Translations under genes and position numbers: made by a program
The notes under the pieces: model-generated
The model's input: the letters and a program-made list of their open reading frames with translations, nothing else
Told to the model about the DNA's origin: nothing
Databases searched by the model: none
Assembly: GCA_035308905.1 (NCBI GenBank)
Contig: DATGFS010000059.1
Location: forward strand, 1 to 51,570
Source of the DNA: a bacterium
Lineage (GTDB): Bacteria; Sysuimicrobiota; Sysuimicrobiia; Sysuimicrobiales; Segetimicrobiaceae
Direction: 5' to 3'
DNA: 51,570 nt
Part shown: in pieces, positions 1 to 51,570 of the stretch
Layout of the letters: every line of letters starts with the position of its first letter
Position numbering within the stretch: the stretch's first letter is position 1

Positions 1-217
1 CCGTGCTCGGGTTGTCGGTCTGCCACATCGCCACCGAGGTCTCCAGGTTCCGCTGGTTGCTCACGCACGACGCCTTCCGTGCGCGCTCGCGGGCCAGCCC
101 GAACTGCGGCAGCAGGATCGCGGCGAGGACCAGGATCACCAAGATCACGATCATCAGCTCGATGAGCGTGAAGCCCCGTTCGTCGCGCTGCATCTTGCTC
201 AAGAGTTTGCGAAGCAC
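1..217 (-). CDS. type IV pilin / GspG-like prepilin (3' part outside window)
   Basis: This is the N-terminal 72 residues of a class III signal-peptide protein. A short basic leader (about 14 residues) is followed by GFTLIELMIV, the prepilin peptidase site: cleavage follows the Gly and the conserved Glu is at +5 of the mature protein. A hydrophobic assembly helix comes next. The GTG start at 217 is chosen because a near-perfect Shine-Dalgarno (GGAGGTGAT) lies just upstream. The gene runs off the left edge, so major versus minor pilin cannot be decided. It is separated from the pilT-pilB-pilC operon by about 11 kb but probably supplies a subunit for that machine. Confidence 0.92.
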   Translation of the reverse strand, partial: MLRKLLSKMQRDERGFTLIELMIVILVILVLAAILLPQFGLARERARKASCVSNQRNLETSVAMWQTDNPST

Positions 218-523
218 TGCATCACCTCCACCTGATGTGCGTACGTCCTGAGTAGCCGTTCACAGCGGAATGACAATCACGCATGAGGCAAGTGATCCCG
301 TCTCTCCCGCGCCCCCTCCTTTCGGCCGTCGATGCGACGCCCGATCACCGGCGCGCTGCGACCCTCAGAACCGCCTGCGTCCCTACTCGTGGTCAGCGTC
401 CGTCATGCCCAAGGGGGCCGCGTGTTAGACGCGACTCGACGTCTAGGTCCCTGCGGCGGTGGGCATATGATCTGCAGCGCACTTGCACGAGATCTCCATC
501 GGAACGACCACGGAGGACAGACG
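218..523. other. divergent intergenic region
   Basis: This 306-base region lies between the pilin gene (minus) and the ABC export operon (plus). I see no convincing coding sequence in it; the open frames crossing it lack ribosome sites and family signatures. It contains an inverted repeat and a -10-like hexamer facing the ABC operon, annotated separately. No recognised riboswitch fold is apparent. Confidence 0.6.
426..471 (+). promoter_or_regulatory. putative operator and -10 element before ABC export operon
   Basis: A perfect inverted repeat, TAGACG-N8-CGTCTA (426-445), is followed 20 bases later by TATGAT (466-471), which matches five of six -10 consensus positions. No good -35 hexamer sits at 16-18 bases upstream. 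The repeat overlaps that position, as would be expected for an activator-dependent or repressor-controlled promoter. This is inference from sequence only. Confidence 0.35.
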
Positions 524-1462
524 GTGCAACCGGCGATCTCGATCCACGACCTGGCCAAACAGTATCGCAGTTCGCAGCGCTCCGACCGGGCCGCGCTGCT
601 CGGCCTCACCCTGGACGTGCCGCCGGGCGAGATCTACGGATTCCTCGGGCCGAACGGCGCCGGCAAGACGACGACCATCAAGCTCCTGCTCGGGCTCATC
701 CGGCCGACCGGCGGCGGCGGGACCGTCCTCGGGCACCCGTTGGGATCCGTTGAGGCACGGCGGCGGGTCGGGTTTCTTCCCGAATCGCCGTATTTCTACG
801 AATACCTCCGGGGGGACGAGCTCCTTCACTACTACGGTTCGCTGTTCGGCCTCCGGGAGCGGATCCGCCGCGAGCGCGTGGACGCGCTCCTGCGTCTCGT
901 CGGCCTCTGGGAGCAGCGGCGGGTCGGCGTGCGCAAGTACTCCCGCGGGATGCTCCAGCGGCTTGGGCTCGCGCAGGCGTTGATCAACGATCCGGATCTC
1001 GTGATCCTGGACGAACCCGCGGGCGGGCTCGACCCGATCGGCCGGCGGGAGATGCGCGACGTGCTGCTTGCGCTGCGCGAACAGGGCAAGACCGTGTTCC
1101 TCAGTTCGCACATTCTCGCGGAGGTCGAAACGGTCTGCGATCGCGTCGCGATCCTCAACCGCGGCGAGCTCGCGGCCGTCGGCCGGATCGGCGACCTCCT
1201 CGGCGCGAGCCGGGAGATGGAGCTCACGATTCACGGGGCCAACGGCTCGCTCGGCCGTCACATCGAGGCGATCCCGGGCGCGACGATCTACCACGGCACC
1301 GACGCCACCGTGGTCGTCGTGCCCGAGCAGCGCTTTGTCTACCCGATCATCGATCTCGTGCGGGAGACCGGCGGCCAGATCGTGTCCCTCGGCGCCAAGC
1401 GTGAGCGGCTCGAGGATCTCTTCGTCAAGCTTGTCGGGCGGCGGGAAGGAGGTGACGCATGA
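524..1462 (+). CDS. ABC transporter ATP-binding protein (ABC-2 / CcmA type)
   Basis: This 312-residue ATPase would power the membrane partner encoded next. Visible motifs in order are the Walker A GPNGAGKTT (about residues 42-50), a signature variant YSRGMLQRLG (139-148), Walker B LVILDEP (159-165) and the H-loop SSH (194-196). A further ~100-residue C-terminal domain is typical of ABC-2 exporters. The GTG start at 524 follows GGAGG at a normal distance; longer upstream frames have no ribosome site. It overlaps the permease start by four bases (ATGA), so the two are translationally coupled. The substrate is unknown; drug, polysaccharide or lipid export are all possible. Confidence 0.9.
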   Translation: MQPAISIHDLAKQYRSSQRSDRAALLGLTLDVPPGEIYGFLGPNGAGKTTTIKLLLGLIRPTGGGGTVLGHPLGSVEARRRVGFLPESPYFYEYLRGDELLHYYGSLFGLRERIRRERVDALLRLVGLWEQRRVGVRKYSRGMLQRLGLAQALINDPDLVILDEPAGGLDPIGRREMRDVLLALREQGKTVFLSSHILAEVETVCDRVAILNRGELAAVGRIGDLLGASREMELTIHGANGSLGRHIEAIPGATIYHGTDATVVVVPEQRFVYPIIDLVRETGGQIVSLGAKRERLEDLFVKLVGRREGGDA

Positions 1463-2232
1463 ACCCGGCCGTCACCCTGACCGTCGCGGCGCAGGTCATG
1501 CGGGAAGCGTGGCGGCGGCGGACGCTGCCGGTCCTCGCCCTGTTCGGGTGCGGGATCATCATCAGCAGCGCCTTCCTGTCGTTCTTCCAGCTGGGCGTTG
1601 AGATCAAATTCTTCAAGGACGTCGCCATCACGGTGATCTTCTTGTTCGGGGCGATGGTCACGGTCGTGCTCGTCAGCACTCAGTTGTCCGGTGAGATCGA
1701 AAGCCGCACGATCTACAACGTGCTGAGCAAACCGGTCCGGCGCGTCGAGCTCGTCCTCGGCAAGTTCGCGGGGTCCATCGCCGCGACCGCGCTCGCCGTC
1801 GCGCCGATGGTGGCCATTCTCGTGTTCTTCATCCACGTCGACCAGGGCGGCGGGATGTTCGAGGCCGTCAAGGCCGGGTATCTGCTGTGGCTGTCGTTCG
1901 TCGTCCTCTCGGCGATCGCGTTTGCGATCGCCTCCTTCAGCGGCTCGGTCGCGTGCGCGGCGCTGACGATCCTTGTCCTGGTGCTCAGCTATCTCAAGTC
2001 CGCCGTCACCACGTACATCGCGCTCGTGTCGCACAGCCGCGTCGCGACCGACGTCGGCCAGGCGTTCTACTACTTGCTCCCCAATTTCGAGAACTTCAAC
2101 GTCCGGACCGCCGTGGTCCACAACACGGTCGTACCGTGGCCGTATCTTTTCCGAACGAGCCTGTACGCCACGGCGCTGGTTGCCTTCTTTCTGTACATCG
2201 GTGTCCAGGTGTTCCAGGAGCGTGAATTCTAA
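1459..2232 (+). CDS. ABC-2 type transporter permease
   Basis: This 257-residue integral membrane protein has about six hydrophobic segments (near residues 20-40, 50-72, 100-125, 135-160, 165-185 and 235-250). The stretch LSGEIESRTIYNVLSKPVRR, between the second and third segments, is the cytoplasmic coupling region typical of ABC-2 (NatB/YhaP-like) permeases. It starts inside the ATPase stop codon and ends one base into the next gene's start, so all three are coupled. It is expected to form the membrane channel of the exporter with the preceding ATPase. Confidence 0.85.
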   Translation: MNPAVTLTVAAQVMREAWRRRTLPVLALFGCGIIISSAFLSFFQLGVEIKFFKDVAITVIFLFGAMVTVVLVSTQLSGEIESRTIYNVLSKPVRRVELVLGKFAGSIAATALAVAPMVAILVFFIHVDQGGGMFEAVKAGYLLWLSFVVLSAIAFAIASFSGSVACAALTILVLVLSYLKSAVTTYIALVSHSRVATDVGQAFYYLLPNFENFNVRTAVVHNTVVPWPYLFRTSLYATALVAFFLYIGVQVFQEREF

Positions 2233-2957
2233 TGACCGCCGCCGGAACCCGCGTCCGTGTGGCGATCACGGCGGCGCTCCTGCTGGCCTGCGTGGCCGGC
2301 ACGCAGGCATTGGTCGACGCTGACCGGCTGGCCGTCAACGACGAGGCCGGGGTGCCCTTCACCGCGGCCGCCGTCATGGTCCGCAGCTTCACCGGTCAGA
2401 TCCGGGGCTTGCTCGCGGACTTCCTGTGGCTGCGCGTCGACGAATATCAGCATCGCCGCCGCATCGTGAACGGCGACGTCCTTCGCGCGGACGACGAGGC
2501 GCTCATGCCGCTCGTGCGCCTGATCACGTGGCTCAACCCGCATTTCACCGACGCCTACGCCCTCGGCGGTCAATGGCTCGCCTTCCACTTTGGGCGTCCC
2601 CGCGAAGCGGTGGCGTTCTACGAAGAGGGCATCCGCAACAACCCCCGCGACGCCGAGCTGCTGACGGGCGCCGCTTGGGTGTATTGGCGGCTCCTGCACG
2701 ATCCGGCCAAGGGCGCCGCCAGGGCCGAGCAGGCCGCCCGTGTCACCGATGATGACATCGCAAAGTTCCAGGCCCTCTGGTTCGTCGCGCACATCCTCGC
2801 CGACGGCGGCGATCGGGCCGGCGCGATCCGCGCGTGGACACAGGTCGGCCGGATCCCGGGCTATGAGCAGACGGCCCGCTACTGGATCGCCCGCCTCTCC
2901 CGGCCGGCTTCTGCCGGGGGCGCGCCGACGTCGGGCGCCGGGAAGCCGCGGCCGTGA
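2232..2957 (+). CDS. membrane-anchored TPR-like protein
   Basis: This 241-residue protein has an N-terminal signal or anchor helix (about residues 8-27). A helical region follows with TPR-like spacing, for example the segments containing TDAYALGGQWLAFHFG and AVAFYEEGIRNNP. The Pro/Gly/Ala-rich tail is probably disordered. It is coupled to the permease gene (stop and start overlap by one base) and to the next gene (four-base overlap). The role is not known; an extracytoplasmic scaffold or partner of the exporter is inferred from position only. Confidence 0.65.
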   Translation: MTAAGTRVRVAITAALLLACVAGTQALVDADRLAVNDEAGVPFTAAAVMVRSFTGQIRGLLADFLWLRVDEYQHRRRIVNGDVLRADDEALMPLVRLITWLNPHFTDAYALGGQWLAFHFGRPREAVAFYEEGIRNNPRDAELLTGAAWVYWRLLHDPAKGAARAEQAARVTDDDIAKFQALWFVAHILADGGDRAGAIRAWTQVGRIPGYEQTARYWIARLSRPASAGGAPTSGAGKPRP

Positions 2958-3376
2958 CGACGATGATGAAGCGCCTCCTTCAGCTGGCCACCGCGCTCGT
3001 GCTGGTCAGCGCCGTCGTGCTGGTGACGCAGTGGGCCTATCCGGCGGGCCATCTCGCCGTCCATCTCGGACGCCCCGAATATTCGCGGGTCGTCGGAGAG
3101 GCCGAGATCTACGTGACGATCGATCTGCGGCTTGTCAACGTCGGCATCGAGCCGGTCACCGTCGACCGGGAACACTTCCTGCTCGTCGACAGCCAGGGGC
3201 ACACCTATCGGAGCGATCCCTCGACACACTTTCTGCGCAACCATTTCGACGTGACGGTGATCCCCCCGCTGCGCGACATTCAGGGAGCGACGGTCTTCCG
3301 GATCGCCCCCGGCCGGAGGGCGGCCGAATTGATTTTCGTCACCACGACGGGACAGATCGCGCACTTCCGGCTGTGA
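2954..3376 (+). CDS. small secreted / anchored protein, DUF4352-like
   Basis: This 140-residue protein has an N-terminal hydrophobic helix (residues 7-27). A predicted beta-sandwich of about 100 residues follows, with the phrase VNVGIEPVTVDREHFLLVDSQG. That is the pattern of DUF4352/telokin-like extracellular domains, in which a modified NxG..p..v....F.L.d.qG repeat recurs. The GTG start at 2954 overlaps the TPR-like gene by four bases. It is a fourth member of the export operon; function unknown. Confidence 0.6.
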   Translation: MTTMMKRLLQLATALVLVSAVVLVTQWAYPAGHLAVHLGRPEYSRVVGEAEIYVTIDLRLVNVGIEPVTVDREHFLLVDSQGHTYRSDPSTHFLRNHFDVTVIPPLRDIQGATVFRIAPGRRAAELIFVTTTGQIAHFRL

Positions 3377-3383
3377 CGCGAGG

Positions 3384-4004
3384 ATGACTCCCGCCCGCCA
3401 GATCGCGGCCCTCGCCGCCGCGGCGGCCCTGGTGGCCGCGGGGTTCGTCGCGCTCGGCCGCGGCGCACAACCGGCCCCGGTCGCCGTCGGCGTCTCGCCG
3501 GGATCACCCGGACCGGGATCACCCGCGGCTGCCGGGGCGGCCCATGAGCCGCCGGCGCGCGCCGGGCAGCCGTCCACCGGCGCCTCCGATTCGGGGGACG
3601 CCATGGACGCCGGGGACATTCTCGAACCGATGGCGGCGCAGCTCGCGGACCTTCTGGAGCACCTGCGGGGCCAGTGTGCCGCGGCGCGTCGAAGTGGGGG
3701 CGCGCGGCTCCTGTCCGCGGCCACGCCGTGCGTCGGTGCCGGCGAGGCGGCGGCGAGCACCGTGGAATTTGTGCGCGGTACGCTGGCGAGCGCGGCGGGG
3801 CAAAACGTGTCCGGCAGTGTGCGCTCCCGATGGACGCGCGACCTTGACGCGGCCGCCGCCGAGATCCGCTCGTCGCTCACGCCGGTCCAGGCATCGCTGG
3901 GGCAGGCGCTCGGATCGGGCGCGCCCTCGCCGGTCGCGGTTCGCGACTTGGCCCACCTCCGCGACCGGATTTGGCGGGTGCTGGCCATCCTGGATCAACC
4001 GTAG
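3384..4004 (+). CDS. hypothetical secreted protein
   Basis: This 206-residue protein has a signal peptide or anchor (residues 5-24) and a Pro/Gly/Ser-rich linker to about residue 75. A C-terminal helical domain with two cysteines follows. It begins 7 bases after the preceding stop and closes the operon. I recognise no family. A competing open frame on the opposite strand (2879-3988) is rejected because the plus frame continues the coupled operon and has a signal peptide. Codon usage fits the neighbours. Confidence 0.55.
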   Translation: MTPARQIAALAAAAALVAAGFVALGRGAQPAPVAVGVSPGSPGPGSPAAAGAAHEPPARAGQPSTGASDSGDAMDAGDILEPMAAQLADLLEHLRGQCAAARRSGGARLLSAATPCVGAGEAAASTVEFVRGTLASAAGQNVSGSVRSRWTRDLDAAAAEIRSSLTPVQASLGQALGSGAPSPVAVRDLAHLRDRIWRVLAILDQP

Positions 4005-4103
4005 CGCCCTCAGACCCGCTCGACCTGGGTATGCTATATAGCAGGGGAATTTCTCGCCACTTTATTCACACTCGTCAAATCGGCCGGGAGGACACGGCGC
4101 CGG

Positions 4104-4904
4104 GTGAGCATCACCGCGGGGATCATCGAGGCGGAACGCTTCTACGCGGACGCGCTGCGCGCGCTCGTGCGGAGCCGCGTCCCGTTCATGATCGGCGGCG
4201 CCTATGCCCTGCGGGTCTACGGGGGCATCGTGCGCCACACGAAAGACCTCGACGTGTTTTGCGCCCGCCGGGACCGCGCCCGCGTCGTGCGGACGCTACT
4301 GCGGTCGGGAGATCACGTCGAACGCACCGACCCGACCTGGATCGTGAAGGTGTTCCGCGGCGATCTGTTCATCGACGTGATCTACGGCTCGGGCAACGGC
4401 ATCTGCCCCGTGGATCGCCTCTGGCTCGAGCACGCGCGGCCGGCCCGTTTGCTCGGGTCGCGCGTCCGGCTGATCCCGCCCGAAGAGATGATCTGGAGTA
4501 AGTCGTTCGTGCAGGACCGCTACCGGTACGACGGCGCCGACATCGCGCACATCATCCGCCGGCAGGGACGGTCGCTCGACTGGCAGCGCCTGCTCGACCG
4601 CATGGGGCCGGAGTGGGAGGTGCTGCTCGCGCACCTCATCAACTTCCGCTTCACCTACCCGGCCGAACGCGACGTCGTACCGGCGTGGGTGCTCCACGAG
4701 CTGCTTTCGCGGTTCGAGCACTCGCAGAGCGAAGTCGACGGCGGACGGGCCCCCGATGCGTCCGTCTGCCGCGGCACGCTCTTTACGCCCCACGACTACG
4801 TCCCGGACGTGACGGCGTGGGGATACGCCGACGCCCGCGCGGACATCGCCCGGCGGGCGCGGAGGAAAATCCGTGGCAAAAATGCGGATCGCCGCGCTGG
4901 GTGA
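4104..4904 (+). CDS. nucleotidyltransferase-fold protein (NTP_transf / AbiEii-like)
   Basis: This 266-residue protein has the minimal nucleotidyltransferase signature MIGGAYALRVYGG...TKDLDVF (about residues 30-53). The GG near a helix followed by the DxD-type DLDVF is the metal-binding core, and a third carboxylate is likely in LFIDVIYG (about 92-99). The remainder is helical. The GTG start at 4104 gives the N-terminus expected for the fold. The gene overlaps the following metallophosphoesterase by 32 bases. Similar folds occur in toxin-antitoxin and RNA-modifying proteins, but nothing here identifies a substrate. Confidence 0.65.
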   Translation: MSITAGIIEAERFYADALRALVRSRVPFMIGGAYALRVYGGIVRHTKDLDVFCARRDRARVVRTLLRSGDHVERTDPTWIVKVFRGDLFIDVIYGSGNGICPVDRLWLEHARPARLLGSRVRLIPPEEMIWSKSFVQDRYRYDGADIAHIIRRQGRSLDWQRLLDRMGPEWEVLLAHLINFRFTYPAERDVVPAWVLHELLSRFEHSQSEVDGGRAPDASVCRGTLFTPHDYVPDVTAWGYADARADIARRARRKIRGKNADRRAG

Positions 4905-5601
4905 CCTGCACATTCGCGACGCGGTCCCCGAACCGCTGCGCCAGGCGTTCACGGAGGTGAACGACCGCGCGGACGTCCTCGTGCTCTGCGGCGACCTGAC
5001 CGATCACGGTTTCCCGAAGGAAGCCGAGGCCCTCGCGGAGGCGCTCGCGCCCTGCCGCATTCCGAAGATCGCCGTGTTCGGCAACCACGACTTTGAGAGC
5101 AGTCCGCCCGAAGAGATCACCAAGATCCTGGGCCGCAGCGGGCTCATAGTCTTCGCGACCGAGCCCTGGGTCCTCGACGGGGTCGGGTTCGTCGGCGCGA
5201 AGGGGTTCGCCGGCGGCTTCGGCCGCCACGCGTTGCAGCCGTGGGGCGAGCACACTGTCAAGCAGTTCGTCCAGGACGCCGTCAACGAGGGCGTGATCCT
5301 CGAGCGGGCCCTCCACCGGCTCAAGTCCGAACACGGCGTCGAGCGGGCGGTCGCGGTCCTGCACTACGCGCCGATTCGCGAGACGGTCGAAGGCGAGCCC
5401 CTGGAGGTCTTCCCGTTCCTCGGTTCGTCCCGCCTGGTCGACCCGCTCGACCGGTTCGGCGTCGCCGCGATCCTCCACGCGCATGCCCACCACGGGGCGC
5501 CGGAAGGACGCACCCCGCAAGGCATCCCGGTCTACAACGTCTCGCTGCCCGTGCTGCATCACGTAAGAGCCGACCAGAATTACCGCATCATCGAAGTCTA
5601 A
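4873..5601 (+). CDS. calcineurin-like metallophosphoesterase
   Basis: This 242-residue cytosolic phosphoesterase has the full metal-ligand set in order: GDLH (residues 10-13), GDLTD (35-39), GNHD (70-73), HYAP (about 157-160) and a HAHAHHG motif (about 197-203). It starts with GTG at 4873 inside the nucleotidyltransferase-like gene, with a 32-base overlap in another frame. That strongly suggests co-translation and a joint role. The substrate (nucleotide, phosphodiester or phosphoprotein) cannot be told from sequence. The next gene begins about 140 bases downstream, after a possible terminator. Confidence 0.85.
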   Translation: MAKMRIAALGDLHIRDAVPEPLRQAFTEVNDRADVLVLCGDLTDHGFPKEAEALAEALAPCRIPKIAVFGNHDFESSPPEEITKILGRSGLIVFATEPWVLDGVGFVGAKGFAGGFGRHALQPWGEHTVKQFVQDAVNEGVILERALHRLKSEHGVERAVAVLHYAPIRETVEGEPLEVFPFLGSSRLVDPLDRFGVAAILHAHAHHGAPEGRTPQGIPVYNVSLPVLHHVRADQNYRIIEV

Positions 5602-5627
5602 CGGCCGGGTCCCCCCCGTCACAGCGC

Positions 5628-5663
5628 GCCGCGCGGAGCCGGGACGTCCGCGGCGGCCTTTTT
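5628..5663 (+). terminator. possible intrinsic terminator
   Basis: GCCGCG (5628-5633) can pair with CGCGGC (5649-5654), and a run of five T follows at 5659-5663 just downstream of the metallophosphoesterase stop. The loop is long (15 bases) and four bases separate the stem from the T run, so the call is moderate. Confidence 0.4.
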
Positions 5664-5738
5664 GAAAGTGGGGCCGGAGGGGTTCATCGGGCGGGACCGA
5701 ACATCAGGCCTACCTCCAACGGGATCGAGGTGGGATCG

Positions 5739-7349
5739 ATGAGTCACAGGCGCACGGCAGCCGGCAGGCCGACACGCCGGGAGTTCCTCACACGGGCCGG
5801 ACTGGCCGCGCTCGCCGGGGCGTCCGCGGGCTGGCTGCCGCGGGGCGCCGCGGCCGCGGCGAAGCGCGGCGGTACGATGGCCGTCTCGGGGCATCAGGAG
5901 ATTTCGAGCCTGAGCCCCGACGACTCCGGGCCGAACGTCATCTGGTCGGCCGTCACGCAGATTCACAACGCGCTGCTCGAACTGGATGAGAATTTCAACC
6001 TCGTTCCGACCCTTGCCTCGTCGTACACGGCGTCGCCGGACGGGCTGGCCTACACGTTCAGGCTGCTCCACGGCGTCAAGTTTCACGACGGGACCGAGTT
6101 CACCGCCGACGACGTGAAGTACACGTACGAGTGGTACATGAATCCCGCCAACCACGCGATCCAGGCCAACAACTTCAAGGGCGTCGACTCGGTCCAGGCC
6201 GCCGACAAGTACACGGTGCGCGTGAAGATGCGCGAGCCGAACGCGGCGTTTCTGGCGAAGGGCGCCTCGACCTTCATCGTGCCCGCGGCCTACCACGGCA
6301 AGATCGGCGAGAAGGCGTACAAGAGCGCGCCGATCGGCACGGGCGCCTTCCGTCTCAAAGAATGGCGGCCGGCCGAGCGCACGCTCGTCCAGGCGTTCGA
6401 TCAGCACTTCCGCGGCCGGCCCTACCTGGATTTCTTCCGGGTGGACATCGTTCCGGAGCCGTCGGTGCGCGCGATCGGTCTGCAGACCGGCCAGTCCGAC
6501 TCGTCGGTGTGGCCGCTCCTGGTCGAGGACAATCTCCGCTTCGCGAAGGACCCCAACTTCGTCACGTACGTGACGATCACGACCGGCGTGAACCACTTCC
6601 CGATCAACAACAAGCGGCCGTACTTCGCCGACAAGCGGGTCCGGCAGGCCCTGATGTTCGCGATCAACCGGCAGCGATTGATCGACGACATCTTCAAAGG
6701 CACGGCGGCCCTCGCCACCTCCCACCTCTCGCCCGCGTTCAAGACGTACTTCGAGCCGAACGTCGTCAAGTACCCGCACGACCCGGCGAAAGCGAAGGCC
6801 CTGCTCGACGAGGCGGGCTGGAAGCCGGGCCCCGACGGGATCCGCCAGAAGAGCGGGACGCGGTTCTCGTTTACCTGTACGACGATCGTCGGCGATCAGG
6901 CGCGCCGCCCGGAGGCGGAGGTCGCGCAGCAGGACCTCAAGGCCGTCGGCATCGAGATGAAGCTCGCCGAAGCGCCGGTGGCGACGATCACCGAGAAGCT
7001 GCGCAAGGGCGAGATGGACGCCTCGCTGTTCAACTGGACCTACGGCGGCAGCCTCGGCGACCCCGATCCGTCGCTCACCCTGCGCTCGAACGGCGGCAAC
7101 AACTGGTCGCAGTATGCCAACCCCAAGGTCGACAGCCTGATCGACGCCGGCCTCAAGGAACCCGACCCCAAGAAGCGGCGACCGTACTACAGCGAGATCC
7201 AGAAGATCGTCGCGGACGAGGCGCCGTTCGTCTACCTCATGTACTGGAACTGGTACAACATCTTTTCGAAGCGGGTCCAGGGCCTGCCGAAGACCATGTT
7301 CAACGGGCCCCAGATTTACCGGAAGGCCTATCAGTGGTGGCTCGCGTGA
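5739..7349 (+). CDS. ABC transporter substrate-binding protein, family 5 (peptide type)
   Basis: This 536-residue extracytoplasmic solute receptor (SBP_bac_5, DppA/OppA fold) carries a Tat-type signal: twin arginine in TRREFLTRAG (residues 12-21), then an alanine-rich hydrophobic stretch and a cut near AAAA. Typical family phrases follow, such as FHDGTEFTADDVKYTYEW and IGTGAFRLKEWRP. The ATG at 5739 is chosen because GAGGTGG precedes it. The open frame extends far upstream but is antisense-like there. It begins a four-gene cluster with two permeases and an M81 peptidase, which suggests uptake of a peptide or peptide-like substrate. Confidence 0.9.
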   Translation: MSHRRTAAGRPTRREFLTRAGLAALAGASAGWLPRGAAAAAKRGGTMAVSGHQEISSLSPDDSGPNVIWSAVTQIHNALLELDENFNLVPTLASSYTASPDGLAYTFRLLHGVKFHDGTEFTADDVKYTYEWYMNPANHAIQANNFKGVDSVQAADKYTVRVKMREPNAAFLAKGASTFIVPAAYHGKIGEKAYKSAPIGTGAFRLKEWRPAERTLVQAFDQHFRGRPYLDFFRVDIVPEPSVRAIGLQTGQSDSSVWPLLVEDNLRFAKDPNFVTYVTITTGVNHFPINNKRPYFADKRVRQALMFAINRQRLIDDIFKGTAALATSHLSPAFKTYFEPNVVKYPHDPAKAKALLDEAGWKPGPDGIRQKSGTRFSFTCTTIVGDQARRPEAEVAQQDLKAVGIEMKLAEAPVATITEKLRKGEMDASLFNWTYGGSLGDPDPSLTLRSNGGNNWSQYANPKVDSLIDAGLKEPDPKKRRPYYSEIQKIVADEAPFVYLMYWNWYNIFSKRVQGLPKTMFNGPQIYRKAYQWWLA

Positions 7350-7399
7350 TGAGGGACCTCGGGGCGTCCTAGAGGGCCCGGGCGGGGTCGCCGCGGCGG

Positions 7400-8326
7400 A
7401 TGTGGCGCTATCTCATCGCCCGGCTGCTCCAAGGCGCGGCGGTGGTCTTCCTCGTCGCCACCGCCGCCTTCCTGATCCTCCGCCTGACGCCGGGCAACCC
7501 CGTCGACGTCCTCGTCGGGGAGGCCGAGGTCACCCCCGAGCAGGTGGCCGGCATCAAGCACCTGTGGGGCCTGGACCGGCCGTGGTATGTGCAGTACATC
7601 ACGTGGCTCGAGAACATGGCCCGCGGCGACTTCGGCGAGTCCGTGATCCGGACCGGCGTCCCCGTCCGCACGATGCTGGCGCAGGCCGCGCCGGTCACCC
7701 TGACGCTGAACGTCGCCGCCTTTGTGGTCTCGGCGGCGATCGCGATCCCGGTCGGAATCGTCGCCGGCGTGCGGCGGTACTCCCTGTTCGATTACACGGG
7801 CACGGTGGGCGCCACGCTCGGCGTCGCCCTGCCCAGCTTTTGGATCTCCCTCATGGCGATCATCCTCTTCGCCGTGAAACTGCGGTGGCTGCCCGCGTTC
7901 GGCCTGCAGTCGTGGACCGGGTACGTTCTGCCCGTCGCCGTCCTCGCCACCGAGCAAACCGCGGTCATCACCCGGCTGATGCGCGGCTCCGTCGCCGCGG
8001 TGCTGCATCAAGACTACGTGCGGACCGGACGGGCCAAGGGGCTCGCCGAATCGGCCGTGGTGCTGCGCCACGCGGTGCGCAACGCGCTGCTGCCGGTGAT
8101 CACCGTGCTGGGATACCGGGTGGCGTTTCTCTTGAGCGGCACGATCATCGTCGAAACCGTCTTCGCCCTGCCGGGTGTCGGCCGGCTCCTGACCGATTCG
8201 GTCTATCACCTCGACTATCAGGTGGTGCAGGTGATCGCGCTCCTCCTCGCCGTCATCGTGGTCGCCACCAACATCGCGACCGATCTCGTCTACGCGCTCG
8301 TGGATCCGCGGATCCGGATCGGGTAG
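7400..8326 (+). CDS. ABC transporter permease, DppB/OppB type
   Basis: This 308-residue permease has about six membrane helices. The N-terminal MWRYLIARLLQGAAVVFLV with the RLTPGNP loop is characteristic of DppB. The EAA-type loop reads RTGRAKGLAESAVVLRHAVRNA (in two parts), where the ABC ATPase would dock. It pairs with the following DppC-type permease, 9 bases downstream. No ATPase gene is in this cluster, so the energising subunits must come from elsewhere. Confidence 0.9.
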   Translation: MWRYLIARLLQGAAVVFLVATAAFLILRLTPGNPVDVLVGEAEVTPEQVAGIKHLWGLDRPWYVQYITWLENMARGDFGESVIRTGVPVRTMLAQAAPVTLTLNVAAFVVSAAIAIPVGIVAGVRRYSLFDYTGTVGATLGVALPSFWISLMAIILFAVKLRWLPAFGLQSWTGYVLPVAVLATEQTAVITRLMRGSVAAVLHQDYVRTGRAKGLAESAVVLRHAVRNALLPVITVLGYRVAFLLSGTIIVETVFALPGVGRLLTDSVYHLDYQVVQVIALLLAVIVVATNIATDLVYALVDPRIRIG

Positions 8327-8335
8327 CGCGCGGCG

Positions 8336-9283
8336 ATGCGATCGCTGGACCGTCCGCTCGACCCCGCCGGCCGGCAAGCGGCCGGCAACCACGACATCAC
8401 AGCCGGGGCGCGCGCCGCGCGGCCTCCGGCCCGGCCGGTCCGCCGGTCGGAGTTCTGGCGCGCCTGGCGGCGGTTCGTCCGTTACCGGCCCGGGATCGCG
8501 GGGCTCGCGGTGGTCGTCGCGATCGGGCTCGTCGCGATCTTCGCGAACCTGCTGGCCCCCTACTCGCCGCTGGCGGTGAATCCCGGCATGCGCGGGGGCG
8601 CGCCGACACCGGCGCACCCGCTCGGGTTCGACCACATCGGCCGGGATATTCTGAGCCGGCTCGTCTACGGGTCTCGCGTCGCGATCGCCGTCGCGCTCCT
8701 CGCGACCGCGATCGCGGTAACGATCGGCGTCGCGGTCGGCACGACGGCGGGATATCTGGGGGGCCGGGTGGACGCGGTGCTGTCCCGGATTACCGACGCG
8801 CTGATGGCCTTCCCCGTCCTGGTCTTGCTCATCGCGCTCGTCGCCGTCGTCGGCCCCAATCTGACGAACGTGATCCTCGTGATCGGGGCAACCGTGTGGG
8901 CATCGTACGCGCGCGTCGTCCGCGCCGATGTGCTGAGCCTGCGCGAGCAGGAGTTCGTCATGGCCGCGCGGGCGATCGGGGCGACGGACCGCCGCGTCAT
9001 TTGGCGGCATCTCGTGCCCAACGTCGTCGGCCCGGTGATCGTCCTGGCGACTCTGTCGGTCGGCAACATCATCATCCTGGAAGCGGCGTTGTCGTTCCTC
9101 GGCCTCGGCGTGCGGCCGCCGACGCCGGATTGGGGCGGAATGCTGGCGGACGGCCGGGCGTTCATCACCATCTATCCGCAGATCGTGATCGCCCCGGGAG
9201 TCATGATCGCGGTCACGGTGCTGGCCTTCAATCTACTCGGCGACGGCCTTCGGGACGCGCTCGACCCGCGCCACAAAGAGTGA
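8336..9283 (+). CDS. ABC transporter permease, DppC/OppC type
   Basis: This 315-residue protein has the DppC layout. A variable cytoplasmic N-terminus (about 45 residues, Arg/Ala/Pro-rich) is followed by a first helix and the periplasmic phrase HPLGFDHIGRDILSRLVYGS (about 95-115), then four or five more helices. The EAA loop is MAARAIGATDRRVIWRHLVPN, and the end has the FLGLGVRPPTPDWGGML signature. It is co-transcribed with the DppB-type gene and precedes the M81 peptidase gene by 19 bases. Confidence 0.9.
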   Translation: MRSLDRPLDPAGRQAAGNHDITAGARAARPPARPVRRSEFWRAWRRFVRYRPGIAGLAVVVAIGLVAIFANLLAPYSPLAVNPGMRGGAPTPAHPLGFDHIGRDILSRLVYGSRVAIAVALLATAIAVTIGVAVGTTAGYLGGRVDAVLSRITDALMAFPVLVLLIALVAVVGPNLTNVILVIGATVWASYARVVRADVLSLREQEFVMAARAIGATDRRVIWRHLVPNVVGPVIVLATLSVGNIIILEAALSFLGLGVRPPTPDWGGMLADGRAFITIYPQIVIAPGVMIAVTVLAFNLLGDGLRDALDPRHKE

Positions 9284-9302
9284 CAACGGAGGGACTCTCG
9301 CG

Positions 9303-10793
9303 ATGCGCATCGCCATCGGCGGATTGTCACATGAGACGAACACGTTCTGCGCGGCCCTGACCGAGGTCAACGAATTCAAGGACCGGGAGTGGACGCACGG
9401 GGAGGCGCTCGCCGCCCGCCATCGCGGCGTCCGCGACTACCTCGGCGGCATGCTCGCCTCCGCCGACGAGCGCGGCATCGAGGTCGTCCCCACCTTTGCG
9501 ACCCGTGCGACCCCGTCCGGCACGATCAGCCGCCGGGCTTATGAGGAGATGCGCGGCGAGCTCCTCGCCGGCCTCGAGGGTGCCGGACGGGTCGACGCGA
9601 TCTGCCTCGCGCTCCACGGCGCCGGCGTCGCCGAGGGCGTCGACGATATCGAGGGAGATATTCTGGAGCGCGTGCGCGCGATCGCAGGAGCGGCGGTCCC
9701 GATTGTGGTGACGCTCGATCTCCACGGCAACCTGACGGACGAGATGGCGCGATACGCCACGGCCCTGCTCGGCGTCAACGAGTACCCGCACGTCGACTCG
9801 TACGAGCGCGGCGTCGAGGCGATCGCCCTCGCCGCGGACGCCGCCGCCGGACGCGTGCGGCCCGCGATGCGCCTCGTGCGGCTGCCGATGCTCGTCCCCA
9901 CCACCGCGACGAGCCAGAGCCCGGTCCGGGAGATCAACGCGCGGTGCCGGGACTGGGAGGGCCGCCCGGGCGTCATCGACTGCACGTTCTTCCACGGCTT
10001 CGCGCACACCGACGCCCCGGTCGTCGCGGCGGCCGTCGTCGCGACCGCGGACGGCCGCGCGGAGTTGGCGCAGGAGGCCGCGGCGGACGTCGCCCGGTAC
10101 GCGTGGGGGCTGCGCGAGGCTTTCTTGAAGTCCGCGCCGGGGCCGGCCGAAGCGATCCGTCAGGCGCTCGCGTCGGACGGCCGTCCCGTGGTGATCAACG
10201 AGACGTCCGACAACCCGGGCGGCGGCGCGCCCGGCGACGGCACGCATCTGCTGCGCACGCTGCTGGACGCCGGCGCCACCGAGTCGTGTTTTGGCTTCGT
10301 GTGGGACGCCGAGACCGCCGCGCAGGCGCACGCGGCCGGGGCCGGCGCGACGATCCGGGTCCGGCTCGGCGGCAAGACCGACGCGATGCACGGCGCTCCC
10401 GTCGAATGCGAGGCATACGTGAAGTGCCTGACGGACGGCCGCTTCATCCAGCAGTCCCCGATGGGCCGCGGCGCGCAGGTGGACCTCGGCCGCATGGCGC
10501 GGCTCGTCATCCCCCGCGGGCCGGCCGGCGGGATCGACGTGCTGGTCTCGTCCGTGCGGTCGCAGACGCTGGACCCGGAAGTGTTCCTGCTGCACGGCAT
10601 CGACGTGACCCGCTGCCGGATTGTGGCGTTGAAGTCGAGCCAGCACTTCCGGGCCGGGTTCGAGCCGGTGGCCGACCGAATCATTACCGCCGACTCGCCC
10701 GGGCTCACCACTCTCGACTTGACAACGTTTCCATACCGCCGGCTCACCCGGCCCGTTTGGCCGCTGGACAGGGGCGCCGCCTTCGAGGTGTGA
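9303..10793 (+). CDS. M81 family metallopeptidase (MlrC / microcystinase C-like)
   Basis: This 496-residue protein belongs to the M81 family, whose founding member MlrC hydrolyses linear microcystin peptides. The start IGGLSHETNTF and the later DLHGNLTDEMA and ETSDNPGGGAPGDGTHLL (about residues 300-318) are hallmarks of the family, with conserved Asp/His candidates for zinc binding. An ATG with a GGAGG site precedes it (9288 region). It is the last gene of the peptide ABC cassette, so it probably cleaves or de-amidates the imported compound. The natural substrate is unknown; microcystin itself is not implied. Confidence 0.88.
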   Translation: MRIAIGGLSHETNTFCAALTEVNEFKDREWTHGEALAARHRGVRDYLGGMLASADERGIEVVPTFATRATPSGTISRRAYEEMRGELLAGLEGAGRVDAICLALHGAGVAEGVDDIEGDILERVRAIAGAAVPIVVTLDLHGNLTDEMARYATALLGVNEYPHVDSYERGVEAIALAADAAAGRVRPAMRLVRLPMLVPTTATSQSPVREINARCRDWEGRPGVIDCTFFHGFAHTDAPVVAAAVVATADGRAELAQEAAADVARYAWGLREAFLKSAPGPAEAIRQALASDGRPVVINETSDNPGGGAPGDGTHLLRTLLDAGATESCFGFVWDAETAAQAHAAGAGATIRVRLGGKTDAMHGAPVECEAYVKCLTDGRFIQQSPMGRGAQVDLGRMARLVIPRGPAGGIDVLVSSVRSQTLDPEVFLLHGIDVTRCRIVALKSSQHFRAGFEPVADRIITADSPGLTTLDLTTFPYRRLTRPVWPLDRGAAFEV

Positions 10794-11096
10794 CTCTCGC
10801 GGGCAAAGTGTCATGCCGGTTCCCCCCTAGCCCCTCGCCGCGACGATGTGACCGGCAGGGCGCGCCGTGGAGGCTGCTCGAACGGCCGCGCCTCACCCTC
10901 GTCAATGCGAATTTGGGCCAAGCCTGCGACGGAATTCATGGAGAAAAGACTCCGATTTACCGCGCGGACTACGTACGTCGCCGAGTCAAATCTACGGGGA
11001 ACTCCGAATGGACACGACGGCTGCGTCGAGTAGGCTATAACCAGACACGCGATGGCGCCACGCGGACAGACCAGACCGTGGCGGAGGGGGGACGCG
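10794..11096. other. intergenic region with repeat copy A
   Basis: These 303 bases, between the M81 gene and the PAS gene, contain no supportable coding sequence. They hold the upstream copy of a diverged direct repeat (10881-10943). A TATAAC -10-like hexamer is at 11036-11041 with no matching -35. Confidence 0.55.
10881..10943 (+). repeat. diverged direct repeat, copy A
   Basis: Positions 10881-10950 align without a gap to 11891-11960, at an offset of exactly 1010 bases. About 52 of 70 bases are identical by eye. The best-conserved blocks are GGCCGCG, GTCAATGC, GCCAAG and GCGACGGA-TTCATGGAG. The copy lies upstream of the PAS gene. Confidence 0.7.
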
Positions 11097-11594
11097 GTGC
11101 CTGCGAATCCGGTAACCTCGCGTTGGGCGCGCGCAAGATGCGCGCGGCCGGCGGCGAGGAGATCGCCCGGGGCTTCCCGCCCGCGATGCACCATGCCCGC
11201 CGGGCGTGCCTCTGTGGGCCGCGGGCGGATGGACGCCGCCGCGGGGAAGTTGAACGCGGCGCTGCGGTTCATCGGCAATCCGCTGCCCATGTGGGTCTAC
11301 GACTTGGCGACGCTGCGGATCCTCGACGTGAATGACGCGGCGCTGGCGCTGTACGGCTATGACCGGGGCGAGTTCGTGGGCCGGTGCGTGACTGAGCTGC
11401 GGGGGGCGGAGCGCGCCGGGGACGAAACGGTGTCGATCGCCGCCGCGGATGCCGCGCTCCCCGTCTCGGTGACGCGGTGCCACCGGCGGAAGGACGGCAC
11501 GCCGATCGATGTGCACATCCTCTCCCGCCTTCTCACGTTCGACCGCCGCCCGGCGGTCCTGGCGGTGGCGCAGGACGTGACGGACCCGCGGTAG
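11097..11594 (+). CDS. single PAS-domain protein
   Basis: From the GTG at 11097 (preceded by GGAGGGGG) this is a 165-residue protein. A shorter version starting at the ATG at 11229 (121 residues) is possible and contains the whole PAS core. The PAS domain runs from ALRFIGNPLPMWVYDLATLR through DVNDAALALYGYDRGEFVGR to a C-terminal VAQDVTDPR ending. No kinase, GGDEF or output domain follows, and the gene stops right after the PAS fold. It may act as a stand-alone sensor or be a remnant of a larger signalling gene. The 44 residues before the ATG are Arg/Ala-rich and look unstructured. Confidence 0.65.
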   Translation: MPANPVTSRWARARCARPAARRSPGASRPRCTMPAGRASVGRGRMDAAAGKLNAALRFIGNPLPMWVYDLATLRILDVNDAALALYGYDRGEFVGRCVTELRGAERAGDETVSIAAADAALPVSVTRCHRRKDGTPIDVHILSRLLTFDRRPAVLAVAQDVTDPR

Positions 11595-11661
11595 ACGCCC
11601 GGCGGCCGGCTCATCTCAGATCAGCCGTTCAACCCTTCATCGACTGTCGCCCCACCAAACT

Positions 11662-11832
11662 TTAGGGCTTGGGGCCGTGGTCCGGATCGACGTGGTTGTT
11701 GTTGGGGTTCTCTTGTCCATTGTGATTGCCCTGGCCCGGATCACCACCCTCGAATCCGGCAAAGGTCGGACCGACCTTGGCCAGTAGCAGAAGCACTCCT
11801 ACGATCAATGCAACGAACCAACGCGACTTCAT
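11662..11832 (-). CDS. small secreted Asn/Gly/His-rich peptide
   Basis: A 56-residue product is predicted from the ATG at 11832, which follows the purine-rich site GGGGAGGGGGAGGCGG. Residues 1-23 (MKSRWF then a Leu/Val-rich core ending GPTFAG) form a signal peptide. The mature part of about 33 residues is hydrophilic (GQGNHNGQ, NPNNNHVDPDHGPKP) with no cysteine. It lies 132 bases downstream of pilC on the same strand and could be the last gene of the pilus operon or independent. A function is not recognisable. Confidence 0.55.
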   Translation of the reverse strand: MKSRWFVALIVGVLLLLAKVGPTFAGFEGGDPGQGNHNGQENPNNNHVDPDHGPKP

Positions 11833-11890
11833 CCGCCTCCCCCTCCCCGTCACACCGCATCAGCGAACTCCAACGATGTGCAGACACTCT

Positions 11891-11953
11891 ACTGGCCGCG
11901 CATCGCCACCGTCAATGCAAGTTGATGCCAAGACGGCGACGGATTTCATGGAG
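11891..11953 (+). repeat. diverged direct repeat, copy B
   Basis: This is the partner of the copy at 10881-10943, and similarity fades at the pilC stop (11965). It fills most of the gap between pilC and the small secreted peptide gene. A short dyad, CCGTC ... GACGG, lies inside (about 11909-11936) and is partly kept in copy A as CGTC ... GACG. Confidence 0.7.
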
Positions 11954-11964
11954 CAACGCGACGC

Positions 11965-13182
11965 CTACTTGATCGCGCCGACCAGCGTAAACAACGGCAG
12001 GTAGAACGAGATCACGATGAACCCAACGATGCCGCCCATCACCATGATGAGCATCGGCTCCAGCACGGACGTGAGCGCCGCAACCGCGTATTCGACCTCG
12101 GTATCGTAGAAATCGGCCACCTTGGACAGCATGGTGTCGAGCGCGCCCGTGCGCTCCCCGACCGCGACCATCTGCACGACCATCGGGGGAAAGATGCCGC
12201 TGGCCTGGAGCGGCGCGGAAATGCTCTCGCCCTCGCGGATGCTGGTGCGCACCGTATCGAGCGCTTTGATCAACACCACGTTGCTGGTGGCCTTCGCGAC
12301 CACGTCGAGCGCGTGGAGGATGGGCACGCCGCTGTGAATGAGCGTCCCCAGCGTCCGGGAAAAGCGGGCCATGACGACGTTGCGGTTGACCGGGCCAAAC
12401 AGCGGCATCCGCAGCTTGAATTTGTCGAACCAGCGGCGGCCGTTCGGCGTCCCGATGTAGTAGCGGAAGCCGTACACGGCGACGACGAAGACGATCAGGA
12501 ACACGTACCAGTACTGCCGGCTGGTCACGGTGAACCAGATCAGGAAGCGGGTCGGCAGCGGCAGGGGAACGCCGAGGTCCTTGAACACGTCCACGAACTT
12601 CGGCAGGATGAAGAACACGATGAACCCGACGATGCCGCCGGCCGCCGACGCGACCAGGATCGGATAGACCATCGCCGACTTGACCCGCTGGCGCAGCGCG
12701 AGCTCCTTCTCGAGGAAGCCCGACAGGCGGCCCAGCACGTCGTCCAGGGCCCCGCCGGTCTCGCCGGCCCGCACCATGTTGACGTAGAGCTGGTTGAACG
12801 CCTCCGGGTGCGCCGCAAGCGCGTCCGACAGCGGCACGCCGCCCTCCACTTCCGTCTTGACCTTGGCGAGGACCTCGCGCAGACGCTGGTTCGTCGTCTG
12901 CGCCTGCAGGATCGCCAGACTCGCGATGATCGTCAGGCCGGCGTTGATCATCGTCGCCAGCTGGCGGGTGAACACGGTCAGATCCTTCAGCTTGACGCCC
13001 TGGAGGCGCGCCAGCAGGTCTTCGACCTTGGGCTGCGTCGCCCGCCGTTTGAGCGACGTGATGAGGTAGCCCATCTCCTGCAGGCGTGAGATCGCCGCGA
13101 CCTCCGTGTCGCCGTCGATCGCGCCGGAGATCATCTTCCCCGCCCCGTCCCGTCCTACGTATGCGTACGTTGCCACAGCCAC
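11965..13182 (-). CDS. pilC: type IV pilus inner-membrane platform protein PilC
   Basis: This 405-residue protein of the T2SS-F/PilC family forms the inner-membrane platform on which PilB and PilT act. It contains two T2SSF cytoplasmic domains: the first runs from FTRQLATMINAGLTI (about 71-85) and the repeat begins FSRTLGTLIHSGVPI (about 275-290). Each is followed by hydrophobic segments (near 170-195, 220-245 and 370-395). GxPLSDALAAHPEAF and GExTGALD motifs are present in both halves. Its start lies 15 bases after the pilB stop, so it is co-transcribed as the last core pilus gene of the operon. Confidence 0.95.
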   Translation of the reverse strand: MAVATYAYVGRDGAGKMISGAIDGDTEVAAISRLQEMGYLITSLKRRATQPKVEDLLARLQGVKLKDLTVFTRQLATMINAGLTIIASLAILQAQTTNQRLREVLAKVKTEVEGGVPLSDALAAHPEAFNQLYVNMVRAGETGGALDDVLGRLSGFLEKELALRQRVKSAMVYPILVASAAGGIVGFIVFFILPKFVDVFKDLGVPLPLPTRFLIWFTVTSRQYWYVFLIVFVVAVYGFRYYIGTPNGRRWFDKFKLRMPLFGPVNRNVVMARFSRTLGTLIHSGVPILHALDVVAKATSNVVLIKALDTVRTSIREGESISAPLQASGIFPPMVVQMVAVGERTGALDTMLSKVADFYDTEVEYAVAALTSVLEPMLIMVMGGIVGFIVISFYLPLFTLVGAIK

Positions 13183-13197
13183 TCCCCCCGAACGCCG

Positions 13198-15288
13198 TTA
13201 CTGGTCCCCGGTGACGAAGACCACGCGCAGCAGTTCCTCAACCGTCGTGACGCCCTCCAGTACCTTCTGCACACCGTCCTCGCGCAGCAGACGCATCCCG
13301 CCTTCGTGCGCCGCCGCGCGCAGCTGATCCGACGAGGCGCCGTCGAGGATCAGCGAGCGCAGCCGGTCGTTCATCATCATGAGCTCGAAGACGCCCAGCC
13401 GTCCCCGGTACCCCGTCATGCGGCAGGAGTCGCATCCGCGGCCGCGGTACAGCTTCAGGCCGCTGTGCTCCGCCGGGTCGAGCCCGAGCCGCCGCAGCGC
13501 GTCCGCCGGCGGCGTGTACGCCTCCTTGCAGTGGGCGCAGATCACGCGGATCAGCCGCTGCGCCAGGACGCCGATCAGCGAGCCCGTCACGAGGAACGGC
13601 TCGACGCCCATGTCCGCGAGGCGCGTCGCCGCCCCCGGCGCGTCGTTGGTATGCAGCGTCGTCAGGACGAGGTGTCCGGTCATCGCCGCCTGCACCGCGA
13701 TCTGGGCCGTCTCGCGGTCGCGGATCTCGCCGATCAGCACGATGTCGGGATCCTGACGCAGAATGCTGCGGAGACCGCCCGCGAACGTGAGCCCGGCCTT
13801 GACGTTCACCTGAACCTGGTTGACCCGGGGAATCTGGTACTCCACGGGATCCTCGACGCTCACGATGTTGCATTCCGGCGTGTTGATGCGCTCGAGCGAC
13901 GTGTACAGGGTCGTCGTCTTGCCGCTGCCGGTCGGTCCGGTGACGATGATCATCCCGTAGGGCTTGGTGATCAGGCCTTCCCACGCCCCCAGCAGGTCGC
14001 TCGGCATCCCGATCCGGCTGAGGGAGACCTTGGTGCTGGACTGGTCGAGGAGCCGGATGACGATCTTCTCGCCGAGCACCGTCGGAAGCGTGCTCACGCG
14101 CAGGTCGTACTCCTTGCCTTCCAGGCGCAGGTGGATGTGGCCGTCCTGCGGCACCCGGCGTTCCGCGATGTCGAGGTTCGCCAGGATCTTCACGCGGGAA
14201 ATCAGCGCGGCCTGGATCTGCTTCGGCGGTGACATGATATCTTGCAAGAGGCCGTCGACGCGGAACCGCACCTTCACCTCGCGCCGGTGCGGCTCGAGGT
14301 GGATGTCGCTCGCCCCCGCGCGGACGGCCTGATGAATGATCTGGTTGACGACGCGAACGATCGGCGCCTCCTCGACCATCGACCGGAGACGCTCGACCGT
14401 GACCTCTTCGGTGCGGGTCGGATCGTCGAGAATCTCGGATTCGATCGCCGGCCCCTGGGCCTTGAGCAGCTCTTCGACGTCGTGGACGAGCCCCTGGAAC
14501 TTGCCCTGCAGCCTGCCCACGTCGTCGGGGCTGGCGATGATGATCTCGACGTCGAGCCCGGTCAACAGTCGAATGTCGTCGATCGCGACGACGTTGGAGG
14601 GATCCGGCATCGCGACGACGAGCCGATCCTGCTTGCGGTCGACCGCGATCACGCCGTGCCGCTGCGACAAATACGCCGGAATGAGACGCGCGACCTCGGG
14701 GTTGATGCTGTCCTCGGCCAGCTCGGTGTAGGGCAGCCCCCACTGCTGCGCGACCGCCCGCGCGAGGTGGCGCTCCGTGACGACGCCCATCTCCACGAGC
14801 ACGCGGCCGAGGCGGCCTTTGCTCTGGCGCTGCACCTCAAGCGCCTGCCGCAGCTGATCGTGCGTGATGACGTTGTGCGACAAAAGGATTTCGCCGATCG
14901 GTTCAATGCGCGGCAGGGCGGGCTTGCCTTCGCCGGCCGCGCCCGGCGGCACGCCGGGGCCGTCGATCGAGCCCGGCGGCATCGCCCCCGGACGGCCGGG
15001 CTGGCCGTTCGAAGGACCGACGGAACCGGAGCCGCGCGGCGGCGCCGCGGGCGGGGCGGCGGGACGTCCGGGACGCATGGACACATTCGCCGGATGCTCG
15101 AGGCTGTCTCCGCGGGCCGCGCCGTTGCCGTTCCCGTTCCCGTTGCCGTTCGCGGGATGCCCGGCACCGTCGGGTGAGACCGGCGCCGGCACGGCCGCGG
15201 GATCGACCGCGTGGCCGTCGGACGGCGGCGCGGACGTGCCGCCGCCGAGCCATCTCGGCCAAATCACATTGCGGGTAGGACGTTCCAC
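13198..15288 (-). CDS. pilB: type IV pilus assembly ATPase PilB with MshEN c-di-GMP-binding domain
   Basis: This 696-residue GspE/PilB-family ATPase drives pilus extension. Residues 1-125 are a Pro/Gly/Asn-rich low-complexity linker with an (NG)n run. An MshEN-type domain follows at about 130-190: IGEILLSHNVIT and GRLGRVLVEMGVVT, each with a downstream L...L..Q pattern. The ATPase core has Walker A GPTGSGKTT (451-459), an Asp box (about 475-485), Walker B DIVLIGEIRD (515-524) and a His box. Tetracysteine CAHC (584-587) and CDSC (619-622) bind zinc. MshEN domains in MshE/PilB proteins bind c-di-GMP. The GTG start at 15288 lacks a clear ribosome site, so the N-terminus is uncertain. Confidence 0.95.
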   Translation of the reverse strand: MERPTRNVIWPRWLGGGTSAPPSDGHAVDPAAVPAPVSPDGAGHPANGNGNGNGNGAARGDSLEHPANVSMRPGRPAAPPAAPPRGSGSVGPSNGQPGRPGAMPPGSIDGPGVPPGAAGEGKPALPRIEPIGEILLSHNVITHDQLRQALEVQRQSKGRLGRVLVEMGVVTERHLARAVAQQWGLPYTELAEDSINPEVARLIPAYLSQRHGVIAVDRKQDRLVVAMPDPSNVVAIDDIRLLTGLDVEIIIASPDDVGRLQGKFQGLVHDVEELLKAQGPAIESEILDDPTRTEEVTVERLRSMVEEAPIVRVVNQIIHQAVRAGASDIHLEPHRREVKVRFRVDGLLQDIMSPPKQIQAALISRVKILANLDIAERRVPQDGHIHLRLEGKEYDLRVSTLPTVLGEKIVIRLLDQSSTKVSLSRIGMPSDLLGAWEGLITKPYGMIIVTGPTGSGKTTTLYTSLERINTPECNIVSVEDPVEYQIPRVNQVQVNVKAGLTFAGGLRSILRQDPDIVLIGEIRDRETAQIAVQAAMTGHLVLTTLHTNDAPGAATRLADMGVEPFLVTGSLIGVLAQRLIRVICAHCKEAYTPPADALRRLGLDPAEHSGLKLYRGRGCDSCRMTGYRGRLGVFELMMMNDRLRSLILDGASSDQLRAAAHEGGMRLLREDGVQKVLEGVTTVEELLRVVFVTGDQ

Positions 15289-15303
15289 GCCGAAGCCGGG
15301 TCC

Positions 15304-15774
15304 CTAGGCTCGCTCTGTGCGGCCGTGCCCGTTGTGCGACCGCGCGGCGAGCGGTACGGTGCCGGCCGTCGAGCCCGCAACGTGGGCGCCGCTCCCCGCC
15401 TTGGCGGTGGCGCGGGCGCCCTCGAGGACGTCGCGTCTCGGCTGGGGCGCGTGCCCGGAGGCCGCCTCGACGGCATCGGCGGCCCCCTGCAGCGAGGCGC
15501 CGGAGGCCGGAGACGGGCTCACGGCGAGACTGGGCTGCGCCGCGAGGAACGCCTTGATGCCCTGCAGGCTCATCCCTTCCTGGTCGACCAGCCGGCGGAT
15601 CAGATGCACCAGCCGGAGATCGCGCGGCGAATACAGCCGGTGGCCGCCCTTGCTGCGCGCGGGCTCGAGCAGATGGTATTCCGACTCCCAGCTGCGAAGC
15701 CGGCGCGCGTCCACCCCGGTCAACGAGGCCACCGTGCGGATCGGATAGATCGGTAGATCGTCCTGTGTTACCAC
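15304..15774 (-). CDS. MerR-type transcriptional regulator
   Basis: This 156-residue protein has an N-terminal winged helix-turn-helix of the MerR superfamily (about 8-80). Its core phrases are IRTVASLTGVDARRLRSWE, then GGHRLYSPRDLRLVHLIRRL and EGMSLQGIKAFL. The Ala/Ser/Pro-rich tail has no recognisable effector domain, and no cysteine metal site is seen. The GTG start at 15774 is supported by GGAGGTGGGG upstream. It sits between the sigma factor and pilB, 20 bases after the sigma stop, in the pilus operon. It probably regulates this operon or pilin genes; the DNA target is unknown. Confidence 0.85.
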   Translation of the reverse strand: MVTQDDLPIYPIRTVASLTGVDARRLRSWESEYHLLEPARSKGGHRLYSPRDLRLVHLIRRLVDQEGMSLQGIKAFLAAQPSLAVSPSPASGASLQGAADAVEAASGHAPQPRRDVLEGARATAKAGSGAHVAGSTAGTVPLAARSHNGHGRTERA

Positions 15775-15794
15775 CGCCCCCACCTCCTGGATGG

Positions 15795-16751
15795 TCACGA
15801 CGCGGCGGCGGAGGAGCCCAGGCCGGCCGCGCGAAGCGGTTCGGCCAGATGCCGCAGCGCCGCGGCGAGCAGCCGCGATACGTGCCGCTGTGAAACGCCC
15901 AAACGCTGGGCGACTTCGCTCTGGGTCAGGTCCTGATAGTAGAGGTAGTACACGACCTGGCGCTGGAGGTCGGCGAGGCGCTCCATCGCGTGCATGAGTA
16001 CGATCCGGTCCTCGACGGGGAGCTGCAGCGAGACGTAGCGCTGATGGGCGATCATGTCCGGCCGGACGTCGTGCTCTTCCGTCATGTCGGTCATCGACCG
16101 GACCCGGATCTGGCTGTGCGCGTCGAGCACCTCGCGAACGCCCGCCTCGGTCATGTTCATCGCCCCCGCGATCTCGGCGACCGTCGGCGTGCGGCCGAGC
16201 TCCTGCTGGAGCCGGCCGACCGCCGCCGTGAGGTCGGCGTAGATCTTGCGCACCCACCGCGGCGCGCGCACCGCCTCGAGCCCGTCACGGAGGAAGTGCC
16301 GGATCTCCCCCGCGACGTGGTGGAACGCGTAGGTCTCGAACTTGACGCCCCGCGTCGGGTCGAACGTCGTCACCGCGTGGATCAGGCCGATCGAGCCGAT
16401 CTGCACGAGGTCCTCGAGCGGCGCGCCGGGACGCACGTAGCGCCGGGCGATCCGGTGGACGAGCGGCAGATATCGAAGAACCAGTTTCTGGTGCAGCGCG
16501 CGATCCTGCGTGCGCCGGTAGGTCTGAAACTGCTCGAGAATCTCCGCGGCGTCGCCTCCGTCGACCTCGGCTGTGCCGCCTCGCGGATGCCCCTCTCCGT
16601 TGCCCGCATGGCGGCTGTGGTCGCGAACGGCCTCCGGCGCGGCCCCTGCCCCCGGCGCCTGCGCGGCGGCCTGCCGCTGGACCCGGCTCCCCCGTCCCGA
16701 ACCGCTCGCCGTCTCCACGATTCCTTGCTGCCCGGTCGCGTCGCGTCCCAT
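15795..16751 (-). CDS. group 3 sigma-70 factor (FliA / SigF-like)
   Basis: This is a 318-residue sigma factor. After a 70-residue low-complexity N-terminus come sigma-2 (LVHRIARRYVRPGAPLEDLV, then GLIHAVTTFDPTRG and KFETYAFHHVAGEIRHFLRD, about 95-160), sigma-3 (about 165-215) and sigma-4 with the helix-turn-helix LTQSEVAQRLGVSQRHVSRL (about 280-300). The layout matches the SigB/SigF/SigG/FliA group and not ECF factors. It is embedded between pilT2 and the MerR gene (25 and 20 bases apart), an unusual place for a sigma gene. No anti-sigma gene is adjacent. The motility or sporulation role of relatives suggests control of pilin genes, which is an inference. Confidence 0.92.
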   Translation of the reverse strand: MGRDATGQQGIVETASGSGRGSRVQRQAAAQAPGAGAAPEAVRDHSRHAGNGEGHPRGGTAEVDGGDAAEILEQFQTYRRTQDRALHQKLVLRYLPLVHRIARRYVRPGAPLEDLVQIGSIGLIHAVTTFDPTRGVKFETYAFHHVAGEIRHFLRDGLEAVRAPRWVRKIYADLTAAVGRLQQELGRTPTVAEIAGAMNMTEAGVREVLDAHSQIRVRSMTDMTEEHDVRPDMIAHQRYVSLQLPVEDRIVLMHAMERLADLQRQVVYYLYYQDLTQSEVAQRLGVSQRHVSRLLAAALRHLAEPLRAAGLGSSAAAS

Positions 16752-16776
16752 GATCGTCCCCCCCCGTGGGTGGTGC

Positions 16777-17874
16777 TCAGCTTATCCGGCGCCCGGCCGG
16801 GGCGAACCCCCGCAACCGGAGCCGTAGATCGTTGGGACTCTCCGCGGACTCGAGCGCCGTCTCGACGCTGATGAGCCCGCGCTGGTAAAGATCGAAGAAC
16901 GAGTCGTCGAACGTCTGCATGCCGCCGTCGTGGCCCTCCGACATGGCCTGGCGGAGCGCCCCGATGTCTCCCCGCCGGATGAGATCGCGGACCCGCGGCG
17001 TCGCGCGCAAGATTTCCACGCCCGGGACCATCCCGCTGCCGTCCGCGCGCGGCACGAGCCGCTGCGCAACGATGCCCACCAGGGTGGAGGCGAGGCGCAG
17101 AAACATCTCACCGTGGATCTCCGGCGGGAAGAAATGGAGCACGCGATCGAGCGCCTGGTTGGCGTTTATGGTGTGCAGCGTGCTGAGGACCAGGTGACCG
17201 GTCTCCGCAAAGTACACGGCGGCCTGGGCGCTCTCGGCGTCGCGCATCTCGCCGATCAGGATGACGTCCGGCGTCTGACGCAGCGCCCCGCGCAGCGCCG
17301 AGACGAACGAGTCCGCGTCCGCACCGACTTCGCGCTGGCTCACGATGCTCTGCCGGTCGGCGTGCAGGTACTCGATCGGGTCCTCGATCGTGATGATATG
17401 GCCCGACACGGAGCGGTTGCGGTGGTCGATCATCGCGGCGAGCGTCGTCGACTTGCCGGACCCGGCCGGACCGGTGACCAGGACGAGCCCGCGCGGCGTG
17501 AGCGCGAGCTCCGCGACCACCGCGGGCAGCGCCAGTTCCTCGAACGACGGAATGTCCTGGCGGACGCGGCGCGCGACGAGGGCCGTGGTCCCGCGCTGCA
17601 GGTAGACGTTGATGCGAAACCGGCCGAGCGACGGCTCCCAGTATGCGAAATCTGCGTGCCCGGCGCGCCGGAGCGCCTCGCGCTGCGCGTCGTTCATGAT
17701 TCCCGTCAACAGGTCATCGAGCGCCGAGGACGACGGCGCGGGCAGCCCCGACGATTCGACGGCGCCGGAGATCCGGAACATCGGGGGGGTGTCCGCTTTG
17801 ACGTACAGGTCCGACGCGCCCCGGTCGGCCGTCGCCCGCAGCAGGTCCTCGACCGTGTACGGCAGGCCGGTCAT
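16777..17874 (-). CDS. PilT/PilU-like twitching ATPase (second copy)
   Basis: This 365-residue hexameric retraction-type ATPase has Walker A GPAGSGKST (135-143), an Asp box with HIITIEDPIEYLHADRQS, Walker B DVILIGEMRD and a His box HLVLSTLHT. The AIRNLIREGK signature of true PilT is replaced by RVRDLIRRGD, so this may be a PilU-like accessory motor. Its ATG overlaps the stop of the upstream pilT by four bases, implying coupled synthesis. PilT/PilU paralogue pairs are common in twitching bacteria. Confidence 0.92.
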   Translation of the reverse strand: MTGLPYTVEDLLRATADRGASDLYVKADTPPMFRISGAVESSGLPAPSSSALDDLLTGIMNDAQREALRRAGHADFAYWEPSLGRFRINVYLQRGTTALVARRVRQDIPSFEELALPAVVAELALTPRGLVLVTGPAGSGKSTTLAAMIDHRNRSVSGHIITIEDPIEYLHADRQSIVSQREVGADADSFVSALRGALRQTPDVILIGEMRDAESAQAAVYFAETGHLVLSTLHTINANQALDRVLHFFPPEIHGEMFLRLASTLVGIVAQRLVPRADGSGMVPGVEILRATPRVRDLIRRGDIGALRQAMSEGHDGGMQTFDDSFFDLYQRGLISVETALESAESPNDLRLRLRGFAPAGRRIS

Positions 17875-19022
17875 TGGCCGTCCCGCTCCCCGACCGCCGC
17901 GGCCGGCCCGACATGGCGCAGCGCCGCCACCGCGGGCTTGGCCGCCGGAACCGGCGCCGCCGCGGGGCGCGAGGGATTACCGGCGGCGAACGCGTCGCGG
18001 TCCACGGCCCGGATAAAGGCGTCCTCCGGTGAGATGAGCCCGCGCCGCAAGAGGTCCCGCAGGCACTGGTCGAGGCTGATCATGCCCTCCTTCGCGCCGG
18101 TCTCGATCATCGACGGAATCTGGAACGTCTTGCCTTCCCGGATCAGATTTCGGATCGCGGACGTGGCGATCATCAGCTCGATCGCGGCCACGCGGCCCCG
18201 CCCGTCCACCCGGGGAATCAGGGTCTGTGCCAGGACCCCGAGCATCGCCTCGGACAGCTGGACCCGGATTTGCTCCTGCTGGTGCGGCGGGAACACGTCG
18301 ATCACGCGGTTGATCGTCTGCGCGGCGCTGTTGGTGTGCAGCGTCGCCAGCACGAGGTGCCCGGTCTCGGCGGCGGTCAAGGCCATGGCGATCGTTTCCA
18401 AATCCCGCATCTCGCCGACGAGGATGATGTCGGGGTCTTCGCGCAGCGCGCTGCGCAGCGCCGCGGAGAAGGAGTTGGTGTGGGGTCCGACCTCGCGCTG
18501 GTTGACGATGCAGCTCTTGTGCTGGTGCACGAACTCGATCGGATCCTCGATCGTGATGATGTGGTCGGGCCGTTCGGTGTTCATCAGATCGATCATCGCG
18601 GCGAGCGTGGTCGACTTGCCCGAGCCGGTCGGTCCGGTGACCAGAACGAGGCCCCGGTCCTTCATGGCGAGCGTCCGCAGCACGGACGGCATGCCGAGCT
18701 GGTCGAGGCTCTTGATGGCGGTCGGGATCAGCCGAAACACCGCCGCCTCGCCGAGGCGCTGCATGAACACGTTCACGCGGAAGCGGCCGACGTTCTGGAG
18801 CTCGAGGGATAGGTCCAGGTCATGGGTATCTTCGAACCGGGCCTTATGGTCGTCGGTGAGCACGTCGTAGAGCATTTCGTGGAGCGAGGCCGCGGTCAGC
18901 GCGGGGTAGTCCAGACGGACCAGCTTGCCGTGGATTCGAAGCGACGGCGGCGTGCCGACGGTCAAATGAAGGTCGGACGCATCTCGGTCGCGGGTCAGGA
19001 TCAGCAGTTCCGTGATATCCAT
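17871..19022 (-). CDS. pilT: type IV pilus retraction ATPase PilT
   Basis: A 383-residue ATPase is predicted from the ATG at 19022. Visible are the N-terminal PAS-like domain (DASDLHLTVGTPPSLRIHG), Walker A GPTGSGKST (130-138), the Asp box HIITIEDPIEFVHQHKS, Walker B DIILVGEMRD and the PilT signature AIRNLIREGK (about 290). The last ~50 residues are an Ala/Pro-rich tail. It is the first gene after the c-di-GMP riboswitch, with a leader of about 110 bases between terminator and start. The in-frame region upstream of 19022 overlaps the riboswitch terminator and is not coding. Confidence 0.93.
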   Translation of the reverse strand: MDITELLILTRDRDASDLHLTVGTPPSLRIHGKLVRLDYPALTAASLHEMLYDVLTDDHKARFEDTHDLDLSLELQNVGRFRVNVFMQRLGEAAVFRLIPTAIKSLDQLGMPSVLRTLAMKDRGLVLVTGPTGSGKSTTLAAMIDLMNTERPDHIITIEDPIEFVHQHKSCIVNQREVGPHTNSFSAALRSALREDPDIILVGEMRDLETIAMALTAAETGHLVLATLHTNSAAQTINRVIDVFPPHQQEQIRVQLSEAMLGVLAQTLIPRVDGRGRVAAIELMIATSAIRNLIREGKTFQIPSMIETGAKEGMISLDQCLRDLLRRGLISPEDAFIRAVDRDAFAAGNPSRPAAAPVPAAKPAVAALRHVGPAAAVGERDGQ

Positions 19023-19133
19023 CGGGCCCCCCGGCCGCAAGTCCTGAACGCTCAACCGCCGGGAAGCTGTTGCCCGCGCGAACGTGCCGCGCAGTGATGG
19101 AGTGGAGGGTGCGAGTGCGGCCGTGGGGGGGGT

Positions 19134-19164
19134 AAACGAAAAGCTCCCCGCGGCCACGGGGAGC
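19134..19164 (-). terminator. riboswitch-associated intrinsic terminator
   Basis: On the minus strand, GCTCCCCG pairs with CGGGGAGC around a six-base loop (19143-19164), followed directly by TTTTCGTTT. It lies 12 bases after the aptamer and before pilT. It is the expected expression platform of the riboswitch, since only antitermination lets RNA polymerase reach the pilus genes. Confidence 0.88.
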
Positions 19165-19176
19165 GTCGAGGTGCCA

Positions 19177-19272
19177 GCTTTGGCAACCCGGCCGACTTGC
19201 CAGGTAAAACGCTACCTGGCCAGTCCCGTGGCTTTGCGTCCCCAGATCTCTCTGGGTTTGCCCCTACAAAGC
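19177..19272 (-). promoter_or_regulatory. cyclic di-GMP-I (GEMM) riboswitch aptamer
   Basis: The minus strand carries the hallmark c-di-GMP-I core. GGGGCAAACCCAG is followed by a GAGA-capped P2 hairpin (AGA/UCU), then GGGACGCAAAGCC, a GGCCAGGUAGC...ACCUGGC P3 hairpin and a closing GGCCGGGUUGCC. P1 forms from GCUUU and GGCAA at the 5' end with UUGCC and AAAGC at the 3' end. A competing hairpin GCCA-AAGC-UGGC can take over the 3' P1 strand. With the terminator downstream, c-di-GMP binding should switch transcription of pilT-pilT2-sigma-merR-pilB-pilC. The direction (on or off) cannot be settled by eye. Confidence 0.93.
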
Positions 19273-19281
19273 GATACTGCT

Positions 19282-19310
19282 ATTAAATTGTCCCCACAAG
19301 TTAATCACAA
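19282..19310 (-). promoter_or_regulatory. sigma-70 promoter of the pilus operon
   Basis: TTGTGA (minus strand, 19305-19310) and TTTAAT (19282-19287) are separated by 17 bases, in an AT-rich island that is rare in this GC-rich sequence. The start of transcription would lie about 10 bases before the riboswitch P1. The -10 matches five of six consensus bases and the -35 four of six. Confidence 0.65.
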
Positions 19311-19409
19311 TCGGAGAAAAAAGTCAATGGGCCTCCCCAAGACCTACGCGAAATCGTACCTGGGCCGGCGGGCCAGGCACGTCGACCCGCCGCCGGCCCG
19401 GAACATCCG

Positions 19410-19982
19410 TTACTGCAGCCGCCAGATCGCCCGGGCCTGCCCCGGCCGGAACACGAAAACCCGCCCGATCTTTGCACTAAACTGCCCGGCGGCCGGCAGG
19501 TATTCGGACTCGAACGCGATGCCGCGGCTGTCGTAGATCATCGTCCGGCTGCGAAGCGGCAGCTCGAGGACGGCCTGGGGATCCTGGTACGCGGCGGTCA
19601 CTTGGTCTTGCGTCGAGCCGACGCCGACCCGATCGATCGTCCGTGTATGAGGATCGTCGGTCCCTACCGCCCACACGATGCTGGACGTGGGGAGATAGAC
19701 GATGAATATCCGCGGAGTCGATGACCATGATCTCTCTTCCAGCTGCGGGCGAAACACGAGATCCGTGCCGCTCGGCCTCGTCTCGGTGATCTGGGAGTCG
19801 CCCATGACCCACACATAGTCCGCGACTTTCCCATCGACCGTCCATTGACCGACGCCGAGGCCGGGCACGACGAGAAAAATCGACGGCGTGGCCTGCGGCG
19901 CGGCCGGCTGCGCAAGCGCGCCGGCCGGCAGCGCCAGCATCAGAATCATCATCACCCGACCGGCGTTCAGAATGCCCCGCAT
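19410..19982 (-). CDS. hypothetical secreted protein
   Basis: This 190-residue protein has a signal peptide (MRGILNAGRV then a Leu/Ala core, cut near ALA-Q at about 24). The mature beta-rich domain begins IFLVVPGLGVGQWTVDG. The phrase RVGVGSTQDQVTAAYQDPQ resembles the G..s...v...yG.P motif of BamE/SmpA-like and related extracytoplasmic domains. The 411-residue protein encoded upstream (20606-21841) contains the similar RLGMTASAAASALG pattern, so the two may be functionally linked. It is the last gene of the alaS-ruvX run. Confidence 0.6.
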   Translation of the reverse strand: MRGILNAGRVMMILMLALPAGALAQPAAPQATPSIFLVVPGLGVGQWTVDGKVADYVWVMGDSQITETRPSGTDLVFRPQLEERSWSSTPRIFIVYLPTSSIVWAVGTDDPHTRTIDRVGVGSTQDQVTAAYQDPQAVLELPLRSRTMIYDSRGIAFESEYLPAAGQFSAKIGRVFVFRPGQARAIWRLQ

Positions 19983-20010
19983 TGCTCCCCTCCCATCCCC
20001 AACTCGGTGA

Positions 20011-20598
20011 CTAATGCAGCAGCGCCTCGATCTGTTTGGTGAGCTCCTCGGCTCCGTCCTTGCCGGTGAACCCGCCCGTCAGGGCGACCCCGCCGATGCG
20101 GCCGTCCGCGCGAATGAAGAACGTCGTCGGCAGCCCGGCGACGTGGTACATCTGTGCGACCTGCCCGCGCTCGTCGCGGGCGGCAGGATAGCTCACGCCG
20201 CGCGCGGCCAGGAAGGTCCGGCTGGCCGCCCAGGTGTCGGTCGCCCCATCGATGCCGATCACGACGACGCCGCGGGCCTGATACGTCCGGTAGGCGGCCT
20301 CCAGCGCGGGCATCTCCGCCCGGCACGGCGGGCACCACGAAGCCCAGAAATTGAGAATGATCGGATGTCCGCGGAACCGGTCGAGCGAGATCGGCGCGCC
20401 GGCGTATGCGGGCGCGGTGAACGCGGGCGCGATGGCGCCGGGGTCGGTCCCGACACGCGCGCGCGGCGCCACGGTCTCGTCGGCCACCTCGCCCGCGGCG
20501 GTGTGCGTCACCGCGCGGAACGCCACGACACCGAGCCCGCACGCGAGCAGGACGAGGACCCCGACCAACGCCGGCGCGGCGGCCCGCGGGAATTTCAT
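20011..20598 (-). CDS. TlpA/ResA-like thioredoxin-fold protein
   Basis: A 195-residue protein is predicted from the ATG at 20598; a GTG start five codons upstream, overlapping the preceding stop, is also possible. An N-terminal membrane anchor (about 8-28) is followed by an AhpC-TSA/Redoxin domain with the redox motif WASWCPPCRAEMP. The cis-proline loop GLPTTFFI and the sheet ending DGRIGGV are present. Such anchored proteins reduce disulfides outside the membrane, for example for cytochrome c maturation. It lies between two secreted-protein genes in the same run. Confidence 0.9.
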   Translation of the reverse strand: MKFPRAAAPALVGVLVLLACGLGVVAFRAVTHTAAGEVADETVAPRARVGTDPGAIAPAFTAPAYAGAPISLDRFRGHPIILNFWASWCPPCRAEMPALEAAYRTYQARGVVVIGIDGATDTWAASRTFLAARGVSYPAARDERGQVAQMYHVAGLPTTFFIRADGRIGGVALTGGFTGKDGAEELTKQIEALLH

Positions 20599-20605
20599 GG
20601 TTCTA

Positions 20606-21841
20606 CTATCCACCGAGCACCACGGCCGTCACCTGCGGAGCACCGAGGGTCGCGCCCGTTGGAACGAGCACGGTCTGCGTCTGCCCGGGGCGCAACTGCA
20701 CGGTCACGGACCCCGCCGTCCCGCTGTTCGTATACGGCAGCACCACCGTGATCTGCTGCACCCACTGCGCGGGGATCGCGCCGGTATCGGCCACCGATAC
20801 CAGCGCCTGCACTTTCGGCGGCCCGGTCATCTGAGAGGGGGCACCGAGATCGACCTTGATGTGAATCTGCCGCTGCGCGAAGTCGGTGTAGGACGACGCG
20901 GGGACTGTCTGCGCCGGCGTCGCGGCGAGGAGCGCGCCCGCGGCGCTGGTCACGGACACCTGATAGCGAATGATGATGTCGGCGACCATCGCGGCCTGAA
21001 TGGTAAACGGCGCGCTGCCGCCCGGAGCCAGCGGCCCCTGGACCGTCGCCCTGCCCTCAACCTGATCGCCCGACGCGCGCGTGAACGTGGCCGCCACGAC
21101 GAGGGGACCAATCGGCACGGCGCCGGTGTTCGCGACAGAGCCCGTCACGGTCAGACCGCCGACGGACAGCACCGCGGCCGTCACATCGCGCAGCGCCGCG
21201 GACGGGGAGCCGGCCGGCGATGTGGCGCGGGAAGGCGCCGAACCCGTGGTCGACGGCGCCGGGCCCGCGGGCGGCGCGGGGGGCCCGCCCGGCACGAGAA
21301 TGGGCGGGCCGGGCGGTGAGACGGGCGCGACGGCCGAGTTCTTCCGCGGACCGAACGGTACCGGCGCCACAACGAAGGTCTGAATGGCACGCCCGGCGCG
21401 GAAGACAAAACCGACCCCTTGGAACACGTAGGCGACGGTCGTGTCCAGCCCGGACATGGTCGTCACCGCGTTGACGTCACCGACCAAGCGCGGGGCGTCC
21501 GTGACCGGCGTCCCCACCCCCGCCCCGGCGATCGTCCGGTACTTCGGGGAGGCGGTGGAGATCCGGACCACGATGCCCGAATCGAAGTCCAGGACCAATC
21601 CGTAGCGCGAGTATAGACGGCGGGTCGGACCCTGCGAGACCGAGGGACCCAGCGCGGACGCGGCGGCGCTCGCCGTCATGCCGAGGCGGGCGGGCCCGAT
21701 CGACTCGCCCGGTACGACGCCGAGCGAGGCGGCGGCCGACGCGGGCGGAACGGCGGCGTACGGCCCCACAAGCGCCGCGACCGTTGCGATCGCAGCGCCG
21801 ACAATCCACCTGTGCCGCCACACGCGGCCGGTGCGCATCAT
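20606..21841 (-). CDS. secreted protein with BamE-like repeat and FxLYD-like C-terminal domains
   Basis: This 411-residue protein starts with a signal peptide (about 12-38). An N-terminal domain contains two G...G.....LG-type motifs (SIGPARLGMTASAAASALG and AGAGVGTPVTDAPRLVG). A Pro/Gly/Ser-rich spacer lies at about 155-205. The C-terminal half has beta-sandwich-like repeats with VTGSVANTGAVPIG and VSVADTGAIPA, as in FxLYD/DUF3426-type domains. The ATG at 21841 overlaps the ruvX stop by four bases. The function is not recognised, but an envelope location is likely. Confidence 0.65.
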   Translation of the reverse strand: MMRTGRVWRHRWIVGAAIATVAALVGPYAAVPPASAAASLGVVPGESIGPARLGMTASAAASALGPSVSQGPTRRLYSRYGLVLDFDSGIVVRISTASPKYRTIAGAGVGTPVTDAPRLVGDVNAVTTMSGLDTTVAYVFQGVGFVFRAGRAIQTFVVAPVPFGPRKNSAVAPVSPPGPPILVPGGPPAPPAGPAPSTTGSAPSRATSPAGSPSAALRDVTAAVLSVGGLTVTGSVANTGAVPIGPLVVAATFTRASGDQVEGRATVQGPLAPGGSAPFTIQAAMVADIIIRYQVSVTSAAGALLAATPAQTVPASSYTDFAQRQIHIKVDLGAPSQMTGPPKVQALVSVADTGAIPAQWVQQITVVLPYTNSGTAGSVTVQLRPGQTQTVLVPTGATLGAPQVTAVVLGG

Positions 21842-22311
21842 GGTCGCTCCTCCTTATGCCCAGACTCGTTTTGGCTCAGACGGACGGCGCCGGCTGCCGT
21901 TCTCCGGGCGTCGAGATACCCCTGGAGGATCACGGCCGCGGCGACGCGGTCGCGGGAGCGCCGGCGCTCCTCCCGCCGCACGTCTGCTTCGATCAGCGCG
22001 CGCTCGGCCGCGGCGGTGGACAGCCGCTCGTCCCAGAGCTCGACCGGCACGGAGAGAGCGGTCCGCAGCCGCTCGGCAAAGGCCTCCGCCTGCCGCGCCG
22101 CCGGACCGCGGGAACCGTCCATGTTGCGGGGCCAGCCCACGACGACGGCGGCGACGTCGTGGCGCCGGCAGAGGTCCGCCACGCGCTCGGCGGCACGGCG
22201 CCCGCCGGCACCGGTAACGGTCTCAAGCGGCGTCGCGATCATCGCGGTGGGGTCGCTCAGCGCGATGCCGATCCGTTTGGTCCCAAGGTCGATCGCGAGG
22301 ACTCGCCCCAC
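21838..22311 (-). CDS. ruvX: putative pre-16S rRNA nuclease / Holliday junction resolvase RuvX (YqgF)
   Basis: This 157-residue RNase-H-fold protein has the opening RVLAIDLGTKRIGIALSDP, the middle VVVGWPRNMDGS (family VGLP.nmdG) and the WDERLST motif; the usual ...DxxAA.iiLq end appears as RDRVAAAVILQGYLD. The three acidic active-site positions (D8, E in DERLST, D in RDR) are present. It follows alaS with 13 bases between, the conserved alaS-ruvX neighbourhood of Bacillota and relatives. Confidence 0.93.
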   Translation of the reverse strand: MGRVLAIDLGTKRIGIALSDPTAMIATPLETVTGAGGRRAAERVADLCRRHDVAAVVVGWPRNMDGSRGPAARQAEAFAERLRTALSVPVELWDERLSTAAAERALIEADVRREERRRSRDRVAAAVILQGYLDARRTAAGAVRLSQNESGHKEERP

Positions 22312-22324
22312 CCGTCGCCGCCCG

Positions 22325-24991
22325 TCAGTCCCGGCCGGCGGCGCGGCCCGCGAGCGCCTCCCGGACGACCGCGCCGAGATCGGCGAGCACGGACGCGAGG
22401 AGCGCCGGATCCCCCCCGCCGCCCTGCGCGAGCTCGGGACGCCCGCCGCCCCGCGTGCCGAGCCGGCGGTTCAACACCTGCATCACGCGCCGCGCCTCGG
22501 CCCCGCGCGCGACCGCCGCGGGCGTCGCCATTACGATGACCTCCATCCGGCCGTTGCCGGTCGAGGCCGCGACGAGGACGCCGGAGTCCAACCGGCCGCG
22601 CACGCGGTCACCAAGCGCGCGCAGCGCCTGCGGGTCCGCGTCGGGGACGGCGATGCCGACGACCGTGATCCCGTCCACCTCGGTTGCGTTCTCGAGAATT
22701 GCCTCGAGATCGGGGCCGGCCGCGGTCTTCGGCCCCTGCCGCTCGAGACTCTGCACCCGCTCCGCGAGCGCCCGCACGCGGGCCGGCACCTCGTCCGGCG
22801 GCACGCGCATCACCTCCGCCGCCTGCCGGAGCGCGGCATCGGTCGCGCGGGCGCGGGCGACCGCCGCGCGGCCCGTCACCGCCTCGACGCGCCGGATCCC
22901 GGCGCCGACCGAGCCTTCCGCGGTGATCAGGAACAACCCGATCTCTCCCGTCGTCCGGACGTGGGTGCCGCCGCACAACTCGCGGCTGTAGCCGTCGACG
23001 CTCACGACGCGAACTTCCTCCCCGTACTTCTCGCCGAAGAGCGCCGTGGCGCCCGAGGCGACCGCCTCCCGGTACGGCTTCGTCTCGGTAGTCACCGGCA
23101 GCGCGGCGAGAATCTGCTCGTTGACGCGCGCCTCGATCTTCGCGCGCTCGTCGGCCGTGAGCGGCCGCACGTGCGCGAAGTCGAAGCGCAGCCGGTCGGG
23201 CGCAACGAGCGATCCGGCCTGCCGCGCGTGCTCGCCGAGCACCTCGCGCAGCGCAGCGTGCAGCAGGTGCGTCGCGGTGTGGTTGCGCGTGATGTCCTGC
23301 CGGCGCGGCGCGTCGACCGCCAGGCGGACGCGATCGCCCTCGCGCAGTACGCCGGTCCGGACCCGTCCGCGGTGCACGATCAGATCGACCGCCGGCCGCT
23401 GCGTGTCTTCTACCTCGACCACACCCGCCGCGGCCGTGATCGTGCCGGTGTCCCCCACCTGCCCTCCGGACTGCGCGTAGAACGGCGTCCGGTCACAGAC
23501 GACCTCGACCGCCGCGCCCCGCGGCGCCTCCACGACACGCCGGCCGTCGACGAGCAGCGCCGCCACGCGGCCCTCCGCCTCGAGGGTGTCGTACCCCACG
23601 AACACCGTCGCGCCGGCGGCGTCCCGCAGCCCGCTGTACTGCGCGCGGTCCGGCCCGGCCTCGAAGTAGTCGCGTCCGGTGCTGCGCGACCGCTCCTTCT
23701 GCCGGGCCATCTCCTCGGCGAATCCCGGCTCGTCGATCTCGAGACCGTGCTCCCGGGCGACGTCGCGGGTCAGATCCGGGGGAAAGCCGTAGGTGTCGTA
23801 CAGACGGAACACATCGGCGCCCGGAATGACCGGCCGCCCCGACCGTTTGACCTCCGCGATCAGGTCGTCCAGCCGGCCGAGCCCCGCCCCCAGCGTCTGA
23901 TCGAACCGGCGCTCCTCCGCGCCGAGTACGTTCTGCACGAACGCCCGCTGCGCGACGAGCTCGGGATAGGCCGATCCCATCGCCGCGGTCACGGCATCCG
24001 CGAGATCACCCAGCACCGGTTTCGCGGCCCCGGCCTGGCGCGCGAAGCGCACTGCGCGCCGGATGATCATGCGGAGCACGTACGCCCGGCCCTCGTTCCC
24101 GGGGACAACCCCGTCCGCGGTGAGGAACGTCATCGCCCGGCCGTGGTCGGCGAGGACCCGGTACGGGACCGTATGCGCGGCGCGCTGTTCCGGACTGTGT
24201 CCGAGGATATTCTGAATGCGGTCGAGGATGGGCAGAAAGATGTCCGTATCGTAGTTGGTCGGCGCCCGCTGGATCACCGACGCGATCCGCTCGAGTCCCA
24301 TTCCGGTGTCGACGCCCGGCCGCGGCAGCGGCGTCCGCGTGCCGTCGGGCGCCTGATTGAACTGCATGAAGACGAGGTTCCAGCTCTCCACCCAGCGGCC
24401 GCAGTCGTTGTCGAGACGGACGCTGCAGTCCGGACGGCCGCACGTGCACGCCGCGGGGCCCAGGTCGTAGTGCAGCTCGCTTGTGGGACCGCACGGCCCG
24501 ACGTCGCCCATCATCCAGAAGTTCGTCTTCTCCCCCATCCGCAGGACGCGCTCGGACGGCACCCCGAGTTCGGCCCACGCCGCCGCCGCGTCGTCGTCGT
24601 CCGCCAGCACGGTGAGCACGAACCGCTCGGGCGGCAGCGCCAGCGGGCCGGTCACAAACTCCCAGGCGAACCGGATCGCCTCGCGCTTGAAGTAATCGCC
24701 GAAGCTGAAGTTGCCGAGCATCTCGAAAAACGTGTGGTGCCGCGGCGAGGGCCCCACGTTCTCGAGGTCGTTGTGTTTGCCGCTGACGCGCATGCATTTC
24801 TGCACGGAGGTGGCGCGGCGGTACGGTCGGGTCTCGAGGCTGAGGAACACGTCCTTGAACGGGACCATGCCGGCGTTGACAAAGAGCAGCGTCGGGTCGC
24901 CGGCCGGGACGAGCGAGGCGCTCGGCACCCGCGTGTGGCCGCGCTCCTCGAAGTAGCGGAGAAACGCTTCGCGGATCTCGGCCCCGGTCAC
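22325..24991 (-). CDS. alaS: alanyl-tRNA synthetase
   Basis: This 888-residue class II synthetase charges tRNA-Ala. In order it has the catalytic core (FLRYFEERGHTRVPSASLVP, motif 2 around KCMRVSGKHNDLENVG, and GMGLERIASV), a tRNA-binding helical region, the editing domain with HTATHLLHAAL and CGGTHVRTTGEIG (zinc ligands His, His, Cys, His), and the C-Ala domain with the Gly-rich GGGRPELAQGGGGDP. The GTG start at 24991 overlaps the aminotransferase stop by four bases, and the domain begins correctly there. No T-box leader is present upstream, unlike many Bacillota. Confidence 0.97.
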   Translation of the reverse strand: MTGAEIREAFLRYFEERGHTRVPSASLVPAGDPTLLFVNAGMVPFKDVFLSLETRPYRRATSVQKCMRVSGKHNDLENVGPSPRHHTFFEMLGNFSFGDYFKREAIRFAWEFVTGPLALPPERFVLTVLADDDDAAAAWAELGVPSERVLRMGEKTNFWMMGDVGPCGPTSELHYDLGPAACTCGRPDCSVRLDNDCGRWVESWNLVFMQFNQAPDGTRTPLPRPGVDTGMGLERIASVIQRAPTNYDTDIFLPILDRIQNILGHSPEQRAAHTVPYRVLADHGRAMTFLTADGVVPGNEGRAYVLRMIIRRAVRFARQAGAAKPVLGDLADAVTAAMGSAYPELVAQRAFVQNVLGAEERRFDQTLGAGLGRLDDLIAEVKRSGRPVIPGADVFRLYDTYGFPPDLTRDVAREHGLEIDEPGFAEEMARQKERSRSTGRDYFEAGPDRAQYSGLRDAAGATVFVGYDTLEAEGRVAALLVDGRRVVEAPRGAAVEVVCDRTPFYAQSGGQVGDTGTITAAAGVVEVEDTQRPAVDLIVHRGRVRTGVLREGDRVRLAVDAPRRQDITRNHTATHLLHAALREVLGEHARQAGSLVAPDRLRFDFAHVRPLTADERAKIEARVNEQILAALPVTTETKPYREAVASGATALFGEKYGEEVRVVSVDGYSRELCGGTHVRTTGEIGLFLITAEGSVGAGIRRVEAVTGRAAVARARATDAALRQAAEVMRVPPDEVPARVRALAERVQSLERQGPKTAAGPDLEAILENATEVDGITVVGIAVPDADPQALRALGDRVRGRLDSGVLVAASTGNGRMEVIVMATPAAVARGAEARRVMQVLNRRLGTRGGGRPELAQGGGGDPALLASVLADLGAVVREALAGRAAGRD

Positions 24992-26364
24992 AGCGTTCCG
25001 TCCGCCGGATCGGCGGTCCCGGCGCCGCCGGCGCCTTCCGCCGGCAAGCCCCCTTGGGGGGCGAGCAGGCGCTCGGCCTCGGCCACCGCCCCCTCGATCC
25101 CGTCCACAGCCCGATCGATCAGGTCCGCGGTGATGACGAGCGGCGGTTCGATCCGGATCACCTCGGGTTTGTTGAGCGTGTAGAAGGTGATCACGCCGCG
25201 GTGCCCGGCCTCCGCGGAGACCAGCAGCGCGTAGTCGCTGTGCGTGAACTCGACCCCGATCATGAGCCCGCGGCCGCGCACGGCGCGCACGATCGCGGGA
25301 TGGCGCCCCTGCACCCCGCGCAGGCGGTCCATGAACCGCGCCCCGAGCCCGTCCGCGCGGTCGGCGAGGCGCTCTTCCACCAGCACGTCGAGCGTCGCGA
25401 TCGCCGCCCGGCACGCGAGCGGATTGCCGCCGAACGTCGACGAGTGCAGATACGGATCGCGCCGGAACTCCTCCCACAGCCGCGGGCGCGCGATGAACGC
25501 CCCGATGGGGATGACCCCGCCGCCGAGCGCCTTCGCGACGGTCATGATGTCCGGCGTCACGCCCTCGTGCTCGACGTAGAAGAGCCGGCCGGTCCGGCCG
25601 AGCCCCGTCTGGATCTCGTCGGCGATCAGCAGCACCCCGCGTCGGTCGCACAGCTCCCGCACCGCCCGGAGGTAGCCGACCGGCGGGACGATCACCCCGG
25701 CCTCGCCCTGGATCGGCTCGAGGATCACGGCCGCCGTCTGCGGCCCGACGGCGCGCTCGATCGCCTCGACGTCGCCAAACGGCACGTGCGTGAATCCCGG
25801 CACGAGCGGCTCGAACGGCCGGCGGTAGTGCTCCCGGCCGGTCGCGGACAACGCCCCGAAGGTCTTCCCGTGGAACGCGTCGCGCATCGCGACGAAGCCG
25901 GGCCTCCCGGTCGCGAGGCGGGCGAGCTTCAGGGCGCCTTCGACGGCCTCCGCGCCGCTGTTGCAGAAGAACGAGTACTGCAGGTCGCCCGGCGTGAGAA
26001 GGCCGAGACGTTCCGCGAGCTCCGCCTGCGGCGCGCTCGGCATCGTCCGCACGGACATCGGAATCCGGTCCAACTGCTCGCGCACGGCGGCGAGCACGCG
26101 CGGATGACGGTGGCCGATGTTGAAGATCGCGGGGCCGCAGGCGCAGTCGATGTAGGCCCGGCCGTGTGCGTCCCAGACGAAGCAGCCCTCCGCCTCCCAC
26201 TCCACGGTCTCGGTCCCGCCAAACCGGTACAACCGGGCGAGGCCGGGATTCAGGTACCGCCGGTAGCGCTCGAGAGTTTCGCCGATCAGACGGTCGCGGG
26301 CCTCGCCGGCCGGAAGGCCGTGGGATACGGCCGCGGACGGCGCGGTTTCAGGCAGATCCGGCAT
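24988..26364 (-). CDS. class III aminotransferase (putrescine / ornithine type)
   Basis: This 458-residue PLP enzyme of fold type I has the phosphate-cup NSGAEAVEGALKLAR (about 136-150), the Asp anchor LLIADEIQTGLGRTG (about 245-260) and the Schiff-base lysine in TVAKALGGGVIPIG (about 275-290). The family covers acetylornithine, putrescine, GABA and beta-alanine transaminases. The long N-terminus and the F(C/V)WDAHGRAYID pattern recall putrescine:2-oxoglutarate aminotransferases. A polyamine operon 3 kb away makes putrescine use plausible but not proven. It lies 7 bases after the Nudix gene and is coupled to alaS. Confidence 0.85.
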   Translation of the reverse strand: MPDLPETAPSAAVSHGLPAGEARDRLIGETLERYRRYLNPGLARLYRFGGTETVEWEAEGCFVWDAHGRAYIDCACGPAIFNIGHRHPRVLAAVREQLDRIPMSVRTMPSAPQAELAERLGLLTPGDLQYSFFCNSGAEAVEGALKLARLATGRPGFVAMRDAFHGKTFGALSATGREHYRRPFEPLVPGFTHVPFGDVEAIERAVGPQTAAVILEPIQGEAGVIVPPVGYLRAVRELCDRRGVLLIADEIQTGLGRTGRLFYVEHEGVTPDIMTVAKALGGGVIPIGAFIARPRLWEEFRRDPYLHSSTFGGNPLACRAAIATLDVLVEERLADRADGLGARFMDRLRGVQGRHPAIVRAVRGRGLMIGVEFTHSDYALLVSAEAGHRGVITFYTLNKPEVIRIEPPLVITADLIDRAVDGIEGAVAEAERLLAPQGGLPAEGAGGAGTADPADGTL

Positions 26365-26371
26365 CAGACGG

Positions 26372-26854
26372 TCACGCCGGGCGGGACGGCGCCCCGGCGC
26401 CCTGGTCCAGCGCGACGCGGGCCCGCTGGACGACCTGGCGCGTTTCCTTGTACTTGATCCGGTCGAGGGCCTCGGGAATGGTCACCCACTCGCAGCGGAC
26501 GAAGCCCTCCTCTCGCTGGGGGTTCGGTTCCTCGCCGCCCAGGAATTCCATGAGATAGTAGTGGACGGTCTTGTCGTAGTACGTGTCCTCGGCCTTCCAA
26601 AAGAACATGTAGTGCTCTTCGCCGAGGTCGGCCACGATGCGAACGTTGCGCAGTCCCGTCTCCTCCGCCACCTCGCGCAGCGCGACGCCGTCCGGCGTCT
26701 CGCCGCGCTCGATCGTCCCTTTGGGCAGCATCCACTTGCCGGTCTCGTGCTGGAGGAGCAGGATGCGGACATCGCCGCCGTCCGCCGGCCGGAAAAATAC
26801 GACCCCGCCCGCGCTGCGGGCGCGCTTCGTTTTGCGGTGCGATTCTCGGGCCAT
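26372..26854 (-). CDS. Nudix hydrolase
   Basis: This 160-residue protein has a complete Nudix box GTIERGETPDGVALREVAEE (about 46-65, continued by TGL), preceded by WMLPKG. It hydrolyses a nucleoside diphosphate linked to another group. The short basic N-terminus (HRKTKRARS) and the diadenosine-polyphosphate-like layout leave Ap4A or (d)NTP-type substrates possible. A strong ribosome site (GGGAGGAG) precedes the ATG. It leads a run with the aminotransferase, alaS and ruvX. Confidence 0.92.
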   Translation of the reverse strand: MARESHRKTKRARSAGGVVFFRPADGGDVRILLLQHETGKWMLPKGTIERGETPDGVALREVAEETGLRNVRIVADLGEEHYMFFWKAEDTYYDKTVHYYLMEFLGGEEPNPQREEGFVRCEWVTIPEALDRIKYKETRQVVQRARVALDQGAGAPSRPA

Positions 26855-26945
26855 ACTCCTCCCAGGACGCCCACGTCGCGCGGCCCGCGTGAGGTGCAGG
26901 GCGGCCGGCGGCTGGTGCGCCGGCGGTCGCGCGAGACGGGCGCCC

Positions 26946-26977
26946 CCAAGAATTCGTTGAACGGCCCGAATTCTTGG
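26946..26977. terminator. perfect 11-base inverted repeat between rpsU and the Nudix gene
   Basis: CCAAGAATTCG (26946-26956) and CGAATTCTTGG (26967-26977) form a perfect 11-bp stem with a 10-base loop, extendable with GGCGCC flanks. It lies 38 bases past the rpsU stop and 92 bases before the Nudix start. No T run follows, so it may be a T-less terminator, an RNA-stabilising hairpin or a protein-binding dyad. Its AT-rich stem stands out locally. Confidence 0.6.
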
Positions 26978-27014
26978 CCCGGGTGGCGCCGCGGCGTGGG
27001 AGCGGAGCGGGCCC

Positions 27015-27185
27015 TTAGTGGCGCTTGTTGCGCCGGGCGGCGCGCCGGCGGCGCTTCTGGCTGGGCTTCTCGTAGTGCTCGTGCCGCTTCGCGTCGGTGA
27101 GGATGCCGGATCGCTTCACCTGGCGCTTGAATCGCCGGAGCGCGCTGTCAAGCGTCTCGTCCTTGCCGATTCGAACTTCGGTCAC
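27015..27185 (-). CDS. rpsU: 30S ribosomal protein S21
   Basis: This 56-residue basic protein begins (GTG) VTEVRIGKDETLDSALRRF, continues KRQVKRSGILTDAKRHEHYE and ends in the Arg/Lys-rich tail KPSQKRRRRAARRNKRH. This is the standard S21 sequence pattern and length. S21 binds the small-subunit platform near the anti-Shine-Dalgarno region. GGGGGTGG lies upstream of the start. The gene has its own promoter (27251-27280) and is followed by the strong inverted repeat at 26946-26977. Confidence 0.96.
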   Translation of the reverse strand: MTEVRIGKDETLDSALRRFKRQVKRSGILTDAKRHEHYEKPSQKRRRRAARRNKRH

Positions 27186-27250
27186 CGGTCCACCCCCAGC
27201 GCGTCTGCGAGCCAGCGGCGTACGCCACTACGAGCGTCAACGATGGCGCC

Positions 27251-27280
27251 ATTATACATGACGGTGTGCGGGAGGAGCAA
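27251..27280 (-). promoter_or_regulatory. sigma-70 promoter of rpsU
   Basis: On the minus strand, TTGCTC (27275-27280) and a perfect -10 TATAAT (27251-27256) are spaced by 18 bases. The predicted start leaves a leader of about 58 bases before rpsU. Confidence 0.75.
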
Positions 27281-27285
27281 ATCGC

Positions 27286-29001
27286 TTACTGCGCGGCCTG
27301 CCCGGAGGGAATGCGCGTCACCGTCACGCTGCGGACGACCAGGTTCTCTTTCTTGTCCGCGGCGCCGTTGACGGCGAAGTCCCAGCCCCACGTCTTGCTG
27401 AACGAGGCATCGGAAATCCGGATCGTGTACTTCGCCCAGCCGTCGCCCTCGTCCACCCACTGCCACGGCGAGAAGCGGTAGCCGGACATGGAATCGTACA
27501 TGATATTGAACCCCACGCGCTGCGGACCGCCCGCGCGGTGGGCCTCGACGGTGATGACGTAATCGTAGCGGCCGTCCACAAAGTACGCGTACGAATCGTC
27601 GATCGTGAAGTACACGTAGACCGCGTCCTTCATTTGGTCCGTGCGCACCGCGTCGACGCCGTCGACCGTGACCGGCAGCACGCCGCCGGACGGCAGCGTG
27701 CGCAGCCGCTGGTTGTACAATCCCCGCTCCACGTTCGCGGTCCCGAGCGTCGCGGAGACGCTGCCGGCGTTCGTGAAGTCCCGCGACGGGTCCCGGGGCA
27801 CGCGGACCGGCGCCGCGGCGAGGCCCTTGGCCGCCTCATCGAGCACGGACGCGGCGGGGGTGGTGACAAAGACCGGCTCGGGACCGACCTGCACCATCCC
27901 GGCCTCGGCGGATTGGACCCGCTGTCCATCCGCGCCGGTCACGACGGCGGCCCCGGTGGTGGCGAGCGGGACCGTGCGCGCCGGGCCGTCCGTCCACAGC
28001 ACGGCGGTTCGCGTTTGACTGCCCGAAAAGACGAACGCGTACACGCCCGGCCCACGATCAAGCGGTCCGACGAACGACGCATCGCCGACGGCATGCAGCA
28101 CCGTCACGATCTGGGGCGTCAGGGCCTGCCAAAACTCGCGGGTGACCCCCATCGCCAGGGCGGTCGCGGCGAGCTGCACCGGCTGCGGCCAGTCGGTCCG
28201 GGCGCTGAGCCAGATCTCGTGGCGCGCGTCGGCGATCTTGCGGTTCCGCAGCGTCCCGAGCGCCTCGAGCAGCTCGGCGGCGGTGCGTCCGCGCGGATGC
28301 ACGACCACCGCATCGAAATCGTCGCCGGCCCGGCCGAAGAGCAGCTTCATGAACGGCAGATCGAGGCCGACCGACGTCGAGGCCACCACGAGCGCATTCC
28401 GGTCCACCTGACGGATCTCCGCGCGGGCCGCGTGCAGCATGTCGAGATAGTCGCGGGTCGTGCCGCGGAACGTCGCAAACTCGATCGGGGGCTCGACCTG
28501 CCAGGCGGCCACCTTGCCTCGATACCGGCCGCCGATCGCTTTGACGAACGCGGACCAATCGGCGATCGACTTGGGCGGCTCGTGGCTCCACACCGGTGCG
28601 GCCGCGTCGGGCGTGAGCGCCGCCCACTTCGGGGTGCGTTGAATGGTCACGAGAATGCGCTCGCCCGCCGCCCGCTCCACGGCATCGTCGAGCAGGTTCC
28701 AGGCGAATTTTCCGCGCGCCGGCTCGAGGGCGTCCCAGTCCACGGTCAGATGGACCCACCCGGCGCCGACGGTGGAAACCGTCGACGGCTGCAGCCGCGC
28801 ACCGATGGGGTTGGCGGGCCACGCCAGGTCGACGCCGAACCGGTCGGCGGCCCGAACCGCCTCGGGAACGGCGGCCGGCGCCGCCGGAGCAGATGCCGGG
28901 GGCGCGGCGACGGGCGGCGTCCCCTGCGCGAGGACGGGCGTGAGCCCCCCCGCGCCGAACAACATCACAAGCGCCGCGGCCACCAGCGTACGTCCAGGCA
29001 T
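27286..29001 (-). CDS. secreted glycoside-hydrolase-like (TIM-barrel) protein
   Basis: This 571-residue protein has a signal peptide (1-25) and an Ala/Pro-rich linker (26-50). A domain at about 52-310 reads like a (beta/alpha)8 glycosidase of the GH5/GH39 type: GAGWVHLTVDWDALEPARGK (beginning), ILVTIQRTPKWA, WQVEPPIEFATFRGTTRDYL and VVHPRGR. The usual acid/base 'NEP' appears as VEP, so the catalytic pair is in doubt and activity is uncertain. The C-terminal ~170 residues look like a beta-sandwich. GAGAGGGG precedes the ATG. The gene is monocistronic, between rpsU and the divergent polyamine operon. Confidence 0.65.
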   Translation of the reverse strand: MPGRTLVAAALVMLFGAGGLTPVLAQGTPPVAAPPASAPAAPAAVPEAVRAADRFGVDLAWPANPIGARLQPSTVSTVGAGWVHLTVDWDALEPARGKFAWNLLDDAVERAAGERILVTIQRTPKWAALTPDAAAPVWSHEPPKSIADWSAFVKAIGGRYRGKVAAWQVEPPIEFATFRGTTRDYLDMLHAARAEIRQVDRNALVVASTSVGLDLPFMKLLFGRAGDDFDAVVVHPRGRTAAELLEALGTLRNRKIADARHEIWLSARTDWPQPVQLAATALAMGVTREFWQALTPQIVTVLHAVGDASFVGPLDRGPGVYAFVFSGSQTRTAVLWTDGPARTVPLATTGAAVVTGADGQRVQSAEAGMVQVGPEPVFVTTPAASVLDEAAKGLAAAPVRVPRDPSRDFTNAGSVSATLGTANVERGLYNQRLRTLPSGGVLPVTVDGVDAVRTDQMKDAVYVYFTIDDSYAYFVDGRYDYVITVEAHRAGGPQRVGFNIMYDSMSGYRFSPWQWVDEGDGWAKYTIRISDASFSKTWGWDFAVNGAADKKENLVVRSVTVTRIPSGQAAQ

Positions 29002-29022
29002 ACCCCTCTCCCCGCCCCCTTC

Positions 29023-29048
29023 GAACGTCGTACGTTCACTGTACTATA
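29023..29048 (-). promoter_or_regulatory. -10 element and perfect inverted repeat upstream of the secreted glycosidase-like gene
   Basis: On the minus strand, TATAGT (29043-29048) is followed by GAACGTCGTACGTTC (29023-29037), a perfect 6+3+6 dyad in the predicted early transcribed region. No good -35 is visible. The dyad resembles a repressor operator; its half-site spacing does not match the LexA box found at 31449. Confidence 0.4.
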
Positions 29049-29141
29049 CCCCGATCTAGAGCGCACAGGTCCCACGGGGTGTTCCCGTTCGCGCCTCTCT
29101 ACCGAAGGAGCGTACTCGTTCGGGTTGGAATATGGAAGGAC

Positions 29142-29699
29142 ATGTGGCAGCCGCCCAAAGCGCTGTCGCTCGTCGCCGGCCACGGCGAGGGCGGCAGCGA
29201 GCTGAACGCGTTTGATCGGGCCCTCCGCGATGCCGGCGTCGCCGATCTCAACTTCCTTCGGGTCACGAGCATCGTGCCGCCGGGCGCACGCATCATCGAG
29301 CTGCCGATCTACCCGGCCGGCATCCTGATGCCGGCCGTCTTCGCGCGGATCGCCAGCACGAGGCCCGGCGACGTCATCACCGCCGCGCTCGGGGTGGGAT
29401 TGTCGCGCGAGCATCACGGGGTGATCATGGAGTATGCCGGCCATGAGAGCCGCGAGCAGGCCGAAGCGAAGGCGAAGCAGATGGTCGTGGAAGGCTTCGC
29501 GATGCGCGGCCTCGCGCTGGATGAAGTGTTCGTCGTCGCCGCGGAACACCGGGTCGAGCGGGCGGGCTCCGCCGTCGCGGTCGCCCTCTTCTGGCCGGAA
29601 GCCGCCGGCCTCGAGCGGGCGCCTGGGCCTACGGCGTCGGCCAACGACGCGCCCGGGCGCGAAACGCCGCCCAAGGGTCCGGGAGGGCGCGCTCGATGA
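29142..29699 (+). CDS. pdaD: pyruvoyl-dependent arginine decarboxylase
   Basis: This 185-residue enzyme (PvlArgDC) converts arginine to agmatine. The typical sequence LVAGHGEGGSELNAFDRAL (about 10-28) is followed by ADLNFLRVTSIVPPG. The proenzyme self-cleaves before Ser43 of the TS pair to create the pyruvoyl group; many homologues have SS here. I place the start at the ATG 29142 because it gives the usual short N-terminus (MWQPPKALSLV). A GTG at 29079 would add 21 residues. The ATG of spermidine synthase overlaps its stop by four bases. This decarboxylase type is common in archaea, chlamydiae and some deep bacterial lineages. Confidence 0.92.
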   Translation: MWQPPKALSLVAGHGEGGSELNAFDRALRDAGVADLNFLRVTSIVPPGARIIELPIYPAGILMPAVFARIASTRPGDVITAALGVGLSREHHGVIMEYAGHESREQAEAKAKQMVVEGFAMRGLALDEVFVVAAEHRVERAGSAVAVALFWPEAAGLERAPGPTASANDAPGRETPPKGPGGRAR

Positions 29700-30547
29700 A
29701 GGGCGCCTGGCTCGTGGACCAGGGCAGCCCCGATATTACGTCCGCGTTTCGCGTCACGCGGCTCGTCCACACCGAGCAGACCCCGTACCAGCATCTCGAG
29801 ATCTACGACAGCGCGATCTTCGGCCGAATGCTGGTGCTCGACGGCGCGGTGCAGACGACCGAGCGCGAGGAGTTCGTCTACCACGAGATGCTCGCGCATC
29901 CCGCGCTCTGCACCCATCCGGCCCCGAAGCGGGTGCTCATCATCGGCGGGGGGGACGGCGGCGCCCTGGAAGAGGCGCTCAAGCATCCGCTCGAAGCGGC
30001 GACGCTGGTGGAGATCGACGAGGCCGTCGTGCGGACGAGCCGCGAATACCTCAGCGGCGTGGCGGGGCGCGCCTTCGAGGACTCCCGCGCGAACCTCGTG
30101 ATCGGCGACGGCATCGCCTACGCCGGCGAGACCTCGGAGCGCTTCGACGTGGTGATGGTGGACTCGACCGATCCGCAGGGCCCCGCGGTCGGCCTGTTCG
30201 CCCCGGAGTTCTATGGAACGATCCGGCGCCGGCTCACCCCCGGCGGGCTGCTGGTCGTCCAGTCCGGTTCGGCGATCTATCAGGGCGATCTGATTCGCTC
30301 GGTCCGCCGCACGCTGCGCCCGTTCTTCCCCGTGGTCCGAACCTACGTCGCGGCGGTGGTCGAGTATCCGGGCACGCTGTGGTCGTTCACGGTCGGTTCG
30401 CTGGGACCGGACCCCCTCGCGGTTACGGCGGAGACGATCGCGAAACGCACCGAGGGGTTCAGGCTGCGCTACTACACGCCGGTGGTGCACCGGGCCGCGT
30501 TCGACGCGCCGCCGTTCTTGCGGGAGGCGACAGAGTCGGACACGTGA
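29696..30547 (+). CDS. speE: spermidine synthase-family aminopropyltransferase
   Basis: This 283-residue class I methyltransferase-fold enzyme has SpeE signatures: YQHLEIYDSAIFGRMLVLDG (about 31-50), the dcSAM-binding LIIGGGDGGALEEALKH (about 82-98), the catalytic VDSTDPQGPAVGLF (about 156-169), and PFFPVV/WSFTVGS near the end. It transfers aminopropyl from decarboxylated SAM to putrescine or, in thermophiles such as Thermus, to agmatine. Neighbouring arginine decarboxylase and ureohydrolase genes fit either route. No SAM decarboxylase gene (speD) is in this window. Confidence 0.93.
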   Translation: MKGAWLVDQGSPDITSAFRVTRLVHTEQTPYQHLEIYDSAIFGRMLVLDGAVQTTEREEFVYHEMLAHPALCTHPAPKRVLIIGGGDGGALEEALKHPLEAATLVEIDEAVVRTSREYLSGVAGRAFEDSRANLVIGDGIAYAGETSERFDVVMVDSTDPQGPAVGLFAPEFYGTIRRRLTPGGLLVVQSGSAIYQGDLIRSVRRTLRPFFPVVRTYVAAVVEYPGTLWSFTVGSLGPDPLAVTAETIAKRTEGFRLRYYTPVVHRAAFDAPPFLREATESDT

Positions 30548-30557
30548 GCGCCGGCCG

Positions 30558-31394
30558 GTGAGCTTTCTCGGCGCGAGGCCGCCGGGCGCGGTGCCGCCCG
30601 GCGGCCTCGCGCTCTACGGCATCCCCTATGACGCGACCGCCTCGTTCCGGCGCGGCAGCCGCTTCGGACCCGACGGCATCCGCTGGGCCTCCGACAGTAT
30701 CGAGACGTACAGCCCGGTCCTCGATCGGGATCTCGCCGGCGTGTCCTTCGTCGACGGTGGCAACCTCGCCGTCGACGGCCTCGAGCCGGAGGCGATGGTG
30801 CGGGCGGTTCGCCGGCAGCTGCCGCCCTGCGTGCCGTTCGTGCTCGGCGGCGAGCACACGGTGACGCTCGGCGCGGTGCAGGCGCTGACGCCGCGGCACC
30901 CCGATCTCGCCGTGATCCAGTGGGACGCCCACACCGATCTGCGGGACGAATACGAGGGCCGCCGGGTCGCGCACGCCACCGTCATGCGCCGGTTGCTCGA
31001 CGGCGGCGTGCCGGTCGCGCAGTTCGGCATCCGCGCCGGCACGCGCGATGAGTTCGAGCTGGCCCGCGCGCGCTGTCTCGCCTGCGATCGGGATGTGGCG
31101 GTGCCGCGAGAGGTCCTCGATCGGCTCGCCGGCCGGCCCCTCTACCTCACGGTCGACATCGACGTGCTGGATCCGGCCGAGGCGCCGGGCACCGGGAACC
31201 CGGAACCGATGGGCGCGCACTACCGCGAGCTGCTCGACGCGCTGCGAAGCCTCGCGTCGCACCGCGTCGTCGGGATGGACGTGGTTGAAGTCGCCCCGCC
31301 CTGTGATCCGAGCGGGCGCACCGCCGTTCTCGCGGCGTCCCTGGTCCGGGAGATGATTCTGCTGTTCGCACCGGTCGCCGGCGGCACCGCCTAA
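30558..31394 (+). CDS. speB: agmatinase-family ureohydrolase
   Basis: This 278-residue arginase-fold enzyme has all manganese-binding motifs: LGGEHT (about 94-99), QWDAHTDLRDEYEG (about 117-130), the HATVMRRL motif and VDIDVLDPAEAPGTGNPEPMG (about 196-216). It starts with GTG 10 bases after speE. It hydrolyses agmatine to putrescine, or N1-aminopropylagmatine to spermidine, the order inferred for Thermus. Substrate preference cannot be read from the motifs. Confidence 0.92.
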   Translation: MSFLGARPPGAVPPGGLALYGIPYDATASFRRGSRFGPDGIRWASDSIETYSPVLDRDLAGVSFVDGGNLAVDGLEPEAMVRAVRRQLPPCVPFVLGGEHTVTLGAVQALTPRHPDLAVIQWDAHTDLRDEYEGRRVAHATVMRRLLDGGVPVAQFGIRAGTRDEFELARARCLACDRDVAVPREVLDRLAGRPLYLTVDIDVLDPAEAPGTGNPEPMGAHYRELLDALRSLASHRVVGMDVVEVAPPCDPSGRTAVLAASLVREMILLFAPVAGGTA

Positions 31395-31437
31395 CCGGAT
31401 AGTCTCACCCGCCCAACTGTGAGCCTTCCGGTTGTTC
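31394..31437 (+). terminator. hairpin terminator after the polyamine operon
   Basis: AACCGG (31394-31399, overlapping the speB stop) pairs with CCGGTT (31429-31434), and inside it CTCAC pairs with GTGAG. Only a weak T stretch (TTGTT) follows. It would insulate the SOS-type promoter immediately downstream. Confidence 0.55.
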
Positions 31438-31441
31438 GGTA

Positions 31442-31469
31442 TTGACTACGAACATATGTTCGCTATCAT
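31442..31469 (+). promoter_or_regulatory. promoter with perfect LexA (SOS) box in its spacer
   Basis: TTGACT (31442-31447) and TATCAT (31464-31469) are separated by 16 bases. The palindrome CGAACATATGTTCG (31449-31462) fills that spacer. It is the Gram-positive LexA/DinR operator pattern CGAAC-N4-GTTCG, so LexA binding would block RNA polymerase directly. The next gene is therefore predicted to be DNA-damage inducible. The expected transcription start is about 2-3 bases before the ATG at 31479. Confidence 0.85.
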
Positions 31470-31478
31470 GAGTTCACC

Positions 31479-33410
31479 ATGCTGCCTGAGCGCCAGATCT
31501 CCGAGATCACGGTCAAGTCGGTGCTGAACCCCGTCAAAGGAATGCCCTTCCGATGGTCGATCAATCCCTACCGGGGCTGTTCCCACGGGTGCGTCTTCTG
31601 CCAAGCGGGAGACACGCCGATTCTGATGGCAGATGGCACGACGAGACCACTCGAGATACTCCGTGCAGGCGATGAAGTCATCGGGACGGTCCGACGTTCG
31701 CGGTACCGTTACTACACCGCGACACCCGTATTGGCGTGTTGGAACACCGAGAAGCCGGCCTTTCGGGTCATCCTCGAAGACGGAACAGCGCTCGTTGCCA
31801 GCGGCGATCATCGTTTCCTGAGCGACAGGGGCTGGAAGTTCGTGACCGGCACTGAACACGGCGCCATGAGACGTCCACACCTAACTTTGAACAACACACT
31901 GATCGGAACCGGCGCCTTCGCCCCGCCTCCAACTAAGAACGACGACTACGAACGTGGCTACCTGTGCGGCATGATACGAGGCGACGGGTTGCTCGCATTC
32001 TACCAGTATGATCGGCCCGGGCGGGCTCACGGCAATCAATGGCAATTCCGGCTTGCGCTGACGGATGGCGAGGCCCTCAGCCGATCGCGCGAGTACCTGA
32101 CGCATTTCGCGGTGCCCACACAAGTCTTCAGCTTCCAGCAGGCCAGCGGAGCCTGGCGAGCCGCGAACGCGATTCGCACCCATGCACGCCGCGACGTGGA
32201 GGCTGTACAGAGAATCATCGTGTGGCCCGCCGAGCCATCTCCAGAGTGGTGCCAAGGATTCCTGGCCGGGATCTTCGACGCCGAAGGTAGCTGGTCTCAA
32301 GGTATCTTGCGTATTTCAAACACCGACCCGAGAATCATCGACTGCATCGTTCATTGCCTGCAGCGGTTTCGTTTTGCCTTTGCGGTCGAGCACCGGACTC
32401 CGAATCAAGTGAAACCGATCACCTGTGTTCGGCTGCTTGGGGGTCTCCGCGAGCACCTACGTTTTTTCCACTCCTTCGACCCTGTCATTACAAGGAAGCG
32501 CAATTTCACCGGCCGCGCGGTGAAGAATAAGCGCCTCGCCATCGTCTCGATTGAGCCGGTCGGCGTTCGCCGGCTCCACGACATTAGTACCGGCACGGGA
32601 GACTTCATTGCCAACGGCATCGTCAGCCACAATTGCTACGCCCGGCGGACCCACTGGTTTCTCGAAGAGGACGGCGTGCAGGAATGGTCCTCCAAGATCT
32701 TCGTGAAGGCCAACGCTCCGGACGTGCTGCGCACCGAACTGCGGCGGCGTACGTGGAAACGTGACGAAGTCGCGCTGGGGACGGCCACGGATCCATACCA
32801 GGCAATCGAGCGCAAGTACAAAGTGACTCGCCGCATTCTCGAGGCGCTCTGTGAGTCACGCACGCCGGTCAGCATCGTGACGCGTTCTCCCATGATCCTT
32901 CGGGATCTTGACGTGCTGACCGAACTCTCCCGCCGCGCCGCGGTGACGGTGTGCGTGAGCATCGTGACAACCGACCCGCGCATGGCGCGCGAAATCGAGC
33001 CGACCGTGGCGCTCCCGGCACAGCGGCTTCGAACGGTGCGGCGTTTGTCGGACGCGGGCATCCGTGCCGGGGTGATCCTCGCGCCCATCCTGCCGGGCCT
33101 GACCGACGATCCGGCGAATCTCGACGCGGTCATGCAGGCCGCCCGCGACCACGGCGCCCACTTCGTGAGCCATAACGTGCTCCATCTCGGGGAAGTGACA
33201 CGCGACGCGTTCTTTCAGTTCTTGAAAGAACGGTATCCGGCACTTATTCCACGCTATCTACGCATGTATCGCGGCAAGTATGCGCCGGACGCGTACCGGG
33301 CGGACGTCGGCGAGATCGTGGACGCATCCAAGAGACAGCACGGCATCCAGGCCCGCCGGCACCTCGCGCCGCCGGCGGAGCCGGCCCAACTGCCGCTGTT
33401 TGCGGGTTAA
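31479..33410 (+). CDS. radical SAM protein, SplB / Rv2578c-like, interrupted by an intein
   Basis: The precursor has 643 residues; removal of the intein (residues 41-385) leaves 298. The extein is a radical SAM protein of COG1533 (SplB, 'DNA repair photolyase' type): NPYRGCSHGCVF joined to CYARRTH gives the cluster motif CxxxCxxC (C34, C38, C386). Later phrases are ALGTATDPYQAIERKYKVTR and VSIVTRSPMILRDLDVL, then ILAPILPGLTD. Relatives include spore photoproduct lyase, but this Rv2578c-like branch has no proven reaction. The gene follows a LexA-box promoter, lacks a Shine-Dalgarno and seems leaderless. The long N-terminus before C34 is needed by the family, which supports this start. Confidence 0.93.
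   Translation: MLPERQISEITVKSVLNPVKGMPFRWSINPYRGCSHGCVFCQAGDTPILMADGTTRPLEILRAGDEVIGTVRRSRYRYYTATPVLACWNTEKPAFRVILEDGTALVASGDHRFLSDRGWKFVTGTEHGAMRRPHLTLNNTLIGTGAFAPPPTKNDDYERGYLCGMIRGDGLLAFYQYDRPGRAHGNQWQFRLALTDGEALSRSREYLTHFAVPTQVFSFQQASGAWRAANAIRTHARRDVEAVQRIIVWPAEPSPEWCQGFLAGIFDAEGSWSQGILRISNTDPRIIDCIVHCLQRFRFAFAVEHRTPNQVKPITCVRLLGGLREHLRFFHSFDPVITRKRNFTGRAVKNKRLAIVSIEPVGVRRLHDISTGTGDFIANGIVSHNCYARRTHWFLEEDGVQEWSSKIFVKANAPDVLRTELRRRTWKRDEVALGTATDPYQAIERKYKVTRRILEALCESRTPVSIVTRSPMILRDLDVLTELSRRAAVTVCVSIVTTDPRMAREIEPTVALPAQRLRTVRRLSDAGIRAGVILAPILPGLTDDPANLDAVMQAARDHGAHFVSHNVLHLGEVTRDAFFQFLKERYPALIPRYLRMYRGKYAPDAYRADVGEIVDASKRQHGIQARRHLAPPAEPAQLPLFAG
31599..32633 (+). mobile_element. intein with LAGLIDADG homing endonuclease
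   Basis: This is a 345-residue in-frame intein. It begins with Cys1 (CQAGDTPILMADG, block A), has the block B histidine in ASGDHRFLS (H111 of the precursor), two LAGLIDADG helices (YLCGMIRGDG at 161-170 and FLAGIFDAEG at 261-270, both acidic residues kept) and ends FIANGIVSHN with the penultimate His and terminal Asn. The +1 residue is Cys386. All splicing residues and both nuclease acids are present, so it looks active. Its codons are less GC-rich (ATA, AAT, TTT and TCA appear) than the flanking extein, consistent with horizontal arrival. Confidence 0.95.
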
Positions 33411-33425
33411 GCGACGTCGCGACGG

Positions 33426-33725
33426 CTACCGCGGGACCGCGTCCATCGGACAGCGGCACGGCGAGGCTTCGCATCGCGGACAACCGGCGGCATAACGGGC
33501 GGCGGCCTGGTCGAGATCCACGTCGCACAGCACCGCCACGCTCAAGGTCCAGGCGAGGACGTCGGAGAGTTCGGACGCAAGCGCGGCATGGTCTCCACTG
33601 CGAATGTCCTTGGCAACTTCCCCGATCTCCTCGACGAGACGCCGGAAGGTCCCGTCGATGCCGCGCGTCCGATCCCTATCGCTGAACGTCGCGGCGATCT
33701 GAGCCTGCAGCGCGCCGAGGTCCAT
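33426..33725 (-). CDS. MazG-like nucleotide pyrophosphohydrolase
   Basis: This 99-residue all-alpha NTP pyrophosphatase has the MazG metal motif LVEEIGEVAKDI (EExxE, about 30-41) and ELSDVLAWTL (ExxD, about 52-61). Such enzymes remove aberrant or surplus nucleotides. The C-terminal CPRCEASPCRCP contains four cysteines, unusual for the family, and may bind a metal. It is convergent with the radical SAM gene and follows the DUF4177-like gene by 11 bases. Confidence 0.82.
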   Translation of the reverse strand: MDLGALQAQIAATFSDRDRTRGIDGTFRRLVEEIGEVAKDIRSGDHAALASELSDVLAWTLSVAVLCDVDLDQAAARYAAGCPRCEASPCRCPMDAVPR

Positions 33726-33736
33726 CTTCCGGCCCG

Positions 33737-33967
33737 TCAGTCGTCCTCGTCGTCTTGATCGTCTCTATCGTCCTTGTCGTCTTTGTCTCTATCCTTATCG
33801 TCCTCGTCCTTGGCTTTGATCTTGCGCTCCATGATGACCGCCTTCGCCGTCGTGCCGGCGACCTTAAAACCGTCCTTGGCGGCTCGATTCAACTCGCCTT
33901 CGGCCGACTCGGCACGATCCTCAATCCGGATCACACGGTACTCCACGCCCTTGCCCTTCTTGGCCAT
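33737..33967 (-). CDS. small DUF4177-like protein with acidic tail
   Basis: This is a 76-residue protein. The first ~45 residues (VEYRVIRIEDRAESAEGELN...AAKDGFKVAGTT) match the small DUF4177-type fold, with an ELN..a.dGfkv pattern. The last ~25 are a Lys/Asp/Glu run ending in repeated D and E, presumably disordered. A strong GAGGAGGG site precedes the ATG at 33967. It is probably co-transcribed with the MazG-like gene. No function is known to me. Confidence 0.7.
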   Translation of the reverse strand: MAKKGKGVEYRVIRIEDRAESAEGELNRAAKDGFKVAGTTAKAVIMERKIKAKDEDDKDRDKDDKDDRDDQDDEDD

Positions 33968-34044
33968 CGCGCCCTCCTCTCGCCGCCGGTGAGGCGGCGC
34001 CCGTCATTGCCGCGCTTCCAGTATACCGGGCGGGTGAGACGAAG

Positions 34045-34992
34045 CTAGCGGACGGCGACGACGCGGGCGGCGAGACCGACAGGGATCTTCCCGGCGAGGA
34101 TCGGAAGGCCGTACACGGTCACGGGACGCCCCGCGGCAAGCTGCGTGATCCACAGCCGCGACGCGCCGCTGACGAAGTAGGTCTGAACGGAGGTGCACAC
34201 CATCGTGCCGCCGACGATGAGGCCGCCGACGTCCCCGCGCACCGCCTCGATCGGTCCCGAAATCTGCGCCGCCTGCGAGGCGAGAAATTCGACGGACACG
34301 TGCGCGGCGACGACACTGCCGTCGGAGTTGACGGGGCCGTCGACCTGCACGAGGTCGAACGGCGCCAACGCCGACGCGGCGACGAGACCGTCGGCCCGCA
34401 TCTGGGTGGCCGCGGTCAGCAGCACGGCATGCCGCGTCCCGGTGTCGGTTACGATATCCAGCGTCGATCCCGATCGCGCCGTCACCACGCCGGCCATCCC
34501 CCCCGCCGGGCCGGACGCGGGCGCCGTGGGTCTCGCGGCCTGAGCGGTTGTCGCGACGACCAGAGACAACGCCATGATCGCCTCATCCGGACTCATCACG
34601 CCCCAGACTGCGACGCGGTCGCCCCGGCGCAGCGCGTCCCACCGGATCGGCCGCGCCGCGCTGTCCGCCACGACCGTCTGGGGCAGCAGGCGAACCAGGT
34701 GCGTGCCGGAGAGAGAGCGGCTTCGCCACGCGGTCCCGCCTTCGAAGACGTCCACTCTGCCCGGACTCCCGATCGCGACCGAGACGAGGCCGGCGGACGG
34801 CACGACGGACACGAGCGTGCCGCCGGCGGTGATCCGTGCCCAGCCCTGGGCCAGTAGGGCGGGCCCCGCGGCGGCCGCCCGCGCACCCGGCGCGCGGACG
34901 AGTGACGGCGCCGCGCCGCCCGCAAGCGCGCAGACGGCGGCGACCGTGACCACCCAGCCGGCAATCCGGCAGGACGCGACGGCGTGAGACAT
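34045..34992 (-). CDS. secreted DUF5666-like protein
   Basis: A 315-residue protein is predicted from the ATG at 34992, 2 bases after the previous stop. A signal peptide (about 8-38) is followed by repeated small beta domains of the DUF5666/OB-like type, visible as GVVTARSGSTLDIVTDTG and ISGPIEAVRGDVGGLIVGG. It ends the ECF sigma operon and is probably exported to the envelope. A much longer frame upstream (to 35853) overlaps the RseB-like gene and is not coding. Confidence 0.65.
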   Translation of the reverse strand: MSHAVASCRIAGWVVTVAAVCALAGGAAPSLVRAPGARAAAAGPALLAQGWARITAGGTLVSVVPSAGLVSVAIGSPGRVDVFEGGTAWRSRSLSGTHLVRLLPQTVVADSAARPIRWDALRRGDRVAVWGVMSPDEAIMALSLVVATTAQAARPTAPASGPAGGMAGVVTARSGSTLDIVTDTGTRHAVLLTAATQMRADGLVAASALAPFDLVQVDGPVNSDGSVVAAHVSVEFLASQAAQISGPIEAVRGDVGGLIVGGTMVCTSVQTYFVSGASRLWITQLAAGRPVTVYGLPILAGKIPVGLAARVVAVR

Positions 34993-34994
34993 CG

Positions 34995-36365
34995 CTAGGG
35001 TGTGGGGAGACCCGCCGGTGGGCCGGATGGAGCGGACGCCGGAAGCGCGGGCGTCATCGACGCGGTGTCCACGGCGCGGCGGACGGCCGCGCGGAGCGCG
35101 TCGGGCCGCATCTTCAGCTGCGTCGCGAGATCGGTGACGGACAGGCTGCCGTGCACGAAGCGCACGGTGGTATCGATGCCGGTCCCGAGCGCGTGAGAGA
35201 TGGCGAACGCCTTCGCGATCTCGGGGAACGTCAGGCCCTCGCTGCGCAGGCGGCGGACGGTCGCCGGATCCGCCTCCGTGCGGCGGGAGACGTCCGCCAC
35301 CAGCACCTGCTCGCGGCCGGCGATCAACTGCCCGGCCACGAGCATCAGCGTCTCCGACGGCGCGGTGCCCACGGCCGTGATGCGCAGTCCCCGCTGCTCC
35401 CAGATCAGCACGCGGAAGTAGCCGAGGTCGATGAACCGGCCGGGCTGCGACTGGACGCGCACCGGCAGTCCGGTCGTGGGCCAGCCGATCGAGCCGGCCG
35501 GCGCTTCGAAAAACGAGATGATGTTGCCGCCGTCGCTGTAGCGCAGATAGGCGGAGACCAGGCTCCCGAACCGGCTGACCGCGCCGCCGCGGAACGTGTA
35601 ACCCTCGGGCAGCGCCGGCGGGACGAGCACCGGGAAGCCCACCTGCCGCTGCAGTTGAGCGGGGTTCTGCGTGCCGCCCGCCACGGTCTGGAGCGAGACG
35701 ACGCGTGTTCCGGCGGGAGGCCGGTAGCGGAAGTACGCCTCCGGCAGATTCAGGCTGAAGCTGATGCGCGAAAAGTACGTGGTCAGAACGAGGCCGCGCG
35801 AGGCGTCCCGGTCCTCCGCGCGCAGGACCGTCCCGGTCAGCCGGTCCACCCACAACTGGCGCTGCACGCCTGTGCCGTGCGGTGTGAGCGACAGCACGTA
35901 GGCCTGCCGGCCGATGACCTCGTCGGTGCCGAGCAGCACGATGTCGTAGTTGCGCGTCAGCAGCGTCAGGCCGGCCGCCGCGCCGCCATCTTGAATGCTG
36001 TGGTCCTCGAAGAGCATATTCAAGGCCGGCTCGTAGTGCCGGGCAGTGGTGCCGTCGTCGACGATCACCCGCCCCGCGACGTCCTCCGGCGACAGGTATT
36101 CGAGCCGCAGCAGGTTCGGCCGCTTGTGCGACTCCGCGACGGTCACCGTCTCCATCCGGCCGTTGCGGAGCGCCGTGATGATCTTCGTGCCTTCGTAATC
36201 GATGAGCCGCGGCGCCTCGAGCGCCATCTTGAGGATGGCGCGCGGCGTCGGCGGCACCGCGGCCGCCTGTGTCGGCGGCGCGGGCGGGACGAACGGCGCC
36301 CCGATCGCGGCGCCCGCGACCAGCAGCACGAGCGCCGCCGTCATCGCCTTGGCCGCGACGCGCAT
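34995..36365 (-). CDS. RseB/MucB-like sigma-factor regulatory protein
   Basis: This 456-residue extracytoplasmic protein has a signal peptide (about 5-33). The LolA/RseB-type N-domain reads ILKMALEAPRLIDYEGTKII, TVTVAESHKRPNLLRLEYLS and IVDDGTTARHYEPALNMLFE. A second domain contains the VLVPPALPEGYTFRGGAVSR phrase of MucB/RseB C-domains and DUF4367. The last ~100 residues are helical and unassigned. Its ATG overlaps the anti-sigma stop by one base (TGATG). RseB proteins sense envelope lipids or proteins and shield the anti-sigma factor, which fits this context. Confidence 0.8.
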   Translation of the reverse strand: MRVAAKAMTAALVLLVAGAAIGAPFVPPAPPTQAAAVPPTPRAILKMALEAPRLIDYEGTKIITALRNGRMETVTVAESHKRPNLLRLEYLSPEDVAGRVIVDDGTTARHYEPALNMLFEDHSIQDGGAAAGLTLLTRNYDIVLLGTDEVIGRQAYVLSLTPHGTGVQRQLWVDRLTGTVLRAEDRDASRGLVLTTYFSRISFSLNLPEAYFRYRPPAGTRVVSLQTVAGGTQNPAQLQRQVGFPVLVPPALPEGYTFRGGAVSRFGSLVSAYLRYSDGGNIISFFEAPAGSIGWPTTGLPVRVQSQPGRFIDLGYFRVLIWEQRGLRITAVGTAPSETLMLVAGQLIAGREQVLVADVSRRTEADPATVRRLRSEGLTFPEIAKAFAISHALGTGIDTTVRFVHGSLSVTDLATQLKMRPDALRAAVRRAVDTASMTPALPASAPSGPPAGLPTP

Positions 36366-36934
36366 CACCGGACTATGTCTCCGACGGGACGCGGGGTCTC
36401 CCCGGCGAGCACCAGTTCCGCGTCGCCGGCGACGAGGCCCACGTACGCGCGATCCACGAGCGGCGCGGTGCCCATCTGCATCGCGTGATCGTGGACGTAC
36501 AGGTCGACGCCGATCTCGGTCGCATGGAGCCTGTCCACCGTGCCCTTCACGAGGGGCAGCACCGCGAGCGCGAGCGCGACGAGCACCCCGGCCAGGACCA
36601 GGCCCGGCCGGCGGCCGGCGATGCCGGGCCACGGGAGGCGGACGACGGAGTCCCACGCAGCGCGCATCCGCCCGGCCCATCCGCCGGATGCGCCTTCTGC
36701 CGTCGCCGGACGCATCATCGGCCGGCGAATGGCCGCCCAGAACGCCGCCGGCGGCTCGGCCGGCGGCAGACCGGCGAGCAGATCCCGCGCCACGCGGAGG
36801 TTCTCGTACGCATCGCGGCAGGCGGCGCAGTCCAGCAGGTGCTCCTGCACCGCGCGGGTCTCGGCGGCCGTCAACTCCGAATCCACGTAGGCCGACAGCA
36901 GGCGGCCGGCGCGATGGTGGTTCACGGCTGCCAC
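36365..36934 (-). CDS. zinc-finger anti-sigma factor (membrane)
   Basis: This 189-residue protein has an N-terminal ZAS-type zinc domain with H-x3-C-x2-C (H32, C36, C39), a cytosolic linker, one membrane helix (about 110-128) and an extracytoplasmic tail of about 60 residues. It would bind and hold the ECF sigma factor encoded just upstream, whose stop it overlaps by 13 bases. The RseB-like gene downstream suggests regulated proteolysis of this protein. Confidence 0.9.
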   Translation of the reverse strand: MAAVNHHRAGRLLSAYVDSELTAAETRAVQEHLLDCAACRDAYENLRVARDLLAGLPPAEPPAAFWAAIRRPMMRPATAEGASGGWAGRMRAAWDSVVRLPWPGIAGRRPGLVLAGVLVALALAVLPLVKGTVDRLHATEIGVDLYVHDHAMQMGTAPLVDRAYVGLVAGDAELVLAGETPRPVGDIVR

Positions 36935-37551
36935 CCCCGGCGCCGCGCCTCGACGTACGGACGCAGCCGTACCTGGAGAACCTGGCGGGCCCGGTGGAGC
37001 CGCGATTTCACGGTTCCAAGCGGAACGCGCAGAATCGCGGCGATCTCTTCGTAGGCAAATCCTTCGATATCGCTCAGCACCACAACCATCCGCAGATCCG
37101 GGCTGAGCACACCGAGGGCCTGTTGGATCGCGCCGTCGATGTGCTCGCGTTCGAACACGGCCTCCGGGTTGGCCGCGACGTCCGGAAACTCCCGGGTTAA
37201 CTCGCCGCGCAGCGTGTCGATCGGCGCGTCGAGGGACTCGACGCGCGCCTTCGGCCGCCGGCGCAGCAGATCGATATACAGGTTGCTGACGATGCGATAC
37301 AGCCAGCTCTCGAGCGGCGCCCCCGGCTGGACCCGCCGCAGCGCCCGGTAGACCCGGAGGAACGCCTCCTGGGACAGATCGCGGGCGTCGGCTTGGTTGC
37401 CGGTCATCCGGTACGCGATGTTGTAGACGTGCCGGGCGTAGCGCTGGACGATGCCGTCGTAGCGCGCCAGTTCTTCCGCCGTGTAGGCCGGCGCCTTCAC
37501 GGCCTCAGGCGGCGGCGCCATAAGTGCCACGGCGGCGGCAACGTCGCTCAT
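36922..37551 (-). CDS. ECF RNA polymerase sigma factor (SigE/RpoE-like)
   Basis: This 209-residue ECF sigma factor has sigma-2 (about 38-105, with HVYNIAYRMTGNQADARDLS and LESWLYRIVSNLYIDLLRRR) and sigma-4 with IEGFAYEEIAAILRVPLGTV and SRLHRARQVL (about 165-195). The start at the ATG 37551 leaves a typical 30-residue N-terminus. The gene is 44 bases after leuS and leads a sigma / anti-sigma / RseB-like / secreted-protein operon for envelope stress. Confidence 0.93.
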   Translation of the reverse strand: MSDVAAAVALMAPPPEAVKAPAYTAEELARYDGIVQRYARHVYNIAYRMTGNQADARDLSQEAFLRVYRALRRVQPGAPLESWLYRIVSNLYIDLLRRRPKARVESLDAPIDTLRGELTREFPDVAANPEAVFEREHIDGAIQQALGVLSPDLRMVVVLSDIEGFAYEEIAAILRVPLGTVKSRLHRARQVLQVRLRPYVEARRRGWQP

Positions 37552-37595
37552 CACCCGGTGTAACGAGCAAACGGGCCAGAAAGTTTCGGTCGCGC

Positions 37596-40085
37596 CTACC
37601 GGGCGACGACGTTGACCAGCTTGCCGGGGACGACGATGACATCCTGAACGGCCTTGCCGTCGGTAAACTTGCGGACGCGCTCGCTCTCCAGCGCCACGTC
37701 CCTGAGGCGCGCCTCGTCGATGCCGGCCGGAACGCTGATGCGGTCGCGCACACGGCCGTTGACCTGCAGGACCACGGTCACGGTCTCTTCGCGGATCGCC
37801 GCGGCGTCCCACGTCGGCCAGGACTGCCGGTGCACGCTGTAGGCGCCGCCGAGCCTTGCCCACAGCTCCTCGGCGACGTGCGGTGTGAGCGGCGCGAGCA
37901 TCAGCACGAGCGTCCGCAGCGCGTCTTTCCATTCCGCGGTCGCCGGTCCGCCTTCGGCCCGCAGCTCGGCCAGCCGGTTCATGTAGGTCATCAGCGCCGC
38001 GACCGCGGTGTTGAAGCGGAACGCCTCGAGGTCGTCCGTCACGCGCTTGAGCGCCTGGTGCGTCGCGCGCCGGACCTGCCCCGCGAGGGAGGACGGGTCC
38101 GCGGCGCCGCCGTCGCCGGCAGCGCGCTCACGGCCGCCCGCCGACACCGCATCGGCGCCGGACGACGTCTCCAGCACGAGATGCCATACACGCTGCAGGA
38201 AGCGGTGCACGCCCTCGATGCCGCGGGGATTCCAGGGGCCGCCCCCGTCCCACGGTCCGATGAACATCAGGTACACCCGCACCGTGTCGGCGCCCATCGT
38301 GCCCACGTAGTCGTCGGGGTTCACGACGTTGCCGCGCGACTTGCTCATCCGGTTCCCGTCGGGCCCGAGGATGATGCCCTGGTTGAACAGCCGCAGCATC
38401 GGCTCGTCGAGGGTGGTGAGCCCGAGGTCCCGCATCGCCTTCGTGAAAAACCGCGTGTACATGAGGTGCAGCACGGCGTGCTCGATGCCGCCGGTGTACT
38501 GATCGACCGGCAGCCAGCGGCGGCCGGCCTCCGGGTCGTACGGCTGCGCGGCATCGTGCGGGCTCAAGAACCGGTACTGGTACCAGGACGAGTCGACGAA
38601 GGTGTCCATCGTGTCGATCTCGCGCTCGGCCGGTCCCCCGCATTTCGGGCACGTGGTCTTGCGAAACTTCTCGTGGTATTTGAGCGGCGACTCGCCGGTC
38701 GGCAGAAACTCCGCGTCCTCGGGAAGGCGCACCGGCAGATCCTCATAGGGCACCGGTACCGCGCCGCAGGACGGACAGTACACGATCGGGATCGGCGTGC
38801 CCCAGTAGCGCTGCCGGCTGATCAGCCAGTCGCGCAGCCGGTACGTCACCGCGGCGCGCCCGCGCCCCGCCCGGTCGAGCGCTTCCGTGACCCGCCGGCG
38901 GCCCTCCGCGCTCGACGTGCCGTCGAAGGGGCCGGAGTTCACCATCGTCCCCTCTCCGATGTAGGCCTCTGCGAGCGGCTTGCCGTCCCAGTCCGGCGGC
39001 GCGATGACGGTCGGAATCGGCAGCCGGTATTTCTTCGCGAACTCCCAGTCGCGGGTGTCGTGCGCCGGCACCGCGTGAATCGCGCCGGTGCCGTACGACA
39101 GCAGCACGTAGTCGCCGATGTAGATCGGGATCCGCGCGTTCGTCAGCGGGTGGCGCGCGTAGGCGCCGATGAACACGCCGGTCTTCTCCCGGTCCTCGGC
39201 AAGGCGCTCGATCTCGGTCTGCCGCCGCGCACGGTGCACGTAGGCCGTGACCTCCGCGCGGTGCTCCGGGGTCGTCAGCTTCTCGACAAGCGGATGCTCC
39301 GGCGCCAGCACGAGGAACGTCGCCCCGAAGAGCGTATCCGGCCGCGTCGTGAACACCGTGATCGGATCGCCCTGCTCGCTCATGTAGACGATCTCGGCGC
39401 CGTCGCTGCGGCCGATCCAGTTTCGCTGCAGCGTCTCGACGCGCTCCGGCCACTCCATCTTGCTGAAATCCAAGAGCTCGTCGGCGTAGCGCGTGATCCG
39501 GAAGAACCACTGCTCGAGGTCCTTCTTGATCACCGGCGTACCGCACCGCTCGCAGACGCGCTCGGCCCCGACGACCTGTTCGCGCGCCAGCGTCGTGTTG
39601 CAGTGCGGACACCAGTCGACCGGCGCCATCGCGCGGTAGGCGAGCCCGGCCTCGTAGAACTTCAGGAAAAACCACTGGTTCCAGACGTAGTACTCCGGAA
39701 GGCACGTGACGATCTCGCGCGACCAGTCGAACATCGCGCCCATCGAGCGCAGTTGTCCGCGCATCCGCTCGATGTTCGCGATCGTCCACTTGTAGGGGTG
39801 GATGCCGTGGCTGATCGCGGCGTTCTCGGCCGGCAGGCCGAAGGCGTCGAAGCCCATCGGGAAGAGGACGTTGTGCCCCCGCATGCGCTGGAAGCGCGCC
39901 TTGGCGTCGGACGGGGTCATCGCGTACCAGTGCCCGATGTGGAGGTCGCCGCTCGGATACGGGTACATCGTCACGAAATAGTACTTGGGCCGCGAGGCAT
40001 CGTCGCGGACGCGGTACAGCCCGTCCGCCTCCCAGCGGGCCTGCCACGTGGCTTCTATGGTTTTCGGATCGTAGGGGTCAGTCAT
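37596..40085 (-). CDS. leuS: leucyl-tRNA synthetase
   Basis: This 829-residue class I synthetase has HIGH in YPYPSGDLHIGHWYAMTPSD (about 42-61), the zinc-binding CPHCNTTL...CERCG, the CP1 editing domain with TTRPDTLFG and a T-rich pocket, a second zinc module (CPSCG...CPKCGG) and the KMSKS equivalent RMSKSRGNVV near residue 580. The C-terminal anticodon and LeuRS domains are complete. No T-box leader fits in the 80 bases between it and the upstream DUF2231-like gene. Confidence 0.97.
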   Translation of the reverse strand: MTDPYDPKTIEATWQARWEADGLYRVRDDASRPKYYFVTMYPYPSGDLHIGHWYAMTPSDAKARFQRMRGHNVLFPMGFDAFGLPAENAAISHGIHPYKWTIANIERMRGQLRSMGAMFDWSREIVTCLPEYYVWNQWFFLKFYEAGLAYRAMAPVDWCPHCNTTLAREQVVGAERVCERCGTPVIKKDLEQWFFRITRYADELLDFSKMEWPERVETLQRNWIGRSDGAEIVYMSEQGDPITVFTTRPDTLFGATFLVLAPEHPLVEKLTTPEHRAEVTAYVHRARRQTEIERLAEDREKTGVFIGAYARHPLTNARIPIYIGDYVLLSYGTGAIHAVPAHDTRDWEFAKKYRLPIPTVIAPPDWDGKPLAEAYIGEGTMVNSGPFDGTSSAEGRRRVTEALDRAGRGRAAVTYRLRDWLISRQRYWGTPIPIVYCPSCGAVPVPYEDLPVRLPEDAEFLPTGESPLKYHEKFRKTTCPKCGGPAEREIDTMDTFVDSSWYQYRFLSPHDAAQPYDPEAGRRWLPVDQYTGGIEHAVLHLMYTRFFTKAMRDLGLTTLDEPMLRLFNQGIILGPDGNRMSKSRGNVVNPDDYVGTMGADTVRVYLMFIGPWDGGGPWNPRGIEGVHRFLQRVWHLVLETSSGADAVSAGGRERAAGDGGAADPSSLAGQVRRATHQALKRVTDDLEAFRFNTAVAALMTYMNRLAELRAEGGPATAEWKDALRTLVLMLAPLTPHVAEELWARLGGAYSVHRQSWPTWDAAAIREETVTVVLQVNGRVRDRISVPAGIDEARLRDVALESERVRKFTDGKAVQDVIVVPGKLVNVVAR

Positions 40086-40166
40086 GGTCGGGCCACAGCG
40101 CCGCCGGGGCCCCGCATCATCTTACCTGAAAACCCCCCGAAGAGGTAGGGCTCCGGCGTCCGGACC

Positions 40167-40568
40167 TCACATGACGGACCGCATGTCGTGGCCGAGATAC
40201 CCCGTCAGCGCCACGGCCAGCGCTCCCACGACCGAGAGAGCGATCGCCCACGCCGGCATGTGGTTGCCCGTCCGCCACCGCCACAGAAAGAGGCCAAGAA
40301 ACAGCGCCGTCGTGCAGTACGCGACGACGCTGTGCCTCAGATGGCGCTGCTCCAGGCCGGTCCCCACGCCCTGCGCTTCGAGATTCAGGAGGTCCAGCCA
40401 GCCCATCGCGATGGCCACGAAGGCGGCGGCCAGGCCGATGCCCGTCAACCAGTACGCCGACTCGCGGAACAGCGCGCGATCGGGCCGCCGCAGATGCAGT
40501 ACGTCGAAAAACGCCGCGGTCAACCACAACGCGATCGGAAAATGTACGACGAGGGGGTGGATCAGCAC
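40167..40568 (-). CDS. DUF2231-like four-helix membrane protein
   Basis: This 133-residue protein has four predicted membrane helices (about 10-25, 40-60, 82-97 and 106-125). The opening LIHPLVVHFPIALWLTAAFFD and the histidines in RHLRHSVVAY and YLGHDMR are the DUF2231 pattern and may bind heme. It starts with GTG and lies between a small secreted protein and leuS. A redox or cytochrome-like role is inferred from the conserved histidines. Confidence 0.75.
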   Translation of the reverse strand: MLIHPLVVHFPIALWLTAAFFDVLHLRRPDRALFRESAYWLTGIGLAAAFVAIAMGWLDLLNLEAQGVGTGLEQRHLRHSVVAYCTTALFLGLFLWRWRTGNHMPAWAIALSVVGALAVALTGYLGHDMRSVM

Positions 40569-40610
40569 GCCGGCCGATCCACCCCTCGCGACGATCGCAC
40601 GCGATCCAGG

Positions 40611-41069
40611 CTACTGCCCGAGGTCGTTCGAGGCCTTGGTGAGGTATTCCGCGACGACCTTCGCCCAGGGCTGCGCCTGCGTCACGTCGGTCATGTCCCG
40701 CGCCTGCTTGCACAGACTCAGCGCGATGTTCGCGTCATCCCACGCAGCCTTTGCACCGGGCACGTTGGCCGCGACGGCCGCCTTGAGATCCGGCAGGATC
40801 CCGTGGCCCTGGCCGCTGCACGGATACCCGACCGCCTGGACGTAGTCCGCGCCGGACGGCCCCTCCAAGCAGTTGATGGTATGCTGCACATGCAGCTTGG
40901 TCGCGGAGATCGCGCCCTTCTGCGCGAGCTCCCCGGCGTGGAACGTCGCCGTCTTGAGCTGCGTCTTGATGGAGCCGACCATGTCCATCCCCATCATCGC
41001 GCCGTTCGACGGCAGTGTCACGAGAGCCACGAAACACACAACGAGCGCCGCGCTCCCCCAACCTCTCAC
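40611..41069 (-). CDS. small secreted helical protein
   Basis: A 152-residue protein is predicted from the GTG at 41069, which has an AAAGGGGGCG site upstream; an extended start at 41096 is also open. A signal peptide (about 5-25) precedes a helical domain containing HVQHTINCLEGPSG and GYPCSGQGHGILPDL (two cysteines, several histidines). That layout recalls small periplasmic metal- or heme-binding helical bundles, but I cannot name a family. It lies 42 bases upstream of the DUF2231-like gene. Confidence 0.65.
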   Translation of the reverse strand: MRGWGSAALVVCFVALVTLPSNGAMMGMDMVGSIKTQLKTATFHAGELAQKGAISATKLHVQHTINCLEGPSGADYVQAVGYPCSGQGHGILPDLKAAVAANVPGAKAAWDDANIALSLCKQARDMTDVTQAQPWAKVVAEYLTKASNDLGQ

Positions 41070-41176
41070 ATTTTCGCCCCCTTTAGGCGGTTCCAAGGTC
41101 GCCGGCCCCTTCCGGAACCGGCGCGTTCCAAGTCATCATCGGGATGAATTGTAACGGTAATATGGCGTTGGACCGG

Positions 41177-42913
41177 CTATTCCTCTTCAAAGAGGCGTTC
41201 GCCGCGGTGCAGGCGCCGCGCGATCTCGAAGGTCTGCCCCTGCGCGCGGACCGTGGGGGCGTGGGCGGCGAGATAGCGGACGGCGGCGACGAGCACGTGC
41301 GTCCCCGCCTTCGTCCCCCGCCGGCCGGCGTACTGGCGGAAGGCGGCCTCCAGCATCTGTATAGTATGGAAGTTTCTGTCTTCCCGGACGAGCAGGCGGC
41401 CGAGGGCGGCGAGCAGCGGGGCCACGTCACCCGGACGGCCGAGGAACGCCGTCACAAGGCGCGCGGCCGGCGTGACCTGCTGCTGGCGGTCGAGCGTGGC
41501 GGCAAGCTCGCCGAGCATGTCGGGCCCGGCCTCGGGATCGGGGTCGGGAAGCCGCGCCGGAGGCACGTTCAGAAACCGGTCCAGATAGACGCTCATCGCC
41601 GCGTCGAAGACCCCGCGGAGCAGCAGCGCCGATCCACTGCGCCGGAGCCCCTGCTGCACCGCGTTCGCGAACGTGAAGGTGTGCAGGGCGGTGTCCCAGT
41701 CCCCGAATTCGTTGGACTGCGGAAAGCGCGCGATGCGCAGCGCGGCGGCGTACGTGACCGCGCCGGCCACGTCGGCGGGCGCGGCGCCCCGCCGCAGCGC
41801 CTCGAGCAGCGCGTCCGCGATCGCCTGAGGGTTCTCGCCGAGCAGCACGGGCACGAGTGGGCCGGGGTCGAGCGCGCGGCCGCGCCCGCGCCCCGTCTCG
41901 AGCGCCTCCGGCAGTGAGCGGGCCGCCGCCTCGACGATCGCGACAAGATCGACGGGGTGACGCCACTCGTTCGACTCCTCCATCCGGTCGGCCGTCGCGT
42001 ACGCCGTCGCGAGGCTCGCAAGCGCCGCTTCGGCGTGCGTCCAACCCGCGATGTCGAGCGCTTCGAACGCCTTGTTCGTGAAATCGAGCACGTGGCCGAT
42101 CTCGATGAACCGATGGTCCGTCGCCGCGGCGAACAGCATGCCGGCGAGGGAGGCGGCGTCCGCTCCGGCGCGCACGGCGGAGACGATGCAGCGCTCCGCG
42201 CCCTCGGCGTCGCGCACGTCGACGAAACGCCGGAACCACTCGGTGAGCCGGCCGATGTCCGCCGCGGCGTCGGGGAGCGGCGCCAGCACAAACCGGGGCG
42301 CAGCGCCGCCGGTGTCGCGCGCGACCGCGCTCAGGCCTTGATAGAGTGCCCACGGCCGGTCCGCCTCGTCCAGGTACGGCACCAAATTCGCGTAGCACGT
42401 CAGCATCGTCAGGCCCTGCCCCCAGCCCGCGGCCCGGTACCGGGTCCCGAACTCGAGTCCGATCCGCACCGCCTCGACGGCGCCAGCGCCGTCGGCGCCG
42501 AGCACCAGCGCGGCCTTGGCGATCACGAGCGGGATATCGCGCTCGAGTCCGTCGCGAAGCCGCCGGCGGTGGTGCGCGCGCGGATCGCCGCGCGGCGCGA
42601 GGTCCACGTAGACGTCGCCGTCGCGCACGTCGACCGGGTATGCCCGGACGTCGTCGGCGAACTGGTCGAACGTGCCGCCGCCGGCGAGGTCGAAGCGCGC
42701 GTGGTGCCAGTGACAGGTGAGGATCCCGTCGGCGACGCTGCCGCGGTCGAGCGGGAACCCCATGTGGGGACAGCGGTTATCCACCGCGTAGAGGCGTCCG
42801 TCCGACACGAACAGCGCGACCGCATGGCCGTCCACGTGCACGGCGAGACGGCCCGCCTGGTGCACCTCGGCGGCCCGCGCCGCCCGCATCCACCGTGGTC
42901 CCGACGTTTCCAT
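41177..42913 (-). CDS. Rieske [2Fe-2S] domain fused to a large helical domain
   Basis: This is a 578-residue protein. Residues 5-105 form a Rieske domain with the cluster ligands in CPHMG (C48, H50) and CHWHH (C67, H70), followed by the usual beta strands; the two Cys and two His are all in place. Residues 110-578 are a long alpha-rich domain, with phrases such as GMLFAAATDHRFIEIGHVLDF and ESNEWRHPVDLVAI; it is His/Asp-rich and has no oxygenase iron facial triad I can see. It follows the MFS gene by 20 bases. The function of the large domain is unknown to me. Confidence 0.8.
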   Translation of the reverse strand: METSGPRWMRAARAAEVHQAGRLAVHVDGHAVALFVSDGRLYAVDNRCPHMGFPLDRGSVADGILTCHWHHARFDLAGGGTFDQFADDVRAYPVDVRDGDVYVDLAPRGDPRAHHRRRLRDGLERDIPLVIAKAALVLGADGAGAVEAVRIGLEFGTRYRAAGWGQGLTMLTCYANLVPYLDEADRPWALYQGLSAVARDTGGAAPRFVLAPLPDAAADIGRLTEWFRRFVDVRDAEGAERCIVSAVRAGADAASLAGMLFAAATDHRFIEIGHVLDFTNKAFEALDIAGWTHAEAALASLATAYATADRMEESNEWRHPVDLVAIVEAAARSLPEALETGRGRGRALDPGPLVPVLLGENPQAIADALLEALRRGAAPADVAGAVTYAAALRIARFPQSNEFGDWDTALHTFTFANAVQQGLRRSGSALLLRGVFDAAMSVYLDRFLNVPPARLPDPDPEAGPDMLGELAATLDRQQQVTPAARLVTAFLGRPGDVAPLLAALGRLLVREDRNFHTIQMLEAAFRQYAGRRGTKAGTHVLVAAVRYLAAHAPTVRAQGQTFEIARRLHRGERLFEEE

Positions 42914-42933
42914 CTCGTCCCTCCCCGCGCCGA

Positions 42934-44148
42934 TTAGTCCGACTCGCCGTATTCGACCGCGGGCTCCTCGATCGCCGGGGCGAGGCCCCGCGTGGAGAGT
43001 GCCGCGACGGCCAGCACCGCTCCGGCCGCCACAAACACCGGCCGAATGGTTGCCGCCGCCGCGAACAGCCCGCCGGCGATCGGCCCCACGAGGTTGCCGA
43101 TCATGATCGCGCTGCTCGTGAGCCCCATGATCCCGCCGAGCCGCTCAGGCGGCGTACGCCGTGCCACGATCGCGTAGAGCGGCGGCATGAGGCCGCCGAC
43201 CGCCAACCCGAGCGCCGCGCGGAGAATGAACAGCGCGACGGGCCCCCGCACCGCGGCCTGCGCGATGTAGGTCACGCACGCACCCCACAGCACCATCGTG
43301 AGGACGCGCCCCTCGCCGAGGCGGTCGGACACTCTGCCCCACATCGCCGCGCCGAGCATCGACGCGAACCCCGTCACAGAAAAGAGTACCCCGGCGACGG
43401 TGGCGACCCGCGGCGCGGGCACGCCGAGCGTCTGCACGAACACGGGAAAGATCGGCTCGACGGCCATCACCGCGAGATTGCTGGTGCAGAGAAGCAGGCC
43501 GACCGTCCGCAGTACCGGCGAGCCGAAAAAATAGGCGAGGTTGTCGCGAACGCCGGGTCCGCCCTCGCGGGCGCGCCCGCCCGTCGATTCGCGCGTCGCG
43601 ACCAGGACGACCGCGGCGCCGGCCCAGCATGAGAGCCCGGTAAACACGAACACCCACCGGTAGCCGATTTCGTCGGCGAGCGCGCCGCCGATCAGCGGGC
43701 CGATGATGCCGCCCGCCGTCAGCGAGCTTTGGAGGATGCCCATCGCCGTCCCGAGCCGGTCGCGAGGAATCGACGACGAGACGAGCGCATTGGTCGCGGC
43801 GACAAACCCGCTCACGGCGCCCTGGACCATGCGCAGGGCCAGCAACTGCCACACCGCGCCGACGGTCGCGGCCAGCATGTTCGTCAGGCCGATGCCCGCG
43901 AGCGCGCGCAGCACCATGATCTTGCGGCCGTAGCGGTCCCCGAGCACGCCCCACAGCGGCGCGATGAGCGTCTGCGCCAGGAACGGCGCCGCGAACAGAA
44001 TTCCGCTCAACCGTTCGACGTCGTCGAGGCGGTGCACGCCGAGCGTGCCGATGTAGAGCGGCATGAACGGCACCACGAGGGTGAGACCGACCATCGTGAT
44101 GAACTGGGCGGCCCACAGCGCGTACAGATTTTTTTGCCACTGCGCCAT
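42934..44148 (-). CDS. MFS transporter (multidrug efflux type)
   Basis: This 404-residue protein has 12 hydrophobic segments and the MFS motif A GVLGDRYGRKIMVLRALAG (about 68-86), with a second copy in GRVSDRLGEGRV. Motif C-like GGIIGPLIGGALAD (about 145-158) suggests a drug-antiporter subfamily (DHA1). The ATG at 44148 follows GAGGCGA and fits the first helix; the longer frame upstream lacks support. It is divergent from the rraA-like gene and co-transcribed with the Rieske fusion gene. Confidence 0.9.
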   Translation of the reverse strand: MAQWQKNLYALWAAQFITMVGLTLVVPFMPLYIGTLGVHRLDDVERLSGILFAAPFLAQTLIAPLWGVLGDRYGRKIMVLRALAGIGLTNMLAATVGAVWQLLALRMVQGAVSGFVAATNALVSSSIPRDRLGTAMGILQSSLTAGGIIGPLIGGALADEIGYRWVFVFTGLSCWAGAAVVLVATRESTGGRAREGGPGVRDNLAYFFGSPVLRTVGLLLCTSNLAVMAVEPIFPVFVQTLGVPAPRVATVAGVLFSVTGFASMLGAAMWGRVSDRLGEGRVLTMVLWGACVTYIAQAAVRGPVALFILRAALGLAVGGLMPPLYAIVARRTPPERLGGIMGLTSSAIMIGNLVGPIAGGLFAAAATIRPVFVAAGAVLAVAALSTRGLAPAIEEPAVEYGESD

Positions 44149-44271
44149 CGTGTTCGCCTCTACACCGCGCGCGCCGCGGCCTGTAATGACACGGCCGCCC
44201 GGCGGGAAGGTCTCGACCTCCGGCCGCAAGAATCTGTGCGGGCACCCACCACGCACGGCACGGAGGCCTGG

Positions 44272-44961
44272 ATGCCCCAACCGCTCGGACCCGACGCGCT
44301 AGCGAAACTTCGCACGTACACGACCCCAACGCTTTCCAACGCGATCGAGACGTTCAACGTCCGGCCGAAGAACGCCGGGTTTACGACGGGACGGGTGCGC
44401 TGTCTCTTTCCCGACCTCGGGCCCATGGTTGGATACGCCGTCACCGCGACCTGCCGTGCCGGGACGGCCCCGCCCCCCGACGCCACCGCGCGCCGGGCGG
44501 CGTTGTGGCGGGCGATCGAGACGGTGCCGGCGCCGCGGGTCGTCGTGATCCAAGACCTGGATGATCCGCCGGGTATCGGCGCGTTTTGGGGCGAGGTGCA
44601 AAGTACGATCCATCATGCGCTGGGTTGTGTGGGTACGGTCACGAACGGCGGCGTCCGCGATCTCGACGAGGTGCGCGCGCTCGGCTTTCACTTTTTCGCC
44701 GGAAGCGTCGTGGTCTCCCGCGCCTACGTGCACCTGGTCGGCGTCGGCGATCCGGTCGAGGTCGACGGCCTGCCGGTGCGGCCCGGCGATCTGCTGCACG
44801 CGGATCAGCACGGCGTCGTGTCGATTCCCCACGAGATCGCCGGGCGGCTCGACGACGCCGTCGAGCGGGTGAACCGGTCGGAGCAGGAGATCCTGGCGTA
44901 CTGCCGCCGACCCGACTTCACCCGGGAAGGCCTCGAAGCGATCTACCTGAAGCGGAGATAG
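44272..44961 (+). CDS. RraA-family protein (aldolase / decarboxylase-like)
   Basis: This 229-residue protein has the RraA/HMG-aldolase fold: TPTLSNAIETF at the N-terminus, GYAVTATCRAG, VVVIQDLDDPPGIGAFWGEV and GTVTNGGVRDLDEVRALGFH (GGxRD is the active-site or ligand-binding motif). The ATG has GGAGG five bases ahead. Members include 4-hydroxy-4-methyl-2-oxoglutarate aldolases, oxaloacetate decarboxylases and the RNase E inhibitor RraA. The gene is 4 bases upstream of a ThDP decarboxylase-like gene, which favours a metabolic enzyme acting on 2-oxo acids. Confidence 0.85.
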   Translation: MPQPLGPDALAKLRTYTTPTLSNAIETFNVRPKNAGFTTGRVRCLFPDLGPMVGYAVTATCRAGTAPPPDATARRAALWRAIETVPAPRVVVIQDLDDPPGIGAFWGEVQSTIHHALGCVGTVTNGGVRDLDEVRALGFHFFAGSVVVSRAYVHLVGVGDPVEVDGLPVRPGDLLHADQHGVVSIPHEIAGRLDDAVERVNRSEQEILAYCRRPDFTREGLEAIYLKRR

Positions 44962-44965
44962 CGGC

Positions 44966-46615
44966 ATGCTCGCCAAGGTCGCGATGTTCGAGATGCTGCG
45001 CGCGCGCGGGGTCCGCCACGTCTTCGGCAATCCCGGCACGACCGAGCTCAACTTCATGGAGATGTTCGCGGACTATCCCGACATCCAGTACGTGCTGGCG
45101 CTGCAGGACGCGATTCCGGTCGGGATGGCGTACGGCTATGCGCAGGCGACCGGCCGGCCCGCCTTCGTGAACTTACATATCACCCCCGGGCTCGCCAACG
45201 GACTCGGCAACATCTTCAACGCCTATCGCGCGAAGGTGCCGCTCGTCGTCACCGCGGGCCAGGTGGACACCCGGATGATCCTGCAAGAGCCGGCGCTGTG
45301 GAGCGATCTCGCGCGGCTGGCGTCCCCCTACACCAAATGGTCGTATGAGGCGCGCGCGCCCGAGGACGTGCCGCCCGCGCTGGCGCGCGCGTTCAAGACG
45401 GCGGCCGCGGCGCCGGCCGGCCCCGTGTTTCTCGGGCTGCCGATGAACTGCCTCGACGGCGAAGTCCCCGGCCCCGCGCCGTGGTTCGACGTCGATGCGG
45501 AGACCCGGCCGGCGCCCGCCGTGATCGACCGGATCGCCGCCGCGCTCGCAGACGCGCGCGATCCCGTGCTGCTCGTTGGGGGCGGCGCGGCGACGCCGCG
45601 GGCCCGCGAGGCGCTGGTCCGGATCGCGGAAGCGACCGGCGCGCGCGTGTACGGCGAGCGCCTTCCCACCCGGTCCGCGTTCCCGACCGACCACCCGCAG
45701 TACCTCGGCATGGCCGGCTTGGCCCTGCCGGAGCTTCAGGCCGAGCTCGGCGGCGCGGACGTGGTGGTGCTCGCGGGCGCGCGGAAGTTCGCGGGCCTCT
45801 TGTACACGCCGCCGGTCAATCTCGCGGCGCGGACGACCGTCGTGCACATCGACCCCGACCCCTGGGAGATCGGCAAGAACATCGTCCCCACGATCGGCGC
45901 CGTCGGGGATGTGAGCGCCACCCTCTCGGAGATCGCGGACCGCCTCGCCGAGCGCCTCGGCGGGGCGCCGCCGCGGGCCGCCGAGCAGCGCCGCGCGGCG
46001 GTCGCCAAGGAGCGCGCGCAGCGGGAGGAACGCTGGCGCCAGGCCGCGGCGCTTCCGAGGCCGGGCGAGCGGATGTCGGCGGCCTGCGCTTACCGGATTC
46101 TCGGCGAGGCGATGGACGACCGGACGACCATCGTCGATGAGGCGGTGACGGCCGCGCGGATCGCGGACCGCTATCTGCCGCTGCGGACCGAGCAATCGTA
46201 TCTCGGCATCGCCGCGGGCTCGCTCGGGCTCGGCCTCCCCGCCGCGCTCGGAGCGCAGATGGCGTGGCCCGACCGCCGGGTGATTTGCACGATCGGCGAC
46301 GGATCGCTGATGTACACGGTCCAGGCGCTGTGGACCGCGGCGCGGTACCACATCCCGGTAACCGTGTTGGTCGTCGACAACCGGGCCTACGAGGTGCTCA
46401 AGTCCGGGATGAGATCGTACAAGGGCGGGAACGTGCGGCCGGACCGTCTCGTGGGAATGGATCTCGATCAGCCGCCGATCGACATTCCCGCGGTGTCCCG
46501 CGGCTTCGGGGTGGCGGCGCAGGTCGTGAACGACCCGGCCGAGCTGCGCGCGGCGCTCGCGGAGCGCTCGCCCGAGCCGCGCCTCATCGACGTGATGGTG
46601 CGCGAGGGGATCTAG
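44966..46615 (+). CDS. ThDP-dependent enzyme, benzoylformate decarboxylase-like
   Basis: This 549-residue, three-domain ThDP enzyme begins VFGNPGTTELNF and continues LALQDAIPVGMAYGYAQATG and PAFVNLH, matching benzoylformate decarboxylase (VFGNPGSNEL, LALQEACVVG, FINLH). It shares the VKWSYE region and has the ThDP motif IGDGSLMYTVQALWTA...DNRAYE near residue 440. The glutamate that normally activates the cofactor is Asp48 here, and the Ser of NPGS is Thr. A decarboxylase, ligase or oxidase of 2-oxo acids is likely; the substrate is uncertain. It is co-transcribed with the RraA-like gene. Confidence 0.85.
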   Translation: MLAKVAMFEMLRARGVRHVFGNPGTTELNFMEMFADYPDIQYVLALQDAIPVGMAYGYAQATGRPAFVNLHITPGLANGLGNIFNAYRAKVPLVVTAGQVDTRMILQEPALWSDLARLASPYTKWSYEARAPEDVPPALARAFKTAAAAPAGPVFLGLPMNCLDGEVPGPAPWFDVDAETRPAPAVIDRIAAALADARDPVLLVGGGAATPRAREALVRIAEATGARVYGERLPTRSAFPTDHPQYLGMAGLALPELQAELGGADVVVLAGARKFAGLLYTPPVNLAARTTVVHIDPDPWEIGKNIVPTIGAVGDVSATLSEIADRLAERLGGAPPRAAEQRRAAVAKERAQREERWRQAAALPRPGERMSAACAYRILGEAMDDRTTIVDEAVTAARIADRYLPLRTEQSYLGIAAGSLGLGLPAALGAQMAWPDRRVICTIGDGSLMYTVQALWTAARYHIPVTVLVVDNRAYEVLKSGMRSYKGGNVRPDRLVGMDLDQPPIDIPAVSRGFGVAAQVVNDPAELRAALAERSPEPRLIDVMVREGI

Positions 46616-47562
46616 TCCGTCAGGCCCGGGCGGGCCGTCGTCCAGAACAGCGGATTGACCCAGTGCCCGTCCGCGTACAACCCCCAGTGCAGGCTCGGTC
46701 CCGTCACGAGGCCCGTCGCACCGATGCGGCCGATGAGGTCGCCCGGTGCCACGCGTTCGCCTTCATGGACGGCGAACGATGAGAGGTGCAGGTACTCGGT
46801 CAGCACGCCCTGTCCGTGGTCCAACACGATCGTGTTGCCGCCGAGCGGCAACGCCCGCGCGAGGGCCACGAGGGCGCCACTCGGCGCCGTGACCGGTACG
46901 CCGGCCGGCACGTCAAAGTCCACGCCCTGGTGCCACCATTCCCGGCGGCCGTTATAGAAGCCCTGGTCGCCGTACGGCGAATCGACCGGTCCGGTGACCG
47001 GTGCGTGAAATGGCCCGGACCAAAACGCTTCCGGCGTGCGTCGTCCGAGCACCGAGTTGAGGGCCGCGGCCTCGATCGCGAGATTCTTGGGAGTGACGAG
47101 TCCCATGGTCTTGGGGGGCAGCGTGAGATGCCGCTCCGCGAATTGCGTCCGGCCGATTCGAACGGTTCGCCGCGCGGTGACGGCGCTTCCGCCGGGCGGG
47201 GTAATCACCACCGCCACCGGGTAGGTCCCCGGCGGCGTATCGGGATCGGTGCCGCGAAGCGCGCGCCACGTTCCCTCGGTCACCGCAAAGACCGGCAGCG
47301 ATGCGCCGTTGAACCGCACCGCCACGCTGGACCCCGCGGCCGCGTGGATAACGATGGCCACGGTATCGCCTTGAACGGGCGCGGGCGGGGCGATCACCAC
47401 CGGCGCGGCGGCCGCGGCTCCCGATGGCGGCCGCACCTGACCTGCCAGCGCGAGCAGCGCGACCGCCGCGACCGCCCGGCCCCACGTCCACGCACGCCGG
47501 CGAGCGGCGGGGCGTCCGCGGTTCACGATTTCGGACTGCTCACGGTCCACAGAGGTGCCCAC
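46612..47562 (-). CDS. M23 (LytM) family metallopeptidase
   Basis: This is a 316-residue secreted protein. A signal or anchor helix lies at about 28-50, a beta domain follows (about 55-145) and the peptidase domain is C-terminal: DSPYGDQGFYNGRREWWHQG with HQGVDFD (H-x3-D, zinc), YLHLSSF and GPSLHWGLYADG. In the usual HxH motif the first His is Ser, so the second zinc histidine stays but a catalytic base may be missing. It may be a peptidoglycan endopeptidase or a non-catalytic binder. The start is uncertain. Its stop shares the palindrome CTAG with the convergent ThDP gene. Confidence 0.85.
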   Translation of the reverse strand: MGTSVDREQSEIVNRGRPAARRRAWTWGRAVAAVALLALAGQVRPPSGAAAAAPVVIAPPAPVQGDTVAIVIHAAAGSSVAVRFNGASLPVFAVTEGTWRALRGTDPDTPPGTYPVAVVITPPGGSAVTARRTVRIGRTQFAERHLTLPPKTMGLVTPKNLAIEAAALNSVLGRRTPEAFWSGPFHAPVTGPVDSPYGDQGFYNGRREWWHQGVDFDVPAGVPVTAPSGALVALARALPLGGNTIVLDHGQGVLTEYLHLSSFAVHEGERVAPGDLIGRIGATGLVTGPSLHWGLYADGHWVNPLFWTTARPGLTD

Positions 47563-47614
47563 GGCCGTTCCGTATGATTTGTTCCTCGACGGCGGTCACG
47601 GTGCCTCCGGGTGG

Positions 47615-48496
47615 CTACGCGGTGTCGGGGGTCAGCAGGTCCCGCAGCCAGTCGCCGACCAGATTGAAGCCCATCACCGTCAGCATGATCGCGAGTCCCG
47701 GAAAGGTCGAATCCCACCACGCCGTCTGGATGTAGTTGCGGCTGTCGGCCAGCATCCCGCCCCACGACGGGATCGACGGATCCGCGCCGAGCCCGAGGAA
47801 CGTGAGGGCCGCCTCGAGGAGAATGTTGTTGGCGACGCTGAGCGTCGCCAACACGGACACCGCGCCGAGCGCGTTCGGCAGCACGTGCGCCCAGATGATG
47901 CGCCGGTCGGCGAGCCCGATCGCGCGCGCCGCCTGGATGTAGTCCGTCTCCCGCACGGCGAGCGTCTCACTCCGCACCAGGCGCGCGTACGAGGCCCACT
48001 GCGTCACCGCCAGCACCAGCACGATCCGGCTGAGCCCCGGCCCCAGCACCGCGATTACAACGATCGCGAACAGAATGAACGGGAAGCTGAGCTGGAGATC
48101 CGCCGCCCGCATCGCCAACTCGCCCCACCAGCCGCCGTAGTAGCCGGCGAGGAGGCCGAGGCAGGTGCCCGCGATCCCGCTCACGGCCACCGACAGCACG
48201 CCGACTTCGAGCGATACCCGCGCCCCGTAAATGATGCGGCTCAAGAGGTCGCGGCCGATCGCGTCCGTGCCGAGCGGGTACGCCGAGGGACGCAGCCACG
48301 AGGGGGGCAAGAGCCGCGCGCCGAGGTCCGCCGCGTCGGGCGCGTGCGGCGCGAGGAGCGGCGCCGCGATCGCGCTGAGGGCCGCCGCGGCGACCAGCCC
48401 GAGGCCCACGAACAGCGTCAGCCGGAGCCCGATCGGCCGGCGGTGCCTCGGGCGCGCCTGGGGCAGCGGCCCGGAGACCGCCTGCGCCGCCGTCAC
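47615..48496 (-). CDS. ABC transporter permease, DppC/OppC type
   Basis: This 293-residue permease has the DppC layout: a first helix at about 27-47, YPLGTDAIGRDLLSRIIYGA (about 74-93), further helices, an EAA loop QAARAIGLADRRIIWAHVLPN, and the FLGLGADPSIPSWGGML end. The GTG start at 48496 overlaps the DppB-type stop by four bases. The longer frame upstream (to 48889) overlaps that gene antisense to its reading and is not coding. It forms a permease pair with the upstream gene. Confidence 0.9.
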   Translation of the reverse strand: MTAAQAVSGPLPQARPRHRRPIGLRLTLFVGLGLVAAAALSAIAAPLLAPHAPDAADLGARLLPPSWLRPSAYPLGTDAIGRDLLSRIIYGARVSLEVGVLSVAVSGIAGTCLGLLAGYYGGWWGELAMRAADLQLSFPFILFAIVVIAVLGPGLSRIVLVLAVTQWASYARLVRSETLAVRETDYIQAARAIGLADRRIIWAHVLPNALGAVSVLATLSVANNILLEAALTFLGLGADPSIPSWGGMLADSRNYIQTAWWDSTFPGLAIMLTVMGFNLVGDWLRDLLTPDTA

Positions 48497-49416
48497 GAGC
48501 TCACCCGGACGCGCGGATTCAACAGGCCGTAGCTCAGATCCACCAGGAGGTTGACGAGCACGACCGCCAGGGCGAGCACGACGACAACGCCCTGCACGAC
48601 CGGATAATCGCGGTAGGTCACCGCCTGCAGCGCCAGCTGCCCGAGTCCGGGCCACGCGAAGACATTTTCCAGCACCACCACTCCGCCGAGCAGCGCCCCG
48701 AACTGCAGGCCCACGAACGTCACGACCGGCAGCAGCGCGTTGCGGAGGCCGTGGCGCACCACCACGCGGCCCTCGCGGAGGCCCTTCGCGCGGGCCGTGC
48801 GCATGTACGGCTGCCCCAGCGTGTCGAGCAGACTCGCGCGCACGAGCCGCACGAGCGTGCTCGCCAGAATGACCCCCAAGGTCACGCACGGCAGCACGAG
48901 CGACGCCGGCCCGCTGTACCCCGAGGGCGGGAGCCAGCGCAGGCGGACGGCGACGATCAAGATCAGCATGATCGCGAGCCAGAAGTTTGGGAACGAGAGG
49001 CCGAGCAGGCTGCCGACCCGGATCAGGAAATCGGCGAGCGCGTTGCGGTGCGTCGCGGCGTAGGCGCCGAGCGGGAACGCCGCCGCGAGCGCCACGAGCA
49101 TGCCGCCTACGCCGAGGGCGAGCGTCGGCCCGGCCCGTTCCAGGATCACCCCCGCGACGGGTTGGCCGCTGCGAAACGACGTGCCGAGATCGCCGCGGAC
49201 GGCTCCGGCGACGAAGCCGGCGTACTGCGCGAGGAACGGCCGGTCAGTGCCCAACGCGTGCCGGATCCGCGCGATGTCCTCGGCGCTCGGCGCGGATCCC
49301 TGGAAGAGCACCACCGCCGGATCGCCGGTCAGGCGAATGCCAAACGCGACGAAGAGCGAGATCGCCGCCAGGACGGCGAGCGCCCCTCCCGCCCTGGCGG
49401 CGACGAAACGAATCAC
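48493..49416 (-). CDS. ABC transporter permease, DppB/OppB type
   Basis: This 307-residue, six-helix permease has a DppB-like N-terminus (FVAARAGGALAVLAAISLFV), the DPAVVLFQGSAPSAEDIARI loop and the EAA loop YMRTARAKGLREGRVVVRHG. It starts 10 bases after the binding-protein stop and is coupled to the DppC-type gene. As in the first cassette, no ATPase genes follow. Confidence 0.9.
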   Translation of the reverse strand: MIRFVAARAGGALAVLAAISLFVAFGIRLTGDPAVVLFQGSAPSAEDIARIRHALGTDRPFLAQYAGFVAGAVRGDLGTSFRSGQPVAGVILERAGPTLALGVGGMLVALAAAFPLGAYAATHRNALADFLIRVGSLLGLSFPNFWLAIMLILIVAVRLRWLPPSGYSGPASLVLPCVTLGVILASTLVRLVRASLLDTLGQPYMRTARAKGLREGRVVVRHGLRNALLPVVTFVGLQFGALLGGVVVLENVFAWPGLGQLALQAVTYRDYPVVQGVVVVLALAVVLVNLLVDLSYGLLNPRVRVSS

Positions 49417-49426
49417 GCGGCCGCGT

Positions 49427-50965
49427 CTATCGCGTGGACACTTGCAGCAGCCGCACCCGGTCGTCCGGCGGTGCTGCGAACCCCTCCACCCGCTTGTTGA
49501 CGCCCCACAGGTTCACGCTCTGCCAGAGCGGAAAATCGATCGCCAGGTCGTAGAGACGCCGGTCGAGGCTCTGGAACGCCTTGAGGCGCGTCCGCTGGTC
49601 GTTGGTCGTGCGCTCCGCGTCAAGGTACTTCTCGACGTCCGCGTCGGTGAAGACGGGGTTCCAGTATTCGCCTTTGTGGTACAGCAGGTAGGCCGTGTTG
49701 TCGAAGTCGAGCGTCCAGCCCCCCCAGCCAAACTCATAGATCGGACCCGTCTTGGCGTGCGGGAGGACGTCGCTGAAGTAGGTCACCTGTTCCACCGGCG
49801 CCAGCGCGAGCTTGAGCCCCACCGCGCCGAGATAGCTCACCATCGCCTGCGCCGCCTCGCGAAAATCCGCGTTGTTGCTCGGGAAGCTGAGCGACACGTC
49901 GGTGCCGGGCCGCACGCCGGCTTCCGCCAGCAGCGACTTGGCGCGGGCGGGATCGAACGGGTACGGCTTGAGGGACGGATCGTTGCCGAACGAGAGCGGG
50001 CTCTGGAACGTCGACACCCGGTGGCCGTAGCCCTGAAGAATCGTATCGATGATCTTCTGCACGTCGATCGCCGCGATCACCGCCTTGCGGAACCGCACGT
50101 CGCCGGCCGGCGGCTTGGACGGATCGAACCGGATCTCGAGGACGGTCGGGCTGCCCACCGGCAGCAGCGTGAGGTTGGCGTCGCCCTTGACGACGCTCGC
50201 CTGGCTCACGGGCACGCCCTGCGCGATGTCGGCGCGGCCCGCCTGCAGCTCCGCGACGCGCGTCGCGGCCTCGGGCACGAACCGGTACGTGAGGGCGGAG
50301 ACGCGCGGCGCGCCGCCCCAGTACGTCCGGTTCGCGGCGAGCGTGAGGTGGTCGTCCTTGCGGTACTCGACGAACTTGAAGGGCCCCGTGCCGACCGGGT
50401 TCGCGCCGAAGTACGCGCCGCCGTGGTCCTGCACGTACTTCGGCGGTACGATCATGGCGCCGTAGCCCGCCAGCTTCGTGATGATCACCGGATCCTTGAC
50501 CTTCATGACCATCCGGACGGTGTACGGGTCGACCACCTGCACATGATCGATCGACTTGTAGTTGCCCTGCTGGGGCCCCTTGGCGCCCTCCGGCCCCAGC
50601 AGCCGGTCGAACGTGAACTTCACGGCCGCCGCGTTGAACGGCTCGCCGTCGTGGAACGTGACGCGCGCCCGCAGCTTGAACACCCAGGTGAGCCCGTCGT
50701 CGGAGGTCGACCAGCTCGTCGCCAGGCCGGGACGCAGTTTGAGATCCGTTCCGCGGTCCACGAGGCCGTCGAAGATCTGGCAGCCCACCATGCCCCAGGA
50801 CAGCAGGAACGTGGCGATCGGATCCCAGTTCTGGGGATCCTGTCCCTGCACGATCACGAGGGACCGTCCGCGGCTGCCGGCCGGCGACTGCGCGTTGACC
50901 GCGCCCCCGGCGCCCACCGCCATTGCTGCGCACAAAACGAACACGAGCACCGTGCGTCTCGTCAT
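49427..50965 (-). CDS. ABC transporter substrate-binding protein, family 5
   Basis: This 512-residue solute receptor has a Sec-type signal peptide (MTRRTVLVFVLCAAMAVG, cut near VNAQ at about 26). The SBP_bac_5 fold shows in LATSWSTSDDGLTWVFKLRA, VTFHDGEPFNAAAVKFTFDR and GTGPFKFVEYRKDD. The late phrase FGWGGWTLDFDNTAYLLY is typical of the dipeptide/oligopeptide branch. The substrate could be peptide, opine-like or nickel. It is first of a three-gene operon with the two permeases. Confidence 0.9.
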   Translation of the reverse strand: MTRRTVLVFVLCAAMAVGAGGAVNAQSPAGSRGRSLVIVQGQDPQNWDPIATFLLSWGMVGCQIFDGLVDRGTDLKLRPGLATSWSTSDDGLTWVFKLRARVTFHDGEPFNAAAVKFTFDRLLGPEGAKGPQQGNYKSIDHVQVVDPYTVRMVMKVKDPVIITKLAGYGAMIVPPKYVQDHGGAYFGANPVGTGPFKFVEYRKDDHLTLAANRTYWGGAPRVSALTYRFVPEAATRVAELQAGRADIAQGVPVSQASVVKGDANLTLLPVGSPTVLEIRFDPSKPPAGDVRFRKAVIAAIDVQKIIDTILQGYGHRVSTFQSPLSFGNDPSLKPYPFDPARAKSLLAEAGVRPGTDVSLSFPSNNADFREAAQAMVSYLGAVGLKLALAPVEQVTYFSDVLPHAKTGPIYEFGWGGWTLDFDNTAYLLYHKGEYWNPVFTDADVEKYLDAERTTNDQRTRLKAFQSLDRRLYDLAIDFPLWQSVNLWGVNKRVEGFAAPPDDRVRLLQVSTR

Positions 50966-51102
50966 GACAGAGCCTCCGCGTGGTGTCGTTCGACCATGCG
51001 CGTGCCTCGCGTGTGTTTGATTTCGGGGAAACGCGTCCCTGCAGGAGATCAGACGGGCTGTTCGGCAGGGCCGCCGTACCGAACACCGGGAACCCGGACA
51101 AG

Positions 51103-51288
51103 GTGACCGACGGCGAGCGCCTCCACGACATCACGCAGAAACTGCGCGACTGGGGCTATCTGTCGCATTTCCCCGACGCCGAGCGGGACGTGGCCTGGCT
51201 GCTCGAGCAGCTCGCCGAGCGGGACGCGCGGATCGCCGAACTGGAGCTGCAGGTGAAGCAAACGGAGTGGATCCTGTCGCTGCCCTGA
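51103..51288 (+). CDS. small coiled-coil protein
   Basis: A 61-residue protein is predicted from the GTG at 51103. It opens TDGERLHDITQKLRDWGYLS and ends in a Leu/Glu/Arg heptad stretch (WLLEQLAERDARIAELELQV). The frame is open further up to 50980, but that part is proline- and arginine-rich and lies in the divergent promoter area. No ribosome site is strong for either start. I recognise no family. Confidence 0.45.
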   Translation: MTDGERLHDITQKLRDWGYLSHFPDAERDVAWLLEQLAERDARIAELELQVKQTEWILSLP

Positions 51289-51293
51289 CGAAC

Positions 51294-51369
51294 TGGTGGC
51301 CCCAGGGGAATTCGAATCCCCGTTTCGGCCTTGAGAGGGCCGCGTCCTAGGCCTCTAGACGATGGGGCC
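51294..51369 (-). tRNA. tRNA-Glu (CUC)
   Basis: A complete cloverleaf can be drawn on the minus strand: acceptor GGCCCCA/TGGGGCC, a D arm with an AGAGGCCTAGGA-type loop, anticodon stem CGGCC/GGCCG with loop CTCTCAA (anticodon CUC, reads GAG), T arm GGGGA-TTCGAAT-TCCCC, discriminator A and an encoded CCA. Total length is 76 bases. Confidence 0.96.
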
Positions 51370-51384
51370 GTCCGGCCGGTTCAA

Positions 51385-51413
51385 AGTATACCAACCGACC
51401 GGGACAGCGGCAA
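51385..51413 (-). promoter_or_regulatory. sigma-70 promoter of tRNA-Glu
   Basis: On the minus strand, TTGCCG (51408-51413) and TATACT (51385-51390) are 17 bases apart. The -10 lies 15 bases before the mature tRNA 5' end, a normal distance. Confidence 0.72.
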
Positions 51414-51531
51414 CCGGTCTCCCCGCATCGGTAGTGTACGCTGCGTTGTGGACTTTCGAAGAGGAGCCCCAAAACGAGGGGCGTACCCCCCATCCAACAA
51501 CCCGATCCCACATTGAAAGGAGGATACGCCC

Positions 51532-51570
51532 GTGGCCAGTGTGCCAGCACTGACCGATCTCACCGTAGCC
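51532..51570 (+). CDS. start of an unidentified gene (cut by window edge)
   Basis: A GTG at 51532 is preceded at 7-8 bases by AAAGGAGG, one of the best ribosome sites in the window. Thirteen codons are visible (VASVPALTDLTVA), which is too short to name a product. Nothing else coding is seen between the tRNA and this start. Confidence 0.6.
   Translation, partial: MASVPALTDLTVA

Follow-up and report, generated by a model that had tools for sequence, protein, structure and literature searches.

A radical-SAM gene of the Sysuimicrobiales with a predicted LexA-controlled promoter, an intein in its iron-sulfur site and a putative clamp-binding tail

Introduction

Radical-SAM genes of the SplB type (COG1533) are already known to be under LexA control in several phyla. 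Published examples come from alpha- and beta-Proteobacteria, Bacteroidetes, Balneolaeota, Gram-positive bacteria and Streptomyces venezuelae (vnz_31145) (PMC8565304, PMC3323433, PMC7739468, PMC9380542). A seven-species Gram-positive analysis that included Mycobacterium tuberculosis likewise counts "a radical SAM protein" among the members of the core SOS regulon. The intein-containing Rv2578c protein is also known, as a named NCBIfam family. The family is widespread, and SOS regulons have included it for years with no function assigned. Its closest solved structural relative, spore photoproduct lyase (SPL), depends on the cysteine C141 in B. subtilis (PMC3742179). Two described systems involve the sliding clamp: M. 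tuberculosis ImuB binds the clamp via QLPLWG, a motif that the M. smegmatis mutasome needs (PMC10421592), and archaeal SplB-like genes adjoin the PCNA-binding repair factor NreB (PMC4929162). Our literature search found no SOS study of the uncultured lineage examined here; among open-access papers, it found none dedicated to the Rv2578c intein and none on a link between bacterial SplB and the clamp or on the tail described below.

Here, we analyzed a radical-SAM gene in a 51,570-nt stretch of DNA (the window). A sequence-only reading of the window had predicted an SOS-induced, near-leaderless gene and saw in this some support for a DNA-repair or damage-response role. The SOS link is not in itself new for SplB-like genes, for which LexA control is described in the papers cited above. 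The new observations are an order-wide near-leaderless promoter anatomy, a clamp-type tail and a series of alleles at the intein insertion site. We assign a probability of about 0.7 to the reading that the gene encodes an SOS-induced, clamp-tethered radical-SAM enzyme, matured by intein splicing, that would act on lesions at stalled replication.

Promoter and Predicted LexA Regulon

The promoter, the gene and its parts are listed in Table 1. On direct reading, a single A precedes CGAACATATGTTCG and a single C follows it, giving a −35/−10 spacer of 16 nt, and the ATG at 31479 has no purine-rich Shine-Dalgarno sequence upstream. The sequence-only reading had described TTGACT-16-TATCAT with the palindrome in the spacer, as well as a nine-base gap between the −10 and an ATG lacking a Shine-Dalgarno sequence, and both descriptions were exact.

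Table 1. Coordinates of the promoter elements, the radical-SAM gene and its protein segments in the window.
Feature	Position	Strand	Basis
−35 hexamer TTGACT	31442..31447	+	sequence; TTGA-type −35 likewise placed in most same-order orthologues
LexA box CGAACATATGTTCG (predicted)	31449..31462	+	sequence, genome motif, orthologue conservation; fills −35/−10 spacer
−10 hexamer TATCAT	31464..31469	+	sequence; same-order orthologue comparison
GAGTTCACC, 9 nt from −10 to ATG	31470..31478	+	sequence; transcript start expected 0–3 nt from ATG
Radical-SAM gene, Rv2578c/PA0069 branch, with intein; 643-aa precursor	31479..33410	+	
N-extein, 40 aa, first two cluster cysteines, ending NPYRGCSHGCVF	31479..31598	+	
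Intein, 345 aa, residues 41–385 (Cys 41 to Asn 385)	31599..32633	+	
C-extein, 258 aa; first residue is the third [4Fe-4S] cysteine and the +1 splice residue	32634..33407	+	
Predicted beta-clamp-binding motif QLPLF, residues 637–641 of 643	33387..33401	+	compared with M. tuberculosis ImuB QLPLWG

Pattern searches showed that CGAACATATGTTCG is the sole exact CGAACN4GTTCG in the window, where one-mismatch sites are about as frequent as chance predicts. Across the 81 contigs (4.0 Mb) of the genome, there are 12 exact sites vs. one for the reversed control pattern. The regulon was sought in this genome by pattern, with sites of at most one mismatch surveyed. Two LexA genes scored above the curated cut-off. 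One lexA has CGAACAGGTGTTTG upstream, near its −35; the other has two near-boxes upstream, CGTACAAATGTTCG and CGTACATTAGTTCG, and the latter also lies between a TTGCAT and a TATTCT. The paralogues are located at G000:C15:31318 (L013) and C22:202921 (L014), and their upstream boxes differ. Upstream of recA, we read TTGACATA-CGAACAACTGTTTG-GTATGTT, a TTGACA-box-TATGTT layout as at the radical-SAM gene. An imuA-imuB-dnaE2-like operon (G000:C44:40396; L007, L139) has the identical 14-mer upstream, placed in a promoter laid out like that of the radical-SAM gene (TTGACATAA-box-CTATCCT); its imuB was identified by a Pfam IMS match, and imuA and dnaE2 were named from sequence and position. Perfect boxes also stand upstream of ruvC, ku and a DEAD-box helicase fragment. 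The perfect LexA-type box at ku lies about 150 bases before the gene (G000:C26:121276; L005) and suggests that end joining may be SOS-linked in this lineage. The other perfect sites are found before unrelated genes or within open reading frames. Only five of the 12 precede repair-type genes, and therefore some perfect sites are chance occurrences.

Conservation among Orthologues

We searched 118 relatives for the C-extein, added named relatives from other phyla, and compared the box counts in their upstream regions with those in dinucleotide shuffles. Within the order, a perfect box precedes 19 of 24 usable genes (0.0 expected in shuffles; none inside genes), a count of related genes that, like those from other phyla, does not represent independent events. 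Here, the box fills the −35/−10 spacer. In other phyla, the core GAACN4GTTC precedes 33 of 76 genes vs. 0.32 expected, with 11/16 in Chloroflexota (often as AGAACN4GTTCT), 13/20 in Actinomycetota and 5/7 in Bacillota; upstream of the Acidobacteriota orthologues, it was found in 0/24. The base flanking the core varies by lineage, as expected if each box follows its own LexA. Relatives in the order in which the box is missing or lies elsewhere include L043, L045, L048 and L052, the last with its box far upstream.

With −10 elements called by script, nearly all orthologues in the order that have a box show a gap of 3–12 nt, most often 6–9, from the −10 to the start codon, with L052 as the exception. 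The near-leaderless anatomy anticipated in the sequence-only reading is thus a trait of the boxed orthologues in the order, which supports a near-leaderless promoter conserved at this rank. A start codon this close behind the −10 in so many relatives makes a leaderless mRNA likely, and for the gene in the window we expect transcription to start within 0–3 nt of the ATG. Across phyla, the distance from the end of the box to the start codon is mostly 8–20 nt and reaches 36 where a Shine-Dalgarno sequence is present; leaders resembling Shine-Dalgarno sequences occur in some Bacillota and Dehalococcoidia relatives.

From these comparisons, we consider it very probable that the palindrome is a LexA box, and SOS control of the radical-SAM gene is very likely: the palindrome overlies the promoter, the same motif precedes recA and lexA, and the box recurs before orthologues. 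This recurrence was one of the checks on which the sequence-only reading had staked its SOS prediction, and the prediction passes it because the box is conserved. Alternatively, the palindrome could be the site of another repressor and resemble a LexA box by coincidence. In favor of this, the genome has two LexA paralogues with differing boxes, either of which might be the binder, and several of its perfect sites do not precede repair genes. However, the same motif stands before recA, lexA, imuA-imuB-dnaE2, ruvC and ku, it conforms in type to the LexA motif published for Gram-positive bacteria, and its position in the promoter is kept across the order and several phyla, all of which makes a different repressor highly improbable.

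The neighboring genes were also considered. A MazG-like pyrophosphohydrolase gene (33426–33725, minus strand) converges on the radical-SAM gene. An operon partner was rejected: the agmatinase (two genomes) and MazG-like (three genomes) neighbors are common to the genus only, and therefore no functional partner is indicated.

Intein in the Iron-Sulfur Site

The sequence-only reading had taken the gene as a plain radical-SAM gene and overlooked that its 643-aa open reading frame holds a full intein. The insert has Cys1, a block B GDH with its histidine, the LAGLIDADG homing-endonuclease motifs LCGMIRGDG and LAGIFDAEG, a terminal His-Asn and a Cys at +1, which are the features of a class 1 LAGLIDADG intein. 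By these features, we infer that the 345-aa insert is self-splicing. A model of the precursor, with moderate confidence (mean pLDDT 68.9), matches the PI-SceI and TliVMA inteins, and the extein part of this same model matches spore photoproduct lyase.

This insertion site also holds inteins, 143 to 354 aa long, at 10 Actinomycetota loci and in no fewer than five further genomes of the order. Among these are mini-inteins of 143–166 aa without an endonuclease (L046, L090, L091, L096, L103, L109, L132). The intein in the window is 40–56% identical to the Actinomycetota inteins, compared with 37–41% for the C-exteins. In trees, inteins evolve faster than exteins within each group, and the branch between the phyla is 0.15 for inteins vs. 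about 1.4 for exteins. This short intein branch beside a long extein branch points to an intein transfer between phyla, which has moderate support (94/93).

The distribution of the intein is patchy, and it is absent from most orthologues of the order. It looks like a homing element placed at the most conserved codons of the gene and is not obviously regulatory. One could also read the intein as a conditional switch, in which its Cys1 completes the CX3CX2C of the precursor and cluster loading or oxidation holds splicing, adding redox or iron-sulfur control atop SOS. Consistent with such a switch, Cys1 directly follows CX3CX2 in 16/16 intein-bearing precursors examined, both precursor and spliced product have a complete CX3CX2C, and splicing under redox control has been described for mycobacterial DnaB inteins. 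However, a Cys1 intein could not be placed ahead of the third cysteine without producing this geometry, and the patchy presence follows the pattern of a homing element, so we regard a switch as improbable and retain the homing element as the preferred reading.

Two intein-free orthologues from different genera, L033 (G004) and L035 (G003), are one base short at the third-cysteine codon, with reading frames intact on both sides of the insertion site. Inspection of the same-order orthologues brought no further frameshifts to notice. Both genomes encode Ku, which makes an endonuclease cut repaired with the loss of one base plausible. The deletions are therefore possible scars of the homing endonuclease left by Ku-dependent end joining; they could otherwise be assembly errors in metagenome-assembled genomes. 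Programmed −1 frameshifting was rejected as a common explanation, as the local sequence would yield the cysteine again in L035 but an arginine in L033.

The homologous region of L085, from Amycolatopsis anabasis, begins near the intein/C-extein junction (ADHN|CFARNTH). A split intein was considered for this locus and rejected, as the 3 kb upstream contain no intein or N-extein, and L085 appears to be a rearrangement at the insertion site.

Enzyme Family and Fold

The best family matches, over the full length, were the NCBIfam models NF038135 (Rv2578c family) and NF038136 (intein-containing Rv2578c family). NF038136 was the top NCBIfam model; it matched residues 9–623 and spans the same insertion. 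Both scores lie below the curated cut-offs (293.5 bits vs. 430 for NF038135; 534.3 vs. 700 for NF038136), which places the protein in a sister branch rather than within either family. The three cluster cysteines (CX3CX2C) are invariant in alignment A2 (45 intein-free relatives), whereas no conserved fourth cysteine is found in the alignment columns of A1 or A2. The model of an intein-free orthologue reached a pLDDT of 93.5, with the C-terminal tail as the low-confidence end. The closest fold in the PDB is spore photoproduct lyase (PDB 4fhg; TM 0.65, 13–14% identity). A scan of viral contigs found no viral carriers of the enzyme, and PADLOC gave no match.

These results bear on whether the gene, as a LexA target, could encode a true lyase of the spore-photoproduct type that reverses the thymine dimer with no involvement of the clamp. 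In favor of this, no solved fold is closer than SPL, Y/F residues stand on either side of the third cysteine here and in SPL, and the SOS papers annotate such genes as SplB. On the other hand, the identity is low, no SPL family model in NCBIfam matched, and a PDB profile search returned chance matches only, to designed helical proteins, with no SPL chains. The position equivalent to SPL C141 is presumably GTATD in this family. The cysteine on which SPL relies (PMC3742179) would thus have no conserved counterpart here, and a C-terminal clamp motif is kept across phyla. A true lyase is therefore unlikely, and the enzyme is SPL-like in CX3CX2C and fold but probably not a spore photoproduct lyase. 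For the DNA-repair role that the sequence-only reading drew from the SplB (photolyase-like) assignment, this means a divided outcome: the shared regulon and the clamp-type tail favor repair in general, while a strict photoproduct-lyase role is not favored.

C-Terminal Tail

The protein ends in QLPLFAG. A pentamer or hexamer clamp motif is present in the last 25 residues of 77/106 relatives, 58 of which terminate exactly at the motif, compared with 0.8% of shuffled tails and 4/991 internal windows. The pattern was written after the tails had been seen, although the motif class is a textbook one, and these figures therefore describe the family and do not test a prior prediction. About a quarter of the relatives' tails miss the motif, and the residues leading up to it vary and were modeled with low confidence. 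A conserved motif of the QL-x-L-F type in a flexible tail is what is expected of a beta-clamp client, and tethering to the clamp via QLPLF is plausible. The ImuB of the boxed operon contains QLALW. The archaeal NreB/SplB-like gene pairs offer an independent clamp link for SplB-like enzymes.

For the whole Rv2578c/PA0069 branch, we see even odds that its members are SOS-induced beta-clamp clients, brought by a QLxLF tail to stalled replication, where the lesion might be, for example, a crosslink and not the spore photoproduct.

Discussion

The preferred reading of an SOS-induced, clamp-tethered enzyme can be set out as a series of steps. LexA bound to the palindrome in the −35/−10 spacer would block RNA polymerase, and upon damage, RecA-triggered cleavage of LexA would free the promoter. 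The mRNA would begin at the ATG or a few bases away. Removal of the intein would put the third CX3CX2C cysteine in position, allowing the [4Fe-4S]/SAM site to form. The mature SPL-fold enzyme would be held on the beta clamp of DNA polymerase III by its flexible C-terminal QLPLF tail, and we infer that DNA is its substrate, with 5′-deoxyadenosyl-radical chemistry directed at a lesion where forks have stalled or gaps have formed. The enzyme may work there beside the co-regulated ImuA-ImuB-DnaE2 polymerase.

For a family that has lacked a function, the conserved clamp tail, if real, tells where it works. The alleles at the insertion site (empty, full-length intein, mini-intein and one-base deletions) form a compact natural archive of successful and failed homing.

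Compared with the published SOS-regulated SplB/COG1533 genes, the gene is alike in encoding a radical-SAM protein, mostly of the SplB type in those papers, under a LexA box; it differs in its near-leaderless anatomy, intein and clamp-type tail, none of which we found described for those genes. With spore photoproduct lyase (PDB 4fhg), it shares the fold, CX3CX2C and the aromatics beside the third cysteine, and it differs in the 13–14% identity, the lack of a conserved Cys141 counterpart and the presence of a C-terminal clamp motif. ImuB of the ImuA′-ImuB-DnaE2 mutasome is likewise SOS-induced and carries a clamp motif, and its operon here has the identical LexA box, but ImuB is an inactive Y-family polymerase and not a radical-SAM protein. 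In the archaeal NreB/SplB-like pairs, an SplB-like enzyme is linked to the sliding clamp, as proposed here, although in archaea the link is made through a neighboring PCNA-binding protein, whereas in the present case the enzyme carries the motif itself.
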